Shown: positions 1 to 64,000 of the stretch, piece after piece
Position numbering within the stretch: the first letter of the stretch is position 1
Layout: every line of letters begins with the position of its first letter
The notes under the pieces: model-generated
Databases searched by the model: none
What the model saw: the letters and a program-made list of their open reading frames with translations, nothing else
What the model was told of the DNA's origin: nothing
NCBI RefSeq assembly: GCF_026130545.1
Contig: NZ_JAMOIM010000023.1
Coordinates: 1 to 64,000 of the forward strand
Direction: 5' to 3'
Length of the DNA: 64,000 nucleotides
Source: Lichenifustis flavocetrariae
Lineage (GTDB): Bacteria > Pseudomonadota > Alphaproteobacteria > Rhizobiales > Beijerinckiaceae
Made by a program: the position numbers and the translations under genes

Positions 1-525
1 CCTTCTTACAACTGGCGTCTATTCGACTCATGCTGCGAAAGCTCTGCCAGAAAAAGATATGACTTCGGACAGACTCTTAGGCTCGCGATCAAGCACCCCG
101 ATTACGTGACTGCGATCATCACCCAAAATGGCTACGCCTCTGTGGGGCAGTCAGTATTGGGCGCCTTGGGAGACCTATCGGCGCGAGCCGACACCGGCCA
201 TTGCGATGCAGTACGCGTGTCGCTGTCCGATGAGGCGATCCGTTTCCAGCACGAACACGGAGCGCCCCGCTGAGGCCGTGTCTCCCGATGACTACCTTCT
301 GGACAACTTCTACATGCATCGGCCGGAAGGTGAGGAAATCCAGCTCGATCTTATCCTGAGCTACCGGACCAAGGTCGCGCTCTATCCGGCGTTTCAGGCC
401 TACCTCCGCACCGATCGTCCCCCTGTTCTGGCGGTGTGGGGAAAAAATGACGCCGTCTTTCTGCCGCCCCGAGCGGAGGCATACAAGAGGGACGTTCCGG
501 ATGCGGAGGTCTATCTTCTCGAGGC
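1..525 (+). pseudogene. Decayed alpha/beta-hydrolase (epoxide hydrolase / haloalkane dehalogenase-like)
   Basis: Pieces of one alpha/beta-hydrolase appear in successive frames. Around 55-135 one frame reads DFGQTLRLAIKHPDYVTAI, the region after the nucleophile elbow. Around 150-200 a second frame reads YWAPWETYRREPTPA. Around 205-265 a third reads DAVRVSLSDEAIRFQHEHGA. From 283 the second frame resumes with SPDDYLLDNFYMHRP and runs to VLAVWGKNDAVFLPP (strand 7 with the catalytic Asp) and AEVYLLEAG, after which the catalytic His region (usually GHFALE) is degraded to GWIAKV. The switching frames and lost His show it is not functional. The N-terminal half lies outside the window or is lost. The order of pieces is seen directly; the family name is from recognised motifs. 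Confidence 0.75.
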
Positions 526-642
526 GGGTTGGATTGCGAAAGTGGGCTCACCAGTCGTGATCAGCGCAGGTTGGTGTTGGCAGACATCCGCCCCCAAACC
601 GGCTTAAGCTCTGACCAAATAGCGATGATGAGGGAGATCAGT

Positions 643-1239
643 GTGAGGATGTGGTCGTTGGCCGCGATTGGATCGGTCCTTCTTGCCCCGGCTGCATCCG
701 CGGAGCCGCTGACGTGCGAGCTTTTCCGAGAACGCCTGAACGGGGGATTGTTGATCGTCGGCGATCCGGCGCCGGAGGTTCCGGTCTTCGTTCAGAAAGC
801 CGGAGGAGGAGGAGGCGGCAAACGCTACAGCTGGAGCACGACCGACCTCTCCGGAACGATGACGTGTGACGCGGCCGGCCTCTTTCGGGAGTTCTATGTG
901 ACGCTCGAATTCAACTCCCGAGACCGCTTCGCCGAACAGTTGAAACGTCTCGTGGCGATGAACGGCGCCGCGCTCTGCTCGCTCGCGGCGGACGTGCCGG
1001 CAGCCTGCGTCGACACCGGCAAAGCTCTGTTGCAGCAGGCCCTTCAACAAACGGGAGAGGCTTACAAACGCAAGCTCGACCACCCCAGCAGCATTGCCAC
1101 CCTGAAGCCGGTCCCGAATGTCACGGCGGAGATGACCGCCGCCTTGAGCCTCATCACGTTCTCGCTTGCGGTCGATGACGGCGCGACGCTCGACCAAGTC
1201 CGCAAACCCTTTTCCACCCCCGCCAAGGCAACGCAATAG
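643..1239 (+). CDS. Secreted protein of unknown function
   Basis: About 198 residues beginning with a typical signal peptide (MWSLAAIGSVLLAPAASA, cleavage after ASA). The mature part has a Gly-rich stretch (AGGGGGGKRY) and four cysteines (CELF, TCDAAG, LCSLAAD, AACVD) that could form two disulfides in the periplasm. I chose the GTG at 643 because AGGGAG lies at 631-636 with 6-base spacing; ATG at 649 is the alternative, and the longer open frame from 529 runs back into the hydrolase pseudogene and is unlikely. I do not recognise a family. It stands alone on the plus strand, converging on the ABC operon at 1246-4302. Confidence 0.6.
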   Translation: MRMWSLAAIGSVLLAPAASAEPLTCELFRERLNGGLLIVGDPAPEVPVFVQKAGGGGGGKRYSWSTTDLSGTMTCDAAGLFREFYVTLEFNSRDRFAEQLKRLVAMNGAALCSLAADVPAACVDTGKALLQQALQQTGEAYKRKLDHPSSIATLKPVPNVTAEMTAALSLITFSLAVDDGATLDQVRKPFSTPAKATQ

Positions 1240-1245
1240 GGCAAA

Positions 1246-2562
1246 CTATTCCGGATTCTCCATGCTGAACGCCTGGGCATCCTCGTCATAGGCGAAGAGT
1301 TCCCCGTAGCGGCACCACATGATCGCGGTGCGCAAGGTTCGCTCGGCATATTCCTCCGACATATAATCCTCAAGCTCTTCGCGGAAGCGTGAGGCTGGCG
1401 CCGTATGGGTCGGCCGCTCGTCGAGCACACGCTTGATGCGGGCGGCGAGTGGGACGTAGGCAAGAAGGTGATCACCGAAGAGACGCTTGCGCTGGTCGAC
1501 CTCGGCATCCGCGAACCGCCGCCCGGCCCCGGTCAGCTTGATGTCGCCCTCTTCCAGTTCGGCGAAGCGCAGCAGCTGCAGCGTCTCGGCAATGGGGAAG
1601 AGTTCATCGATTTCGAGCTGCAGTGAATCGGCGAGATGCGGCAGATCGGCCTTGCCGTTGTAGGGCGCGGCCGCGACCTCCTCGGTCAGACCCGCGATGG
1701 AATTGGTGGACACACGAGGCAGCACCATGCCGATGCCGGAGCCCGGGAACAATCCGTCGCGGCCAGGCTGCTTGGACGTGCTGCGGCGGGTCATGAGCGC
1801 GTAGATGTTGTCAACGAGCTGGCGGAATTGTGGATCGAGCCGATCGCGCGGATGAGGCAGGGTCACGCGGATTTCGGAGGCGATGCGGCCGGGGTGCGAC
1901 GACAGCACCAAGATGCGGTCGCACATCAGCACCGCCTCCTCGATGTTGTGGGTCACCATCAACACGGTCTTGATCGGGAGCCGCCCCTCCGTCCAGAGCT
2001 CAACGAGATCGCTTCGCAGTGTTTCGGCCGTCAGTACGTCCAATGCCGAGAAGGGCTCGTCCATCAACAGGATATTGGGATGCACGACGAGCGCCCGTGC
2101 GAAGCCCACGCGCTGGCGCATGCCGCCCGAGAGTTCCTTCGGATAGGCCGATTCGAAACCGTCGAGGCCGATGAGATCGATAGCCGCGAGCGCCCGCTGG
2201 CGGGCCTCTTCGGCCGGAACCCGGATCGCCTTCAGGCCGATCTCGACATTCTCCAGCACCGAAAGCCAGGGAAACAGTGCAAAGCTCTGGAACACCATGG
2301 CGACGCCATCCGCCGGCCCTTCGAGCTTGGCACCTTGATAGATCACCTCCCCGCTGGAAGGGCGGATCAGCCCCGAAACGATCCGCAGCAGTGTGGATTT
2401 TCCGCATCCGGACCGACCCAACAGGCCGACGATCTCGCCCTCGTTCAGCACGGTCGACATGCCTTCGAGCACCGGCGGGCCGTCGTCGCCATGGCTGCCG
2501 CCACGATAGCGCTGCGTCACATTGCGGACCTCGAGGAGAGGCCCCTTGGCTGCGTCTAGCAT
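1246..2562 (-). CDS. ABC transporter ATPase, nitrate/sulfonate/taurine type, with C-terminal AAA-associated domain
   Basis: Cytoplasmic ATPase of an anion-type importer (SsuB/TauB/NrtD group). Residues 1-260 form the nucleotide-binding domain: Walker A GRSGCGKST, Q-loop VFQSFALFPWLSVLENV, signature LSGGMRQR, Walker B ILLMDEPFSALD and switch His in VTHNIEEAV. Residues about 300-438 form the extra domain annotated as AAA-associated, found in 430-residue members paired with duplicated permeases. It ends with ERTLRTAIMWCRYGELF. It lies 9 bases after the permease gene, so the two form one operon. No substrate-binding protein gene is adjacent, so the substrate cannot be read here; nitrate, sulfonate or bicarbonate are family options. 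Confidence 0.88.
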   Translation of the reverse strand: MLDAAKGPLLEVRNVTQRYRGGSHGDDGPPVLEGMSTVLNEGEIVGLLGRSGCGKSTLLRIVSGLIRPSSGEVIYQGAKLEGPADGVAMVFQSFALFPWLSVLENVEIGLKAIRVPAEEARQRALAAIDLIGLDGFESAYPKELSGGMRQRVGFARALVVHPNILLMDEPFSALDVLTAETLRSDLVELWTEGRLPIKTVLMVTHNIEEAVLMCDRILVLSSHPGRIASEIRVTLPHPRDRLDPQFRQLVDNIYALMTRRSTSKQPGRDGLFPGSGIGMVLPRVSTNSIAGLTEEVAAAPYNGKADLPHLADSLQLEIDELFPIAETLQLLRFAELEEGDIKLTGAGRRFADAEVDQRKRLFGDHLLAYVPLAARIKRVLDERPTHTAPASRFREELEDYMSEEYAERTLRTAIMWCRYGELFAYDEDAQAFSMENPE

Positions 2563-2571
2563 CCTAGATCC

Positions 2572-4302
2572 TCAGTTGATGCGGAGGCGGCGTTCCGCGA
2601 ATCCGAACAGCGGGCGCCACAGAAGGCGGTTGAACATGATGACGAAGACCGACATGACCGCGACCCCGAGCACGATACGCGGAAAATCGCCAGCATCGGT
2701 CGCCTGGGCGATGTAAGCGCCGATGCCATGGGCCGCGACTTTATCGTCCCCCCACTTCACATATTCCGCCACGATAGCGGCGTTCCACGAGCCGCCCGAC
2801 GCCGTAAGAGCCCCGGTGACGTAATAGGGAAAGATGCCGGGGAGAATGACTTTGCGCCACCAGGACCACCCGGTGATCCGAAAGTTGGCGGCCGCTTCCT
2901 TCAGGTCGTTGGGATAGGCCGAGGCCCCCGCGATGACGTTGAAGACGATGTACCATTGGGTCCCGAAGATGATCAGGAACGACAGCCAGATGTCGGGATT
3001 CAGTCGAAATGACAGGATTCCAATCACCGCGATCGGAAACAGCACGTTGGCCGGGAAGGCGGCGAGGAACTGCGCCAGCGGCTGGACCTTCTCGGCCAGG
3101 TTGGGCCGCAAGCCGACCCACACACCGATCGGCACCCAGAACAGCGTGGCGAGGGCGAGAAGGACCACGACGCGCAACATCGTGACCAGCGTCAACCCCA
3201 TTGCCACGATCAGATCGTGCCAAGTCAGGGCCGCCCCGACGAAGGTGGCAACTTCGTAAACGCTGTAGGCCGCGAGGAGCCCGACCAGCGCGAACCACAC
3301 GATATCGATCAGGCGCGACACCGTTCGGGACGCCGGCCGTGACGAGCCCCAGGCTGGAAGATCGATCCGCAAACTCGTGAACCAATCGAACGCGTCCCGG
3401 ACTGGATCTGTCGCCCGCTTGAGCCAGGAGGTTCGCTGGTAGAGTCGGAGCACCCAGGGTGTATCGCCCTTCTCCGAGGCAGATAATTCCACCTTGAATT
3501 TATCCGCGAAGGCGACGATCGGACGAAAGACGAGCTGGTCATAGAGCACGATCACGACCAGCACGGCCAGCACCGCCATCAGCACACAATCGACGCGACG
3601 CTGATCGATGGCGACTGCGAGATAGGAGCCGATTCCCGGAAGCTTGATGGTCGTATCACCGACCGAGATCGCCTCCGAGGCGACCACAAAGAACCAGCCC
3701 CCCGACATCGACATCATGGCGTTCCAGATCAATCCCGGCACCGCGAACGGGGTCTCGAGTTGCCAGAATCGCTGCCATCCCGAGAGGCGGAACCCGTCAA
3801 CAACCTCGCTGAGATCACGCGGAACGGTTCGGAGGGATTGGTAGAACGAGAAGGCCATATTCCAGGCCTGGCTCGTGAAGATGGCAAAGATGGCCGCACA
3901 TTCGGCACCGAGCAGGCTGCCGGGAAACAGACCGAGGAAGAACGTCACCGTGAAGCTGAGAAATCCCAGGATCGGTACGGACTGCAGAACGTCGAGCAGA
4001 GGAATCAGCACCATCTCGGCACGGCGGCTCTTCGCCGCGATGGTGGCATAGGTCAAAGTGAAGATGATCGAGGCCGTCATGGCGGCAAACATGCGAAGCG
4101 TCGTGCGCAACGCATAATAGGGAAGCTGCAGATAGCTCAGGTCGATCGCATTGGCGCTGGGGGCCGGCAGTGGCACCAGCATGCCGCGCGATCCATGTAC
4201 GATCAGCACGAACGCACCGAAGATCAGGGACAGCGCGATGATGTCCCACTGGTTCGGCAGGGTTCGCCGCCCCAGCGACGCAAACGTCACAAATCTCGTC
4301 AT
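2572..4302 (-). CDS. ABC transporter permease with two fused transmembrane domains (anion type)
   Basis: 576 residues, about twice the size of a normal permease. It is two BPD_transp_1 modules in tandem, each with the EAA loop: LSEVVDGFRLSGWQRFWQLE in the first half and LKEAAANFRITGWSWWRKVI in the second. Hydrophobic segments are spread through both halves (for example DIIALSLIFGAFVLIV near the start and VMSVFVIMFNRLL near the end). A single polypeptide can therefore replace the usual permease dimer. It is first in the operon with the ATPase that follows 9 bases later. Family knowledge: such duplicated permeases are assigned to nitrate/sulfonate/bicarbonate-type systems. Confidence 0.88.
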   Translation of the reverse strand: MTRFVTFASLGRRTLPNQWDIIALSLIFGAFVLIVHGSRGMLVPLPAPSANAIDLSYLQLPYYALRTTLRMFAAMTASIIFTLTYATIAAKSRRAEMVLIPLLDVLQSVPILGFLSFTVTFFLGLFPGSLLGAECAAIFAIFTSQAWNMAFSFYQSLRTVPRDLSEVVDGFRLSGWQRFWQLETPFAVPGLIWNAMMSMSGGWFFVVASEAISVGDTTIKLPGIGSYLAVAIDQRRVDCVLMAVLAVLVVIVLYDQLVFRPIVAFADKFKVELSASEKGDTPWVLRLYQRTSWLKRATDPVRDAFDWFTSLRIDLPAWGSSRPASRTVSRLIDIVWFALVGLLAAYSVYEVATFVGAALTWHDLIVAMGLTLVTMLRVVVLLALATLFWVPIGVWVGLRPNLAEKVQPLAQFLAAFPANVLFPIAVIGILSFRLNPDIWLSFLIIFGTQWYIVFNVIAGASAYPNDLKEAAANFRITGWSWWRKVILPGIFPYYVTGALTASGGSWNAAIVAEYVKWGDDKVAAHGIGAYIAQATDAGDFPRIVLGVAVMSVFVIMFNRLLWRPLFGFAERRLRIN

Positions 4303-4630
4303 GAAACTCCGGCGCGCCGCTTAGGGATACGATTGCGAGTGCCTTGCCGTGGCAAAGCTCAGGCTCGGATGCCTTACGCATGTTCGATTTGCGTGACAAT
4401 CAGAAGACAGCGCATAGGCCGCCGTGAACGACAGATTCAATGTCCCCGAAATGGGCTCGGGCCAAGTCTGACGCGTGGTCACAAAACCCTTGGTGTGTGG
4501 CTCCAGACCGCAGGTCTTCAGGGGTGAATGTGTGCTGGACCGGATCGATTTCACCGGGGATGCGGATAGGATGCCGAAGGCTGCGAAAGGCGTTGCCGCG
4601 TGGCCCTACCTCCAAGCAAGGAGCACCAGC

Positions 4631-5011
4631 ATGGATGTCCATTCAGTCAAGATCCCCGGCCCGGATCACCCGATCGCAATCGAGCCACACCACAGCCGTG
4701 TGGTCGTCACCGTCGCGGGGGAGACAATCGCCGACAGCCGGAACGTTCTCACGCTTCGAGAGGGATCGTACCCGCCCGTGCACTACATTCCGCGGGCCGA
4801 TGTCGACATGGCTCATCTGGCGCGCAGTACGCGAACGAGCCACTGCCCCTACAAGGGACAAGCCTCATACTACAGCATTCCCGCGGGCGGCGACCGCTCA
4901 CGTGACGCGATCTGGACCTATGAGGACGCTTATCCGGCCGTGGCCGCCATCCGGGGCCACCTGGCTTTTTATCCCGACCGAGTGGACGCCATCGACATCC
5001 GTCCGGCCTGA
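4631..5011 (+). CDS. DUF427 domain protein
   Basis: 127 residues covering a full DUF427 domain: IPGPDHPIAIEPHHSRVVV, the conserved ADSRNVLTLREGSYPPVHYIP, then TSHCPYKGQASYYSI and WTYEDAYPAV with the ending HLAFYPDRVDAI. DUF427 proteins are small soluble beta-rich proteins of undefined function. I chose ATG 4631 because AAGGAG lies at 4618-4623 just ahead; upstream open frame (from 4475) shows no homology. It is monocistronic, divergent from the ABC operon and convergent with the HD-GYP gene. Confidence 0.85.
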   Translation: MDVHSVKIPGPDHPIAIEPHHSRVVVTVAGETIADSRNVLTLREGSYPPVHYIPRADVDMAHLARSTRTSHCPYKGQASYYSIPAGGDRSRDAIWTYEDAYPAVAAIRGHLAFYPDRVDAIDIRPA

Positions 5012-5056
5012 TCTGATCACCAGTCGGACAAGTTGGTTGAAGAGGCCGAACCAGCC

Positions 5057-6115
5057 TCAGGTGGCCCCAACCACCTTGTGGAAGGCCTGCACCAGCCCGG
5101 TGTCGAGCTTGACGCCCATCTCGACCAGATGTGAGAGCGCTGCGTGGGATGTTGTCGGTGGTTTGTAGGACCGCCGTTCAATGAGCGCAGCGTAGATGTC
5201 GCAGATCGTGACAAGCCGCACGAAGTCGGGGATGCGTTTGCCTTGGAGGCCATCCGGATATCCCGAGCCGTCGATATATTCATGGTGATGGCGAACCACA
5301 TCGAGAAGGCACGGATCGAGCTGCCGCTGTCCCGCCAGGAGGTTGTAGCCGATCATCGGATGGTTTCGCATGATCGTGAATTCCTCCGGCGTGAGCCGAC
5401 CCGCCTTGTTGAGGATTGCGTAAGGTATGTGCGCCTTACCGACGTCATGAAGCAGTGCCGCCTGAGACAGCAGGCGTTGCGTTTTTGGCGACAACCCCAA
5501 TGCAACGGAAAAGGCTGCGACCAGCCCGGCCACGAGCAGGCAGTGCTGGTAGGTTATGTCATCGTACTTCCACACAACGTCGAGCCAAGCGCGCACGTTT
5601 GTTCGCTTCATAGCGGAGAGGACGACGTCCCCACCCCGATCTAAGGCCTCCACCGAGATATCTTGGCGTTGACGAGCACTTTCCAGCATGCCGGCAAGTG
5701 CGGCTTCGGTATCGCGCACCCCGGCTTCGATCAGGCGAGTGCCGTCATCCGACGCATTCTCGTTTTGGAGGCCGGCGAGCAACCGGTGGATCGTGGTGAT
5801 AAGTTGCGACGGCGGCGTCTGGACGGGAACGATGGCACTGGCACCAGCTGCCTGCGCCTGTGCCTGGGTCAACTGGCTTGGATCTCGGACAAGGCAGAGA
5901 ACCGGCGCGGGACGGCCAGAGCGATAATACGCGAGCGCAGCGTGAAGCGCTTCGATCGAGGCCACATTGTCGAAGGCGACGTCACACACAATCAGACTAG
6001 GCACCAAAGCTTGTTCCAGAGTGGAACCAAGTTCAAGCACCGTGCACGGGCGGACCTGCTGCAAGATCTGCCGCAAACGGCGCCCTTCCCGCCCCCGATC
6101 CGTGAGTAGAAGCAC
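5057..6115 (-). CDS. HD-GYP domain cyclic-di-GMP phosphodiesterase with receiver-like N-terminus
   Basis: 352 residues. Residues 1-115 look like a receiver domain: strand MLLLTDRG, a possible phosphoacceptor Asp in LIVCDVAFDN, and ASAIVPVQTPPSQL at the end; the usual acidic pair near the N-terminus is not obvious. Residues 180-345 are the HD-GYP phosphodiesterase: LLHDVGK (HD pair), NHPMIGYNLL, VVRHHHEYIDGSGYPDGL (HHExxDGxGYP) and LVTICDIYAAL. The metal ligands are complete, so it should degrade c-di-GMP. The start is GTG at 6115, preceded by a purine-rich GGGGAGACAAAGG. It stands alone between converging neighbours. Confidence 0.85.
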   Translation of the reverse strand: MLLLTDRGREGRRLRQILQQVRPCTVLELGSTLEQALVPSLIVCDVAFDNVASIEALHAALAYYRSGRPAPVLCLVRDPSQLTQAQAQAAGASAIVPVQTPPSQLITTIHRLLAGLQNENASDDGTRLIEAGVRDTEAALAGMLESARQRQDISVEALDRGGDVVLSAMKRTNVRAWLDVVWKYDDITYQHCLLVAGLVAAFSVALGLSPKTQRLLSQAALLHDVGKAHIPYAILNKAGRLTPEEFTIMRNHPMIGYNLLAGQRQLDPCLLDVVRHHHEYIDGSGYPDGLQGKRIPDFVRLVTICDIYAALIERRSYKPPTTSHAALSHLVEMGVKLDTGLVQAFHKVVGAT

Positions 6116-6302
6116 CCCTTTGTCTCCCCGACGCCGATCGTCCGATGCATTGGACGAAACAGCGATTCATCTCAGCCTTTCGATAAGGAAGCGTTGTTGC
6201 GGTCGAGATCATCCTTGCGAACGCCACGATTCTTGACGTTTGGTAAGGAGACGTTAAATGGCTTGCGGCGTGTCCGTCCGACTGCACCACGGTTCGAGCC
6301 GG

Positions 6303-7136
6303 TCAGGGGCGGTCGACCTCGACCATTTGGCCGGCTGCGGTGATCGCAGTGCCGGTAGCCGTGGCATCGGCGACACGATCGAGGCGAAGCATCGCCAGAC
6401 CACGCCCGCCCTCCACAGTGCCGACTGTTCCGATCGGGAGATCGCCGGCCAGGATCTCCGACCCGGGTTTCGGCGGCGCGTCGGGAAAGTGGACGGGCGT
6501 CACGCGCTTGCGTGTCGTGCTTCTGTGCTGCATGCGCGATACGACCTCCTGGCCGACGTAGCAGCCTTTGGTGAAATCGACCCCATACAGTCGGTCGAGG
6601 TTTGCCTCGTGCGGAAAGGAGTCGCCATAAGTAAAATCGAGGCCGCCCTCAGGGACGACCGCCAAGATCCGGCGCGTCCGATAATCGGCGGGTGCTGGTG
6701 CCAAGCTCATAATGAGATCAGACGGGCCGACAGCCCTGTTCCCGAGGTTCGCGGATCGCGGGTCGGCATAGATGACGACGCCCGTGCCGGTTGGCGCAAT
6801 GTCCCCGACAAGAGGGCTTGCCCCAAGCTGCCCGCTTCGATCAGCAATCGTGACCTTGGCTCTCAGCTTGTACAGGGTGAGCCTGCGCGCGAGATCCGGG
6901 GCGAGCACAGCTGGACAATCGAGGAGAAAGCGCTCGTGGAGGTCGGGCTCCGGCGCCGCGACCACCATGAAATCTACGATGATCTTGCCTTGGGGCGTCA
7001 ACAAGGCCGCATAGCACGCCTGCCCGGAGGTGAGTTTTTCGACGTCGTTCGTAACCAGGCGCTGAAGAAAATCGCGCGCCTCCGGGCCCGAAACTTCCAC
7101 GACACCGCGACGATCCGTCGACGCACCCGATTCCAT
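6303..7136 (-). CDS. ygfZ: YgfZ/GcvT-domain protein (folate-dependent Fe-S cluster repair/assembly)
   Basis: 277 residues of the YgfZ family, cytoplasmic folate-binding proteins that help maintain iron-sulfur enzymes. Diagnostic are the N-terminal VEVSGPEARDFLQRLVTND, ALLTPQGKIIVDF, and the family signature KGCYVGQEVVSRMQHR near residue 210, containing the conserved Cys of K-G-C-Y-x-G-Q-E. I moved the start to ATG 7136: GAGGAA precedes it by 6 bases, and the 19 extra residues of the longer open frame are not conserved. The gene stands alone. Confidence 0.88.
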   Translation of the reverse strand: MESGASTDRRGVVEVSGPEARDFLQRLVTNDVEKLTSGQACYAALLTPQGKIIVDFMVVAAPEPDLHERFLLDCPAVLAPDLARRLTLYKLRAKVTIADRSGQLGASPLVGDIAPTGTGVVIYADPRSANLGNRAVGPSDLIMSLAPAPADYRTRRILAVVPEGGLDFTYGDSFPHEANLDRLYGVDFTKGCYVGQEVVSRMQHRSTTRKRVTPVHFPDAPPKPGSEILAGDLPIGTVGTVEGGRGLAMLRLDRVADATATGTAITAAGQMVEVDRP

Positions 7137-7252
7137 ATCGTTCCTCGCCCGTTGCGACACATCGGGAGATAAGGGGACCAAGCGGCCACACAAGGGCAGC
7201 GCGCCGATCGTGTCCGCGGAGGGGGCGTCCCTCCTCGCAGAACCCTGGCCCG

Positions 7253-7546
7253 CTACTTCGGCTGTACGTCACCCGTGTCACCGGGCCCACCCGGTGGAGG
7301 GATGACCGGCATGGTTCCAGTTTTGGGCGCGGACTTGTGAATTCCCGGATCGACGTCGCCCTGGGGATGGATGACGCCGTTCGTCGTATTCAGCTTCTCG
7401 CTGAGCGTGCCAGGCCGCTTGGCAATATCGGTGCTTGCCGGGGACTGATCAACATCAGCCGCACCTGCTGCCGGTTGCGCTCGAGCGGTCCCAACAAAAG
7501 TGCCGAGGAGCGCCACGCCCGCGAGAATTCCTGCACGCTTCTTCAT
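7253..7546 (-). CDS. Small secreted proline/glycine-rich protein
   Basis: 97 residues. A signal peptide (MKKRAGILAGVALLGTFVGTARAQ) is followed by a low-complexity mature part: SEKLNTTNGVIHPQGDVDPGIHKSAP, then a Pro/Gly tail PVIPPPGGPGDTGDVQPK. Proteins ending in this style (NGVIxPxxxVDPGIxxxxP) are common small periplasmic proteins of unknown role in Hyphomicrobiales, an association made from memory. Start ATG 7546 is set by the signal peptide. Confidence 0.7.
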   Translation of the reverse strand: MKKRAGILAGVALLGTFVGTARAQPAAGAADVDQSPASTDIAKRPGTLSEKLNTTNGVIHPQGDVDPGIHKSAPKTGTMPVIPPPGGPGDTGDVQPK

Positions 7547-7861
7547 CGCTACACCCCATCGAACCCGGAAACAGCTTCTTTCGCACTCCACATCAGGATG
7601 GCTGGTCGGTGAGCACCTGGAGAGGCCTCGGGACGTTTGTTCAGCTTCGACGCCTGCAGTCAGGTCAATGTAGAGCATGGCCCGTGACCGCTTCGTCCAA
7701 ACCTGGAACTAACGAACGCGACGTCGGTTGCATGGCATAGAGCGTGGGAGATCGCACGTGTTGGGTCGGTGGAAGCCGGACATGGCGACATGCTGACGGA
7801 TGTCACGTTGCAACATGTCTGTTCATCGCCAGCTAACACCCCCATGCGATGCTGAAGTGGC
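7547..7861. other. Intergenic region between divergent genes
   Basis: 315 bases separating the secreted-protein gene (minus) from the 169-residue gene (plus), so it should carry both promoters. I see no RNA gene, repeat or clear promoter box. Confidence 0.5.
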
Positions 7862-8371
7862 ATGCGAGACGAAGCAGACACCTTGAGCCCTATGACACAG
7901 ATCAACCGCGACTGGGAGGGCACATTCCGGACCGAATTCCTGGAAAAGCACCTCGTGAGCTTCAAGGAATGCGCGCTCTCCTACGCGACGATGGATTTGG
8001 GCCGGCTTCTGGCCGAGATGGCTCTGCTGATACGGCCTGACGTGAGGGCCGTGCCGTTCGGCTCCTCGGGATGGCGCTACTATGCTCTGATGGACGCGCT
8101 GGTGCGCCGAACAGGCGACAGCCAGGAGATGTCGGATCGCGAGCGGGCGCGCCTTGTCAATGTGTGCATCGACTTCGTCGAATATGTTCGGCGTCAGACA
8201 CCGCCGAAGCGACAGGACGACTTCAACCGGGCTCTGTCGGCCACGCTCGACAGCGTCGACTTGTTCGGGCGCTATCCTCTGGTGGCTCAGTTGGTGGCGG
8301 ATGGCACCCGGGACTTTGGCGGCACGTTCGAAGAAAACCAGATCGGGGCAATTCTCACGACCGGTAAATAG
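7862..8371 (+). CDS. Conserved-looking protein of unknown function
   Basis: 169 residues, no signal peptide or membrane segment, mostly helical in appearance (TEFLEKHLVSFKECALSYATMDLGRLLAEMALLI in short helices, then DRERARLVNVCIDFVEYVRRQ). I do not recognise a domain. The codon usage and the absence of competing long frames support a real gene. The start may be ATG 7862 or ATG 7892 (MTQINRDWEG); neither has a strong ribosome binding site. Confidence 0.6.
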   Translation: MRDEADTLSPMTQINRDWEGTFRTEFLEKHLVSFKECALSYATMDLGRLLAEMALLIRPDVRAVPFGSSGWRYYALMDALVRRTGDSQEMSDRERARLVNVCIDFVEYVRRQTPPKRQDDFNRALSATLDSVDLFGRYPLVAQLVADGTRDFGGTFEENQIGAILTTGK

Positions 8372-8858
8372 CCAAGCCTAATCCTCGGCGGAACGCACTC
8401 TCTGCGCCGCTTGATGGCTGGCCTCACTGCGACTTTCAGGATCCAGTGTTTGCCGAAGCCTTAAGCTAAGCCTTGCGTCAGAGCAGCTTGTTCGAGCATA
8501 CGCGTCAAAGGATCGGCTCCATTGCGTAGGTATTCACATTTTCGCTTTTAACCCAATATTAAGGATTGAAGGGTGTCGATTCGCGACCTCCCTTCAAATA
8601 CATGCAAGCCGATTGAGCTGCCTCCGCGAAAGCGCTGCCAAACTAGATGTGGATAATGTTTTGGCCTGCGACTCCTATGGCCGATCTCAAGGTAGGTTAA
8701 ATCCAACGCGAGAGCTTTGCGCCTTCTTTACCAGTCTCCGACACTGGCCGATCGGTTCGTCCCGTCGGCCGTGTCCGTTGGAAGGTTCGAAGCTTGAATT
8801 TAGTCCCTTGAGGTTGGCCGGCAGGGCCGTTTCGAGGCTGCAGTTTGGGTGATGAACG
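8372..8858. other. 487-base region upstream of nrdJ
   Basis: No convincing gene; the 79-codon frame at 8613-8852 has no recognisable content. The segment 8530-8600 is locally AT-rich (TTTTCGCTTTTAACCCAATA) and contains a hairpin at 8566-8597. I looked for a cobalamin riboswitch or NrdR box ahead of the B12-dependent reductase and saw neither. Confidence 0.5.
8566..8597. repeat. Hairpin ahead of nrdJ
   Basis: TTGAAGGG at 8566-8573 pairs exactly with CCCTTCAA at 8590-8597, and inside it GTCG pairs with CGAC. It could terminate the upstream gene or be a protein-binding inverted repeat; there is no T-run after it. Confidence 0.4.
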
Positions 8859-11800
8859 ATGCGAATCAATCGCCACTACACGAAGTCCTCGGGCGCGCCT
8901 TATGCCGGCATAGAGTTCCGTGCGACCAAATCCGAGATCAGGAATCCTGACGGATCCGTGGTATTTTCCCTCGACGGGATCGAGGTTCCGGCCGCATTCT
9001 CACAGGTTGCAGCCGACGTGCTGGCGCAGAAATATTTCCGCAAGGCGGGTGTGCCCACGCGTCTGAAGAAGGTCGAGGAAAACGACGTCCCGTCCTTCCT
9101 GTGGCGTTCGGTGCCTGACACCGAGGCTCTCGCGGTCTTGCCGGAGAGCGAGCGCGCCGGCTCAGAGACCTCGTCCAAGCAGGTGTTCGACCGGCTGGCC
9201 GGCACCTGGACCTATTGGGGATGGAAGGGCGGTTATTTCACGTCGGAGGAGGACGCCCATGCGTTCCACGATGAGCTCCGCCACATGCTGGCCCGCCAGA
9301 TGGTCGCGCCGAACTCGCCGCAATGGTTCAACACCGGTTTGCACTGGGCCTATGGCATCGATGGGCCCGGCCAAGGCCATTCCTATGTCGATTTTCGCAC
9401 CGGGAAGCTGACGAAGTCCGAGTCGGCTTATGAGCATCCGCAGCCGCATGCGTGCTTCATCCAATCCGTTGCCGATGACCTTGTGAATCCGGGCGGCATC
9501 ATGGACCTTTGGGTGCGTGAGGCGCGGCTCTTCAAATACGGTTCCGGCACCGGCACCAACTTCTCGCGCCTGCGCGGCGAGAATGAGAAGCTGTCGGGCG
9601 GCGGGCGGTCCTCGGGTCTGATGTCCTTCCTGAAGATTGGCGATCGGGCTGCCGGCGCCATCAAATCGGGCGGCACCACCCGCCGTGCGGCCAAGATGGT
9701 GGTGGTCGATGCCGATCATCCGGATATCGAGGCCTATATCGATTGGAAGGTGCGCGAAGAGCAGAAGGTCGCGGCGCTCGTCACAGGCTCCAAGATCAAC
9801 AAGAAGCACCTGAAGGCGGTGTTGCGTGCCTGCGTAAACTGCGAAGGCCCCGGAGATGACTGCACGAACCCGGAGAAGAATCCGGCGCTCAAGAAGGAAA
9901 TCAGGGCCGCACGCCTGAATGCCGTGCCGGACAACATGATCCAGCGCGTGATCCAGCTCGCGCGCATGGGCCATACGTCGATCGACCTGCCGGAATTCGA
10001 CACCGACTGGGATTCTGAGGCCTATCTCACGGTCGCGGGCCAGAACTCGAACAATTCGGTGCGGGTCACCGACGATTTTCTGCGTGCCGTCGAGACCGAC
10101 GCCGATTGGGCGTTGACGCGGCGGCTCGATGGAAAGCCTTTGAAGACCATCAAGGCCCGTGCCTTGTGGGAGAAGATCGGCTTCGCGGCCTGGGCTTCGG
10201 CCGATCCAGGCCTGCAATATCATACCACCATCAACGACTGGCATACCTGCCCGGTCTCAGGGCCGATCATCGCCTCGAATCCGTGCTCGGAATACATGTT
10301 CCTCGACGACACGGCCTGCAACCTGGCGTCGTTGAACCTGCTGCAATTCAAGGATCCCGCAACCAAGCGGATCGATACGGTGGCCTATGAGCATGCGGTC
10401 CGTCTGTGGACGGTGGTGCTCGAGATCTCCGTGCTGATGGCGCAGTTCCCCTCGGAGGAGATCGCCACGCGCTCCTACCGCTACCGGACGCTGGGGCTTG
10501 GCTACGCCAACATCGGCGGCCTCCTCATGTCTTCGGGCATCGCCTATGATTCCGACGAGGGCCGTGCCATCTGCGGCGCGCTCTCGGCCATCATGACAGG
10601 TGTGTGCTACGCGACCTCGGCCGAGATCGCGTCCGAGCTCGGGGCTTTCCCGGGTTACGCACCCAATGCCGATGCCATGCTGCGCGTGATGCGTAACCAT
10701 CGCCGTGCGGCCTATGGCGAGGCCATTGGTTACGAGCAGGTGGCTGTCATGCCCGTTCCGCTTGACGCGGCGTCCTGCCCGGACCCGATGCTGATCGAGC
10801 GCGCCCGGCTCGCTTGGGATGCCGCTGTCAGCGGCGGTAAAATGCATGGCTATCGCAATGCCCAGACGACGGTCGTGGCCCCGACGGGCACGATCGGCCT
10901 CGTGATGGATTGCGACACAACCGGCATTGAGCCGGATTTCGCGCTTGTGAAATTCAAGAAGCTCGCCGGGGGCGGCTATTTCAAGATCATCAACCGTGCG
11001 GTGCCCGAAGCACTGCGTGCGCTCGGTTATCGCGAAAACGAGATCGCCGAAATCGAGGTCTATGCGCTCGGCCACGGCAGCCTGCGTCAGGCGCCGGCCA
11101 TCAACACCTCGTCGCTGCGCGCACGAGGCTTCACCGACGAGAAGCTCGAAGGCTTGGAGAAGAGCCTTGCCAATGCCTTCGATATCAAGTTCGCCTTCAA
11201 CAAATGGGCGCTCGGCGCGGATTTCCTCGTCAACACCCTGAAGGTCCCGGCCGACAAGCTCGACGACCAGAGGTTCGAGCTCCTGCCTTTCCTCGGCTTC
11301 TCCAAGGCCGACATCGAGGCCGCCAACATCTTCTGCTGCGGAGCCATGACGCTCGAAGGCGCACCGCACCTCAAGGTGTCACATTACAAGGTGTTCGATT
11401 GCGCCAATCCCTGCGGCCGCACGGGCAAGCGCTATCTGTCCGTCGAGAGCCACATCCGCATGATGGCGGCGGCGCAGCCCTTCATCTCGGGCGCGATCTC
11501 CAAGACCATCAACATGCCGAACGATGCGACGGTCGAGGCCTGCAAGGAGGCTTATCTCCTGTCCTGGCGTTTGGGGTTGAAGGCCAATGCGCTCTACCGC
11601 GACGGTTCGAAGCTCTCTCAGCCGCTGAATTCCCAGCTGATCGAAAACGACGATGAGGTCGAGGACGCGGTCGAGACGCATCTCGCGACGCCGATGCCGG
11701 CGCGCACGGCCGAAGTCGCCGAACGGATCGTGGAGCGCATCGTCGAGCGGGTGGAGCGCCAGCGTGAGCGCGAGAAACTGCCGAACCGCCGCGCGGGTTA

Positions 11801-12590
11801 CACCCAGAAGGCGTCTGTCGGCGGTCACAAGATCTATCTGAAGACGGGCGAGTACAAGGACGGGCGGCTCGGCGAGATCTTCCTCGACATGCACAAGGAA
11901 GGCGCCGCCTTCCGGTCGCTGATGAACAATTTCGCGATCGCTATCTCACTTGGCCTGCAATATGGCGTGCCGCTTGAGGAATACGTTGAGGCCTTCACGT
12001 TCACGCGATTTGAGCCGGCCGGCCCCGTGCAGGGCAATGACGCGATCAAGAATGCGACCTCTATCCTCGACTATGTGTTCCGCGAACTTGCGGTCTCATA
12101 TCTCGACCGGACGGATCTCGCGCATGTGGCGCCGTCGGATCTCGGCTTTGACGCCATGGGGAAGGGTGAAGGCGAAGGCCGAACGGGTGGCATGGAAGTT
12201 CGGGCGAGCGACTCGGGTTTCGTCTCCAAGGGTCTTGTCCGATCCAAGGGCGACCGGCTGATGCTCGTGCGCGGCGGCGCTTCGGGTGAATCGCGTGCCG
12301 CGCAAGTGACCAAGTCGCCGGCCTTTTCGACGGAGGGCGCGACAGCCCTCAAGCAGGAGGTGAGCCGAGAGGTGGCCCGTGAGGCCGTTACGGAAGAACT
12401 CTCTGCCTTGGCCTGGAACGAGCCGCAGGGCTTCGCGGCTGCCAGGGAAGCCGTGGCTGACAAGAAGGCCGAGGCGCGAATGAAGGGCTACGTCGGCGAA
12501 TCCTGTCCAGAATGCGCGAACTTCACGCTCGTACGGAACGGCACATGTCTGAAGTGCGACACTTGCGGAGCGACGACGGGATGCAGCTGA
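8859..12590 (+). CDS. nrdJ: Adenosylcobalamin-dependent (class II) ribonucleoside-diphosphate reductase
   Basis: 1243 residues. It reduces ribonucleotides to deoxyribonucleotides using a B12 radical and works with or without oxygen. Seen: N-terminal [20 protein letters not shown]; the substrate loop [18 protein letters not shown]; the catalytic region [22 protein letters not shown] with the thiyl-radical Cys; [19 protein letters not shown]; and a C-terminal Cys-rich tail [15 protein letters not shown].. with [11 protein letters not shown], which carries the redox thiols and resembles a zinc ribbon. Length matches the long proteobacterial NrdJ type. It is monocistronic; a strong hairpin follows. 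The start ATG 8859 gives the usual MRINRHYTK beginning. Confidence 0.95.
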
Positions 12591-12610
12591 GGTAGAATTG
12601 TGTTTCGAGA

Positions 12611-12651
12611 CCGCAGAGACGATTTCAGATGAAAAGAAATCGTCTCTGCGG
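12611..12651 (+). terminator. Perfect 16-bp hairpin after nrdJ
   Basis: The arm 12611-12626 (CCGCAGAGACGATTTC) is exactly complementary to 12636-12651, with a 9-base loop. It starts 20 bases after the nrdJ stop. There is no U-tract, so it is either a non-canonical terminator or an mRNA 3'-end stabiliser. Confidence 0.7.
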
Positions 12652-13217
12652 AGGCAGGACGACTTCTAGAGCTGGTAAAAGCTTCACAGGAGCGATGCTT
12701 GGACGTCGTCTCCGTTTCTACTGGCTTCAGCAAAATGGCTGGCAACATAAGGGTAAGCTTACGCTGAAGGGAAATTACCCAGGGGCCATTTGAGCAGGGT
12801 CAGGCGCTGACGGTCTGGAGAATGATCTCGAAGGCGTTGTTGACGGGCCGGAGGCGCTTGGTGTCCACCACGGTACGGACATCGGCCTCTCCCTGAGCTG
12901 CCGACATGGCGCGATAGCCGTTGGTGACCTTGCGCTGGGTGACCGACGGTCTGAGTGCGCGTTCACAGCCATTGTTGAGGCGTAGACAATGCCCGGCCAT
13001 TTAGCAAAGGTGAGAAGCTGGTCGCGCGCTCGTCTGAACCTGTTCTGGAGGTTTCGCGCGAGATCGCAAGATGTCTGGGTCGCGAGCGTTGCGATGCGGG
13101 CTGCCACGGCAAACGCACCTTGAAGCCACAGCTTGAGCCGCATCGGCAGGAGATCCTCGCCCGCTTGATGACATCGCGCGCCAGATGCGCGAGGCAGGTC
13201 TGCTGGGCTCCCGCATG

Positions 13218-13274
13218 CCCTCCAGTCGCCACTCCACCCTGCTGCGCAGGATGGAGCCTCTCGCTCCTTCCGCC
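13218..13274 (-). repeat. Diverged copy of the palindromic element inside the IS66 transposase
   Basis: In the transposase frame it adds GRSERLHPAQQGGVATGG between SDRYSAQQG and the QQTCLAHLARD block, which are normally almost contiguous. The pattern G-x-x-x-R-L-x-x-A-x-x-x-G-V-A-x-G-G matches the intact copies, and GGAGC..GGCTCC still forms a short stem. Confidence 0.6.
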
Positions 13275-13540
13275 CTGTTGGGCGGAATAGCGGTCTGACA
13301 GCCAGACCGCCGGTCGGTGTCGATCCATCATGTCCCGGATCACCACGGCGCCGCGCGTCAGAGACGCCTGATGAACCACGGCGTCGTTGCAGCGGAAGAC
13401 CCAATGAAACGAATTGCTGCCCTCGATGCGGACCCCGGCCTCGTCCGAGGCGATCACGTCGGCTTGGCGCAGGACCGCGACAGCATCGTCGCGCTTGGCC
13501 GCGAACGTCCGCTGCGCGGCGGAGCATGTTCATCAGCCCC

Positions 13541-13597
13541 TCTCCGCCTGCTACTCCACTCAGCTTCGCCGAGCGGAGCCTCTTGCAGGCTCCGCCC
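13541..13597 (-). repeat. Palindromic element inside the IS66 transposase
   Basis: 57 bases inserted between SQG and LMNMLRR, adding about 19 codons in frame (GACKRLRSAKLSGVAGGE). The core hairpin is GCGGAGCC (13573-13580) and GGCTCCGC (13588-13595) with a 7-base loop. Near-identical sequence recurs at 14854-14909 and a relative at 58966-59020. Confidence 0.8.
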
Positions 13598-14146
13598 TGG
13601 CTGACCGTCCGGGCGAAGAGATGCTCAAGGGCGCCTTGCAGACGCTCATAGGACAGCGCCTGGAACGTCTTGAAATAGGTTTCTACCGTGTGGAGGCGTG
13701 GGCCGAACGGTGTCCCCTTCGCCGCCGAGGGCATCGGCGCCTCGACCGTCGCACCGCACGACGGACAGCGCACGGCCAGGCGTCGATGGCGCTCGACGAA
13801 GGGCTTGATCGCAGGCAGCTCAACCTTATCGTGCTCGCTGACCACCTCTGCAGCCAAATCGCTGGGCAGAGCCATGCGGCAACACGGGCATTCCTGGGGA
13901 TGAGGATTGACGATCCGATCGACATCCTCGCTCAAACGGCGCGAATGCCCCTCGTGGCCCGGCTTGGCCCAGCCAGGTTTGGCCCTCTCACCGCGCTCTT
14001 TTCGATCGGTCGAGGGGCGGCTTGGCCGACGTCTGCGACGTCTTCGTCGGGCGTTGCAGCCGCAACACCAGCTCGATCAGCTCGTCTTTGCTTAATCGCT
14101 CAAGATCGGGCCCATTCGCCAAAGGAATCAACGATTTCCTCCCGTG

Positions 14147-14290
14147 ACAAAGGGGGTGGGTAATCACGCAGGCTTGATCGGGAAGATCAACGCGCAGACG
14201 TTGCCACTGATCGTTGACTGGCTTGCGCGGCACCATATCCCATTCGATGAGATCCACGTCGGCAAACCCTGTGCGGGCACGAGGGATTTT
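14147..14290 (+). pseudogene. Fragment of a HAD/capsule-biosynthesis-type protein gene
   Basis: The plus strand reads NHAGLIGKINAQTLPLIVDW then LARHHIPFDEIHVGKPCAG. This resembles a conserved block (G-N-V-G-x-I-N-x-x-T-L-P-x-I-x-D-W-L, P-F-D-E-I-x-V-G-K-P) in HAD-like proteins found with capsule or nucleotide-sugar genes. Both ends are missing: the IS66 remnant abuts one side and the next transposase remnant the other. It probably marks the gene into which these elements inserted. Family assignment is from memory and tentative. Confidence 0.45.
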
Positions 14291-14355
14291 GCGTCGATGA
14301 TCGGGCGGTGCGGCCATCTATACCGGCCCCGGATAGTGAGACACCGATCTTGATC

Positions 14356-15015
14356 CTATGCGGCAATAGCCGCGGGTGAAAGGAGGTCGCGTCGAACGGC
14401 GGCGGGGGTTCGATGCCCGAGCCGTCCGATCATCCACATGGTGTTGTAGGTGTCCTTGAAGGCGAGTAGCGCCCGGCGCAACTGCTCGACGGTGTCGAAG
14501 CTCTGCACCCAAAGGAGGTTTTCCTTGAGGGTGCGGATGAAGCGTTCGGCGCAGCCGTTGCCTCGGGAGCCCGCACGAAGGCGGGTGAGCTTTCGGCGCC
14601 CAAGAAGGCAATCTCCTCCTGAAAGGCACGTGCCATGTACTGGCTGCCGTGGTCATGCCGGACCGACAGACCGCGGGCAACGTCCTTGGCGAAGCCACCG
14701 AAGTGCTGGCGCGCCCTGGCGGATCGGTTCCAGCGCCTCGAAACGGGTCCCGTGGTGAGCGGCGTGCATACCGACGCATTCGGCATTGTGGTGATCGACG
14801 GCAATGAAGACCGCCACCTGTCCTCACGGGTCCAGGCCGTCGTCATGTCCGTCCCTCCGCCTGCAACTCCACACAGCTTCGCTGCGCGGAGCCTCTTGCA
14901 GGCTCCGCCCACATCGTGTCGATCGTCGTGGGGATGATGGTGCCGTCGTGATTACGCGGTCCTCGCTGTGATCCAATGCGCGAGGGTGCCAAAAGGCCAT
15001 GCTCGCGCATCAGCC
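14356..15015 (-). pseudogene. rve/integrase-type transposase (IS3-like orfB), 5'-truncated and frameshifted
   Basis: Minus strand, in order: VLRLMREHGLLAPSRIGSQR, TIIPTTIDTMW, TDMTTAWTRED, FGGFAKDVARGLSVRHDHGSQYM (second catalytic Asp), FLGAESSPAFVRAPE, and in another frame CAERFIRTLKENLLWVQSF (catalytic Glu) ending LSPAAIAA at 14356. At least three frame changes are needed. A palindromic element splits TMW from TDM. The N-terminal helix-turn-helix part is absent: the sequence is joined at about 15010 to the 5' half of an IS630 transposase. Confidence 0.75.
14854..14909 (-). repeat. Palindromic element inside the rve-type transposase
   Basis: About 56 bases inserted between the codons for TMW and TDMTT. 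The hairpin GCGGAGCC (14886-14893) / GGCTCCGC (14901-14908) has the same 7-base loop TCTTGCA as the copy at 13541. One frame reads GGACKRLRAAKLCGVAGG, in frame with the downstream part of the gene. Confidence 0.8.
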
Positions 15016-15492
15016 GCAGCACGTGGTGACGTGCCTGGCCTCGAAGTCCGGATCCTTGGACAGTTTGAAGTGGCGCACGAGGTGCGGCTTCAAGCCATGG
15101 TCGCGCCAGATCTTCTGCACCGAACCCGGTGCGATGCCGACCGCCTTGGCCATCATGCGAGTACTCCAAGGCGTCGCCTCGGTCGGCCGCTCCGTCGTGG
15201 TCTTGCTCACAACCTTGCGGATAACCTCAGGAGGCAGTCGCCCGGGAGGCCGGGTCTTGTCGCGCAACAGACCGTCGAAACCGGCTTCGGCAAAGCGCGC
15301 CTGCCAGCGCCACACCGTCGGCTTCGATTGCCCGGTCTGCCGCATGATCTCCATCGTGCCCAGGCCGTCGCCGGTCAGAAGAACGATGTGTGCTCGGGCC
15401 GCATGCTTTTGTGGCGTGTTCCGGTCCGCCACCAACTCGCTCAGCCGCGCCCGATCCTCGGGCAATACTGAGACCTCAACACCGCGTCGCAT
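15010..15492 (-). pseudogene. IS630-family transposase, 5' half only
   Basis: 160 codons with the IS630 N-terminal helix-turn-helix region: LVADRNTPQKHAARAHIVLL, GTMEIMRQTGQSKPTVWRWQ, FAEAGFDGLLRDKTRPPG, then WSTRMMAKAVGIAPGSVQKI and HGLKPHLVRHFKLSKDPDFE. The catalytic DDE half that should follow is absent because the frame runs into the rve-type remnant and stops at 15010. It is a partial, inactive copy. Confidence 0.8.
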
Positions 15493-15638
15493 GACCCCAG
15501 CATGCCACCTCCGCAGCAGTGTGGGAATCCTCCAACCCGGTCAGAACACTAGGCACGGTTCCGCCTTTAAAACACGCACACCCACCCGCGCCATGCCGGC
15601 CCGTCGCTTCATTGAAATGTAGGGATTTCAACATGCAA

Positions 15639-15667
15639 GGGGCCACCCTTCCACGAAGGATGACCCC
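15639..15667 (-). terminator. Possible terminator of the 15.7-18.7 kb ABC operon
   Basis: GGGGCCACCCTT (15639-15650) pairs with AAGGATGACCCC (15656-15667) with two mismatches and a 5-base loop. It lies about 45 bases beyond the last gene of the minus-strand operon. No clear U-tract. Confidence 0.4.
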
Positions 15668-15710
15668 TCAATAGTTCTTCAACAAGTCATGGATTGTTAC
15701 TGTAGAAACA

Positions 15711-16538
15711 CTACTTGATGAGTCGCGGCGCGCCGGTGGTCGCTGCAGACTCGCTGAGACCGTATTTGGCCAGCAACTTGCCGATCGTACCGTCCTTGTG
15801 CAGCTGCTCGATATCCTCGTCGAACGCCTTGCCCATCGCGGTATTGTCCTTTGTCATCGGAAAGGTGCCTTGGCCGGCCTCCTGGCTCGCCGCTACCCGC
15901 GGATCTGGCTTGATCCCGACGATCTTGATCCCCGGCAACTGGCCCTGCTGCTGCGCCACCACACCGATCGACTCACCGTCGACGCCAAGGTCCACGCGAC
16001 CTGCCATCAGGTCCTGCTGCATCGCGACGGATGTCTGGTAGAGCTTCACCTTGTCGCCGAACACCTTCTTCATGTCGGCATTCCAAAGGTTACCGGATGT
16101 GCTGCCGATGACCTTGCCTTCCATCTGGCCGATCGAGTCGTAGCCTTGCTTCGAATAGACAGCCATCTGGTCGACGTAGAGCGGTGCCGTCAGATAGACG
16201 ACGCGGGCGCGCTCGGCGGTGCGGTACCAGTCGCCAGTCGTGGTGTCGGCTTTCTTGCTCAGCACATACTGGATGCCGGAGCCACCGTCCGCGACGACCG
16301 GTTTGACCTTGAGGCACTCGAGCTTGGCGATCTCGGCCATGATATCGCCGTCGATCCCCACGAGCACGCCGTCCGCGTTGATGAGCGAATAGGGTGCGTA
16401 GGTCGAAGCACCGACCGTGATGAAGCCAGCCTCGACTGTCGTGAATGTGTGTTTGGGGGTGCAACTCTGGGCCTGGGCTGTCGCGGAAAGCGCCGCCAGG
16501 AACAGGGCCGCGGTCATGGTGCTGCGGACGGACATCAT
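15711..16538 (-). CDS. Polar amino-acid-type ABC transporter, periplasmic substrate-binding protein
   Basis: 275 residues of the SBP_bac_3 family. Signal peptide MTAALFLAALSATAQAQ, then the first lobe FITVGASTYAPYSLINADGVLVGIDGDIMAEIAKLE, hinge DTTTGDWYRTAERARVVYLTAP, GKVIGSTSGNLWNADMKK, and the C-terminal DEDIEQLHKDGTIGKLLAKYG. It captures a small amine or amino acid in the periplasm and delivers it to the two permeases encoded downstream of the ATPase. It is the last gene of a four-gene operon (ATPase, permease, permease, binding protein). Given the demethylase genes next door, an N-methylated amino acid is a reasonable guess for the ligand. Confidence 0.88.
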   Translation of the reverse strand: MMSVRSTMTAALFLAALSATAQAQSCTPKHTFTTVEAGFITVGASTYAPYSLINADGVLVGIDGDIMAEIAKLECLKVKPVVADGGSGIQYVLSKKADTTTGDWYRTAERARVVYLTAPLYVDQMAVYSKQGYDSIGQMEGKVIGSTSGNLWNADMKKVFGDKVKLYQTSVAMQQDLMAGRVDLGVDGESIGVVAQQQGQLPGIKIVGIKPDPRVAASQEAGQGTFPMTKDNTAMGKAFDEDIEQLHKDGTIGKLLAKYGLSESAATTGAPRLIK

Positions 16539-16560
16539 CTTTTTCCTTTAAGGTGAGGGT

Positions 16561-17238
16561 TCAACGGACCGCATAGGCCCCGGCGCGATGCTCGACGTAG
16601 GAAACGAGAAACGAGGCGGGCATGCAGATAGCGACATAGAACAGCCCCGCGGTCGCCAGCGCGGGAAAGTAGAAAAACGTGTTGGTGCCGATCTCGTAGG
16701 CTCGGCTGATGAGCTCGGGCAGCGCGATGGTGAAGCAGAGCGACGAGGCCTGGAACACCAGGATCGAAAAGCCGAGCAGCGCCGGGACGGCGACGCGGAG
16801 ACCCTGGGGCAGGATCACGTAACGGAGGCCGTCCATGCGCGAGAGGCCGAGGGCGCTCACGGCCTCCTTATGGCCGCCCGGCACCGAGTCGAGACCGGCG
16901 CGAATGATCTCGCTTGTGTAGGCACCCGTGGACCAGCCGAGCGCGATGGTCGCGGACACGAACGAGGTGAGCGGCAGGCCCGCGGACGGAAGCCCGAAAT
17001 AGATGAACTGGAGCAACACGAGGGCCGGCGCGCCGCGTCCGATCTCGACGACGGCGAGGCAGATCCCGCGCAAAAGCATCGCTTTCGTTTGGACACCGAG
17101 CGCCAGCGCGAGCCCGAGCGGCAGGCCGACGGCCAGCGACGCGATCGTCACCTCGATGCTGAGGACGAACCCCGACCAGAGATCGGGCAGCCAGGACGTG
17201 AAATCGTCCCAGGTGGCGCCCTGCAACAACGCGTTCAT
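16561..17238 (-). CDS. Polar amino-acid ABC transporter permease
   Basis: 225 residues, HisM/GlnP type, inner membrane. Hydrophobic helices VLSIEVTIASLAVGLPLGLALAL, FVSATIALGWSTGAY and ALATAGLFYVAICMPASFLV; the EAA loop is HKEAVSALGLSRMDGLRYVILPQ. The start ATG 17238 overlaps the stop of the previous permease as ATGA, indicating translational coupling. It forms a heterodimer with the product of 17235-17876. Confidence 0.88.
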   Translation of the reverse strand: MNALLQGATWDDFTSWLPDLWSGFVLSIEVTIASLAVGLPLGLALALGVQTKAMLLRGICLAVVEIGRGAPALVLLQFIYFGLPSAGLPLTSFVSATIALGWSTGAYTSEIIRAGLDSVPGGHKEAVSALGLSRMDGLRYVILPQGLRVAVPALLGFSILVFQASSLCFTIALPELISRAYEIGTNTFFYFPALATAGLFYVAICMPASFLVSYVEHRAGAYAVR

Positions 17239-17876
17239 CGGGCCACCTTGGCGCGAAGGTAGAGATCGGCGCGCCGGGACAGCCAGGCGATCGGTAGGCT
17301 GAGGAGGATGTAGATCAGCCCGACCATGCCGAAGACCTTGAGGCCCTGGAACGTCTCCTGGGTGAGGCGTGCCCCCTGGTAGGCAAGTTCGGGCACGCCG
17401 ATCGTCGAGGCGATAGCAGTGTCCTTCATCAACCCGATCGCGTAGGTGGCCGACGATGGCAGTGCGACCCGGAACATTTGCGGCGCGATGACATCGCGGA
17501 ACGTGTGGGCGCCCCCCAGATTGAGCGCCTGGGCAGCCTCCCATTGGCCGTGGTGGATCGAGATCAGGCCTCCGCGGTAGATCTCCGCCATGTTGGTGGC
17601 AGCGATGAGACCGAGCCCGATCAGGGCCGCGGTCAGCGGGCTCATGCTGAAGGCGCCGGTGCCGACACCGAAGAAAATTATAAAGAGCCACACCAGCGGC
17701 GGCACCGCCCGAATCAGGCTGATGAACGCGATCGACACGAGGCGGACCGGAAGGCTGCGGGCATTGCGCCCCAGCATGATGGGATAGCCGAGAATGCAGC
17801 CGATCAGCAGCGACACCGCCGTGATCAGGATCGTCCAGGGCAATCCGCGCAGGATGAGGCCGAGCTGATACAACAT
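17235..17876 (-). CDS. Polar amino-acid ABC transporter permease
   Basis: 213 residues, second inner-membrane subunit. Helices LRGLPWTILITAVSLLIGCILGYPI, RAVPPLVWLFIIFFGVGTG and GLIYILLSLPIAW; EAA loop QWEAAQALNLGGAHTFRDVIAPQ. ATGA overlaps occur on both sides (with the ATPase stop at 17876 and the next permease start at 17238), so the three genes are translated as a coupled set. Confidence 0.88.
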   Translation of the reverse strand: MLYQLGLILRGLPWTILITAVSLLIGCILGYPIMLGRNARSLPVRLVSIAFISLIRAVPPLVWLFIIFFGVGTGAFSMSPLTAALIGLGLIAATNMAEIYRGGLISIHHGQWEAAQALNLGGAHTFRDVIAPQMFRVALPSSATYAIGLMKDTAIASTIGVPELAYQGARLTQETFQGLKVFGMVGLIYILLSLPIAWLSRRADLYLRAKVAR

Positions 17877-18688
17877 CAGCGTTCGTTCACGGCGCGCAGG
17901 AACTGTCTGGCCCGCGCCGATTGGGGATTTCGGATGACCTCGCGGCTCGGGCCGTATTCGAGAATGCAACCGTCGGCCATGATGGCGACGTGATCCGAAA
18001 CATTCTCGGCGAAGCTCATCTCGTGGGTCACCACGATCATGGTCATGCCGCTCGTCGCGAGTTCGCGCATGACGGACAGGACTTCGAGGCCAAGTTCGGG
18101 ATCGAGCGCAGAAGTCGGTTCGTCGAACAGCATCACCTTGGGATCGAGCGCTAGCGCGCGGGCGATGGCGATGCGCTGTTGCTGTCCGCCCGAACAGCGG
18201 CTCGGGTACTGCGCGGCCTTGTCGGCGAGACCCACCCGCGTCAGCAACTGCATGGCGATCAGCTCGGCTTCGGCTGATGTTCGGCCGAGGACACGCTCCT
18301 GCGCGAGCGTGATATTGCGCAGCACCGTCAGGTGGGGGAACAGGTTGAACGATTGAAACACCATGCCGAGCTTGCTGCGCAATGCGCGGAGATCCCGCCG
18401 CGACACCGGCGTTTCCCCTTCGATCGTCACGTCTCCGACCGTTACAATGCCCTTGTTGGGCGGCTCGATGTAATTGATGCAACGGAGCAATGTGCTCTTG
18501 CCCGAGCCGCTCGGACCGATGATCGCCAAGACGCCGCCGGAGTGAACCGAAAGGTTTACGTCACGCAGCACCGTATGAGCGCCGTAACTCTTGGTGATCT
18601 GTTCGAGCTTGACGTAGGGCTTGTTCGTCAGAGCCAAGGGCGCTTCTTTTCCGACGTGCTGTCCGACGACCCTGAGCTGTTGAGGCAT
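17876..18688 (-). CDS. Polar amino-acid ABC transporter ATPase
   Basis: 270 residues, GlnQ/HisP type. Walker [11 protein letters not shown]-loop [17 protein letters not shown], signature CSGGQQQR (the usual LSGGQQQR with Cys in place of Leu), Walker [13 protein letters not shown] and switch His VTHEMSF. It powers uptake by the two permeases. The first ATG is 18688, but the first ~20 residues are not family-like; a later start near [11 protein letters not shown] is possible. First gene of the operon. Confidence 0.9.
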
Positions 18689-19012
18689 TCGACTTGCTCA
18701 CTTTTCGCGGCGGAGGTTTGCAGGCGGGATACGGCTGACCCGTGAGACAGCCACCGGGTCCGTTTGACAGCCAGATCATGGAGACCGGTTCGAAGCTCGG
18801 TTTCGCAAGGCCACGCCCGCTGCGTGGGCGCAGGCCAGCCGGGCCGGGCCGACAGTCGCCGAGTCCAAAACGATCTGGAGGGCCGGACCGAGCAGATCGC
18901 GCGGTTCACATGCGCCTCTCTGTTCGAACAACCCGGGTTGAGATCGACCGACGCTTCGAGGTGTTCCCTTGCACGAGGATCAGGCTCCGGCCGGAGGGAA
19001 GAAACGCGGCCG
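18689..19012. other. Intergenic region between two minus-strand genes
   Basis: 324 bases between the end of the demethylase-like gene (19013) and the ATPase start. It probably carries the promoter of the ABC operon. I see no gene, RNA or repeat; overlapping open frames here have no recognisable content. Confidence 0.5.
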
Positions 19013-21010
19013 TCATACGGCGGCTCCCGCGATCGATCTTCCGGCATCCACGTCGTTTCGTCCATCGTCGAGTGACCAGACGGTCGTCGCGGCATCCTGA
19101 ACGGCTTCGGTCACGCCGCGAGGCAGCTTGGCGTCACCGATCAGGCGGGTGTCGATCCGCGCCGCTCGCAATGGTTCGAGCAGACCGTTTCGGCTGACGA
19201 CGCGACTGAGCGACACGACGGCATCGACATCTTGCACGGGCGGCCGGGGCTCGCCGAACACGCCCTGAAGAACGACATCGTCACCCTGGATACCGGTCAC
19301 CTTGGCGCGGTCGATGATGGTCACGCCATGGCCCGCGAGAGCGCGGAGCAGCGAATAGGCCGTGGTCAAGCCTTCGCCTTCGGCCGGGTGCAACATGGAG
19401 GTCACGAACGTCACCTTGCGCCACGACTGCGCGAGGCGCTCGGCCGTCAACATGGCCGCGAGGCGGCCCATTTCGTCGTAGACGACCACGTGACCGCCTG
19501 CCGCCGGCGCCTCGTAGGCTCCGTAGCTCGGCAGCAGCCCGGCCTGAAGGGTCGGTGACGGCAGCGGCGTCGAGCCGGTCGCGAGCAGCACCACGGACGG
19601 CTGTAGGGCGCGGAGCCCGTCGACGGTCGCTTCCGTGTTGGTGCGGACCCGCACCCCGAGGCGATCGAGTTCGTCACCCCACCAACCGATGATCCGCTTG
19701 AACTCCTGGCGCGACGGTGTTTCGGACCACTGCGCCAACTGACCGCCGAGCTTATCCCCGGCCTCGATTAGCGTCGTCTCGAAGCCGCGCAGAGCGAGGC
19801 GCCGGGCCGCCTCAAGTCCGGCCGGTCCGGCGCCGACCACGACGGCCGGCCGCGACGCATAGATCGGCCGGTCGAGCGTCTCGGGCCTGCGTCCGATCTC
19901 CGGGTTCACCATGCAGGTGAGGGACTTGTGGTCCATCAGCGCATTGATGCAGACATTGGCCCCGATACACGGGCGGACCGTTTTAAGCGCTCCGCTTCGG
20001 GACTTCGGCAGCAGGCGCGGGTCTGCCACATGGGCCCGCACCATGCCGACAAGATCGGCGTCACCCATTGCGAGGATCTCCTCCGCGAGGGCAACAGTCG
20101 TGACACGGCCTACAGTGGCAACCGGGACGTCGACACCTCCCTTCACGGCGCGCGACAGATGACGAAAGGCGCCAAAGGGAGCCGGAGTCGGCGGCCAATG
20201 GTCGACGCGCGCCATCTTGCGGGTATTGTTGCCAGCCGTCACGCTGACGTAATCGACCGTGCCGGTAGCGACGAGCCGCTGCGCGATAGCGACGGCCTCA
20301 ACCGCATCGATGCCGCCGTCGACCATCTCGTCGCCGGGGATGCGGATGCCGATGATCCGGTCTTCGCCGAGGGCCTCGCGCACGGCCGCCAGAACCTGAC
20401 GGGGGAATAAGGTGCGGCCGTCGCGGTCACCGCCGAACCTATCCTGCCGTCGGTTCATCAAAGGAGACAGGAAGCTCGCCAGCAGCATGCCATGCGCCAT
20501 GGTTACCTCGACCCCGTCGAGATCGCCCTCCCGGCAGCGCATGGCGGCGCCGCGATAGAGTTCGGCGATTTCGGCCAGCTCCGTGGGCGTCGCTTCGCGC
20601 GACATGCGCTGCGTCAGTTCGGAATGCTCCCAGGACGCAGACACGATCGCCTCGCCGGCCGTCTCCATGGCGCCCACATGAGCAAGCTGCGCCAGCATCA
20701 GGCCGCCCTCCTCGTGAACCGCCTTGGCGAGCGCGCGGTAGCCTGGGACGATGCGATCATCGATGTTGATCAGCGTTCGCCCGTCGGCCCAGACCTCCGA
20801 CCACATCACGGGGGTTGCGCCCGTGATCTGCATGCCAAGCCCGGCCCTGGCGCGCTGCCGGTGGTAGTCGATGTAGCGTTCGCCCGGCACGCCATTGTCG
20901 GCCAACCCTGGTTGGTGGCCGGGGAGATAGACGCGGGCACGCAGGGTCTTGCCGCGCATCCCCAAGGCTTGCGAAACGTGGGGCAGGGGAACGTTCGAGG
21001 GCTCTGTCAT
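19013..21010 (-). CDS. TMADH/DgcA-type flavin oxidoreductase (probable N-demethylase)
   Basis: 665 residues. An N-terminal old-yellow-enzyme barrel (LAQLAHVGAME, AAMRCREGDLDGVEVTMAHGMLLASFLSPLMNRRQDRFGG) binds FMN. A cysteine cluster follows, RPCIGANVCINALMDHKSLTC, where trimethylamine dehydrogenase has C-x-x-C-x-x-C; the second Cys is Ala. The C-terminal half has a dinucleotide fold (AVVVGAGPAGLEAARRLA) and a second nucleotide site (HVVVYDEMGRLAAMLTAERLA). This architecture fits trimethylamine dehydrogenase, dimethylglycine and N-methylproline demethylases and 2,4-dienoyl-CoA reductase. With the genes around it, oxidative N-demethylation is most likely. Start ATG 21010 rather than the 18-codon upstream extension. 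Confidence 0.8.
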   Translation of the reverse strand: MTEPSNVPLPHVSQALGMRGKTLRARVYLPGHQPGLADNGVPGERYIDYHRQRARAGLGMQITGATPVMWSEVWADGRTLINIDDRIVPGYRALAKAVHEEGGLMLAQLAHVGAMETAGEAIVSASWEHSELTQRMSREATPTELAEIAELYRGAAMRCREGDLDGVEVTMAHGMLLASFLSPLMNRRQDRFGGDRDGRTLFPRQVLAAVREALGEDRIIGIRIPGDEMVDGGIDAVEAVAIAQRLVATGTVDYVSVTAGNNTRKMARVDHWPPTPAPFGAFRHLSRAVKGGVDVPVATVGRVTTVALAEEILAMGDADLVGMVRAHVADPRLLPKSRSGALKTVRPCIGANVCINALMDHKSLTCMVNPEIGRRPETLDRPIYASRPAVVVGAGPAGLEAARRLALRGFETTLIEAGDKLGGQLAQWSETPSRQEFKRIIGWWGDELDRLGVRVRTNTEATVDGLRALQPSVVLLATGSTPLPSPTLQAGLLPSYGAYEAPAAGGHVVVYDEMGRLAAMLTAERLAQSWRKVTFVTSMLHPAEGEGLTTAYSLLRALAGHGVTIIDRAKVTGIQGDDVVLQGVFGEPRPPVQDVDAVVSLSRVVSRNGLLEPLRAARIDTRLIGDAKLPRGVTEAVQDAATTVWSLDDGRNDVDAGRSIAGAAV

Positions 21011-21048
21011 TGCGCAATCCCATGCAAAGCGCGTTCCGGGTTTGAGCG

Positions 21049-22569
21049 TCAAACAGCTTCGCACAAGCCGAATTGCTGTTGCGTCGTCTCGATGTATCGA
21101 TTGGCCTCCGCCGCGGCCTCTCCGGCCGACCAGCCCATCGCGTCCCGGACCGTCGATGCGACTTGGTGCGCCACATCGCAGCCCAGGTGCTCGCCCCAGC
21201 CGATCGACACACGGCGGCGCATCAGGTCGGCGAGATCACGGACCTTCTCGTGCTGGCAGGCATAGACCAGCCCCTTTGCCGCGACATCGCCGTCGCTGGC
21301 CCGCAGCGTCGTGCTGTCGGCCTGTGTTGGGGGAAGGCGGGCCGATCCGAGAAAGGGCCGGCTCGACCCCGACGGCGGCAGCTTGCGGCCGATCCCCGCC
21401 ACGACTTCGCGACCGGCGCTGCGATGCGTCATCAGCAGTCCGCCCGTATAGGCGAAGTAGTTGGCTGCGCCATCCCGCCCGAAATCATGCAATCGCACGG
21501 CCGACCCGCCGGACGCGAAGCCACGTCGCGCGGTGCGCGGACGTACGCCGGCCCAACTGTAGCGCACATCGCTCCGTTGAAGATCAAGCGATGGAAACAA
21601 GAAATTGAACTCCTCAAGCAGAAACAGAATTTCGTCTTCGCTCACGGTATAGCCGGCATTATCCGGCTCGGAAGGCCGATTCGCCGGCCCAAAGTAATGG
21701 AGCTTGCCCCAGGGGATCACATAGAAGGGCGCGCCGCCGCGTGTGAGACTTTCGAAGCCGATGCCCTCGAACTCGGGCGGCAGGCGAACCACGACGTTGC
21801 TGCCCTTTTCGCCCTGGTTGACCTTAGGGATGCCGAGCTCCGACGAGGCCGCGATCTTGTCGACCCAGGCGCCTGCGGCGTTGAGCACGGCGCGACTCCG
21901 ATAGTGCCGAGCCGCGTTTTGCCTTTTGTCCCATACGGTGGTCAGCCAGGTCCCATCCTTCTGACGCGCGAGTGCCTGCACAGGGCTATGGTTCTCGACA
22001 GTGGCGCCGTTCTCCGCCGCGTTGAACACCGCATCGACGCAAATCCGCTCCGGCCAGTCGAACTGATGCTCGATACATTGAACCACGCCCGTCAGCCGGT
22101 CGGGATCTCGCAGCCATTGGAGCCGTGGATCGCGTCGCGCCTTCGACGGCTCGATCACCTCGACCGACAGAGGCACGCCGTCCGGATCGAGCCGTTCCAT
22201 CAGCCGGAAGCCCAGCATCATGCTGCGCAGCGAGACGGGTCCGTCGCGATAGATCGGCAGGAAGAACGGGACCGGACGCACCCGCTCCGGAACTGAACGG
22301 ATGAAAGCCGAGCGGTCGCGCATCGAACGGCGGGCGAGTCCGACCGCCTCGACGGCATTGAAGGGGTGGCGAGCGATTTGACTGAGCGGCTGAAGCGCGC
22401 CGAGGTAGGAGAGCCCGGAATATTGCAGGCGGCTGGTCCGCCCCGTCGTGCCGCTCGCGAAATCACCCTGTTCCAGCAACACGACGGAATAACCGGCTGC
22501 GACCAAATGGTTGGCCGAACTGGCTCCGGTGATCCCCCCGCCGACAACGGCGACATCGAACAGATCCAT
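21049..22569 (-). CDS. GlpD-like FAD-dependent oxidoreductase
   Basis: 506 residues. The N-terminus is a Rossmann FAD site (FDVAVVGGGITGASSANHLVAAGYSVVLLEQGDFASGTTGRTS, shown in parts: GGGITG and the FASGTTGRTSRL loop typical of glycerol-3-phosphate dehydrogenase). The DAO-type body continues to VLNAAGAWVDKIA and ends with a GlpD-like C-terminal domain (HLGCDVAHQVASTVRDAMGWS). It lies 38 bases upstream of the TMADH-like gene on the same strand, so they are co-transcribed. Glycerol-3-phosphate is the family substrate, but an N-methyl amine or amino acid is also possible here. Start ATG 22569 is set by MDLFDVAVVGGG. Confidence 0.75.
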   Translation of the reverse strand: MDLFDVAVVGGGITGASSANHLVAAGYSVVLLEQGDFASGTTGRTSRLQYSGLSYLGALQPLSQIARHPFNAVEAVGLARRSMRDRSAFIRSVPERVRPVPFFLPIYRDGPVSLRSMMLGFRLMERLDPDGVPLSVEVIEPSKARRDPRLQWLRDPDRLTGVVQCIEHQFDWPERICVDAVFNAAENGATVENHSPVQALARQKDGTWLTTVWDKRQNAARHYRSRAVLNAAGAWVDKIAASSELGIPKVNQGEKGSNVVVRLPPEFEGIGFESLTRGGAPFYVIPWGKLHYFGPANRPSEPDNAGYTVSEDEILFLLEEFNFLFPSLDLQRSDVRYSWAGVRPRTARRGFASGGSAVRLHDFGRDGAANYFAYTGGLLMTHRSAGREVVAGIGRKLPPSGSSRPFLGSARLPPTQADSTTLRASDGDVAAKGLVYACQHEKVRDLADLMRRRVSIGWGEHLGCDVAHQVASTVRDAMGWSAGEAAAEANRYIETTQQQFGLCEAV

Positions 22570-22961
22570 TGCGCCCTCCGGAACATCTAAGTGATACCAA
22601 ATAGAACTAGGAGGCAAGTGTCTGAATGGATCCTGGCTTCAAAACCGAACGGGCGACCGAACCAGGTTCATCCATTATGCAACAGCATCAGTGCCGACCA
22701 ATAGGGCAGACAAGCGGACAAAGCTTGTGCAACTTCAGTATCTGCGGAGGTGACAACCTTGCACGCCCGGTCATTCCCATCTTCATCCAACAGTCAAACA
22801 CCCCCGATCCGGTCCTCTCCCGTCAGATCTCCAGCTCGGTTTGATGCATTGACAAGTCCACATGGAACTAATCTAATCTGAAGCAGCATGGCGCACTTGT
22901 CTTTGGATCGCGCGTGCAGTCGCGGACAACGCCGGTTCCCTTCCTGAGTGGTCGCTTGCGC
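22570..22961. other. Divergent control region of the demethylase cluster
   Basis: 392 bases between divergently transcribed operons (GlpD-like/TMADH-like to the left, DgcA/DgcB/Etf to the right). It is less GC-rich than its surroundings and contains the promoter listed at 22849-22877. No ORF or RNA seen. The MarR-family product of 29914-30444 is a candidate regulator acting here. Confidence 0.55.
22849..22877 (+). promoter_or_regulatory. Sigma-70-type promoter for the dgcA-like operon
   Basis: TTGACA at 22849-22854 (perfect -35), a 17-base spacer, and TCTAAT at 22872-22877 (one mismatch to TATAAT). The predicted transcript starts about 80 bases ahead of the ATG at 22962. Confidence 0.65.
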
Positions 22962-24998
22962 ATGACTGACTACGAAGCTCTCCTTAAGCCGTTGAAGATC
23001 CGCAATCTCACGCTGCGCAACCGCATGGCCAGCACGGGCCATGCGGCGGGGCTCGCCGAAGACGGCATGCCGAAGGACCGCTACCAGCTCTACCACGCCG
23101 AGAAGGCGCGCGGTGGGATCGGGCTGACCATCTTCGGGGGCTCCTCTTCGGTGGCCGTCGATTCTCCGCTCCCGTTCTCGCAGATCGACGTGTCGAGCGA
23201 CCGCATCATTCCGTATTTCGAAAGCTTCGCCCGCAGGGTGCACCAATACGGCGCCGCGGTGTTCTGCCAGCTCACCCATCTCGGGCGCCGCGGACATTAC
23301 GCATCGCATAACTGGCTGCCGTTGATCGGACCCTCGGCCAACCGCGAGCAGGCGCACCGCTCCTACGCGAAGGAGATGGAGAGCTGGGACTTCAAGCGGA
23401 CCATCAAGGCGTTCGGCGATGCGGCACGACGCTGCGAGCAGGGCGGCCTCGACGGCATCGAGATCATCGCGGCTGCGCACCACCTGATCGACAGCTTCCT
23501 GTCACCGGTCACCAACCAGCGTAAAGATCAATATGGCGGCAGTCTCGAAAACCGCATGCGTTTCGGCCTTGAAGTATTCCAGTCCATTCGGGAAGCCGTC
23601 GGAGACAATTTCGTTGTGGGCCTGCGCATGGCGGGCGATGAGATGATGTCCGGCGGACTCAGCGCCCAGGATTGCCTCAGGGTCGCCACAGCTTTCGGCA
23701 ATAGCGGCCTCGTTGATTACATCAGCGTCTATCAGGCGCATGGCGATAATTTCGCGAACCTGTCGGCCATGCTGCCCGACATGTCCTATCCACCCGCCGC
23801 GTTCCTTCATCTCGCCAGCGCCATCAAGGCCGAGGTGGACATCCCCATCCTTCACGCCTCCGCGATTCGGGACGTGACAACGGCGAACCGTGCCATACAG
23901 GACGGCCACGTCGATTTCGTCGCCATGACGCGCGCCCATATCGCCGACCCGCACATCATGAAGAAGCTGCAGGAAGGGCGCGAGGACGACATTCGGCAGT
24001 GCGTCGGTGCCAATTACTGCGGCGACTTCGCAGGATCGGGCGGGGTCAAGTGCGTGCAGAACGCCGCGACGGGCCACGAGGCCTTCATGCCCCATATCCA
24101 CGTGCCGACCACGCCACGCCGCAAGGTCGTGGTGGTGGGCGGTGGGCCGGCAGGTCTGGAAGCAGCACGCGTCGCCGCTGAACGTGGGCACGGCGTGGTT
24201 CTGTTCGAGGGCGAGAGCCGGCTCGGCGGCCAGATCAACCTCGCCAAGACCGTGCCCTGGCGCGAGAACATGGGCGGGATCGTGCGCTGGCTCGAAAGCC
24301 AGATCCGCAAAAAGGGTGTCGACATCCGGCTCGGCGCGCGGGCCGACGCTCGGGCTGTGCAGGCTGAACGGCCCGATGTGGTGTTCGTGGCGACCGGGGG
24401 CTCACCTGCCGCGCCGCAGATCGATGGCGCGCATCTCGGCGTGTCGACCTGGCGCATTCTTGACGGCTCGGTCGAGCCCGGCAGCAACGTGCTGGTCTAC
24501 GACGAGATGGGCCTGCATTCAGGGTCCGGCTGCGCCGACTTCATGGCGCAGCGCGGCGCGGCCGTTGAGGTCGCCACCCCCGACCGCGAGGTCGGGGCCG
24601 AGACCGGACACCTCACGCATGTCGCCTACATGCGCAAGCTCTATGAAGGCAACGTCATCCAGACCCCGAACGTGAAGCTGAGCCAAGCCTACATGGAGGG
24701 CAATTCCATCGTGGCGGTTCTGAAGAACGAGTTCACGGGCGCCGAGGAGGAGCGAGTCGTCGACCAACTCGTCTTTGAACTCGGCACACTGCCGAACGAG
24801 GACCTCTACCACGCGCTCAAGCCGCTCTCGTCGAACGACGGCGAGGTCGATCTCGAGGCGCTGATCGAGAACAGGCCGCAGACGGTGAACACCAACGCGG
24901 ACGGCCATTTCCAGCTGTTCCGCATCGGCGACGCGGTGATGAGCCGAAACGTCTATGCGGCCATCTTCGAGGCCTCCCGCTTCATGGCACAGATCTGA
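22962..24998 (+). CDS. dgcA: DgcA-type FMN/Fe-S/NAD(P)-fold N-demethylase
   Basis: 678 residues, the catalytic subunit type seen in dimethylglycine and N-methylproline demethylases. N-terminal barrel: LTLRNRMASTGHAAGLAEDGMP, AVFCQLTHLGRRG, HHLIDSFLSPVTNQRKDQYGG. Cysteine motif RQCVGANYC..VKCVQNAATG with Ala in place of the second cluster Cys. C-terminal nucleotide fold KVVVVGGGPAGLEAARVAA. There is no Cys for covalent FMN as in trimethylamine dehydrogenase. The following genes (dgcB, etf) are the partners known from the Pseudomonas dgc locus, which makes this assignment stronger than for 19013-21010. The exact substrate (dimethylglycine, N-methylproline or another) is not determined. Start ATG 22962 (MTDYEALLKPLKI). 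Confidence 0.85.
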   Translation: MTDYEALLKPLKIRNLTLRNRMASTGHAAGLAEDGMPKDRYQLYHAEKARGGIGLTIFGGSSSVAVDSPLPFSQIDVSSDRIIPYFESFARRVHQYGAAVFCQLTHLGRRGHYASHNWLPLIGPSANREQAHRSYAKEMESWDFKRTIKAFGDAARRCEQGGLDGIEIIAAAHHLIDSFLSPVTNQRKDQYGGSLENRMRFGLEVFQSIREAVGDNFVVGLRMAGDEMMSGGLSAQDCLRVATAFGNSGLVDYISVYQAHGDNFANLSAMLPDMSYPPAAFLHLASAIKAEVDIPILHASAIRDVTTANRAIQDGHVDFVAMTRAHIADPHIMKKLQEGREDDIRQCVGANYCGDFAGSGGVKCVQNAATGHEAFMPHIHVPTTPRRKVVVVGGGPAGLEAARVAAERGHGVVLFEGESRLGGQINLAKTVPWRENMGGIVRWLESQIRKKGVDIRLGARADARAVQAERPDVVFVATGGSPAAPQIDGAHLGVSTWRILDGSVEPGSNVLVYDEMGLHSGSGCADFMAQRGAAVEVATPDREVGAETGHLTHVAYMRKLYEGNVIQTPNVKLSQAYMEGNSIVAVLKNEFTGAEEERVVDQLVFELGTLPNEDLYHALKPLSSNDGEVDLEALIENRPQTVNTNADGHFQLFRIGDAVMSRNVYAAIFEASRFMAQI

Positions 24999-25007
24999 GA
25001 GCCAGCG

Positions 25008-26924
25008 ATGCACGGCCCTGACCTCGCGGGCATCGTTCTCCTCCTCGCGGCCGCGGGTCTGGTCGGGCAGATGGTCCGGCTATCCTGGCGCTGGCGAGTC
25101 GGAGGGACGGCGTCCGTCGATTGGGTCGGGGGCCTGAGACGCCTCGCACACGCCTATTTCCATACTGTGCATGAGGTGGTGGCGCGCGACCCCTACGCGT
25201 CGCGCATGCACGTCATGGCTGCGGGGGGACTGGTGGCGGCGCTTGCGCTTGCCTTCGTGCTGCATGTCGGGGGAATGAGGGGGCGCGCGGCGGTCGCCCT
25301 GGCGTCGCTCATTCTTGTCTCGACGGCCGTTTCGGTCGCGGGCGTGGCTCTTGTGGCCTGGCGCCGCCGACCGCCGCGGCCACGCCGCCTCACGGGCGGC
25401 ACCTTTAACCTGCTGCCGGCGGCGCTCTTGGGCGCGCTCGTGTTCCTGTGCGGATCGACCGTGCAGGTTATCCGCGTCGGCGGATCTCCGGAAGCCTTCG
25501 CGCCGTCCTCGATGGCGCTGGCCCTCCTCGGCACGATCGCGCTCGGAACACTGGTGATGTGGAGCGTTGAAGGCCCAATGCGGCATGCCACGGCCGGGGT
25601 GGTCAACCTCATGGCCCACAGCCGCCCGCGACGGTTCCAGGGTCGAATCGACTCCGCGTTGAAGCCGCTCGATTTGACCGGGTTGCGCAAACCCGGCCCG
25701 CATCTCCCGATTGTCGGTGCCGTGACGCCTGCGAGCTTTCCCTGGCCCCGCCTCGCGCAGTTCGACGCCTGCGTACAATGCGGTCGATGTCAGGAGGCCT
25801 GTCCGGCCTATGCGGCCGGCCAACCGCTCAATCCGAAGCGCGTGATTCAAGATCTCGTGGAGGCGACGACGGCAGCGCAGGGTGGCCAGAGCCCTCTGCT
25901 CATTGCCGAAGCCGGCATCGGCGGCGCGATCGCGCCCGAAACCCTGTGGGCCTGTACCACGTGCCGCGCCTGCGTCCACGAATGCCCCATGCTGATCGAA
26001 CATGTGGACGCGATCGTCGACATGCGTCGCTATCAGACATTGGAGCTCGGCGCTGTCCCGGCGAAGGCCGCCGTGGCGCTGGAGACGATCCGCGACACCG
26101 ACACCGTGGCCGGACGTGCGCTCGGGTCGCGGCTCGACTGGGCGACGGACCTGAAGCTGCCGATCATGGCCGAACGACGTCGGGCACACGTGCTGCTGTG
26201 GCTCGGCGAGGCCGCCTTCGACCGCCGCACCCAGCGCACGCTGCGAGCCCTGGTGCATCTGCTCCGACATGCCGATGTCGATTTCGCGGTCCTCGGCGAT
26301 GAGGAGCGCGATTGCGGTGATCTGGCGCGCCGCCTCGGGGACGAGTTCACGTTCCAAGACCTTGCGACCCGCAACATCGAAACACTCGAGCGCTACGCAT
26401 TCGACCTCATCGTCACGGCCGATCCGCACGCCTTCCACACGCTGCGCAATGAATATCCGGCACTCGGCGGCCACTACCGGGTCGAGCACCATTCTGTCAC
26501 CCTGGACCGCTTGTTCGCCGATGGTCGGCTCCGGGCCGGAGACGGACCGGCCGATGTCGTGACCTATCACGATCCCTGCTACCTCGGACGCTACAACGGC
26601 GAGGTCGCGGCGCCGCGCCGGCTTCTTGGGCGGCTCGGGCTGACGATTGCCGAGATGGAGTGGTCCGGCTTGCGCTCACGCTGCTGTGGTGGCGGCGGCG
26701 GCGCGAGCCTTGCAGATGTCCCCGGAGAACGGCGCATCCCGGACATGCGGATTGCCCAGGCCCGGGCGACCGGCGCCGCCATTGTGGCGGTCGCATGCCC
26801 GACCTGCACCGGGATGCTGGAGGGCGTCATCGGGCCGCGCCCGGTCGTGTTGGACATCGCCGAGCTCGCGCTCGCCGCTCTCGAAGCCGTGCCTGGCGCT
26901 GCCGAAGCAGTGCTAGCCTCATGA
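25008..26924 (+). CDS. dgcB: DgcB-type membrane iron-sulfur protein
   Basis: 638 residues. The N-terminal 200 residues hold several membrane helices (IVLLLAAAGLVGQMV, AAGGLVAALALAFVLHVGG, VALASLILVSTAVSVAG, LLPAALLGALVFLCG). Two [4Fe-4S] motifs follow, CVQCGRCQEACP and CTTCRACVHECP, then two CCG-type domains (YHDPCYLGRYNG; RSRCCGGGGG; VACPTCTGML) as in heterodisulfide reductase D. It probably passes electrons from the demethylase/ETF to the membrane quinone pool. It lies 9 bases after dgcA and overlaps the next gene by ATGA. Confidence 0.85.
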   Translation: MHGPDLAGIVLLLAAAGLVGQMVRLSWRWRVGGTASVDWVGGLRRLAHAYFHTVHEVVARDPYASRMHVMAAGGLVAALALAFVLHVGGMRGRAAVALASLILVSTAVSVAGVALVAWRRRPPRPRRLTGGTFNLLPAALLGALVFLCGSTVQVIRVGGSPEAFAPSSMALALLGTIALGTLVMWSVEGPMRHATAGVVNLMAHSRPRRFQGRIDSALKPLDLTGLRKPGPHLPIVGAVTPASFPWPRLAQFDACVQCGRCQEACPAYAAGQPLNPKRVIQDLVEATTAAQGGQSPLLIAEAGIGGAIAPETLWACTTCRACVHECPMLIEHVDAIVDMRRYQTLELGAVPAKAAVALETIRDTDTVAGRALGSRLDWATDLKLPIMAERRRAHVLLWLGEAAFDRRTQRTLRALVHLLRHADVDFAVLGDEERDCGDLARRLGDEFTFQDLATRNIETLERYAFDLIVTADPHAFHTLRNEYPALGGHYRVEHHSVTLDRLFADGRLRAGDGPADVVTYHDPCYLGRYNGEVAAPRRLLGRLGLTIAEMEWSGLRSRCCGGGGGASLADVPGERRIPDMRIAQARATGAAIVAVACPTCTGMLEGVIGPRPVVLDIAELALAALEAVPGAAEAVLAS

Positions 26925-28936
26925 GCCAGCCGCCGCTCCGCATCCGGCGCGATCCGCGTGACCCTGCCACGTTACGGGTACGGGCGCCTGTTGCAGTGTC
27001 TGCGGCGGAGGAGCCGACCCAGGCCACAGTGCGGGTCGACGATGCCGCGCCCTTCGTGCTTGCGGTGCTGAACCTCGATGCCGGACGTCTGTCGCGGGAC
27101 GATCGCGATCTCCTGGGCGCCGCGCGCCGCCTTGCTGACGACCTTGGGGGCGGCGTGGTTCTGGCCGCATGCCTGCCGGACGGCGCCGACCTGCGCTTCA
27201 AGCCGGAGCAGGAGGGTGCCGACCGGGTCGTGCTTCTCGCGGGCGCGGGCTTCGTGAATGACAGCGCGGAGTCGCGGGTGTCGTTCATCCTGGCCGCCGC
27301 GGAAACGAGTGGCGCACGCCACCTCCTGTTCTCCGACACGAATGTCGGCGGCGAACTCGCGCGCCGCGTGGCGGCCCGGCTCGGCGATCGGGCGGCCTTC
27401 GAGGTTCGCCGGCTCGACGCCCAAGGACTGGCGGCGGACACAGATGCCGGGCGGATCGAAGTCCGCCGGCCTCTCCCGCGCGTGATCGTTCCGGCGCGAG
27501 CGAGTTTCGCGCCGCTTAATGAAACGGTGCTGCGCGAAGCCCGAACTGTTCCGGTCTCCCTCGGGCCGCCGCCGCGGGTGCGGGATCGCGGCTTGCTGCC
27601 GTTCGACCCTGGCAATGTGCCGCTCGCCGAAGCGGATCTCATCATCGCCGCCGGAAGCGGCCTCACAGATTGGCCTTCCTTCCATGCCGCTGCCCGTGCG
27701 CTAGGCGCCGCCGAAGCAGGCAGCCGCGTCGTATGCGACGCCGGGCTGCTGCCACGCAACCGCCAGGTGGGGGCCTCCGGCGCGCTGGTGGAGCCGCGCT
27801 GCTATCTCGCGTTCGGCATCGCGGGTGCGAGCCAGCATCTGCAGGGCATCGCGGCTGCCGAACGGGTGATCGCGGTCAACGTCGACTTGCGCGCCGAAAT
27901 GGTGAAACGCGCCGACCTCGCGATCGTGGCCGACGCACAGGCGGTGCTCCCGGCGCTGGTGCGTCGCGCCGCGGAGCGCCGGTTGGGCGAGAGCGGTGGT
28001 GCAGAGGCAAGTGCGAAGAAGCGCCCGGGCGCAGCACTCCCTCCACCCAGCCCACCAAGGGAAAATTCGTGGAAGGAAGATGTGGAGTGGAAAGGTCAAG
28101 CACCCTCCGGTCCACCTTCGTGGCTCGTGAATCCGGACACTGACCGAACTTCATACGAACCGGCGTCCGCAAGGGATTTTAGCGACATTGTCGTTCTCGT
28201 CTCTGTCGGCAAGCACTCAGTCTCGAAGCGGGCCTGCCGGGCGGCCCTCGACGCACGGGCGCTCGAACTGGCGCTCGGCGGCGGGTCCGCCGTCACGGCG
28301 CTTCATGCAGGCCCGCGCACGGATGTGCTGCGGGAGTATCTCGGAGCCGGCGCCGACGATCTGGTTCAGCTCGAAACCGCTGACGACGCCGACCCGCTCC
28401 CGGCTCTCGCAGCCTGGCTGCGGACCGCCCAGCCCCGACTTGTCGTGGCGGGTGCCAGGGCCGAGGCCGGAGAGTGTAGCGGCATGGTGCCGTTCGTTCT
28501 CGCCGAACAGCTCGGTTTCGCTCTGGCCACGAACATCGTGGCGTTCGAAATCGCCGGAGAGACCGCCCAGCTCGTCCAGGCGCTGCCGGGCGGCAAGCGC
28601 CGCCGGCTTGAGGCGCCACTTCCTCTCATGATCACGGTTGACCGGGCCGGACCGGAGCCACGGCTCAGTGCCCGCATGCGCGCGGCGCGCGGCTTGGTCC
28701 AGTACCAGCCACCCCCGCCGGTGAGCGTCGATGCGCGCGCAAGCTGGCTCACGAAGCCCAGCAGGCCGCGGCAGAAGCGGCTCACCGCACCGCTTGGTCC
28801 GGGTCAGGCCACGACCGCAACGGGACGGCGCGAAATGATCGAGCCCGATCCCGAGGCCGCCGCCGACGCAATCCTCGATTTCTTGGTCCGCGACGGTCTC
28901 CTCGGCACACAATCCGACCCGGAGGCGAGATCCTGA
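26921..28936 (+). CDS. Electron transfer flavoprotein, alpha and beta parts in one reading frame
   Basis: 671 residues. Residues 1-365 are EtfA: a variable N-domain, then the FAD-binding domain LIIAAGSGLTDWPSFH, VCDAGLLPRNRQVGASGALV, YLAFGIAGASQHLQGI, VNVDLRAEMVKRADLAIVAD. Residues about 415-671 are EtfB: IVVLVSVGKHSVSKRACRAALDARALELAL, VPFVLAEQLGFALATNIVAFE, VQALPGGKRRRLEAPLPLMITVD. The two are joined by about 55 residues of low-complexity sequence (ALPPPSPPRENSW.., about 28020-28170) that looks like former intergenic DNA. In known dgc loci etfA and etfB are separate genes. Either this is a fusion, or etfB starts internally at a GTG or ATT. The ETF links the demethylase to DgcB. Start ATG 26921 overlaps dgcB. 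Confidence 0.75.
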   Translation: MSQPPLRIRRDPRDPATLRVRAPVAVSAAEEPTQATVRVDDAAPFVLAVLNLDAGRLSRDDRDLLGAARRLADDLGGGVVLAACLPDGADLRFKPEQEGADRVVLLAGAGFVNDSAESRVSFILAAAETSGARHLLFSDTNVGGELARRVAARLGDRAAFEVRRLDAQGLAADTDAGRIEVRRPLPRVIVPARASFAPLNETVLREARTVPVSLGPPPRVRDRGLLPFDPGNVPLAEADLIIAAGSGLTDWPSFHAAARALGAAEAGSRVVCDAGLLPRNRQVGASGALVEPRCYLAFGIAGASQHLQGIAAAERVIAVNVDLRAEMVKRADLAIVADAQAVLPALVRRAAERRLGESGGAEASAKKRPGAALPPPSPPRENSWKEDVEWKGQAPSGPPSWLVNPDTDRTSYEPASARDFSDIVVLVSVGKHSVSKRACRAALDARALELALGGGSAVTALHAGPRTDVLREYLGAGADDLVQLETADDADPLPALAAWLRTAQPRLVVAGARAEAGECSGMVPFVLAEQLGFALATNIVAFEIAGETAQLVQALPGGKRRRLEAPLPLMITVDRAGPEPRLSARMRAARGLVQYQPPPPVSVDARASWLTKPSRPRQKRLTAPLGPGQATTATGRREMIEPDPEAAADAILDFLVRDGLLGTQSDPEARS

Positions 28937-29901
28937 TGCAGGTCTTTAGCGCAGACGACGTCCATCGCCTCCTTGACTATCCGTCCCTTGTCGAGGCCCT
29001 GCGGGCGGCCCACGCGGCCGACCGGATGCCCCTCAGCCGCTCAAGCGTGATGGGCGAACTGCCGGACGAGACCAACAAGTTCGTGTCACTCGTGGCCTGG
29101 GCGGCGGGCGACGTCATCGCGGTCAAGCTCGTCGGGGTGTTTCCCTCCAATCTCGCGCTGACGCCTCCTGAGCCCTCCGTGCAGGGTCTCGTGACTCTGT
29201 TCCATGGGGCCACGGGCCGTCCGCTGATGGCGGCGGATGGGGCCGCCATGACGTTTCGCAAGACGGCTGCGGATTCCGCGCTCGGGGTCGATCTCCTGGC
29301 CCGGCACGATGCCGAGGTGCTGCTGATCGTCGGATCCGGCGGCTTGGCGCCTCATGTCGCCCTCGCCCATACGGCTGTGCGCCCGTCGATCCGCGAGATC
29401 CTGATCTGGAACCGGACGGCGAAGAGAGCAGACGATACCGCCGCAGGTCTTCTTGCCGAGGGCCTGCCGGTCAGGTCCGTCACGGATCTCGATGCCGCGG
29501 TCGCGCGTGCCGACATCATCTCGTGCGTGACCATGTCCACGAGCCCGCTGGTCAAGGGGGCACTCCTTAAGCCTGGCACGCATGTGGATCTGATCGGCGC
29601 CTACCTTCCCGACATGCGCGAGGCCGACGACGATGTCGTGCGCCGCGCCCACGTTTTCGTCGACACCCGCAACGGCTGTGACCATTCGGGCGAGATCGCC
29701 GAGCCGATCCTCCGCGGCCTCCTCACCCTCGACTCGATCGAGGGCGATCTGTTCGACCTGTGTACCGGCCGTCATCCCGGCCGCACGGCACCCGATGCGA
29801 TCACGATGTACAAGAACGTCGGCGGCGGACATCTCGACCTCTTCACCGCCCGACACCTCGGCGTGATCGCAGAGACCGCGCCTCACAGAGTCGCGCCATG
29901 A
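28936..29901 (+). CDS. Ornithine cyclodeaminase / mu-crystallin family oxidoreductase
   Basis: 321 residues. N-terminal substrate domain with FRKTAADSALGVDLLA (conserved Lys) and a Rossmann fold VLLIVGSGGLAPHVALAH; later DADIISCVTMSTSPLVKG-type dinucleotide-domain motifs and PGTHVDLIGAYLPDMREAD. Family members are ornithine cyclodeaminase, ketimine reductase or pyrroline-2-carboxylate reductase, acting with NAD(P)H on cyclic imino acids. Following a demethylase operon (start overlaps the etf stop as TGATG), a role in handling a proline- or pipecolate-like product is plausible. Confidence 0.82.
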   Translation: MQVFSADDVHRLLDYPSLVEALRAAHAADRMPLSRSSVMGELPDETNKFVSLVAWAAGDVIAVKLVGVFPSNLALTPPEPSVQGLVTLFHGATGRPLMAADGAAMTFRKTAADSALGVDLLARHDAEVLLIVGSGGLAPHVALAHTAVRPSIREILIWNRTAKRADDTAAGLLAEGLPVRSVTDLDAAVARADIISCVTMSTSPLVKGALLKPGTHVDLIGAYLPDMREADDDVVRRAHVFVDTRNGCDHSGEIAEPILRGLLTLDSIEGDLFDLCTGRHPGRTAPDAITMYKNVGGGHLDLFTARHLGVIAETAPHRVAP

Positions 29902-29913
29902 GGAGTAAGTTCC

Positions 29914-30444
29914 ATCCCGACCGATTTCGCAGACCCGGCCATCGACACGTCCGACATCGACCACAGTCCGGCGCCAAAAACCGTTCTAGATCGCATCCTC
30001 GCAAGCCCGGGCATCGATGCGGACGGTTTTCGCATCAGCCTGTGGGCTGGCTTCTACACGACGCCGGTGTTCGTCCAGATCGAGCGCGAGCACGGGTTGC
30101 TGCGGGACGAGAACAATCTCCTGTTCTGCCTGGAGCATCACGGGCCGCTGACCGCCAAGAGCGTGTCGGATGTTCTCGGTCGGCCGAAGAACTCGATCAG
30201 CCGGGCGGTCGAGAATCTGTTGCAGCGTCGCCTCATTCGGCGCGATCTCGTGCAGTCGGATCGCCGACATGCGCTCCTGTCGCTCCAGCCCGAGGGGCGC
30301 GAACTGATCGCGCTCACGACGGCCCTTTTCAAGGCCCGCCAAGACGAGATGCTGCGCTGCCTTTCGGCCGTCGAGCGCGTGGCGCTCGATGCGATCCTGA
30401 CCAAGCTGATGGCGGATGCCGCCCCTTGGTTGCGCACCGGATGA
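29914..30444 (+). CDS. MarR-family transcriptional regulator, apparent ATC start
   Basis: Winged helix-turn-helix regulator: FCLEHHGPLTAKSVSDVLGRPKNSISRAVENLLQRRLIRRD with wing SDRRHALLSL, then a dimerising C-terminal helix pair. The first ATG/GTG in frame with homology is GTG 30067, but that would cut the first dimer helix (RISLWAGFYTTPVFVQIEREHG). The open frame runs back without a stop to the 29900 region, where AGGAG (29901-29905) is spaced 8 bases before an ATC at 29914; no ATG, GTG or TTG lies between. I propose an ATC start, or a sequence change of ATG to ATC. It lies just after the OCD gene and probably controls this operon. Confidence 0.72.
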   Translation: MPTDFADPAIDTSDIDHSPAPKTVLDRILASPGIDADGFRISLWAGFYTTPVFVQIEREHGLLRDENNLLFCLEHHGPLTAKSVSDVLGRPKNSISRAVENLLQRRLIRRDLVQSDRRHALLSLQPEGRELIALTTALFKARQDEMLRCLSAVERVALDAILTKLMADAAPWLRTG

Positions 30445-30490
30445 GTTTGCCTGCCAAGAACGCAGGCATTTTGAGGGAGGGGAGAACCGA

Positions 30491-31396
30491 ATGTCGAAAC
30501 AGGTGAGACGCGCCGCGATGGCGTCATGGCGCCCAGGCTTGGGCGCCGCCGTTCTGGTTCTCGGCCTCGCGGCGCCGGTCGGCATGGCTTCGGCCCAAGA
30601 CGCGCCGGCCGTGGACAAGGCGCTGCACGATGCCTTGCCGAAGGATTACCAGGACAACGGCGTGAAGGTCGCGGCCTTCAACGATTGGCCGCCGGACGAG
30701 TTTGCGGAAGGCGGTGCGCTCAAGGGGTGGAGCATCGACATGGCCAAGGCCATGTCGGCCAAACTCGGCGTGCCGTTCACCCTGACGGGGACAAGTTTCG
30801 AGGCGATCCTTCCGGGGCTTGCGGGCCGTCGCTTCGACGCAGGATTCGCCTCTTTCGCCCCGGTCCCCGACCGGCTCAAGGTGCTGGACTTTATCCCGCA
30901 GCGGTCGGATGGAACGGCCTACGCATATCTCAAGGCCAATCCGCTCAAGATCGACGAGCTGAAGGATCTGTGCGGCAAGAGCGTCGCGGTTCTCACCGGC
31001 GCTTTCGACTTCCAATACCTCACCAAGCTGAGTGCCGAGACCTGCGTGAAAGGAGGATTGCCGCCGATCGGCCTTCAGCAGTTCACCACCGAGAGCAACG
31101 CCGAACTGGCGGTCTCGTCGGGTCGGGTCCAGCTCGTCGCCGCAGGGTCGGCCAAGCTGCAGTATCTCGCCAAGCAGACCGGCACCTATGCGGTCTCGGG
31201 CCTCGCCGTGAACGAGCTCTACAACGGCATCGGCGTTCGCAAGGGCGATCCACTCGGCCCGGTCCTGAAGAATGCCTTGCAGGCCATGATCGACGACGGA
31301 TCGTATCTCACCATCATGGCCCGCTGGGGTGTCGACAAGCAAGGACTTCTGAAGAAGGCCGTCCTGGTGACGGCGGAAGATCCCGATCCGAAATAG
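30491..31396 (+). CDS. Polar amino-acid-type ABC transporter, substrate-binding protein
   Basis: 301 residues, SBP_bac_3 family. Signal peptide ending VGMASAQ; mature protein VAAFNDWPPDEFAEGGALKGWSIDMAKAMSAKLGVPF, RFDAGFASFAPVPDRLKVLDFI, GKSVAVLTGAFDFQYLTKLS, and DDGSYLTIMARWGVDKQG at the C-terminus. Strong ribosome site GGGAGGGGAG just upstream of ATG 30491. First gene of a second importer (binding protein, permease, ATPase), 46 bases after marR. Sequence differs clearly from the binding protein at 15711, so the two importers probably take different ligands. Confidence 0.88.
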   Translation: MSKQVRRAAMASWRPGLGAAVLVLGLAAPVGMASAQDAPAVDKALHDALPKDYQDNGVKVAAFNDWPPDEFAEGGALKGWSIDMAKAMSAKLGVPFTLTGTSFEAILPGLAGRRFDAGFASFAPVPDRLKVLDFIPQRSDGTAYAYLKANPLKIDELKDLCGKSVAVLTGAFDFQYLTKLSAETCVKGGLPPIGLQQFTTESNAELAVSSGRVQLVAAGSAKLQYLAKQTGTYAVSGLAVNELYNGIGVRKGDPLGPVLKNALQAMIDDGSYLTIMARWGVDKQGLLKKAVLVTAEDPDPK

Positions 31397-31454
31397 CCCG
31401 GTCCGCGCCGTCGCCGATCTGCGAGGCGAATGCCTACTCAACGAGGTCCGTGTC

Positions 31455-32351
31455 ATGGCGATGGATGCGCATGATGTCGCGGTGACGAAACCCATTCCTC
31501 TTCGTCATCCATGGCGGTGGGCCGGCGGCGCTCTGCTCATCGGGCTGGCGGCTGCTTTCGTGCAGCTCCTGGTGTTCAACGCGAACATGCAATGGGGGGT
31601 TGTCGGCGCTTACCTTTTCGACGGGGAGATTCTGGCAGGGCTCGGGCGCACGCTGTTGCTCACGGCTCTCGCCATGATCATCGGGCTCGCGGTGGGTATG
31701 CTGCTGGCGGTGATGCGGTTGTCGGACAATCCCGTGTTCCAGGCTGCCAGTTGGGCCTGGATCTGGTTCTTCCGGGGCGTGCCGCCGCTCGTGCAGCTGA
31801 TCTTCTGGTATAATCTTGCCCTGCTCATCCCCAGGATCGGAATCGGCATTCCGTTCGGCCGTGCGTTCGTGTCCTGGGACACCAATGTCCTCATCACGCC
31901 ATTCAGCGCTGCCATCCTGGGCCTATCGTTGACTGAAAGCGCCTATGCGGCCGAGATGATCCGGGCCGGCATCAAAGCGATCAGCACTGGGCAATCCGAA
32001 GCCGCGGCCTCGCTTGGCATGAGCCGCATTCAGGCATTGCGCCGGATCATCCTGCCCCAGGCGCTGCGCATCCTCATTCCGCCGATCGGCAACGACACGA
32101 TTTCCATGCTGAAGTTCACTTCGCTCGTCAGCGTGCTGGCCCTGCCAGACCTGCTCTATTCGGCGCAGATGATCTACTCGCGCACGTATCAGACCATCCC
32201 GCTCCTGATCGTCGTCACGATCTGGTACCTGGTTCTGTCGACCGCCTTGACGTTCATGGAACATTACATCGAACACGCCATGGCGGTCGGGCGTACGGCC
32301 CCGGCGCGGCTCGTGCCCCGCACGTCCTGGTGGAGGCTTGCCCGCGCATGA
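31455..32351 (+). CDS. Polar amino-acid ABC transporter permease
   Basis: 298 residues. Five or six membrane helices, including [38 protein letters not shown] and [22 protein letters not shown] loop [23 protein letters not shown]. It is longer than the usual 220-residue subunit because of a extra N-terminal helix, and only one permease gene is present, so it probably works as a homodimer. Its stop overlaps the ATPase start (ATGA at 32348). Confidence 0.88.
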
Positions 32352-33139
32352 CCCAGCCGCGACCGACGGGCAAGACCGTACCGCTCCTCCGGATTGTCGG
32401 GCTTCGCAAGAGCTTCGGTCCGGTCGAAGTGCTTCGTGACGTGAGCTTGGTGGTCGAGACCGGTCAGGTCACCTGTATCGTCGGCCCGTCGGGATCGGGC
32501 AAGAGCACGCTGCTGCGCTGCCTCAATCGCCTGGAGGTGCCCGATGGCGGGGCGATCTATCTTGACGGTCTCCTGGTCGGGGTCACCGAAAAGAACGGCC
32601 GCCTCTACGAGATGTCACCCAAGGCGCTCGCAACGCAACGGCAAGCCATGGGCATGGTGTTCCAGGGTTTTCACCTGTTTCCGCACATGACGGCGCTGGA
32701 AAACATTATCGAAGCCCCGATCACGGTGAAGAAGCAGCCGCGAGAGGAGGCAATCCGCAGCGCCCGGGAGCTTCTGCGCAAAGTAGGGCTGACCGAGAAA
32801 GCCGACGCCTACCCGCAGCAGCTATCGGGCGGCCAACAGCAGCGCGTCGCGATCGCCCGGTCCCTCGCCATGCAGCCCAAGCTGATGCTGTTCGACGAGC
32901 CGACCTCGGCGCTCGACCCAGAACTCGTGGGCGAGGTGCTGGCGGTGATGAAACAGCTTGCCCAAGAGGGCACCACGATGGTGGTGGTGACCCACGAGAT
33001 GAGCTTCGCCCGCGATGTCGCCAATCAGGTCGTCTTTATGGACGGCGGCGTGATCGTCGAGTCCGGGCCGCCCGCCGAAGTCCTGTCCCACCCGCGACAC
33101 GCGCGGACAAGGACCTTCCTGGCGAGGGTCGTGTCCTGA
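32348..33139 (+). CDS. Polar amino-acid ABC transporter ATPase
   Basis: 263 residues, GlnQ/HisP type with a complete set: Walker [11 protein letters not shown]-loop [17 protein letters not shown], signature LSGGQQQR, Walker [13 protein letters not shown], switch VTHEMSF. Start chosen at ATG 32348 from the ATGA overlap with the permease; an ATG at 32330 is less likely. Last gene of the plus-strand catabolic operon. Confidence 0.9.
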
Positions 33140-33335
33140 CCGAATCTTCATGGGCGATTGCCTTGGTTCGGCTTCCATCCTTCACCAGGGCGCGGCAGAC
33201 GATCCGGGATTTCAAAGCATGATGTGGTCGCGCGAACGGTTCGGGTCGCGAGCAGAACCATCTCCCGCATTCTGCTTCGCACTTCCGGAGGATGGCGAAG
33301 CCTGAAGTCAGAGCCGATCCTGCCCGTCCAGTGGC

Positions 33336-34409
33336 CTACGCCAGAGTTTGCGACACGCTCCCTGCGGGCTGTGAGCTCAGGCGACGCCCTCTCAAATGCA
33401 ATCGTGGTCGAGCTATCATCAATGGCCGTTCCAAAGCGACATGAAGGAGCCAAGCTGTCGGAAGCGTCAAAGCGATCGATGCAATGGCCAGGACCACGAA
33501 CGAAATGAAAAATGCGCTTTGAGGCGCTCTGTCATCGACAAAGGCGTGAGCCCATAGAAGCCCAAGCGGATCAGCGAGATAGAAGGAATAGCTGATCTCG
33601 CCGAGGAACACCAGGACAGGTGCGAGCAGGATCTTGGGCTGCAGGGTGCCTACGGAGCCGATCAGCAGCGTCGCACCGATCATCTCACAGGCACGGCCCG
33701 GTGCGTGGCGTGTCAGTACCAGACTGCCACAGGATAGTATCATGAATCCCACCGGAGCCATCCATCGTCGCCAAAAGTGACTCGGTATTGAGCCGATGAG
33801 GGCCCCGAGAAGGAAGGCTGGAAAAAACAGGAAGAAGTTCGATCCCCGGAAAAAACCCGCGCAGGCAATCACCAAAAGGAGACAAACGAGCGCTCCCTTG
33901 GCAGAGCCACGTAGCAAACGATGCGCGACGAAAAGAGCAAGGCTGCAGATTGCTTCGACCTGCAGGGTCCATGAAACCCCGATGAGATCGTGGTCGAGAA
34001 GCAACATGTTCTTGATGAGAACGGGTACGGAGGCACCGGTGAAAGAGGCCATAATCAGGCAACTCGCCATCAGCGTCGGCAAAAGACGATAAAGCCGGCC
34101 TACGATGTAATCGGGCAGATCGCTGGCCAGTCGCATCAAGGAATGATCACGGCCGCCGTTCTCAAGGGATCTTTGAAATGACTGCCACAACACATATCCA
34201 CTCAACACAAAGAACAGGGTGACGGCAGCATCGCTTGGGAAAACGAGATAGAGCAGGCGACCTGAAACATCGCGCCAACCGAGATGAGGCAGATCGAAAA
34301 GCGTAGCCTGCCAAGCGACAAGGCCCGTGACAGCGAGATTGCTATGACCCAGCGCAACGGCCAAAGCCGCGAGTCCCCGCAAGCTGTCCAAAGCATGGTT
34401 TCGAGCCAT
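33336..34409 (-). CDS. Membrane acyltransferase 3 (OafA/YrhL family)
   Basis: 357 residues, inner-membrane O-acyltransferase that modifies surface sugars. Opening motif NHALDSLRGLAALAVALGH with the RG..A..V..(G)H pattern, then about ten helices: DAAVTLFFVLSGYVLWQSF, RLYRLLPTLMASCLIM, VSWTLQVEAICSLALFVAH, GALVCLLLVIACAGFF, LGEISYSFYLADPLGLLWAH and a last helix ending VALERPL. Start ATG 34409, with a GGAGG site (from GGCGGAGGCAGCG) upstream; the longer open frame adds an unconserved Arg-rich stretch. Alone in its orientation after the converging ABC operon. Confidence 0.85.
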   Translation of the reverse strand: MARNHALDSLRGLAALAVALGHSNLAVTGLVAWQATLFDLPHLGWRDVSGRLLYLVFPSDAAVTLFFVLSGYVLWQSFQRSLENGGRDHSLMRLASDLPDYIVGRLYRLLPTLMASCLIMASFTGASVPVLIKNMLLLDHDLIGVSWTLQVEAICSLALFVAHRLLRGSAKGALVCLLLVIACAGFFRGSNFFLFFPAFLLGALIGSIPSHFWRRWMAPVGFMILSCGSLVLTRHAPGRACEMIGATLLIGSVGTLQPKILLAPVLVFLGEISYSFYLADPLGLLWAHAFVDDRAPQSAFFISFVVLAIASIALTLPTAWLLHVALERPLMIARPRLHLRGRRLSSQPAGSVSQTLA

Positions 34410-34725
34410 TGATCGCTGCCTCCGCCTGCGTGCAATACAAACGTTGTGGGGAACGAGCCAATGGAAAAGCAGACAGCCTATCGCCTGACATTTGCAGGAG
34501 CCTGTCGCAAACTCGATGCGTTCACGGTTGTTAGCCGTGTTGGCTGACTTTGCATCTCCTTCCGGTGCGCTCAATGATCCTGATCGCCATCGCGGCCAAG
34601 CTCAGGACGCGGTCGAACGACTCTTCAGGATCGGCATTCGAGGCAGACCTGATGGTGCAGGCGGACTCCTCATGGCTTGGTCGCACCGCGAGCTCCGGGT
34701 CTTGGTGGCGAAGCTACGGCCGGGA
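34410..34725. other. Intergenic region
   Basis: 316 bases between the end of the LLM monooxygenase gene and the start of the acyltransferase, both on the minus strand. It likely contains the acyltransferase promoter. No gene, RNA or repeat seen. Confidence 0.45.
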
Positions 34726-36027
34726 TCAGAACTCAAAAAGGTTCTGCCTGAACCCGGCATGCGAATACAGGCTGCGGACGAGCTGCCTTTTTTGTAGGGC
34801 AGGGATGAGGCCATCGGTGATCTCGGCGATGGTGCGACGGGTGATCGGGAGGTTGATCACGAAGCCGTCGCCTCCGACCTCCGCCATCACCTCGCCCAGG
34901 ATGGCGGCGACGCGGTCCGGCGTGCCGAAGACGTCCTCGAAGCCGAAGCGGAAATTCGCGGCGATCTCCCTCAGGGTGCGTCCCTGCGCCAGAAACCGCT
35001 TCAGCGTTCCCTGCTGCCCGTTCGTGGTCATTGTTTCGAGAGGCTCGTCCAGATCGAATTTCGCGAAGTCGATGTCGGTCAGGCTTGCCATCAAGGCCAG
35101 TCCGTTCTCCGGCGACGCGCTTTTGGCGCGGAGGCCGCGTTCGTAGCGGGCCTGTGCCTCGGCATCTGTGTCGCCCAGCGTCGGCGTCAGCAGGAAGAGG
35201 ACCTTGCAATCATCGGGATTGCGGCCTTGCGCGGCGACCCGCTCGCGCATGTCGGCCCGGTAGGTCTTCATCTCGTCGACCGTGCCCAGGGCGGCGATCA
35301 CCACATCCATGTGCCTGGCCGCAAAGTGCCGCCCTTGCGGCGAGCCACCGGCCTGGACTAGAACGGGCCGCCCGTCGTGCGGCCTTGCGGTATTCAGCGG
35401 ACCGCGAACCGAGAAGAAGCGGCCTTTGTGGTCGATGGTCCGGACTTTGGTGGGGTCCACGAAGGTTTGCCGCTCGATGTCCATGATCACGGCGTCGTCG
35501 TCCCACGACGTCCATAGCTTCCTGACCACTTCGACGAATTCGTCCGCCATCTCGTAGCGACGATCGTGCTCCAGATGCTCGTCGAGTCCGAAGTTCTGGG
35601 CGGCCCGAAGCGCCGTCGAGGTCACGAAATTGCAACCCACCCGGCCCTCCGACATGAGATCGAGCGTCGCAATCAGCCGCGCCAGCAGATAGGGCGGGTA
35701 GAAGGACGTCGAAATGGTGGGGACGATCCCGAGATGCCGGGTCGCCTGAGTCAGCAAGGGCACCAGAGGAAGTGGATCGTTCTTGGGGACCCGCGCGGCA
35801 CGCCGGAGATAGAAATCCATGGACGAGCCGTAACTGTCCGGCACAAAGGCTGAATCCTCCAACAGGAGGAAGTCGAAACAGGCGCGCTCTAGCGCACGCA
35901 CGAGGTCGATGTGCATGTCGGGGCGCGTCCATTCGGCCGCGAGACTGCCGCCCCAGGGGTCGTTCCAGCCATGGACGCCGAAACTATTGCCGAGAAACCA
36001 GCCCATATGGAATGGCGCTGCCGTCAC
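34726..36027 (-). CDS. LLM-class flavin monooxygenase, NtaA/SnaA/DszA family
   Basis: 433 residues. A flavin-dependent luciferase-like barrel using reduced FMN from a separate reductase. Motifs: FLGNSFGVHGWNDPWGG, FDFLLLEDSAFVPDSYG, GIVPTISTSFYPPYLLARL, LDLMSEGRVGCNFVTS, HDRRYEMADEFVEVVRKLW (family signature), GRFFSVRGPLN, PVLVQAGGSPQGRHFAARH. I set the start at GTG 36027, because CAGGAG sits 6 bases upstream and the sequence VTAAPFHMGWFLG is family-like; the frame upstream is junk. Relatives oxidise nitrilotriacetate, sulfones and heterocycles. It ends the minus-strand heterocycle block, 67 bases after the amidase. Confidence 0.82.
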   Translation of the reverse strand: MTAAPFHMGWFLGNSFGVHGWNDPWGGSLAAEWTRPDMHIDLVRALERACFDFLLLEDSAFVPDSYGSSMDFYLRRAARVPKNDPLPLVPLLTQATRHLGIVPTISTSFYPPYLLARLIATLDLMSEGRVGCNFVTSTALRAAQNFGLDEHLEHDRRYEMADEFVEVVRKLWTSWDDDAVIMDIERQTFVDPTKVRTIDHKGRFFSVRGPLNTARPHDGRPVLVQAGGSPQGRHFAARHMDVVIAALGTVDEMKTYRADMRERVAAQGRNPDDCKVLFLLTPTLGDTDAEAQARYERGLRAKSASPENGLALMASLTDIDFAKFDLDEPLETMTTNGQQGTLKRFLAQGRTLREIAANFRFGFEDVFGTPDRVAAILGEVMAEVGGDGFVINLPITRRTIAEITDGLIPALQKRQLVRSLYSHAGFRQNLFEF

Positions 36028-36094
36028 GAGAAACTCCTGATGCTGAGGTGTGAGCCCCGACGCTCCCTGGTGAACGAACCCGATGTTTCCACCG

Positions 36095-37483
36095 CTACGG
36101 GTCGACCGACATCGGTGGCGAGAGCCTCGGGTAGCGCGCCATGACCTCGCCCGCGAAGGCGAGCAGCGCCGCGTCGGCGCCGAATCCGGCGACCAGTTGT
36201 ACGCCGATCGGCAGGCCACTTTGCGAGACACCGACCGGCAGGCTCACACCGGGGAGGCCGGCGAGGTTGACCCAGCCGGTGAAGACCGCATGGTCGCGCG
36301 GGCCGGCGGGCTGGCCGGCGATCTCGGTGGGAAAGGGCTGTTCGGCTGGCCAGGGCAGGGCGGCAGCCGTCGGTGTCAGGACGAAGTCGATATCGGCGAA
36401 GCGCTCGGCGCAAAGCCGGCGCAAACTGGTCACACGGTCGAGCGCGTCGAAATAGTCGGCGCCGCTGAAGGTTCGGCCATCTTCCGCCATGGTCCGGGCC
36501 GCCGCACCGAGCTGCCGGCCGATGCGCGCTTCATCGCGATCGGCGAGCCACGCGACGCCAGAGCGCGTCACAACTTGCCAGATCCGCGCCACATCCTCCA
36601 GGGAGAAGAAGAGCGGCTCGCGCAGGATGGTATGGCCGCTTTCGGCCAGGCCATTGGCCATGCGCTCAGTCGCTTCAGCGACGTCCGGATCGATGGGCGA
36701 GGGGCCGAACCGAGGCAGGTAGAGGATGCGGGCCGGTCCGGGCGAGCGGGCCTGTGCCGGGGCGCAAAGCGAGCGCCGGTCGCGTGCGTCGGGTCCGGCC
36801 AGCACAGCATCGAGGATCAGGGCATCCTCGATGCTGTGGCTCAGGGTCCCAACCGTCTCGAAGTCTGTCAGCAGCGCCGGAAACCCGTCGATGCGCGGAT
36901 AACGTCCGACCGATGGCTTGAAGCCGACGAGGCCCGTGTGGCAAGCCGGACGGCGGATCGAGCCGCCCCCGTCCGTTCCGAGCGCAGCGGCCACCAACCC
37001 TGCCGCGACACCCGCCGCCGCCCCGCCCGACGAACCGCCCGGCGTCAACGCGTGGTTCCAGGGATTGCGCGTGACGCCGAACAGGTCGTTCTTCGTGTAG
37101 CCCTCCAACGTGAGCTCCGGCACGTTCGTCTTGCCGACGATGACGGCGCCGGCCGCACGCAGGCGGGCGACCGGCAATTCGTCGCGGTCCGGCACAAGAT
37201 CGGCGAAGGCGCGGCTGCCCCATGTCGCCGGCATGTCGGCGACCAAGATGCTGTCCTTGATCGAGAGTGGCACACCTTCGAGCGGCGAGCGCGATGCCCC
37301 CGCCGCCAGCCGGACATCGCTGCCCCGAGCGGCCTGGCGCGCGCCGGCTTCGTCCAGAAAAACGAAGCTGTTGAGGTGCGGCTCGAGACGCCTGATCCTC
37401 CCGAGGCACTCCTCCAGCAATGCCTCCGCATTGATGTCCCCCCGCCGCAAGGCGGCGGCGCAATCCGCGATGGTTCGGATCAT
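36095..37483 (-). CDS. Amidase-signature family hydrolase
   Basis: 462 residues. Catalytic Lys in GVPLSIKDSILV, cis-Ser and nucleophile region LTPGGSSGGAAAGVAAG and ALGTDGGGSIRRPA, giving a complete Ser-cisSer-Lys triad. C-terminal ending SQSGLPIGVQLVAGFG is typical. The family includes allophanate hydrolase, ureidomalonase and general amidases. Its place next to a BMP-type importer and a barbiturase-like remnant suggests a ureido- or amide intermediate as substrate; this is inference. Start ATG 37483, 5 bases after the permease stop. Confidence 0.85.
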   Translation of the reverse strand: MIRTIADCAAALRRGDINAEALLEECLGRIRRLEPHLNSFVFLDEAGARQAARGSDVRLAAGASRSPLEGVPLSIKDSILVADMPATWGSRAFADLVPDRDELPVARLRAAGAVIVGKTNVPELTLEGYTKNDLFGVTRNPWNHALTPGGSSGGAAAGVAAGLVAAALGTDGGGSIRRPACHTGLVGFKPSVGRYPRIDGFPALLTDFETVGTLSHSIEDALILDAVLAGPDARDRRSLCAPAQARSPGPARILYLPRFGPSPIDPDVAEATERMANGLAESGHTILREPLFFSLEDVARIWQVVTRSGVAWLADRDEARIGRQLGAAARTMAEDGRTFSGADYFDALDRVTSLRRLCAERFADIDFVLTPTAAALPWPAEQPFPTEIAGQPAGPRDHAVFTGWVNLAGLPGVSLPVGVSQSGLPIGVQLVAGFGADAALLAFAGEVMARYPRLSPPMSVDP

Positions 37484-37488
37484 GGGGT

Positions 37489-38403
37489 TCACCGTGTGGA
37501 GGGCAGGGGCTGGCCGATGGCGGCCGGCAGCTTGGAAGACTGGCCAAGCCCGGCCAGCACCGTCAAGGCGATGAGATAGGGTGCCATCTGCACGACATAG
37601 GAGCTGACCGGCACGCCGAAACTCTGCAGACGCAACTCGAAGGCCTCGGCGGCGCCGAAGACGAGGCAAGCCGCCGCGGCGCCCCATGGCGTCCAACGGC
37701 CGACGATCAGCGCCGCGAGCGCCATATAGCCCCGCCCGCCCGTCATGCCATCGGTGAAGGTGCCCACCTGCTGCAGTGTCAGCACCGCGCCACCAAGTCC
37801 TGCAACGGCTCCGCAGGCGATCACGGCCAGCATGCGCACGCGAGCGGGGTGGCCGCCCGACGCGAATACCGCTTCGGGGTTTTCGCCTGTGGCCCGCAGC
37901 GTGAGACCAGCCTGCGTACGGTTGAGGAACAGGGTCATCAGAAGACAGCCGAGCGCGGTGAGGTAGGTGAGCGGCGGCTGGGCGAAGAGCAGCGGGCCTA
38001 TCACGGGCAAGTCTGACAAGGCCGGGATCGGCAGCGCCGTGAGCAGCGGCAGGCGCATGCTGACCGGCCGGCCGCCGCTGGCCAGGATGCGCATCAGGTA
38101 GCTGGTCAGCCCGAGCGCCAAGACGTTGACGGCGAGGCCCGTCACCATATTGTCGGCCCGGAAGCGTACCGCCACGATCGCGACCGCAAGCCCGATGACG
38201 CCGCCGCCGAGGGGCGCGAGCAGCAGGCCGGCGATCGGTTCGCTCGTCGCCCAGGCGCCTATGGCGGCCGCGAAAGCGCCCGCGAGCATCATGCCTTCGA
38301 GGCCGACCGCGAATACTCCGGCTCGCTCCGACAGAATGCCCCCGAGAGCCGCCAGTGCGAGCGGCGTCGCGATGCGGATCGCAGCGGCAAGAAACTCGAT
38401 CAT
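37489..38403 (-). CDS. BMP-type (nucleoside/nucleobase) ABC transporter permease
   Basis: 304 residues, BPD_transp_2 fold as in YufQ/NupQ. Signature ATPLALAALGGILSERAGVFAVGLEGMMLAGAF, then GLTLRATGENPEAVFASG and GRGYMALAALIVGRWTP. About eight helices. Its start overlaps the stop of the companion permease (ATGA around 38400). Together the two permeases, the double ATPase and the lipoprotein-like binding protein form a nucleoside/nucleobase-type importer. Confidence 0.88.
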   Translation of the reverse strand: MIEFLAAAIRIATPLALAALGGILSERAGVFAVGLEGMMLAGAFAAAIGAWATSEPIAGLLLAPLGGGVIGLAVAIVAVRFRADNMVTGLAVNVLALGLTSYLMRILASGGRPVSMRLPLLTALPIPALSDLPVIGPLLFAQPPLTYLTALGCLLMTLFLNRTQAGLTLRATGENPEAVFASGGHPARVRMLAVIACGAVAGLGGAVLTLQQVGTFTDGMTGGRGYMALAALIVGRWTPWGAAAACLVFGAAEAFELRLQSFGVPVSSYVVQMAPYLIALTVLAGLGQSSKLPAAIGQPLPSTR

Positions 38404-39461
38404 CGGCGCGCTGCCGTGGCGGCGAGAACGAACAGCATGGTCAAGCCCTCGATGACGGTAATCAGAGCTGTTGGCACGCCGATCTGCCGCTGCATGGCGA
38501 GCGAACCGGATTCGAGCAAGCCGACGAACAGGGCGGCGGGCACAACGGCAAGCGGTTCCATGGCGCCCAGCAATGCCACCGTCACGGCCTTGAAGCCGAA
38601 GCCGAGCGAAAAGCCTTCGATCAGCCGGCGATGCATGCCGAGCACCTCAATCCCACCAGCGAGACCCGCGAGCGCACCCGCGGTCAACATCGCACCCCAG
38701 GTGAGGCGTGCGAGCGAAAAGCCAGCATAGGCGGCGGCGAGGCGCGAGCTGCCGGAGACCCGCAAGGCGAAACCAAAGCGGGTCCACCACAGCACAAAAG
38801 ACAGTGCGGCGGCGGCCACGACCGCGATCAGGATTCCAGCATGGACATCAAAGCCGGCGAGATGTGACAGCCAGGCGGATCGCGGCATCAGGGACGACTG
38901 GAGAAAGCCTGCGCCGGGCTGGCCGAGCGGCCCGGCGAGCAGTTGCTGCACCAGAAGCAAGGCGATGAAATTGAGAAGCAGAGTGACCAGCACCTCATGC
39001 ACGCCGCGTCCCAGGTGGATCGCCGCCGCGAGACCGGCCCAGAGGCTCCCGGCCAGGGCACCGCCGACCAAGGCCAGCGGGATTGCCACGAGGGACGGCG
39101 CGCCCGCCAGGGCAAGGGCAGCCGCTGCAGCGCCGGCTCCACCGACCGCGATCTGCCCTTCGGCTCCGATATTGATGATGCCGGCTCGAAAACACAGGGC
39201 GACGCCGGCGCCCGAGAGCAGATAGGGCGTCGTGCGGTTGAGCGAGGCGCCGATCTGGTGTTGCGAACCGACCGCGCCCTGGACGATGGCCAGGAAGGCC
39301 TCCAGCGGGTTGTGACCGGCCAGCGCGATCAGCGCCGCGGCGCATAGCAGGGAAAGGAGCAGCGCGACGCCAATCCGGGATCCGAGCCCGTCGCGTCGCA
39401 GGCGGAGCCGCCGGGTCTGCAGTCGCGCGGTTTGATCGGCGGCGGGTGCGGCGTCACTCAT
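38400..39461 (-). CDS. BMP-type ABC transporter permease
   Basis: 353 residues, YufP/NupP type. Helix-rich, with IGASLNRTTPYLLSGAGVALCFRAGIINIGAEGQI, the conserved loop of this permease group, and HEVLVTLLLNFIALLLV. The N-terminal 35 residues are basic and cytoplasmic. Overlaps both neighbours by a few bases (39458-39461 and 38400-38403), typical of one coupled operon. Confidence 0.88.
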   Translation of the reverse strand: MSDAAPAADQTARLQTRRLRLRRDGLGSRIGVALLLSLLCAAALIALAGHNPLEAFLAIVQGAVGSQHQIGASLNRTTPYLLSGAGVALCFRAGIINIGAEGQIAVGGAGAAAAALALAGAPSLVAIPLALVGGALAGSLWAGLAAAIHLGRGVHEVLVTLLLNFIALLLVQQLLAGPLGQPGAGFLQSSLMPRSAWLSHLAGFDVHAGILIAVVAAAALSFVLWWTRFGFALRVSGSSRLAAAYAGFSLARLTWGAMLTAGALAGLAGGIEVLGMHRRLIEGFSLGFGFKAVTVALLGAMEPLAVVPAALFVGLLESGSLAMQRQIGVPTALITVIEGLTMLFVLAATAARR

Positions 39462-40948
39462 GCGGCTCTCCCAGCCATCCAGATGCCGAGCTGACGCGGG
39501 TCGACCTCACCGCGAGGCACGATGCCGGCGAAGCCCCCGCGCGCCATCACTGCGATCCGATCGCTGATGGCCAAAACCTCCTCCAGTTCGGACGAGACAT
39601 AGAGGATTGCGGCGCCGGCCTCCCGCAGCGCCAGCATGCGATCGAGTACGAAGTGGGTTGCGCCGGGGTCGAGCCCCCAGGCGGCCTGGTGGGCGATCAG
39701 CACGGCCGGGCGCCGGTCGAGTTCGCGTGCCACCACGATCTTCTGCTGGTTGCCGCCGGAAAGCCGTCCGGCGATGAAGCTCGGGTCACGCGCCCGGATA
39801 TCGTAGTCGGCCATCAGGGCACGGGCCTTGGCGTTTGCCGGACCGCGCGTCAGCAGCAGGCCGTGTCCATAGGGCGGCCGCCCGCTGTCACGCAGCATGA
39901 GGTTCTCGGCCACCGACATCGTCTTCACGAGCGCCGTGGTGCCGCGGTCGGCCGGCATATAGGCGAGCCCTCGTGTGAGGCGCGCCGCAACGCTCGCGCG
40001 TGTGACATCGTGTCCGTCGATCGTGATCGCGCCACTGCCAGCAGGGCGCAGGCCCGCGAGGGCTTCGACGAGTTCGATCTGGCCGTTTCCGTCGACGCCG
40101 GCGACCCCAAAAATCTCGCCACGGCGGATCTCGAAGGAAAGCCGCGCGAGGCCCGGAGCCAAAAAATCCTTAACACTCAGCCGCGCCGGCCCGGGCGACG
40201 ACGCGACCATGGGCGGGCGCGGCGCGGTGACGTCGCGACCGATCATCATCTCGGCGAGCATGCCTTGGCTCGCACCGGCGACAGACGTCCGGCCCGTCAC
40301 CCGTCCGGCCCGCAGCACGACGACCTTGTCGCAGATCTCAAGCACCTCGGGCAATTTATGGCTGATGAAGATGATGCCTTTGCCCTCCTGGCGTAGCCGC
40401 CGGAGAACGGTCAGCAACTCGGCCACCTCGGCCGAGGCCAGATTCGAGGTGGGTTCGTCGAGCACCAGCAGTTCGGCATTGCGCAGGATGGCCTTCAGGA
40501 TCTCGACCCGCTGCCGTCGCCCGAGCGACAAGGCGGCGACGCGTGCGTCGGGATCGAGATCGAGTCCGAAACGCCGGCTGACGTCACGGATGCGGTCGGC
40601 CATCTCCTTCCGGCGGAGCAGGCGACCGGCGTCCCGCCAGCCCAGCATCACGTTTTCCGCAACCGTCATGGCGTCCACCAGCATGAAGTGCTGGTGGATC
40701 ATGGCGATGCCCGCCGCCATGGCTGCCGCAGGCGTGTGACCGGTCAGCGGCTGACCGCGGAACGAGATGGTGCCGGCATCCGGCGGGAGCATGCCGAACA
40801 GCACCTTCATCAGCGTGCTCTTGCCCGAGCCGTTCTCACCCAACAGCCCAACGATCTCGCCCGCTGCCACGTCGAGATCGATGGCATCGTTGGCGACCAC
40901 GTGGCCGAAGCGCCGCACGATTCCCCGCATGTCCAGCATCATGCTCAT
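39458..40948 (-). CDS. BMP-type ABC transporter ATPase, two nucleotide-binding domains
   Basis: 496 residues with two fused ATPase domains (YufO/RbsA style). First: Walker A GENGSGKST, signature LSLGRRQRVEILKAI, Walker B LLVLDEPTSNL, FISHKLPEV. Second: GVDGNGQIELVEALAG (degenerate Walker A, as is usual), signature LSGGNQQK, then VLIAHQAAWGLDPGATHFV, where the expected D-E-P-T of Walker B reads HQAA. The second site is therefore probably inactive, which is common for this group. Drives the importer of 37489-41992. Confidence 0.88.
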   Translation of the reverse strand: MSMMLDMRGIVRRFGHVVANDAIDLDVAAGEIVGLLGENGSGKSTLMKVLFGMLPPDAGTISFRGQPLTGHTPAAAMAAGIAMIHQHFMLVDAMTVAENVMLGWRDAGRLLRRKEMADRIRDVSRRFGLDLDPDARVAALSLGRRQRVEILKAILRNAELLVLDEPTSNLASAEVAELLTVLRRLRQEGKGIIFISHKLPEVLEICDKVVVLRAGRVTGRTSVAGASQGMLAEMMIGRDVTAPRPPMVASSPGPARLSVKDFLAPGLARLSFEIRRGEIFGVAGVDGNGQIELVEALAGLRPAGSGAITIDGHDVTRASVAARLTRGLAYMPADRGTTALVKTMSVAENLMLRDSGRPPYGHGLLLTRGPANAKARALMADYDIRARDPSFIAGRLSGGNQQKIVVARELDRRPAVLIAHQAAWGLDPGATHFVLDRMLALREAGAAILYVSSELEEVLAISDRIAVMARGGFAGIVPRGEVDPRQLGIWMAGRAA

Positions 40949-40975
40949 GCCGGCGGTCTCCGATCCCCAGCGGGC

Positions 40976-41992
40976 TCAGCTGCCGCCGCGCGCGTCCTCG
41001 CGGGTGGGCTCGACCTTCAAGGTACCGGCCTTGAACTGCCCGGCCATGTCGTCGAGTTCCTTGACGACGGCGGCGGGAACGACGGGGTTAAAGGGCTTAT
41101 CCGCGTCATAGACGAGCGAGCCGCCGGTCACTGGCGCGGTGTCGTAGCCGTATTGCACGAAGTTGCCGAAGAGCTTTCCGGCCTTCACCTCGTCCGCCGT
41201 CTTGCCGAACATGGCCGGCCAGTCCTCGACGATGTTGGTCAGGACGGCATCGGGCGCCATCTTGGTCTGGTCGACGCCGCGGCCGGTGACATAGACGTGC
41301 TTCTCCTTGGCGGCTTGAACGAGTCCCGCTTCGGCGGCGTTGAGCTTGCCGGTGATCACGTCGGCGCCCTGGGCGATCAGCGACAGGGCCGCCTCCTTGG
41401 CGGCCGCCGAGTCCTCCATATCCTTGACATAGAGGATCGAGACTTTGGCGCCGGCCTTGGTGGCGCAAATCCGGAAGCCGCCGGCCTGGGCCGTGATGTT
41501 CGGCACTCCTTCCAGGCCGTAAACACCCGCCACCATCTTGGACTTGCTCATGCGCGCCGCCAGCACACCCAGCTGGCAGCCGAACTGCGCGTTGTTCCAG
41601 TCGATCGACATGACATTGGGTGCCGCGCCCTCGTTGCCGCTGACGGCGATGAACTGCGTCTTGGGGAAGTCCGGAGCGACTTGCTCCATGGCAGAGACGA
41701 AGCGGCCGGAATGACCCATCACGATGTTGTAGCCCTGGGTGGCATAGCCGCGCAGCGCCTCGGCCTCATCCGAATCGGCGACGTTCTCGGTATAGGCTGT
41801 CGTAAAGCCATGCGGTTTCAATGCCAGCAGGATCGAATAACCGAGAGCATTCCAACTCTGGTCGTTGATGCTGCCTGGCAATAGCATGGCCGCCTTCTCC
41901 TCGGCGGCGGCGGGCGGCGCGGCCTGGAATAATGAAGCGAAGAGCGAGGCGGCGAGGCTGCCGCCCCATCGGTGACTGACTTTCAGTGTCAT
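40976..41992 (-). CDS. BMP-family ABC transporter substrate-binding protein
   Basis: 338 residues. Signal peptide (LAASLFASLFQAAPPAAAEE) then the BMP fold: KAAMLLPGSINDQSWNALGY, GYNIVMGHSGRFVSAMEQVA, KTQFIAVSGNEGAAPNVMSIDWN, GCQLGVLAARMSKSKMVAGVYG and QGADVITGKLNAAEAGLVQAA. The family binds purine and pyrimidine nucleosides and related compounds. The predicted cleavage site has no lipobox Cys. Start ATG 41992. First gene of the importer, and directly after the barbiturase-like pseudogene. Confidence 0.87.
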   Translation of the reverse strand: MTLKVSHRWGGSLAASLFASLFQAAPPAAAEEKAAMLLPGSINDQSWNALGYSILLALKPHGFTTAYTENVADSDEAEALRGYATQGYNIVMGHSGRFVSAMEQVAPDFPKTQFIAVSGNEGAAPNVMSIDWNNAQFGCQLGVLAARMSKSKMVAGVYGLEGVPNITAQAGGFRICATKAGAKVSILYVKDMEDSAAAKEAALSLIAQGADVITGKLNAAEAGLVQAAKEKHVYVTGRGVDQTKMAPDAVLTNIVEDWPAMFGKTADEVKAGKLFGNFVQYGYDTAPVTGGSLVYDADKPFNPVVPAAVVKELDDMAGQFKAGTLKVEPTREDARGGS

Positions 41993-42051
41993 CGGACTTT
42001 CCTTTGGCGTTGCAGCGTCCTCGACCCTTCGGCCGGGGCAGCGGCGGTTGA

Positions 42052-42340
42052 TCAGACGCGGACGATGGCGGCGATGGGCGCTTCGCCCGGCGCGCATTGA
42101 TGTTCGGTGCCGCCCGAGACGAAGTTCGCGGGATCGCCGGTCACGGAGGCGATCACCGCGCCGAGCGCCGCTCGGGCGTGGCGCTCATAGTTGATCTCGG
42201 CATCGGAGAGCATGGTCGTGCGCTGGCCGCGCAGCGACGATCGCGCGGGGGGCGAGCGAGCCGTCGGCGATCGGCCGTTCGAGCTCGGAGGTGTCACCCG
42301 GGCTGTTCATCTGAAGCTTGTGGACGCCGACGCGCATCAT
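42052..42340 (-). pseudogene. Ring-opening amidohydrolase (barbiturase / cyanuric acid hydrolase family) with internal deletion
   Basis: The first 36 codons from ATG 42340 read [25 protein letters not shown], the exact start of this family (normally followed by IGKTEGNG). At about 42235 the frame changes and the next sequence is [42 protein letters not shown] and PIAAIVRV, the family C-terminus. The roughly 250 to 270 middle residues, including the catalytic Ser/Lys pairs of repeats one and two, are gone. The normal length is about 365. It sits between ureidoglycolate lyase and the BMP importer. The family hydrolyses barbiturate or cyanurate rings. Confidence 0.82.
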
Positions 42341-42366
42341 GGTTCCAGGTGGGATAGGACGCCGGG

Positions 42367-42843
42367 CTAGGCCCCGATCGAGACGTGCTCCGGCAGCGGC
42401 ACGAATTGTTCGTCTCCGGCTGTCCCGTCGACGAAAGTCAGCACGGCGAAGCGGCCGGCCTCGCCGAGCGCCGTCAGCGGATGGTGCCAAGTATCGACCC
42501 GGTAGTTGATGCCCGTGTCGCCCGGCACCCGGAAGGCGCGGAGACCCGCCATATCGGGGAGGCCATCGGGACCGTGGGGCGCCACCATGATGAGATACTC
42601 GGCACCGTCGAGGGGCACGAAGGCTTGGCTCGAATGCACGTGCCGCTCCATCTCCACCGCGACGAGCGGAAGGGCCTTGGATGTGACGGCCGCGATGCTG
42701 AGCCGCGGCTTGGCGCTTTCACGCGTGTTTACGAGTTCGTCGATCAAGTCGAGCCGCCCGGTCCCACCCGGCTGTGGGGGCATCAACGTGCCGAACGGCG
42801 CGAATGCCTCGGCCGTGATCGGCTCCAGGGTGAGATGGATCAT
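42367..42843 (-). CDS. allA: Ureidoglycolate lyase
   Basis: 158 residues matching AllA: LEPITAEAFAPFGTL, ERHVHSSQAFVPLDGAEYLIMVAP, GVNYRVDTWHHPL-like segment (GINYRVDTWHHPLTAL) with the metal-binding His and FAVLTFVDGTAGDEQFV. The enzyme splits ureidoglycolate to glyoxylate and urea, the last step of allantoin breakdown. Its start (42843) overlaps the stop of the deacetylase gene, so they are coupled. A PuuE-like enzyme beside AllA supports a purine/allantoin route. Confidence 0.88.
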   Translation of the reverse strand: MIHLTLEPITAEAFAPFGTLMPPQPGGTGRLDLIDELVNTRESAKPRLSIAAVTSKALPLVAVEMERHVHSSQAFVPLDGAEYLIMVAPHGPDGLPDMAGLRAFRVPGDTGINYRVDTWHHPLTALGEAGRFAVLTFVDGTAGDEQFVPLPEHVSIGA

Positions 42844-43760
42844 GCGGAAACCTCGGGCGGGTGCTCTTTGAGCCAGTGGCGGGCGATGTCGATGCGCTTG
42901 GCCACCCACACGTCCGGCTTGCTCTTCACGTAATCGAGGAAGCGGGCGAGCCCCGACGCGCGACCCGGATGGCCGAGCAAGCGCATGTGCATGCCGACGT
43001 TCATCATCTTCGGTGCCGTGCGGCCTTCCTCGTAGAGAAGGTCGAAGGCCTCGCGCAGGATGACGAAGAAGTCCTCGCCGCTGCCAAGGTTGCCAGTGCC
43101 CCACTTCAGGTCGTTGTTGGTGAGCGTATAGGGGACAACGAGCTGCGGACGGCCCTCGGCCATGACGTAATAGGGCAGTTCGTCGGCGTAGCTGTCGCTA
43201 TCGTAAAGGAACCCGCCCTCTTGCATCACAAGGCGGCGCGTGTTGACGCTCGGCCCATAGCGGCAGTACCAGCCGTCCGGCCGCTGTCCGACCGTGCGCT
43301 GGAGGCTCTCGACCGCCAGGCGGATATGCTCCCGCTCCGTGTCCTCGCTCAGCTTGAAATGCTCCACCCAGCGCCAGCCGTGGCAGCAGATGTCATAGCC
43401 GGCGGCCTTGATGGCGGCGCCTGCGGGAAGGTTGCGCTCCAGGGCGAGGGCGCAGGCGTAGACCGTCATCGGCAACCCGCGTTCCTGGAAAAGGCGATGC
43501 AGGCGCCAAAAGCCGACACGGCTGCCGTATTCGAACATGCTCTCGGCCGCGAGATCGCGCTCGCCGCGCGGCACGGCTGCGGCCGGGATCTCGGTCAGGG
43601 CGGCGTCGCTGACCCCGTCCTTGTCCATCATCGAATATTCGGACCCCTCCTCGTAGTTCAGCACGAAGTTGAGCGCGAGGCGGGCGCCGCTGGGCCAGCG
43701 TGGATCTGGCGGGGTCGGGCCGTAGCCGACGAAATCGCGGTCAAGCGAGCGGGGGATCAC
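42840..43760 (-). CDS. Polysaccharide deacetylase-fold hydrolase, PuuE (allantoinase)-like
   Basis: 306 residues. PuuE-type proteins are cofactor-light allantoinases with the NodB fold. Seen: DRDFVGYGPTPPDPRWP, ALNFVLNYEEGSEYSM, YGSRVGFWRLHRLFQERGLPMTVY, AGYDICCHGWRWVEH and RPDGWYCRYGPSVNTRRLV, then MMNVGMHMRLLGHPGRA. I set the start at GTG 43760 (VIPRSLDRDF), with GGAGG 8 bases ahead; the much longer frame from 44804 merely reads through the upstream permease in a wrong frame. It lies 11 bases after the ribose-type permease and overlaps allA. Confidence 0.85.
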   Translation of the reverse strand: MIPRSLDRDFVGYGPTPPDPRWPSGARLALNFVLNYEEGSEYSMMDKDGVSDAALTEIPAAAVPRGERDLAAESMFEYGSRVGFWRLHRLFQERGLPMTVYACALALERNLPAGAAIKAAGYDICCHGWRWVEHFKLSEDTEREHIRLAVESLQRTVGQRPDGWYCRYGPSVNTRRLVMQEGGFLYDSDSYADELPYYVMAEGRPQLVVPYTLTNNDLKWGTGNLGSGEDFFVILREAFDLLYEEGRTAPKMMNVGMHMRLLGHPGRASGLARFLDYVKSKPDVWVAKRIDIARHWLKEHPPEVSA

Positions 43761-43771
43761 GACAAACCTCC

Positions 43772-44776
43772 TCAGAACTGCTGTTCTTGCCGTCCGCGGA
43801 CGAGCTGGGACAGGGTGACGGCCACGACGAGCGCGCCGCCATAGAACATCTCCTGGATGAAGGAGCTGAAGCCAAGGAACACGAGGCCGGTGATGCCGGT
43901 CACGAGGAAATAGACCGCGACCGTCGCGCCCCAGGGATTGAACCGCCCCGGCACGATCGAGGTCGAGCCCAGGAAGGCGGCCGCGAAGGCCGGCAGTTGG
44001 TAGGATGTACCCGACACCGGGTCGGCCGCGCCCTGCGTGCCGGCGTACAGCACCCCCGCGAGCGCGCCGAAGAGCCCCGAGACCACGAGGCAAGCGATCC
44101 GAATCCGGTCCGTGTTGATGCCGCTGAGCCGCGCCACCTCGCGGCCCCGGCCGACGAACAGGATGCGGCGGCCGAGCGCCGTGTAATCGAGCAGGTACCA
44201 CACGATCGCCGCGAGCCCGATCGCGTAGTAGAACTCCAGCGGAATGCCGAAGAGCCGGTCGACAATGACGGCATTGATCAGGCTCGACGAGATGCCGCTG
44301 ATCGTCATCGAATCGCTCATCCACAGTGTGAAGCCGTGCAGGAACGTGCCGGTGCCGAGCGTCACGATCAGCGAGTGGATGCGAAAGACAGTGATCAGCA
44401 GGCCGTTGATCAGGCCAACCAGAAGGCCGAGTGCCAGAGCCGCGACGATGGCCCAGCCGATACCGATTCCGTAGTTCACGTTCAGCACGGCAACTGTCAT
44501 CGAGCTCAGCGTCATCACGAAGGCGATGGACAGGTCGAAATCGTTGGCCGTGAGCGGGATCAGCAATCCAAGCGTCACCACCACCAGCACGGCCTGCGAG
44601 CCGAAGATGGTGGAAAAATTCGGCCAGGTCAGGAACGTGGCGGGCTGCAGGTAGCCGAACACCGCGATCATCGCGAGCCAGACGACGATGAGCCCAAACT
44701 GCTCGGCACGCTTGATGAAGACGCGTGAGGCGCCGCTTGCCTTGACCGGAACCTCGATCGATGCGGGTTGCGCCAT
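43772..44776 (-). CDS. Ribose/sugar-type ABC transporter permease
   Basis: 334 residues, BPD_transp_2 (RbsC-like). Signature LIPLTANDFDLSIAFVMTLSSM (usual GGIDLSVG loop altered to ANDFDLSI) and GLINGLLITVFRIHSLIVTLGTGTFLHGF, then QLPAFAAAFLGSTSIVPGRFNPWG. Nine or so helices. The partner ATPase and binding protein are 327 bases upstream on the same strand. Together they import a sugar-like or heterocyclic solute for the adjacent enzymes. Confidence 0.86.
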   Translation of the reverse strand: MAQPASIEVPVKASGASRVFIKRAEQFGLIVVWLAMIAVFGYLQPATFLTWPNFSTIFGSQAVLVVVTLGLLIPLTANDFDLSIAFVMTLSSMTVAVLNVNYGIGIGWAIVAALALGLLVGLINGLLITVFRIHSLIVTLGTGTFLHGFTLWMSDSMTISGISSSLINAVIVDRLFGIPLEFYYAIGLAAIVWYLLDYTALGRRILFVGRGREVARLSGINTDRIRIACLVVSGLFGALAGVLYAGTQGAADPVSGTSYQLPAFAAAFLGSTSIVPGRFNPWGATVAVYFLVTGITGLVFLGFSSFIQEMFYGGALVVAVTLSQLVRGRQEQQF

Positions 44777-45103
44777 GGATCTCAGCTCCTGGGGAGGCCA
44801 TCACGCCGGGGCAACAAAGCCGCCGAGGTGATCAAAACAGGATTGCGATGGATCGCCGCGCTCCGTTCGTGATGATGGGTACGAGACCAGCGGCCGGCAA
44901 GCGACCGTTTTAGATTTGCGCCGAGGTCCCTCATGCTGATGAGCCGCGAACGGGAACGTCTCGACACAAGCGATTCGCGCGTCCTTCAACCCGGCCGCTG
45001 TATGGCTGGCGCAGGACGAGGGAGGCCGTCTTGGAACGACTACTCAGGACAAGGACCTGTCGGGTCGGCGGCTGGCCAGACTTCATGTCGACAGTGTCCG
45101 GCA
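44777..45103. other. Intergenic gap splitting the ribose-type importer operon
   Basis: 327 bases between the ATPase and permease genes of one importer, which are usually contiguous. It contains the dispersed repeat at 44805-44880. The rest shows no gene or RNA. Confidence 0.5.
44805..44880 (-). repeat. Dispersed Rhizobiales-type intergenic repeat
   Basis: On the minus strand it reads ATCACGAACGGAGCGCGGCG then ATCCATCGCAATCC, followed by CTTTGTTGCCCCGGCGTGAT. This is the pattern (gcgAGCGGAGCGaaGCaATCC plus a second GCCGGG..ATG half) of the common repeat whose spurious translation reads like HERSAAIHRNP. It interrupts the ATPase-permease spacing of a transporter operon. Confidence 0.5.
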
Positions 45104-46660
45104 TCATGGAGCTGCTCCCGCGAGACTGCGCTCGGCGATCGCGTCCTTGCTGATTTCGGCGCCTTGGAGGCTCGCGACCACCCGGCCGCCGCCGAAGATG
45201 AGTACGCGGCTGCACAAGGCCGCGAGCTGCTCATAGTCAGAACTGGCACAGAGCACGGCGGCGCCACGGGCTGCCGCGTCGGCGATGTGCCGGAAGACGT
45301 TCTGCCGGGCCCCGACATCGACGCCCTGGGTCGGCTCGTCGAGCAGGATGAGTTGGGGATCGGTTTGGAACCACTTGGCGAGCACGACCTTTTGGGCATT
45401 GCCACCGCTCAGCGAGGCGATCGGCAGGGTCGGATCGGGCGGGCGCACATCGAAGCGACGGCTGAGCGCCCCGGTCTCAGTCACCATGGCACCACGGTTG
45501 AGCAGCCAGCGTCGGAACCGTGTTCCGAGCACCGGCATGGTGACGTTGTCGCTCACCGGCAGCGGTCCGATGACGCCCGCATTGGCGCGATCGGCCGGAA
45601 TCAGCACGACACCGCGCGCAATGGCCTTCGCGGGCGTCATGTCAGGGAGAAACGTGCCCTGGCCGCCGAGGTCGAGCGAGCCGCGCACCGCGGGCCGCGC
45701 GCCATAGATCATGTAGGGGACCTCATCGTAGCCGGAGCCGATCAGGCCCGTCAGCCCCACCACCTCGCCCGCCGCGAGATCCAGCGAGAAACCGTCGATG
45801 GTGCCACCCGCGAGATCGTGGATGATTGCGTGGCTGGCACCCCGGACGGCCGGCGGCTCCGGCGGTCGCGCGGCCGCAAGCCGACGTCCGATGATCGCCT
45901 CGATGAAATCCGTCTTGCTCGCGCCGGCGGTGTCGAGCGTCGCGGCGACGCGTCCGTCACGCAGCACCGTGGCACGGTCGGTGATCTCCAGCACCTCGTC
46001 GACATCGTGCGATACGAAGATCACGCTCGCGCCCTTGCCCACCACAGTGCGGACGAGCCGGAACAGCCGTTCGACATCGCGCTTGGGCAGGAAAGGCGTC
46101 GGCTCGTCGAGCACCAGGAGACCGTTGCCGGTGCCGACCCCTTCGGAGATCTCACCAGCGGCCCGGACGATTGCGAGAAGCGCCCGCTCGATCGGCGCGA
46201 TGTCGGCCACGCGGGCGCCTGGATCGATCGAGACACCATAGGCCGCGAAGCGTTCTTCTGCGCGCCGGCGCTCGCCCGGCCAGTTGATCGCCCAGGCCTG
46301 CCGCTCGCCGAAGCGGCCGACCAGCAGGTTCTCGAGTACGGTCAGGCTCGGCAGAAGACCGAGGTGCTGATGCACGAAGCTCATGCGGTATTGCCGGAAA
46401 GCGCCCGGCGCGAGAGGCAGCGGCACCTCGACGCCGCTCATCGCGAGGCGGCTGCCGGGGTCGGGCGGGTGGAAGCCCGCCAACACCTTGATGAGCGTCG
46501 ACTTCCCGGAGCCGTTCTGGCCGAGCAGGCCATGCACTTCGCCGGGCGCTACCGTGAGCGTGGCATTGTCGAGGGCTTTCTGGCCCCCGAAGGTCTTGCT
46601 CAGGTTCCAGAAGTGCAGCGCGGGCGGTGTGCCGGCTTGCGCTGCGGCGACAGCACTCAT
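45104..46660 (-). CDS. Ribose/sugar-type ABC transporter ATPase, two nucleotide-binding domains
   Basis: 518 residues, RbsA-like. First domain: Walker A GQNGSGKST, Walker B LLVLDEPTPFL, VIFVSHDVDEV; its signature is weak (IAPIERALLAIVRA). Second domain: GLIGSGYDEVPYMIYG, signature LSGGNAQKV, Walker B LILLDEPTQGVDVGAR. So the two sites have complementary defects, as in other members. Its start overlaps the binding-protein stop (ATGA at 46657-46660). Confidence 0.87.
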   Translation of the reverse strand: MSAVAAAQAGTPPALHFWNLSKTFGGQKALDNATLTVAPGEVHGLLGQNGSGKSTLIKVLAGFHPPDPGSRLAMSGVEVPLPLAPGAFRQYRMSFVHQHLGLLPSLTVLENLLVGRFGERQAWAINWPGERRRAEERFAAYGVSIDPGARVADIAPIERALLAIVRAAGEISEGVGTGNGLLVLDEPTPFLPKRDVERLFRLVRTVVGKGASVIFVSHDVDEVLEITDRATVLRDGRVAATLDTAGASKTDFIEAIIGRRLAAARPPEPPAVRGASHAIIHDLAGGTIDGFSLDLAAGEVVGLTGLIGSGYDEVPYMIYGARPAVRGSLDLGGQGTFLPDMTPAKAIARGVVLIPADRANAGVIGPLPVSDNVTMPVLGTRFRRWLLNRGAMVTETGALSRRFDVRPPDPTLPIASLSGGNAQKVVLAKWFQTDPQLILLDEPTQGVDVGARQNVFRHIADAAARGAAVLCASSDYEQLAALCSRVLIFGGGRVVASLQGAEISKDAIAERSLAGAAP

Positions 46661-47769
46661 TTCAGCTTCCAGAGGTCCGCATATCCTTTCACATAGGCAT
46701 CGCCATAGCCCTGAGACAGTTGAGGCGGCGTGCCAGCGTCCTTCGCGTTGTCCTTGGTGAAGATGTAGAAAGGGATCTTGGGGTCGGACACGAGCGGAAG
46801 ACCGCAGACACGCCGCATCTCGCTATCGATCAGGGCATGGCCGATCCAGTCGAGGTTCTCGCCGATGTCCATCTGGACGGCGCCCTGCTGCACGAGGCCG
46901 AGCACAAAGGGCGTGCCATTGAATGCGTCGACCTTCACACGGTCCTGCGAGCCCGTGATGGTGACGGCCGGGGTCACGAACTGGCTCATCGAATCGTAGA
47001 TCACGATGATGTAGTTGATGGTCGGGTCGGCCAGCAGCGCCGCCTGGACCGCCGGGGTGATGCGGGTGCCCCAGTCCGGCACCGCGAAGTTCATCACCTT
47101 CGTCTTGCAATCGCTGCAGTGCTTCAGCTCGGCGTCGATGCCGGACATCATCGAGTCGGTTGACAACGGGCCGGTGGCGATCAGCTCCAGCGCGTTCATG
47201 TGGCCCTTGGTCTGTACGATCGCCCAATCGGCCAGGAGCGCGCCGGCCTTGGCGTAGTCGATCGGCACGTCACCATCGGCGTATTTCTTCACCTCGGCCG
47301 ACTGCTCGACACCGTTATAATGCGAGGCGATCACCGGAATTTTGGCGGCCTGGGCCGCCTGCACCTGCGGCACCAGCACGCGCGGGTCAGTGCCGGCCAG
47401 GAGGTCGATGAGGTCGACCTTCTGGTTCACGGCCGCGTTCATGCCTTGCACCCATTGAGAACTTTGGCCCTGGTTCTCCCAGGTCGTGAACTTGAACCCG
47501 ACCTTCTTGGCCGCCGCCTGCATGGCCTTTTCGATGTTGGCCGTAAAAGGGTTGGCGCTGGACACGGGGATCGAGACGATCGATTTGCCCTTCATGCATT
47601 CGGCCGCATCGAAAGCGGGGCCAGGCGCTACAAACTCCGGCTTCTTGGTGAAGGGCTCGATCTGCTTCTCGAAGTAGGAGAGATCGTCGGCACGGGCAGC
47701 CCCCGCGAGCCCACACATAGAGGCTGCGCTCACGGCGACCGCCGCAACCAGATTTGACCTTCGGACCAT
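46657..47769 (-). CDS. Ribose/sugar-type ABC transporter substrate-binding protein
   Basis: 370 residues, Peripla_BP_4 fold. Signal peptide (VAAVAVSAASMCGLAGAARADD), then GKSIVSIPVSSANPFTANIEKAM, FTTWENQGQSSQWVQGMNAAVNQKVDLIDLLAGTD, IPVIASHYNGV, and LSQGYGDAYVKGYADLWKL at the end. Cysteines HCSDCKTK may form a local disulfide. Start ATG 47769. The ligand is probably not ribose given the PuuE/AllA context. It lies 106 bases after the GntR gene. Confidence 0.87.
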   Translation of the reverse strand: MVRRSNLVAAVAVSAASMCGLAGAARADDLSYFEKQIEPFTKKPEFVAPGPAFDAAECMKGKSIVSIPVSSANPFTANIEKAMQAAAKKVGFKFTTWENQGQSSQWVQGMNAAVNQKVDLIDLLAGTDPRVLVPQVQAAQAAKIPVIASHYNGVEQSAEVKKYADGDVPIDYAKAGALLADWAIVQTKGHMNALELIATGPLSTDSMMSGIDAELKHCSDCKTKVMNFAVPDWGTRITPAVQAALLADPTINYIIVIYDSMSQFVTPAVTITGSQDRVKVDAFNGTPFVLGLVQQGAVQMDIGENLDWIGHALIDSEMRRVCGLPLVSDPKIPFYIFTKDNAKDAGTPPQLSQGYGDAYVKGYADLWKLK

Positions 47770-47875
47770 CGGCTTCCCCACAATCTTCGCGCGCAGCCAA
47801 AGCTGCGACGCGCTGCCGCTCAGACTCGATTGGATGCGAGCAAGGGGTGTGCCAGAGTCGATGAACGGAAGCGGC

Positions 47876-48577
47876 TTAGGGCTGAACCGTCGCTGGATGA
47901 TCGCGCTGGGCTGCCAGCGTGTCGCGCGTATGAAGATCGTGCTGCAGCATGATGGCCCCCGCGCTGGCGCCATCCCGGGCCGCGAGGGCCTGCATCAGCG
48001 CCTCATGTTCGTTCATCGCCTCCACCCAGCGTGCCCGCGATTCGAGTGCGTTGTGGCGGCCGCGGCGGGCGCGGACGAGAAGGGCCGCATGGGTGGTCAC
48101 CAGCGCTTCGTTTCCGGCGAGCGCAACGATCGCCTGGTGAATCTCGTGGTTGAGGTGCTCGTACTCGTGTCGTGTGCCGGCCATGTGAAACGTGGCCATC
48201 TCGTCGTGGAGGCGCTGGATTTTCCTGAAGTCTTCCATCGACATACGCTCGGCCGCGAGTTCGCAGGCGTGGCGCTCGAGCCCAGCGATCACCTCAACGA
48301 GCGCGATCATCGTGTCGAGCGAATAGGCGGCCACACGGGCGCCGCGGCCGGGCAGCAGATCCACCAGCCCTTCATTGCCGAGCAGCTTGATCGCTTCCCT
48401 GATCGGTGTTCGCGATACACCGAGCATGGTGGCCAAGTTCGCATCGTGCAGCCGCTCGCCCACCACGAGATGGCCATCGAGAATCATGTCGCGGAGACGG
48501 TCCACGACAACCTCGTGAAGAGGCCGCGATCTTGCGATGGCCTCTGCAACACGCACGTGCGAAGTTTCCAGGCTCAC
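47876..48577 (-). CDS. GntR-family regulator with FCD ligand domain
   Basis: 233 residues. N-terminal winged helix LHEVVVDRLRDMILDGHLVVGERLHDANLATMLGVSRTPIREAIKLL, and an all-helical FCD domain with metal/acid-binding residues (ERHACELAAERM, HDEMATFHMAG, HEIHQAIVALAGNEAL). I prefer GTG 48577 (VSLETSHVRVAEAIA) because GGTGGAG precedes it by 4 bases; ATG 48658 would add a non-family N-terminus. It heads the minus-strand block and probably represses it until the ring compound or an organic acid product is present. Confidence 0.85.
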   Translation of the reverse strand: MSLETSHVRVAEAIARSRPLHEVVVDRLRDMILDGHLVVGERLHDANLATMLGVSRTPIREAIKLLGNEGLVDLLPGRGARVAAYSLDTMIALVEVIAGLERHACELAAERMSMEDFRKIQRLHDEMATFHMAGTRHEYEHLNHEIHQAIVALAGNEALVTTHAALLVRARRGRHNALESRARWVEAMNEHEALMQALAARDGASAGAIMLQHDLHTRDTLAAQRDHPATVQP

Positions 48578-48804
48578 TGCGCTCCACCTCTCCAATGCTT
48601 CCTGATCGGCCCGTCTGCTCCTTTTGAATGCAGAATGCAAAAAGAAGTGTTCGCGCATTTCTCACTGACGCAACCACCCATGATCATCTGCACGCTGCCC
48701 TAAACCTGCATCCAATCTGTTCGGCACGACAGATGCTGGTGACCCGACGTTGTTGCGCGACGACACCGAACCTTTCGTGCGACCCGTGGAAGAGGAATAC
48801 CTCA

Positions 48805-49569
48805 ATGCTGTTCAATGACCAGGGCTCGACCCGTCCTCCCGTCACCCTCGCAATCAGCCAACCCGCGCACGCGCTGATTTCGGGCGAGATCCTGCGTGCC
48901 TGGGCGGAACCGCTGGACAAACAGCTCGTCCTTGCAGCCGAGCAGCACGATATAGCCTGGCTGGACTGGGAAGTTTCGCCGACCTTCGACCCGCGGACCG
49001 GGCGACCTCACTTTTTTCGAGACATTGGCGCCGCGCAACACGCGCCGATGTGGGAGCAGGGGGTCAGGCGCGCCGAGGCTGCCTGGGGGCGTCACGTGGC
49101 ATTGCTCGTGTCACGACACGGCAGCACGATCTACCAGCGCTTTAGCGACCGCCATCGGAGCACCGGCGATGGATTGGCCGAAGACGAACGGGCCGCGAGT
49201 GACTACCTCCGCCGCCACCGGTCGCTGCAGGACGACTGGGCGCGTGCGCTGGGCCTCGATGCCGACGCTGTTGCGCGGGACGCGGAGCTTCTGGCCTTCG
49301 CCGACACGCTTTCGCTCATCTTGTGCGGTGCTCTTCCCGCGCCGCCACAAATCGAAGTCACTGGGCGGACGATCAAAGTCGAGCTGGTTCCCGGCATCAC
49401 AAGCACCTACCGCCTCAGCCCATGGCCCTTCGTGACGGAACAACTGACATTCGCGGTTGAAGCGCGGGCTCTGCCGTCGTCCGGCCGTTTCGCGGACGAA
49501 TCCGCGGCCCGTGCGTGGCTGGCCGACCCGGCTCGCGCCGTCGCGCGCTCCAGCCTATGCGCCGCCTAG
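48805..49569 (+). CDS. DUF3891 family protein
   Basis: 254 residues with DUF3891 features: ISQPAHALISGEILRAW, LAAEQHDIAWLDWEV, MWEQGVRRAEAAWGRHVALLVSRHGSTIY, DTLSLILCGAL. The His/Asp pattern (AAEQHD.., HV..LVSRHG) resembles an HD-type fold. Function unknown. Start ATG 48805 with AGAGGAA upstream; the upstream frame is not conserved. Divergent from the gntR gene. Confidence 0.82.
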   Translation: MLFNDQGSTRPPVTLAISQPAHALISGEILRAWAEPLDKQLVLAAEQHDIAWLDWEVSPTFDPRTGRPHFFRDIGAAQHAPMWEQGVRRAEAAWGRHVALLVSRHGSTIYQRFSDRHRSTGDGLAEDERAASDYLRRHRSLQDDWARALGLDADAVARDAELLAFADTLSLILCGALPAPPQIEVTGRTIKVELVPGITSTYRLSPWPFVTEQLTFAVEARALPSSGRFADESAARAWLADPARAVARSSLCAA

Positions 49570-49772
49570 CGGGCTGCAATCTCGATGGCGGGATCCTGCC
49601 CGCGCCGACAGCGGTGCCCGCCCATCCGCCAAGGTTGCTTGGGGAACTTTGCGGCCACATGACCGGCACGCGCAAAGATCGCGCTGAAACCTGTCGGTTA
49701 AGCGGTTGACAGCTTCGGGGTCCGGTGGCGCGATGGGGCTGCAGCAACTCTGGCTCTTGATCGGGAAAACCC

Positions 49773-51008
49773 ATGATTACCACTGTGGAAGATCCACAAA
49801 ACGTCGGCATGGATGCGAGCCGGCTCGGACGGATCGATGCCGCCATGCAGGCCTATGTCGACCGTGGGATCTATGCCGGCATCAACACACTGGTGGCGCG
49901 GCGCGGCCAGATCGTGCATGCGGGGCATTACGGCTGGCGCGACCGCGAAGCGAAAGCTCCGATGACGGCCGATACGATCTTTCGTCTCTATTCCATGACG
50001 AAACCGATCGTCTGTACCGCGCTCATGACCTTGTCCGAAGAGGGCAAATTCACCCTCGTCGATCCGGTGGCGAAGTTCATTCCTGCTTTCTCTTCGGTGA
50101 AGGTGCGCGCCGACGACGGAAGCCTTGTGGACCCCGTCCGACCGATGACGATCGGCGACGTGATGGCTCACACCAGCGGCCTTACCTATCACTTCCTTGG
50201 CGACTCACCGGTCTCGCAGATGTACGAGAAGGCTGCGATCCTCCAGGCGGACGTTTCGTTGGCCGATGCCATCGACGACCTCGCGCGTTTTCCACTCGCG
50301 TTTCACCCCGGCTCGCGCTGGAAGTATAGTTTGGGCAATGATGTCGTCGCGCGCCTGATCGAGATCATTGCTGGGAAGCCTCTTGGCGAGGTTCTGAGAG
50401 ATCGCCTCTTCGAGCCGCTGGGCATGTTCAATACCGGTTACGGCGTGGCTGAAGCCCAGAGTGGAAATCTCGCCGCCATGTACGGACGCCCGGACGTCAT
50501 TCGGCCGGGCGTCACCGCGCCCGACTGCTTCGAGGCGTGGAAGCACGGCACCAACGACAGGTTTGATGTCTCGGTGAGTTATCCGGCGGACAAAGCGGAT
50601 CGCTTTCAGCGCGGCGGCCATGGCCTCTTTGGAACCATCGGCGACTACTTCCGCTTCGCCCAATTGCTCTGCAACGGCGGGACTCTCGATGGACATCGCA
50701 TCATCGGTCGCAAGACGCTGGAACTCATGCACACCAACCGCATTCCCGCCGCGCTGCTGCCGCTCGAGATCGGCGGTTTGCCGCTGATGGGCTATGGCTT
50801 CGGCCTTGGCTCGCGCGTGGCTCTCGACATTGCCGCCACCAACGCGCCTGGATCGGTCGGTGAGTTTGGCTGGTCCGGTGCGGCGAAGACTCACTACTGG
50901 GTCGACCCTAAGGAAGACATCGTTGCGCTCTTCATGACCCAGTCAATGATGAGCTTCGACCTGCCCGAGTTGGAGTTGCGGGCGCTTGTCTATCAGGCGC
51001 TCGAATAG
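49773..51008 (+). CDS. Serine hydrolase, class C beta-lactamase / esterase EstB family
   Basis: 411 residues. Catalytic SxxK in FRLYSMTKPIVCTALM, second motif YSLGNDVVARLIE (Y-x-x-N), and third region GWSGAAKTHYWVDPKED in the position of the H/K-x-G box. No signal peptide, so cytoplasmic. Members hydrolyse esters or small amides rather than beta-lactams. Monocistronic. Confidence 0.85.
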   Translation: MITTVEDPQNVGMDASRLGRIDAAMQAYVDRGIYAGINTLVARRGQIVHAGHYGWRDREAKAPMTADTIFRLYSMTKPIVCTALMTLSEEGKFTLVDPVAKFIPAFSSVKVRADDGSLVDPVRPMTIGDVMAHTSGLTYHFLGDSPVSQMYEKAAILQADVSLADAIDDLARFPLAFHPGSRWKYSLGNDVVARLIEIIAGKPLGEVLRDRLFEPLGMFNTGYGVAEAQSGNLAAMYGRPDVIRPGVTAPDCFEAWKHGTNDRFDVSVSYPADKADRFQRGGHGLFGTIGDYFRFAQLLCNGGTLDGHRIIGRKTLELMHTNRIPAALLPLEIGGLPLMGYGFGLGSRVALDIAATNAPGSVGEFGWSGAAKTHYWVDPKEDIVALFMTQSMMSFDLPELELRALVYQALE

Positions 51009-51033
51009 CATTTTATCAGCTGCTTTGGCCCTT

Positions 51034-51094
51034 CATCGCCACGACGAGGTGCCGAGCCGCGCCCGGCTCGGCAGAACGAGCGCCACTGGCGATG
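51034..51094. repeat. Nested inverted repeat at the breakpoint of a DUF892 gene
   Basis: Outer arms CATCGCCA (51034-51041) and TGGCGATG (51087-51094), inner arms GCCGAGCC (51051-51058) and GGCTCGGC (51065-51072). It lies 26 bases after the hydrolase stop and ends where DUF892 homology begins. It may act as a terminator for the hydrolase or be a mobile palindromic unit. Confidence 0.5.
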
Positions 51095-51376
51095 AGTCTT
51101 TTCGGTTTCGTCGGCAATATGATGGCCTTGGGCCACACGCCTCCGCAGGGCGAGATCCTGAAGAACACCTACGCGAACCACGCTTTCGAGAACTTCGAGA
51201 TCACGGCCTATGTGTCCTTCCTGGTTATCGCCGAGGCGGACGGCCAATCTGCTCACCTGTCCGGCTTTCAGCAGTCACTCAGGGAAGAACAGGCAATGGC
51301 TGAAAAGGTGTCGGCCTTGATCCGGCCCACGACCCTTTCGCTACCTGGAGCTCTCCACCTCGGGCCAGAAGGCTGA
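51092..51376 (+). pseudogene. C-terminal fragment of a DUF892 (YciE/YciF ferritin-like) gene
   Basis: 94 codons of which about 75 match the second half of DUF892 proteins: SLFGFVGNMMALGHTPP, EILKNTYANHAFENFEITAYVSF, FQQSLREEQAMAEKV. These proteins are normally about 160 residues, a four-helix stress-related ferritin-like bundle. The first two helices are missing, and the end runs into unrelated sequence (IRPTTLSLPGALH). So a truncated, probably dead gene. Confidence 0.65.
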
Positions 51377-51553
51377 CCGTTAGAGAAGCACACGGTTGCC
51401 GCCAATCTTTTAGTCGCGGCAATCATCTGCAGCACATGGCCGCATGACTGTGGATCGGCGTTTTGAGAGATCTCTCCCGAACGAGGGTGATAACCCGTCG
51501 GCAACGAGACCCGCGCCGACCCACAGGCGTTCTCAATAACCCAGTCACGTCGA

Positions 51554-51859
51554 TCAGTGGTGCGTTCCAATGCCGGATTGCTCGGGCTGCAGGCTATATC
51601 GATACTGTGTATTATCGGTATTCAGCTCCAAGTCCGCGCGACCGGTTCTCGCTCGCTCTTTGGCCCGGAGCTTCTGCTGGACGAGCTCCCCGAGAAGTGT
51701 CTGCGCGACGATCTCAGGGGGGATATGTCCAGTCCTGACAGAGATGGACTCTCCATCGAGTTGCACTGAAACGGCCCCCACCTCACCGTGGCCTACAACT
51801 TCAAACGTGCCCGTAAATATTCTACCATCCACGGTGCATGAGATTTCGTGGTTGTTCAT
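51554..51859 (-). CDS. Small protein of unknown function
   Basis: 101 residues starting MNNHEISCTVDGRIFTGTFEV. It has an opening like a small beta-barrel (GTFEVVGHGEVGAVSVQLDG) then helix VAQTLLGELVQQKLRAKER. GGAGG lies 8 bases ahead of ATG 51859, supporting translation. No family recognised. The final 25 residues, rich in Asn/Gln, look less constrained. Confidence 0.5.
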   Translation of the reverse strand: MNNHEISCTVDGRIFTGTFEVVGHGEVGAVSVQLDGESISVRTGHIPPEIVAQTLLGELVQQKLRAKERARTGRADLELNTDNTQYRYSLQPEQSGIGTHH

Positions 51860-52244
51860 CTCTCGGACCTCCCCGACGTTCTTCCCGACGATTTATCCGT
51901 GTGTTCCGGACTTGTTCGGGCGCTTAGAAAACCCTTCATAAACGGATGAGTTGCTTAAAGACAGAGCAAGCTGGCTAACATTTGTTCGTCGTGGGTTCGA
52001 TTTTGCTTCGACGAAGCTCAACAATATCTCGCGTGGCTCGATCTGCAGCCACCTCGGCTGGTCCAGGCAGACACTCCACTCACTGCGAATGTGCAGATTT
52101 CCAGCGCTACCTCACTCCATGGTGAACGTGGCCAGACACCGATGGTCAGGGGGCTGGCCCTTCCACCCGCCCCGGAATCGACGTCCCTCCGCCGTTCTTC
52201 TTGCGACCCAAGCAGACAGCTTTCTAAGCGAATATTCCTGTTGC
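51860..52244. other. Intergenic region
   Basis: 385 bases between the small minus-strand gene and the ParB-like pseudogene. Open frames here have no recognisable content. I see nothing else. Confidence 0.45.
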
Positions 52245-52850
52245 TCAGTTGGCCATGCTGCTGGGTCCGCACCAACCCGGGAGGTGCTTGGCTTCGTGCC
52301 TCTTCGCGAAATCAAGCGCCTGGACCAAGGTCGAGGAGAAGGAGGCCGCGACGTTCTGCGCCTTGATGTGCCGCCCCGGCGCATCCGCCCAGATGAACTT
52401 CGCAAAGGGCATTTCCTCCTTGGCGTAGCCTCCGGCGCGGCGCAGGGCGCCCGCCAGGCTGCGGAACGGATCGTCGGTGAGGTCGCTGACCATCTTCGGG
52501 ATCTGATCGAAATCGACCCGTTTGCCCGCGCCCTCATAGGGGCGGCACCAGCCCCGGTTGTCGCCGAAGACCCAGAACGCGTCCTTGTCGAGTGTGCTCA
52601 GCTCGGCCACCACATTGACCTGCACGGTCTCGCAGCCCTCGTCGAGAAGCGCTCGGGCAAGATGGCGGTGGTCGATCGCGTAGAACCGCTTCTAGGGCCC
52701 GAGCAGGACCGGGATCATGTGGCGCGCCAGGAAGGCTGGTCGCTCGGCCTCCGACATAATGTGCCACTCACGCCGCTCCTCGGCGACCTCATGGAATCCG
52801 ACCGTGATCTGTGTGGGACGGAGTTCCGCCACAGGAACATCGTTCAGCAT
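52245..52850 (-). pseudogene. ParB-like nuclease-domain protein (ParBc_2) broken by one in-frame amber codon
   Basis: Read from ATG 52850 (MLNDVPVAELRPTQITVG, FLARHMIPVLLGP), the frame meets TAG at 52694-52692 and continues in the same frame: KRFYAIDHRHLARALLDEG, FWVFGDNRGWCRPYEGAGKR, PKMVSDLTDDPFRSLAGALR, KHLPGWCGP to 52245. All the family blocks are present in order, with no frameshift. So only the TAG separates it from an intact protein of about 200 residues. Either a recent pseudogene or a sequencing error. No suppressor tRNA is seen here. Confidence 0.8.
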
Positions 52851-53071
52851 CGGGTCTCGGTTGGTCGTGGCGTGTCGTTTTCTCTCGGATGATCCGCCGC
52901 AGCGTGACCGGCAGGTCAGCCGCTGTACCCCCAGAAAGCCATGAGGTCGAATTGGCGGAACTCGCAGCGGATGCCAGATGTACCGAGAAAGGCCAGCGCG
53001 TCCATCCGGCGACAATCGCAATGCAATCCTACCGGCTACACCCCGGAGTGGCACAGCACGCCGAGATCACC

Positions 53072-56000
53072 TCAATAAACGTCCCGCACGTAGCGCTTCG
53101 TTTGTGTCATGTTCTTCAGATAATCGGCCGCCTTGTCGGCCGCCAACCCACCGTGTTCCCGCACGATCGTGTGCAGGGTCGCATTCACATCCTTGGCCAT
53201 GCGGCTGGCATCGCCACACACATAGAAATGCGCGCCCTCCTCAAGCCAGCGCCAGAGTTGGGCGCCTTGCTCGATCATGCGATGCTGGACATAGACCTTC
53301 TCGGCCTGATCGCGGGAGAATGCGACGTCGAAGCGCGTCAAGTGCCCGCCATCGGCCCATCGTTCGATCTCGTCGCGATAGTAGAAATCGGCAGCGGCGG
53401 TCTGCTCGCCGAAGAAGAGCCAGTTGCGGCCCTTGGCGCCGGTCACCTCACGCTCCTGCAGAAAAGCGCGGAACGGGGCGATGCCGGTCCCGGGACCCAC
53501 CATGATCATCGGGGTGTCGCCGCTGTGTGGCGGGCGAAAATGGGCGGTCGGCTGGACGAAGATCGGTACGTCGCTAGCCTGTGCCCTGTCGGCCAGGAAG
53601 GTAGACGACACGCCCTTGCGCGCGACGCCGCCATGCCCATAGCGCACGGTCGACACCGTCAGTTGCACCTCGCCCGGATGCTGCTTAGGGCTTGATGAGA
53701 TCGAATAGAGGCGGGGTTGAAGTTTCTTAAGCGCGGCGACGAAATCGGTTGCCTCCACCGCTACGGTCGAGTGGCGTAGCACGTCGACGATCTGCCGGCC
53801 CCACATCCATTCGTTCATCGCGGCCCTGCCGCCCATCACGAGATCGCTCAGCGTCTCATCCCTGGACCGCTCGGCCCACCAGGCCAGGAAGTCCGGGGTA
53901 ATCCTCGCGATATCGAGGTGCTTCGTCAGCGCCTCCGAAAGGGTCATCTCCCGATGGCCGTCGAGGTCAATGGGGGCATCGGGTGCCAGTCTCAACGTGT
54001 CGAGCACCTCGTCCACAAGGTCCGGGCAATTGCGCGGCCAGACGCCGAGCGCGTCGCCGGCCTGGTAACTGAGGTGACCCGAGCCAAGGTCGAGACCATA
54101 TTGCCGGGTCTCCTTGCTGCTGCCGGCTGCACTGAGCAACCGGTTCAGGATGAGGCGTGACGGATAGGGGTTCTTTCGGCTGTAAGCCTCTTTCGTCGCA
54201 GATGGATCGACCTGCGCCATCGGCGCCGGAGCGCTAGGAGGTGAGGTCTCGCCCGCCGCCGGCACAGTCGCGGTATTTGCAAAAACGTCCGTCACCACGG
54301 CAGCGAGCCTGTCCTGCCAGGCCGCCGCTTGCTCCTCGTGATCCGGCTCGCAATCCATCCGATCGATGAGCCGCCGCGCGCCTAGCGCGCCGAGACGCGC
54401 ATCGAGCTTGCGGCCAAACCCGCAAAACTGGTCGTAATTGCTGTCCCCGAAGGCCAGCACCGCATAGCGCAGGTCCGGCAAGGACGGGAAGTTCTCGGCC
54501 TGCACGGCGGACCAGAAAGCGGCGCCGTTGTCGGGCGGGTCACCATCGCCGAAGGTGCTCGTGATGAGCACGACCGACCGCTCGGCCGCGAGATCAGCCG
54601 GCGCATAGCCATCCATCCCCATGGCCCTTACGCGATGGCCGTGCGCCGCAAGCCTGTTCGCGCATCGTGCGGCAACCGCCTCGGCGTTGCCGGTCTGGGA
54701 GGCCCATAAGACTGTGACATCCGGCAGCTGCGTCGCTTGCGACGCCGGCTCCAGCACCGCGTTCTCATCCGCGAGGCCTATCGCAACGGGGCTGCGCGAG
54801 AAGAGCCCCGCCAGCGTACCATCGAGAAAGAGCCGCGTGTCGGGGCTTAGGGGAGCCGTGGGTGGCAGCGTCGGTATGCTTCGTTCCGCCACGGGGGCCG
54901 CCCAAAGACCCGCCAGAAAGCCCTGCAAATACAGCCTCTCCCGCGGTTCGATCCGGGGCGGCACGGCTGCCTCGATACCGAGGAGGCGGGAGAAGGCTAA
55001 AAGCGCGGCGCTCTGCGCGGGAGAGTGTGCTGGTGCGTCCGGCATCCGAGAGGGCATAGGTGTCATCGACTCGGCCAATTCATTGATCATGGGCCGGCGC
55101 TGCGTCTCCGTTTGCACGACGCGTGCCAAGGCCACGGCGCAGAACTTGAACTCCGGCTGCAGCGAGATCGCATCGACCGCATCGTTGGTGATCGCATTGA
55201 CGGCGAGATCGTCGCCGAACACGTCGCTCCAGTGAAACGGCGCAAAGCAGGTGCCGGGGCGGACGCGGTCGGTCACGATCGCGGGCAGAATGGCTTTGCC
55301 GCGCCGTGACCGGATCTCGACGCGGTCCTTGTCGACGACCCCGAGCGCTGCCGCATCTTCGGGGTGGAGTTCGATGAAGGGTCCAGGGTTGAGCTTGTTC
55401 AGCGTGGGGACTTTTCCGGTCTTTGTCAGCGTGTGCCATTGATGCTGCAGGCGGCCCGGGTTGAACACGAAGGGGAACTCCGCGCACGGCATCTCGGCTG
55501 GCGGCACGTGGGGACGGGCAAAGAACTGCGCTTTCCCCCCCTCGGCCGGGAAGACCAGCGCGGGACGACTCCCGTCCGGTGCCGATACGAGTTCCTGACT
55601 TAGCCCGTCGTTCCGATAGCGGATCGGATTGCGGTCGCTTGATGTCACCGCCGCCACCGGCCATTGCAGCGGTTGCTGCCTCAAGCGCTCATGGCTCACG
55701 CCACGGATGTCGTAGCCGGTCTTCGGGTTCCAGGTCTTGACGATCTCGTCGAAGACCTCGCTCACGGAGGAATACGCGAAGGCCTCTGCATAGCCCATTT
55801 CGCAGGCGATGCGTGCGATGATCATCCAATCCGGCAGCGCATCCACGGGCGGATCGACCGCCTTCTGCATCAACGTCATGTTGCGTTCGGAATTGATCAT
55901 CACACCCTCGGCCTCGGCCCAGAGGGCGCCGGGCAGCATGATGTCGGCGTAGATATTCGTCTCGGTGTCGAGGAACGCGTCCTGCGTGATCACGAGGTCG

Positions 56001-57334
56001 GCCGCCTGCAGGGCCGCGATGACGTTCTGCCGATTTGCGACCGACGCGATCGGGTTGGTGCAGATGATCCAGCAGGCCTTGATGGTGCCGGCTTTCATCT
56101 CCTCGAACATGGCGATCGTACCGGCGCCACTCTCGGCCTTCAGGCTTCCCTCCGGCAGGGCCCAGAGGTCTTCGATGAAGCGCCTGTCCACTGCCACGAG
56201 CGCGGACCGCTGGCCCGGCAGGCCGGGCCCCATGTAGCCCATGTCGCGGCCCCCCATGGCATTCGGCTGCCCGGTCAGCGAGAACGGCCCGCTGCCGGGG
56301 CGGCAGATCTTGCCGGTGGCGAGATGAAGGTTGCAGATCGCATTGGCGTTCCAGGTGCCATGGGTGCTCTGGTTCAGCCCCATGGTCCAGCACGTCATCC
56401 ATTCGGAGGCCGTGCCGATCGCCTCGGCGGCGGCGCGGATGTCGGCTTCGGACAGGCCCGTGATCTCGGCCACCTTGGCCGGGGTATAGTCCGACAGGAA
56501 GGCAGGCATGACGTCCCAGCCTTCGGTGAAATCTCTGATGAAACCGTCGTCGATGCGGCCGTTCTCGGCGATGAGATGGAGGAGCCCGTTCATCAGCGCG
56601 AGATCGGTGCCGGGCCGGATCTGCAGGAAGAGGTGGGCTTTGTCGGCGGTTGCGGTTCGACGCGGATCGACGACGATCAGTTTGGCTCCGGCCTTCACGC
56701 GGTCCATCATGCGCAGGAACAGGATGGGATGACAGTCGGCCATGTTGGCGCCGATCACGAAGAACAGGTCGGCGCGATCGAAATCCTGATAGGAGCCGGG
56801 AGGTCCGTCGGCCCCCAGGGAAAGCTTGTACCCACTTCCAGCGCTGGCCATGCAGAGCCGGGAATTCGACTCGATGTGCTTGGTTCGGAGAAACCCTTTC
56901 GCCAGCTTGTTGGCGAGATATTGCGCCTCGAGCGACATCTGTCCCGACACATAGAGCGCAATCGCATCCGGCCCGTGCGTGTCACGGATGGCGGCCAATC
57001 GTTTGGCCGTTTCCGAGATGGCCACGTCGATCGGCACCGGGACCTGATCCCGGCTCACTTTTTGGCGAATGTGAGCCCTGTCGAGACGGCCAGGCCCAGC
57101 AAGCGCCTGGTTGCAGGTGTTGCCCTTGGTGCAAAGCCGTCCGAAATTGGTCGGATGCGTCTTATCGCCGGTGACTTTGACGATACGGTTGTCGATGACA
57201 TCCATGACGATGCCGCAACCGACACCGCAATAGGGACAGACGCTTTTCACCTTTTTTGCGGGCACCGCGGAACGTCTCGACCTTACGTTAAAAATGAAGG
57301 CCGACCCCCTCGGCGGGGGACATCGGCGAGCCAT
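53072..57334 (-). CDS. Assimilatory nitrate reductase NasA fused to a CysJ-like NADPH flavoprotein
   Basis: 1420 residues. Residues 25-750: molybdopterin bis-MGD enzyme with N-terminal [4Fe-4S] motif [52 protein letters not shown] and a C-terminal [15 protein letters not shown] domain. Residues about 860-1010: flavodoxin ([36 protein letters not shown]). Residues 1050-1420: FAD/NADPH reductase ([61 protein letters not shown] end). One chain can thus take electrons from NAD(P)H to nitrate. Such fusions are known in alphaproteobacteria. Nitrite reductase and nitrate transporter genes are not next to it. Start: ATG 57334 or GTG 57265. Confidence 0.92.
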
Positions 57335-57782
57335 CGCTCAAATGCCATTGTACGGAGGCTGCTGCGCGACGCACCTGAACTCGACTTATATAAATGATCG
57401 ATTATACATGCAAAATTCCAAATCCCGCGTGGCTTCACAGTGAAGACCAGTAATTATACAATAAGATTGTTTTTAGAGCGCACCTGCAAAACAAAACGGC
57501 AATGAACTCCGGTCTCATTGACGAGCGTAGCGTGTGGCCCCCGATCAGCGCTCAGCTTCGCCCCTCGCTGCCGCAAAATGCCGCCCCCGCGCCGCGAGCT
57601 TTAACAGGGATATCAAGTTGGTCATCTCGCCTGACCAAACCTCAATGGGGGAAGCGTTAGAGTTCGAGTCAGAATACGCGTGTCACGCCTCGGCCGCACC
57701 AGCAGCTTTCTCTTCATACCTCAATGCCGACCATGACCCTTGCCACGCCGGTTTCCGCATCTTATAAGCGCCCCATCACGAA
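57335..57782. other. AT-rich regulatory region of nasA and upstream of tRNA-Glu
   Basis: 448 bases. The part nearest nasA (57385-57480) is distinctly AT-rich (TTATATAAATGATCGATTAT, GTAATTATACAATAAG) and is a good candidate for the nitrate-regulated promoter; on the minus strand TATAAT occurs near 57400. The other end holds the tRNA promoter. No convincing ORF. Confidence 0.5.
57740..57768 (+). promoter_or_regulatory. tRNA-Glu promoter
   Basis: TTGCCA (57740-57745), 17-base spacer, TATAAG (57763-57768). The expected start is about 8 to 10 bases ahead of the mature tRNA 5' end. Confidence 0.6.
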
Positions 57783-57858
57783 GCGCCCATCGTCTAGCGG
57801 TCTAGGACGTCGCCCTTTCACGGCGAAAACAGGGGTTCGATTCCCCTTGGGCGCGCCA
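57783..57858 (+). tRNA. tRNA-Glu, anticodon TTC
   Basis: 76 bases with CCA encoded. Acceptor GCGCCCA pairs with TGGGCGC (57848-57854), discriminator G, then CCA. D-arm GTCTAGCGGTCTAGGAC, anticodon stem TCGCC/GGCGA around loop CTTTCAC (anticodon TTC at 57817-57819), and T-arm GGGGTTCGATTCCCC. All arms pair. An integrase remnant lies directly downstream. Confidence 0.93.
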
Positions 57859-57911
57859 GTGATTTCAGAGACTTAGAGGCAATCTGGCCTTGGTCTCACA
57901 CAAGCGTCTCA

Positions 57912-58044
57912 CATAGCAGAGCGAATCGTCGTGACTGCGCTCGGCAACTCCGACATGCGAATCGCGGACAAGCACTACGCCCACCTTGCGCCGTCCTATG
58001 TGGCCGATACGATCAGGAGCACCTCGCCCGATTTGGACGCCTGA
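57912..58044 (+). pseudogene. C-terminal remnant of a tyrosine-recombinase integrase
   Basis: Reads VVTALGNSDMRIADKHYAHLAPSYVADTIRS and stops at 58042-58044. This is the end of a phage/ICE integrase: LGHSDxRMxxKHYAHL contains the catalytic Tyr (KHYAHL). All upstream domains are missing. Its position 54 bases after the tRNA-Glu fits a former island inserted at that tRNA. Confidence 0.7.
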
Positions 58045-58069
58045 AGTTACCCAGGCGAGGAGTTCTAGA

Positions 58070-58399
58070 ATGACCGAGTTCGATTTTGTCGGTCGTCAAG
58101 CGTTTCGGAAAGCTGGAACTCGCGAAGGCGAGATTGAGGCGAACGGGAAACCCGACCGCCAGAACCGTTTGGCTCATGATCTCGTCCGCCAATTTGTGCA
58201 GTTCGCCGAGCGTCTTGGTGTTCGAGGGGATGCTCAAAAGAACCATGCCAGATTCTTCCACAATGATCGCAAAGTCACTGTCGAGATCGATGATGAAGAA
58301 AGCTATTGGATCGACAATGGCGATGGCAGGACCGGTGTTCCCGGTCTGACAAAAGTCGAGATGATCGACAGCTTGTTGGCGTGGCTGAAACATCCATAA
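58070..58399 (+). CDS. Small protein of unknown function
   Basis: 109 residues, MTEFDFVGRQAFRKAGTREG, helical N-terminal half and a beta-type second half (VTVEIDDEESYWIDNGDGRTG) ending DSLLAWLKHP. GCGAGGAG is 8 bases ahead of ATG 58070. No family recognised. It may be cargo of the former tRNA-linked island. Confidence 0.5.
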   Translation: MTEFDFVGRQAFRKAGTREGEIEANGKPDRQNRLAHDLVRQFVQFAERLGVRGDAQKNHARFFHNDRKVTVEIDDEESYWIDNGDGRTGVPGLTKVEMIDSLLAWLKHP

Positions 58400-58641
58400 G
58401 GCTGGGCAGCCAGCTTCTTTTTTTCAAAGCGGTTTGCCTCTGGATAGCGCCACCAGCTGCGGCCATCCTGCTCGGAAATGGTCCTTGAAGTTCTGGAGGA
58501 TTGGCTTGTGCATGAGAGCCGCAACGAACGGTTCGGTCTCGCAGGCATGCCAGCTGTGGTGTTAGGCGAGGATTACGGGGGTTAAGTTGGGATTGACCCG
58601 GTTTGGTGAACACCCTGAAGCTTTCATCAGAGGTGTTCTCA

Positions 58642-58965
58642 ATGTCGAAGACCCGCCCGCCGTATTCGCCTGAGTTCCGCCGTCAGATGGTCGATCTGGT
58701 TCGCGCCGGTCGCGATCCGGACGATCTTGCCCGAGAGTTCGAGCCGACCGCCCAGTCAATCCGGAACTGGACCGCGGATGCCGACAAGAAAGGGAGCCGT
58801 CGGGAGGAGGTGCTGCCTGGCCCGAATGCGGCTGAGCGGGACGAACTGACCCGGCTGCGGCGTGAGAACAAGCAGCTTCGCGTCGAGCGGGACATCCTGT
58901 CAAAAGCCGCGGCCTGGTTTGCACGGGAGACCGGGGCGCTCCCGTCCGGCTCTTCCGGTTCATGA
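58642..58965 (+). CDS. IS3-family transposase OrfA
   Basis: 107 residues. Helix-turn-helix transposase_8 domain: PPYSPEFRRQMVDLVRAG, DDLAREFEPTAQSIRNW, then leucine-zipper-like RDELTRLRRENKQLRVERDILSKAAAWFA. Intact. Its stop overlaps the orfB ATG (ATGA at 58962), where frameshifting would normally join the two. The first codon is set by AGAGGTG upstream. Confidence 0.82.
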   Translation: MSKTRPPYSPEFRRQMVDLVRAGRDPDDLAREFEPTAQSIRNWTADADKKGSRREEVLPGPNAAERDELTRLRRENKQLRVERDILSKAAAWFARETGALPSGSSGS

Positions 58966-59530
58966 GCGGAGCCAGCTTGAGGCTCCGGCCAGCGAAGCTG
59001 GTTGGAGAAGCTGGCGGAGAGGCGAACCAGGCCTGCTTTCCGGTTTCCACCATGGCGCGCGTCCTCGGCGTGTCCAAGGCGGGCTACTACGCTTGGCGGC
59101 ACAGGTCGCCATCACGCCACGCGGTTGCCGACGCGGCGTTGCTGAAGCGGGTCCGGACCGTGCACACCAGTTCGCGGCAGACCTACGGCGCTCCTCGTAT
59201 TCACGCTGATCTCCAAGGCCTTGGCGAGCGCCATGGCCGCAAACGAATTGCGCGCCTGATGCGAGAGGCTGGGTTGGTCGGTGCCAGTCACAGGCGTGGT
59301 GGCCCGACCACGACGCTGCGGGACAAGGATGGACGGCCTGCGCCGGACCTGGTCGATCGTAACTTCAAGGCATCCGGTCCGAACCAGCTCTGGGTCGCGG
59401 ACATCACCTATGTGCCGACCGCGGCCGGCTTCCTTTATCTGGCCGTCGTTCTGGATGCGTGGAGCCGCAAGATCGTCGGCTGGTCGATGGCCAACCACCT
59501 GCGGGCCGAACTGGTGCTGGACGCGATGAC
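58962..59530 (+). pseudogene. IS3-family transposase OrfB, truncated
   Basis: Contains VSTMARVLGVSKAGYYAWRHR, TYGAPRIHADLQG, RIARLMREAGLVG, and the first catalytic Asp region NQLWVADITYVPTAAGFLYLAVVLDAWSRKIVGW, but after HLRAELVLDAM (59527) homology stops. The second Asp and the Glu are missing. A palindromic element is inserted after codon 1. The reading frame then passes out of frame through an alanine-exporter remnant to 59705. Confidence 0.78.
58966..59020 (+). repeat. Palindromic element inside IS3 orfB
   Basis: About 55 bases placed just after the orfA/orfB ATGA junction, adding SGASLRLRPAKLVGEAGGE in frame with the rest of orfB (ANQACFPVSTMARVL). GCGGAGCC (58966-58973) pairs with GGCTCCGG (58981-58988) with one mismatch. 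Confidence 0.72.
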
Positions 59531-59806
59531 GGCATCTGGCGCGACTGGCTTTTGCGACGCGCCGGGCCGGACCGGCTTTCGCAGGTGTTTTGGGATGGCC
59601 TCGCCCTGGTCAGCTTCCAGGTGCCTATCTATGCGGCGATCATCGCGGTCAGCGGTGCGTCCGGACGGGGACTGCTCATGGGCGTCTTGGGAGCCACGCT
59701 CATGATGCTGGCGCTGGGCCGTCCCTATGGTGCATTTCTGAACGTGGTCAGGACATCGTTCGGGCTCTCGCCCGGCGGAGACCGGCCGATGAGCCTCCAG
59801 GATTGA
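59531..59806 (+). pseudogene. C-terminal fragment of an AlaE-type alanine exporter
   Basis: In the frame ending at 59806: GIWRDWLLRRAGPDRLSQVFWD, ALVSFQVPIYAAIIAVSGASGRG, MMLALGRPYGAFLNVVRTSFG. These are the last two membrane helices of AlaE (about 150 residues in full). The first half is replaced by IS3 orfB, joined at about 59530, with no start codon of its own. So a deletion or IS-mediated rearrangement has destroyed both genes. Confidence 0.7.
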
Positions 59807-59940
59807 GATGGGATTATACGTTCCGGGAAGCACGGCTACCGACGACGATCTGGGTGCTCATCGTCACCCGGCGTGAGCATAGGCTCACCAGTCGCCTGGG
59901 CGGTGCTTGATCCACTCGGCCACCTCAGTCCTGGATGCGT

Positions 59941-59968
59941 AAGGGGCGCCTTCCGAGAGGCGCCCCTT
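59941..59968. terminator. Strong hairpin terminator, possibly bidirectional
   Basis: AAGGGGCGCCT (59941-59951) and AGGCGCCCCTT (59958-59968), perfect 11 bp with a 6-base loop; the arms end in AA/TT so each strand has a short T-run. It lies between the exporter remnant and the lysR stop. Confidence 0.72.
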
Positions 59969-60050
59969 CGCCCTTTCAGTCTCGGTCGCGCAGGGTTTCC
60001 CGCGACCAGATCAAGTGGCGGTCCCCAGCCTAGTCGTCGGCGACGTTGGC

Positions 60051-60938
60051 TCAGTCTCCTCGCAACCTGTCCGCAAGATGTGCAGTGAAGGCGCGCACCT
60101 TGCGGGAGGGCTGTCGCCCCGCCGGGAACACCGCGTGCACCTCAGCGGGCGCCAAAGGGTAATCAGACAGGATCGACACGAGATGGCCAGCCGCCAGTTC
60201 GGCCCGACACATCCACAGCGACGCGACCGCCATGCCGAGACCCGCCTTGGCCAGGGCGATGACCCCTTCGGCCGATCCGACGTTGAACCGTTCGTCTCCC
60301 GTGATCGGCCGTTCGACCTTGCCGTCCCGGAACACCCAGCCCTTCCGGCCTGACGCGCCCGGGCCCAGGATGCAATCCCGCCCGTCCAGGTCGGCTAGCG
60401 AGGCCGGCGTTCCCCGAAGTTCGAGGTAGCCGGGCGACGCGACGAGGTACCGAGGCACGGAGGCGAGCTTCCGTGACCCGAAGCCGGAGTCCGCGAGTTG
60501 CCCGAGCCGGAGCGCGACGTCGACGCCCTCGGCGACGAGGTCCTCGGCCCCGTCCGCCATGACGAAGTCGATCCTGAGCTGCGGATGGTCGGCCAGGAAC
60601 GCCTGGAGGCGGGGGATCACCTCCCGGATGCCGAAGGCGACGGGCATGGCTACCTTGAGCAGGCCCCGAAGGCTGTCGGTCCCCCGGGCGGCGTCCTCGG
60701 CCTCGTCGATCTCGGGCAGGATGTGGCGGGCTCGCTCCAGCAGCACGGAACCGGCGTCGGTGAGCGTGATGCGCCGCGTCGTCCGCAGGAGCAGCTTGAC
60801 GCCCAGCCGCCTCTCCAGGCCGGCAATCGTTCGCGAGACCGAGGGCTGCGTCGTGCCGAGTTCGCGCGCCGCACGGGAGAAGCTGCCGGTCTCGGCGGCG
60901 CGCACGAAGATTCCGAGTTCCTGAAGGCGATCACTCAT
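60051..60938 (-). CDS. LysR-family transcriptional regulator
   Basis: 295 residues. Helix-turn-helix LGIFVRAAETGSFSRAARELGTTQPSVSRTIAGLERRLGVKLLLRTTRR and a periplasmic-binding-like effector domain to the end (LRGLLKVAMPVAFGIREVIPRL, GLGMAVASLWMCRAELAAGHLV). Start ATG 60938. Divergent from the peroxiredoxin gene (104 bases), which it likely controls together with the SDR gene. Confidence 0.88.
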   Translation of the reverse strand: MSDRLQELGIFVRAAETGSFSRAARELGTTQPSVSRTIAGLERRLGVKLLLRTTRRITLTDAGSVLLERARHILPEIDEAEDAARGTDSLRGLLKVAMPVAFGIREVIPRLQAFLADHPQLRIDFVMADGAEDLVAEGVDVALRLGQLADSGFGSRKLASVPRYLVASPGYLELRGTPASLADLDGRDCILGPGASGRKGWVFRDGKVERPITGDERFNVGSAEGVIALAKAGLGMAVASLWMCRAELAAGHLVSILSDYPLAPAEVHAVFPAGRQPSRKVRAFTAHLADRLRGD

Positions 60939-61042
60939 ACCGGCAACGTATATATGTTGTTCGGTGCGAATGGATACCGCAATCCCGCGACATGGACCAC
61001 CTTGCATCCAACGACACTGGGTCGCCAGCAAGGATCAACACC

Positions 61043-61723
61043 ATGTCCCTCCAAGACCGCATCGACGCCTTCAAGGCCGACTTCGAAGCCGGCAAGCCGC
61101 CCTACAACGCCCCGAGCCACATCCACGAACCCATGCACCGCGCCACGCGCGAGCTGATCGAGTCCGGCGCGGCCTCGCGGGCCCTCAAGGTCGGCGACAA
61201 GGCTCCGGCGTTCACGCTCAAGGACCCGGAAGGGAAGGAGGTCTCCTCAGGGGACCTGCTCGCCCACGGCCCCTTGGTCGTGTCCTTCTACCGCGGCGTC
61301 TGGTGCCCTTACTGCAACATGGAATTGCAGGCGCTTCAGGAGGCCTTGCCCGACCTCGAAGGCCTCGGCGCCCGGCTTGTCGCCATCTCGCCCCAGGCCG
61401 CCCCCAACAGCCGGAAATCGGTGCGCGAGAACAAGCTCACGTTCCCCATCCTGTCCGACCCGCGCAATGAAGTAGCCCAGGCGTTCGGCATCCGTTTCAA
61501 GCTGCCGGACTACCTGATCGACCTCTATGCCAATGTCTTCAAGAACGACCTGCCCGGCTTCAACGGCGACCCGTCCTGGACGCTGCCGATGCCGGCCCGC
61601 TACGTCATCGGCCAGGACGGCGTGATCGCCTACGCCGAGGTCAATCCGGACTACACCAAGCGTCCGGACCCTTCCCAGCTGCTTCCGGCCCTGCGGAGCC
61701 TGCGCGAGCGTCAGACGGCCTGA
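61043..61723 (+). CDS. Peroxiredoxin-like AhpC/TSA-family protein
   Basis: 226 residues, thioredoxin fold. Peroxidatic motif FYRGVWCPYCNMELQAL (C-x-x-C type), preceded by VGDKAPAFTLKDPEGKEV. About 45 N-terminal residues precede the domain, as in the peroxiredoxin-like family that includes thioredoxin-dependent peroxidases. Cytoplasmic. Start ATG 61043 (MSLQDRIDAFKADFE). Probably an operon with the SDR gene 90 bases on. Confidence 0.85.
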   Translation: MSLQDRIDAFKADFEAGKPPYNAPSHIHEPMHRATRELIESGAASRALKVGDKAPAFTLKDPEGKEVSSGDLLAHGPLVVSFYRGVWCPYCNMELQALQEALPDLEGLGARLVAISPQAAPNSRKSVRENKLTFPILSDPRNEVAQAFGIRFKLPDYLIDLYANVFKNDLPGFNGDPSWTLPMPARYVIGQDGVIAYAEVNPDYTKRPDPSQLLPALRSLRERQTA

Positions 61724-61813
61724 GCCAACCGAACACCGGTTGCGCCGCAAGACCAGGGCGGAAGCCGCCCGGTCCTGTTCCCCATTCATCTCCCCACAGT
61801 AGAAAGCATCGCC

Positions 61814-62581
61814 GTGTCCAAGTCACTTGAGAACAAGCTCGCCCTCGTCACGGGTTCATCGCGCGGCATCGGCGCCGCGGTGGCCGCTCGCCTCGCCCGA
61901 AACGGCGCGTCCGTCATCGTGAACTACGCGTCGAGCGCCGACCGCGCCGACGCCGTCGTCCGGGAGATCCGGAGCGCGGGCGGCGAGGCGGAAGCCATCG
62001 GTGCCGACCTGGCCGGTATGGACGGCGTGAGGACGCTCATCGCGTCGATCGACACGGCCTTTGGCGGCAGGTTCGGCGGCCAGCTCGACATCCTCGTCAA
62101 CAATGCCGGGACGGTGGACTACGGCCCGTTCCTGGAGCAGCCCGACGACTCCTACGACAAGCACTTCAACGTCAACGTCCGCGCCCCCATCGCGCTCGCG
62201 AAGGAGGCCGGCAAGCGCATGGCGAAAGCCGGATGGGGCCGCATCATCAACGTCGGCTCGGCCTTCGGGGAGGCCGCGCCCCTGGGCGGCGTCACCCTGT
62301 ACATCGCGACCAAGTTCGCCCTGCATGGCTTCACCCGAGGGCTGTCGCGCGAGCTTGGACCGCTGGGCATCACGGTCAACGGCGTCCAACCCGGCCCGAT
62401 CGACACCGACCTGAGCCCCAACGAGGGGACGGACGCCCATGCGACGATGGTGAAGCTCACCAGCGTCGGCCGGTTCGGCAAGGTCGACGAGATCGCGGCC
62501 GCCGTGGCCTACCTGGCCAGCCAGGAGGCATCCTTCACCAACGGCGAAAACCTCACCGTCGATGGCGGCTGGAACGCCTGA
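61814..62581 (+). CDS. Short-chain dehydrogenase/reductase
   Basis: 255 residues, NAD(P)-binding SDR. TGSSRGIGAAVAARLA cofactor loop, DILVNNAG, catalytic Ser region INVGSAFGE, YIATK (Tyr-x-x-x-Lys) and GITVNGVQPGPIDTDL, ending ENLTVDGGWNA. All active-site residues are present. GTG start at 61814. Substrate not known. A small island of intact genes with lysR and the peroxiredoxin between transposon remnants. Confidence 0.88.
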   Translation: MSKSLENKLALVTGSSRGIGAAVAARLARNGASVIVNYASSADRADAVVREIRSAGGEAEAIGADLAGMDGVRTLIASIDTAFGGRFGGQLDILVNNAGTVDYGPFLEQPDDSYDKHFNVNVRAPIALAKEAGKRMAKAGWGRIINVGSAFGEAAPLGGVTLYIATKFALHGFTRGLSRELGPLGITVNGVQPGPIDTDLSPNEGTDAHATMVKLTSVGRFGKVDEIAAAVAYLASQEASFTNGENLTVDGGWNA

Positions 62582-62612
62582 CGGCCGCCGACAAGACTCC
62601 GCGCGGAGCACG

Positions 62613-62888
62613 CCCGTGACCAGGGTGAAACACCCCTGGACCATCGGTCAGGTCGAGCGGATGAACCGAACCATCAAGGACGCAACCGTCAAGCGTTTCC
62701 ACTATGACGACCCTACGCAATTGCAGCAGCACCTCGCCGATCTCATCGACGCCTACAACTTCGGACGGCGACTGAAGACGACCCTCAAAGGTCTCACCCC
62801 CTACGAAGCCATCTGCAAACAATGGACATCAGAACCAGGACGGTTCAGACTCAACCGAAGCCATCAAATGCCGGGACTGAGCACCTAA
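62613..62888 (+). pseudogene. IS481-family transposase, C-terminal end only
   Basis: About 90 codons: VKHPWTIGQVERMNRTIKDA (catalytic Glu), VKRFHYDDPTQLQQHLADLIDAYNFGRRLKTTLKGLTPYEAICK and an end NRSHQMPGLST. The remaining two thirds of the gene are absent. It follows the SDR stop by about 30 bases, so it marks a rearrangement edge. Confidence 0.75.
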
Positions 62889-63195
62889 GGTCCCGCGGCG
62901 AGGCGTCGCCGCGTCTTGGACGTCCGTTGGTTGGGGCGTTCCGCCCACCCCCGATCAGGGGCCAGTGTCTCATGGCCTCAGAATGCCGCAATACGGGGTT
63001 CGGGTGACGTCGATCGGTCGAATGTTCCTCTGTTTCCTTTGGAGATCTCGCATGGACAGAAGAACACTTTTCAAGTCGATTGCCGTTGTCGGCGTCGGGC
63101 CTGGATCGAAGAGAGCAGACCACCCATCCTCGACGCCATCGCAGTGATCTCCGCGGCCACCCTCCTAGACAGGCACGCTTGACCAAGGGGCGACG
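62889..63195. other. Gap holding a short gene start
   Basis: 307 bases between the IS481 remnant and the metallo-hydrolase fragment. Apart from a possible beginning of a gene at 63052 I see nothing that codes. Confidence 0.4.
63052..63147 (+). pseudogene. Possible 5' fragment of a secreted-protein gene
   Basis: GGAG 8 bases ahead of ATG; MDRRTLFKSIAVVGVGPG looks like a Tat-type signal start, but the frame ends after 31 codons at a sequence of different character. Weak; could be chance. Confidence 0.25.
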
Positions 63196-63465
63196 TCAGA
63201 GCGAGTTGAGCGGGACCTTCAACGTGCGGTGCCCACTGGCATCTTCCGGGGGAAGCTGGCCACCTTTCATGTTGACCTGAAGCGACGGCAGTATGAGCTT
63301 GGGCATGGCCAGGGTTCCGTCACGGGCCTCGCGCATGGCCACGAACTCGTCCTCGGTGACGCCATCGTGCACATGCACGTTGTGGGCCCGCTCTTCAGCG
63401 ACCGTGGTTTCATACGCAACGGCGCGGCCATTCGGTCCGTAGTCGTGGGTAGTGTCGCAGTTTGA
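63196..63465 (-). pseudogene. C-terminal fragment of an MBL-fold metallo-hydrolase
   Basis: Frame reads CDTTHDYGPNGRAVAYETTVAEE, VHDGVTEDEFVAMREARDGTLAMPKLILPSLQVNM, KVPLNSL and a stop at 63196. This is the end of a metallo-beta-lactamase-fold hydrolase (TLAMPxLILPSLQVNM is characteristic). The zinc-binding N-terminal two thirds are missing: homology begins exactly where the next gene ends (63469). Confidence 0.65.
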
Positions 63466-63468
63466 AAT

Positions 63469-64000
63469 TCAAGGGCGTTCGGATTTTACGACAGTCTTCA
63501 ATTCGGCAGCAGATGACATTCTGCGCTTCATGCTCTCTCCGTCCCGAACGCCCGCTTTGAAAGCCTCTCTTGCAGGGCCGTTCGCAACAGCATGCGTTAA
63601 CCTGCCAATCGTTTCCCTGACGTAAATGTTTTTTCGTACAAACACCGGTTCGAAAACCAGAACCTGCCAGTGCGCCAGCTCTCTCGCCAGGAGGCGTTGA
63701 ATAAGCGTTCGATCCAGCTCATCTTCGGTGAACAGCAGAGCGACTCTCTGCCAAAAACGTAGGACTGCACCGTAACCTGCTAAGTCCTCATCTCTCCTAC
63801 CAATATCGTAGGGATCATTTTTAACCCAATCTACGTCTCTGTGACTTATCATAAATCTCTCTGCTCTGCGCCGTAACAAAGCGAAATCAGCCGAGTAGTA
63901 TTCCTTAAATAAATCTAGTGTCGTTCCACGTTTGTTTTGTGACTTAGTAATGCCAAAAATAGCGATTGAGACAACAGCGCCTACCCCGGCCCCAATCAAA
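63469..64000 (-). CDS. Unknown protein, N-terminus outside the window
   Basis: At least 176 residues, open to the window edge. One membrane helix near the start (IGAGVGAVVSIAIFGI), then a soluble domain: LFKEYYSADFALLRRRAERFM, AVLRFWQRVALLFTEDELDRTLIQRLLARELAHW. The size and pattern recall DUF4760-type single-pass proteins, a guess. Its base composition is clearly more AT-rich than the rest of the window, suggesting transfer. Confidence 0.5.
   Translation of the reverse strand, partial: LIGAGVGAVVSIAIFGITKSQNKRGTTLDLFKEYYSADFALLRRRAERFMISHRDVDWVKNDPYDIGRRDEDLAGYGAVLRFWQRVALLFTEDELDRTLIQRLLARELAHWQVLVFEPVFVRKNIYVRETIGRLTHAVANGPAREAFKAGVRDGESMKRRMSSAAELKTVVKSERP

Follow-up and report, generated by a model that had tools for sequence, protein, structure and literature searches.

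Very short hopping palindromes are widespread, and how they move is for the most part unsettled. In the REP systems, the transposase TnpA-REP (RAYT) acts on one strand, with a tetranucleotide and the irregularities of a hairpin as recognition features (PMC8266576), and the tips of enterobacterial REPs include AAGCGaaGCGC and AAGCGcAGCGC (PMC2817692); CGTC-tagged REPs are short palindromic repeats apparently without a dedicated transposase (PMC3733652). IS608, of the IS200/IS605 type, inserts precisely 3′ of TTAC, and this tetranucleotide stays in the left flank (PMC5934647). Rickettsia palindromic elements (RPEs) are 105–146 bp long, with 12-bp terminal inverted repeats, whereas RUPs have 9-bp terminal inverted repeats, duplicate their target, insert at TA and carry stops in all six frames (both PMC2229807; here and below, these accounts follow extracts of the papers cited). 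The closest structural parallel to the element described below is the single-strand hairpin with a short 5′ target, as in REPs or IS200/IS605, and not the RPE.

The window (the whole stretch of DNA analysed, 64 000 nucleotides) contains four copies of this element, all matched by a refined covariance model (R2). The earlier note had reported three copies of a 55–57 base element, at 13541–13597, 14854–14909 and 58966–59020; related elements are indeed present at all three places, and to these must be added a fourth, at 13218–13271 on the minus strand, within the same IS66 gene as the first. The inserted unit itself is 54 nt long and starts after GGGC or GAGC. The features are as follows.

13540–13593, minus strand: element copy 1, 54 nt, in an IS66 transposase gene, 3′ of GGGC (R2 match 13538–13599, 74.5 bits).
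13218–13271, minus strand: element copy 2, 54 nt, in the same IS66 gene as copy 1 (R2 match 13216–13277, 66.8 bits).
14853–14906, minus strand: element copy 3, 54 nt, in an rve-type (IS3-family) transposase gene (R2 match 14851–14912, 81.2 bits).
58968–59021, plus strand: element copy 4, 54 nt, in an IS3-family orfB, 3′ of GAGC (R2 match 58962–59023, 75.3 bits).
58971–59015, plus strand: hairpin of copy 4, made of stem A, a 4-nt bulge, stems B and C and a GAA triloop (from the DNA fold and covariation over 34 copies).
12775–13935, minus strand: stretch of the IS66 transposase gene with copies 1 and 2 (open reading frame; alignment to homologue L074).
58603–59705, plus strand: IS3 orfA and orfB, host of copy 4 (open reading frames; HTH_21 and rve in protein L025).

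The IS66 assignment comes from a zf-IS66 match in the flank upstream of copy 1 and from the annotation of L074 as IS66 family; an open frame spans 12775–13935, yet the IS66 frame shifts past copy 1, where there is a 2-nt gap relative to L074. The homologue of the rve gene (L076) is annotated as IS3 family, and copy 4 lies two codons past the start of orfB (open reading frame 58962–59705). Around copy 3, the stretch 14318–15492 (minus strand) also has, by reading, a separate helix-turn-helix frame with the look of IS630 preceding the rve transposase, and seems to be a patchwork of IS pieces.

The element is by no means confined to the window. In the host genome, an assembly of 7.5 Mb (completeness 99.7%, contamination 3%), there are 46 matches to the first covariance model at E up to 0.1 and at least 47 to the refined model at E up to 0.05 (among the best 150 of 8720 candidates scored), so the possibility that the genome holds no further copies can be set aside. 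For the B12-dependent ribonucleotide reductase encoded in the window, tblastn against plasmid records gave Methylobacterium bullatum (73%) and other alphaproteobacteria as best matches, and the host is accordingly a probable alphaproteobacterium. An exact pattern of the arms was found at seven places in this genome and at none in the reversed control; a 55-nt pattern with at most two mismatches was found at 16 host-genome places, with no hit in its reversed control or in any of the phylum sample's 397 other genomes, among which no congener is listed. Occurrences of the element therefore exceed chance. At E 1e-4 there were matches in six of 40 genomes, with 43 in the host, one in a genome of another genus, and 1, 0, 1, 2 and 3 in five congeners. 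A scan of the class with model R1 (E 1e-6, 14 candidates scored per genome) gave matches in at least two of 385 genomes including the host, and the pattern scan of the phylum in at least one of 398, the host. A contig of a Limisphaerales MAG has two good copies, in two transposase genes, possibly through contamination of the MAG; with one pattern, a scan of genome contigs yielded at least two stretches beyond the host, of which one is weak, and viral contigs gave no match to two degenerate patterns. No Rfam family scored above its gathering score in 10000–18000 of the window or over the elements in eight searched loci, and no description of a 54-nt element family was found in titles and abstracts of the open literature.

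The analyses below draw on 41 distinct sites, a set that leaves out same-site duplicates (L017, L022, L024, L026, L031, L033, L037, L039, L051 and L071), weak or irregular matches (the minus-strand copy of L053, L054, L057, L059, L065, L067, L069, L073 and L081) and four matches to R2 (C92:602150, C93:6566, C152:229 and C174:6302). A set of 38 copies and an alignment of 34, both with copies that are partly non-independent, were used for the hairpin, and strand folding covered 19 copies.

Evidence for insertion comes from element-free homologues, which were taken from named plasmids. In 20 of 31 comparisons of full with empty alleles the net insertion equals the element's own length. These 20 represent 11 distinct sites, of which three lie in a single IS3 gene and two in IS66, while rve, IS91, IS1380, IS256, IS21 and IS701 genes contribute one apiece. 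Of the remaining 11 comparisons, five missed by 1 or 2 nt, one (L023, poorly aligned) missed by 6, and five were unaligned across the site. Within the window, copy 1 is a net insertion of 54 nt relative to L074 and L075, copy 2 of 54 nt relative to L074 and L080, and copy 4 of 54 nt relative to L077 and L079, while for copy 3, measured against L076, the net insertion is 53 nt in the window itself and 54 nt in L019, a relative. The length is close to fixed, being 54 nt at 36 of the 41 sites, 55 at two, and 52, 53 and 56 at one each; on direct reading, the 52-nt copy has lost one base from each arm of the outer stem, which leaves the pairing intact and the frame lost. Judged by these sequence comparisons, the 54-nt element is real, mobile and inserted into genes, much as the earlier note had supposed on seeing a palindromic element in transposases. 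The contrary idea, that the peptide belonged to these transposases ancestrally and that there is no mobile element, would have to accommodate element-free homologues at 11 sites in several transposase families, as well as related sequence in phase 0, in phase 2 and antisense, and we regard its probability as negligible.

No target duplication is present at the sites compared, since the right flank shows no base preference over the 41 sites. The left flank, on the other hand, is nearly fixed: the base at −1 is C at all 41 sites, and the last four bases are GGGC at 35 of them, GAGC at three, and AGGC, CGGC and GGTC at one each. At 8 of the 11 compared sites GGC or AGC (RGC) is already present in an element-free homologue, and the GC is therefore part of the target and not of the element. 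At the other three (the second IS66 site, IS91 and the antisense IS1380 site) the homologue has no RGC at the junction (this is so for copy 2 in L074 and L080), and there the GC may have been changed or may have arrived with the element.

From 5′ to 3′, the element consists (after the GGGC) of GGAG, a 7-nt arm, a GRGG bulge, a 5-nt arm, a 6-nt arm and a GNA loop, followed by the complementary 6-nt, 5-nt and 7-nt arms and CGGAGGG, with any base beyond. Its conserved fold is thus one imperfect nested hairpin of 18 bp with a 4-nt purine bulge. In 34 ungapped copies 90.4% of cells are paired, and there are 129 double-change cells against 42.3 in shuffled alignments (0/500), a strong rather than an exact figure because related copies inflate such counts; the same hairpin slid out of register gives only 19–26, and RNAalifold recovers most of it unguided. 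The 8-base hairpin GCGGAGCC/GGCTCCGC that had originally been reported does not hold up as the functional fold, with 4 double-change cells against 2.7 shuffled (130/500, 34 copies). It is perfect in two of the three copies first reported (the IS3 copy ends GGCTCCGG), and is a feature of one subfamily and not the conserved fold, although it can form as an alternative, in the centroid structure of copy 1 and in one of the 19 copies folded. A pseudoknot that had been drawn from 11 copies was also discarded, as its pairs became the outer stem of the nested hairpin once subfamilies were added.

Several details of the hairpin are highly constrained. The first four positions read GGAG or GAAG in 33 of 38 copies and GTAG in none. 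The ends of the element (GGAG … GGAGGG) are direct, with no terminal inverted repeats. The two base pairs below the loop are invariant in all but one of the 38 copies, the loop itself is mostly GNA (G in 29/38, A in 35/38) with a tip of the form GC-GNA-GC, and position 20:36 is a G-T wobble in 28/38; positions 6–7/45–46 are GA/GA in 7/36. GNA loops closed by G-C pairs make exceptionally stable DNA mini-hairpins (PMC4686876, in extract). In 33/36 copies bulge purine 12 matches the purine of the neighbouring pair 16:40, and in 32/36 bulge purine 13 matches that of pair 17:39; this would suit base triples, though few independent events may underlie the match. In the copy at 13540–13593 and its relatives, bulge positions 12–15 covary with 16–19 and 37–40 in the manner of a purine mirror repeat, a possible short triplex.

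The hairpin is biased to one strand. G-T wobbles outnumber A-C mismatches by 50 to 11 in 36 copies (24 to 11 if the conserved 20:36 wobble is left out), and with DNA energies the top strand was the more stable in all 19 copies tried. In the window, top-strand energy was lower in 4/4 copies, whereas the shuffle z-score was stronger for the top strand in only 2/4: for copies 1, 3, 4 and 2 in that order, the values were −2.15, −4.56, −5.18 and −1.46 for the top strand and −2.32, −3.05, −4.84 and −1.62 for the bottom strand (the minus-strand copies being folded with a 3-base offset). The DNA fold of copy 4 (58971–59015) has an energy of −17.8 kcal/mol (z −5.18).

The element thus inserts without duplication, nearly always 3′ of GGGC, and has a conserved hairpin on one strand. 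How might it move? Insertion beside a left tetranucleotide with no duplication, ends that are direct, and an irregular hairpin specific to one strand together make it best described as REP-like, and we give about an even chance to the reading that it is a non-autonomous element moved as single-stranded DNA in the manner of REPs or IS200/IS605. By analogy with those systems, a trans-acting HUH-type (Y1) nuclease would cut and rejoin the hairpin strand in its folded, single-stranded form, with the left tetranucleotide as cleavage and target site. With REPs it shares the strand-specific irregular hairpin, the conserved tetranucleotide directly 5′ of the stem and, as far as the extract of PMC2817692 goes, the GNA-type tip of some enterobacterial REPs. 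It is not, however, a member of the GTAG REP family, on grounds of tag, size, location and RAYT alike: the tag is GGAG or GAAG instead of GTAG, the element is 54 nt long, with a conserved 3′ tail, and mostly intragenic, whereas GTAG REPs are 20–40 bp and extragenic; the left flank is GGGC where REPs have a CT cleavage site; and REPs have a cognate RAYT, whereas none was found in the host genome. CGTC-tagged REPs resemble it in being short, palindromic and apparently without a dedicated transposase, but their tag is CGTC where the element has GGAG, and the extract of PMC3733652 reports no link to transposase genes of the kind seen here. With IS200/IS605 elements (for IS608, as the source extract has it) it has in common insertion precisely 3′ of a short sequence kept at the left, and imperfect palindromes on one strand, and its fixed left sequence (GGGC at 35/41 sites) without target duplication is of the IS200/IS605 type; it differs in having one hairpin in place of separate left and right ends, and in its target, GGGC.

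No RAYT was found in the host genome (99.7% complete), perhaps through loss or because a diverged gene was missed by the model, and no tnpA with a matching left flank was found there either. The single Y1_Tnp match in this genome is an IS605-type TnpA beside a TnpB (about 1375–3040 of L082, contig C101). As a mover this element seems unlikely, as its ends score at best 5.7 bits against model R1 and TTAC, not GGGC, precedes its likely left end. A larger autonomous relative with the same ends was not seen in an unsystematic look. The mover may have been lost, may have diverged beyond the model, or may be of another kind. IS607-type insertion by a serine recombinase, which would duplicate a core dinucleotide, was set aside because the junctions have no such duplication. 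It would be conceivable, too, that the element is a MITE moved by a DDE transposase, like the pneumococcal RUP, which (in the extract of PMC2229807) likewise accumulates in the transposase genes of several IS families and is likewise short and palindromic; but the ends of our element are direct and not terminal inverted repeats as in RUP, target duplication is absent at the sites compared, and there is the G-T-rich strand bias, so that we consider a MITE very unlikely.

What the insertions do to the genes that receive them bears on whether the element is there to be translated. Its length, equivalent to 18 codons, would make insertion frame-neutral, and the frame is in fact kept across the element in the IS66 and IS3 copies of the window, as the earlier note had observed; the rve copy in the window is out of frame by one base, and its relative L019 is in frame. 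Thirty gene insertions have a readable frame (insertion phase was determined mostly by reading, and the rve site is represented by L019 instead of the out-of-frame window copy), 22 of them sense and eight antisense; hence the statement that the element always has the same orientation relative to the gene is true of each of the copies then reported from the window, and not of the genome. Their hosts are transposase genes, except for one primase-like gene. The frame is open in 18 of the 30 and closed in 12 (six by a frameshift, in one case together with a stop, and six by a stop), while in the absence of selection the observed lengths and stop frequencies predict about 22 open and eight closed; there is therefore no sign that openness is selected, and the frame is often kept because 54 nt makes 18 codons with few stops, not visibly through selection for translation. 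Copies whose loop is GTA or ATA repeatedly contain an in-frame TAG. The peptide that was first described, GACKRLRxAKLxGVAGGE, is one reading of the element, while insertion in phase 2 gives AEPARGSARQSRVELQAEG and antisense insertions give others.

These figures also limit how far the comparison with RPEs can be taken. As in RPEs (by the extract of PMC2229807), a palindrome is inserted frame-neutrally in genes, and to this extent the likeness stands; but RPEs are fused in frame into genes for conserved proteins, whereas our element lies in transposase genes, is 54 nt long and has neither terminal inverted repeats nor any sign of coding selection. If it were a protein-coding palindrome of the RPE kind, translated into a tolerated in-frame peptide with openness kept by selection, one could point to the length of 54 nt at 36/41 sites, to the 18/30 open insertions, and to an IS3 with the element at the start of orfB on three contigs between which blastn similarity is confined to the IS region. 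This last case suggests that the element is tolerated there, and the element-bearing gene may have spread. Set against this are the 12/30 closed frames (no fewer than expected without selection), the recurrent in-frame TAG, the eight antisense insertions and the several phases with their unrelated peptides; we find such a role quite unlikely. The explanation that we prefer, single-strand movement, would make the peptide a by-product of frame-neutral insertion, which we include in the same evenly balanced judgement.

The hairpin fold would suit RNA as well as DNA. In a further reading, a hairpin RNA would be attached to other RNA, or reverse-transcribed and inserted, or else bypassed or spliced out, which would leave the host gene working. 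The strand-specific fold and the lack of target duplication would agree with this, and there are IS frames that, over the stretch examined, are open to either side and broken only at the element, in L041 (IS21) and L028 (IS91) by a frameshift and in L023 by TAG. Eight antisense insertions among 30 nevertheless argue against insertion by way of the host mRNA, some copies with TAG are in genes that were already decayed (L036, L037), and no Rfam family corresponds, and on balance an RNA-level element seems unlikely. Translational bypass of the T4 gene 60 or byp-like type, which the recurrent GGA codons might suggest, was unsupported by the open and antisense copies.

The association with mobile genes to which the earlier note drew attention is borne out by the host genome, where the copies lie mostly within transposase genes from many IS families. 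Such genes account for 24 of the 33 distinct sites in that genome, in both orientations: 18 assigned by a Pfam match on a flank (L042 below the cut-off, and L029 and L048 showing only helix-turn-helix families, of IS630 or IS3 type), and six by alignment to an annotated homologue, by a shared IS copy or by reading. One further site is in a primase-like gene (DUF7146, Toprim_3), and at eight no family was found for the single stretch tested. Each of the eight sites from other genomes reads as a transposase gene: four have a Pfam match (below the cut-off in one of them, L070), L066 and L068 gave none for the stretch tested, and L062 and L064 were assigned by reading. A figure of 24/33 would be very unlikely even if transposase genes made up an assumed 20% of the genome (binomial 1e-10). 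Purging from useful genes explains part of this excess, but would be harder to reconcile with the surplus over intergenic sites, since an insertion there should do no damage. Transposase genes predominate, then, either because they tolerate insertion and carry the element between genomes, or because they are favoured targets.

Some individual loci deserve mention here. On host contig C99 (L026/L033) one IS3 copy has four elements (C99:57781, 57883, 58149 and 58315), the fourth at the junction of an internal IS deletion of several hundred bases. In L067 (1501–1563, from congener G005) an element separates what appears by eye to be a nucleoside hydrolase-like frame from the 3′ portion of an rve transposase, as though rearrangement breakpoints were marked by elements. 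One IS1380 gene (C133:19382–19582; L051/L031) has two elements in opposite orientation about 80 bases apart. There are also group II intron matches near element-bearing IS copies, at L008 2376–2510 and L013 1143–1244.

Nine sites carry an element at one and the same position in each of two diverged host-gene copies, and here the elements are more alike than their surroundings: they differ at 22 of 487 positions, compared with 117 of 1017 for 60-nt flanks (one-sided p 3e-6) and 69 of 600 for 35-nt flanks (p 2e-5), figures to be read in the knowledge that the pairs were chosen by hand, that some share an IS copy, and that some flank alignments are disturbed by neighbouring insertions. The effect is weak at some sites, such as IS630 in G005 (element 10/54, flank 28/109), and in two IS1380 pairs the flanks are little diverged. 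A neutral, inherited insert should not be better matched than coding flanks, and this therefore points to reinsertion at the site or to homogenisation by conversion. It is possible, though we think it rather unlikely, that the element represents an undescribed class of minimal single-hairpin mobile DNA, with a mover other than RAYT, targets of GGGC plus further sequence, homing-like returns to the same sites in IS copies that had diverged separately, a niche in IS transposases and possible base triples at the bulge. If this were true, base triples between bulge and stem would offer a novel means of marking the active strand.

The evidence for this element is unusually clean: its length is nearly fixed, its left flank is defined by four bases, alleles without it are available, and it shows strong compensatory change as well as strand bias. 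It also separates frame-neutrality from selection for translation, two things that are easily confused in ‘protein-coding palindromes’. If single-strand mobilisation without a RAYT were shown, the element would represent a new route for REP-like spread, and would provide a test case for why such sequences pile up in other mobile genes.
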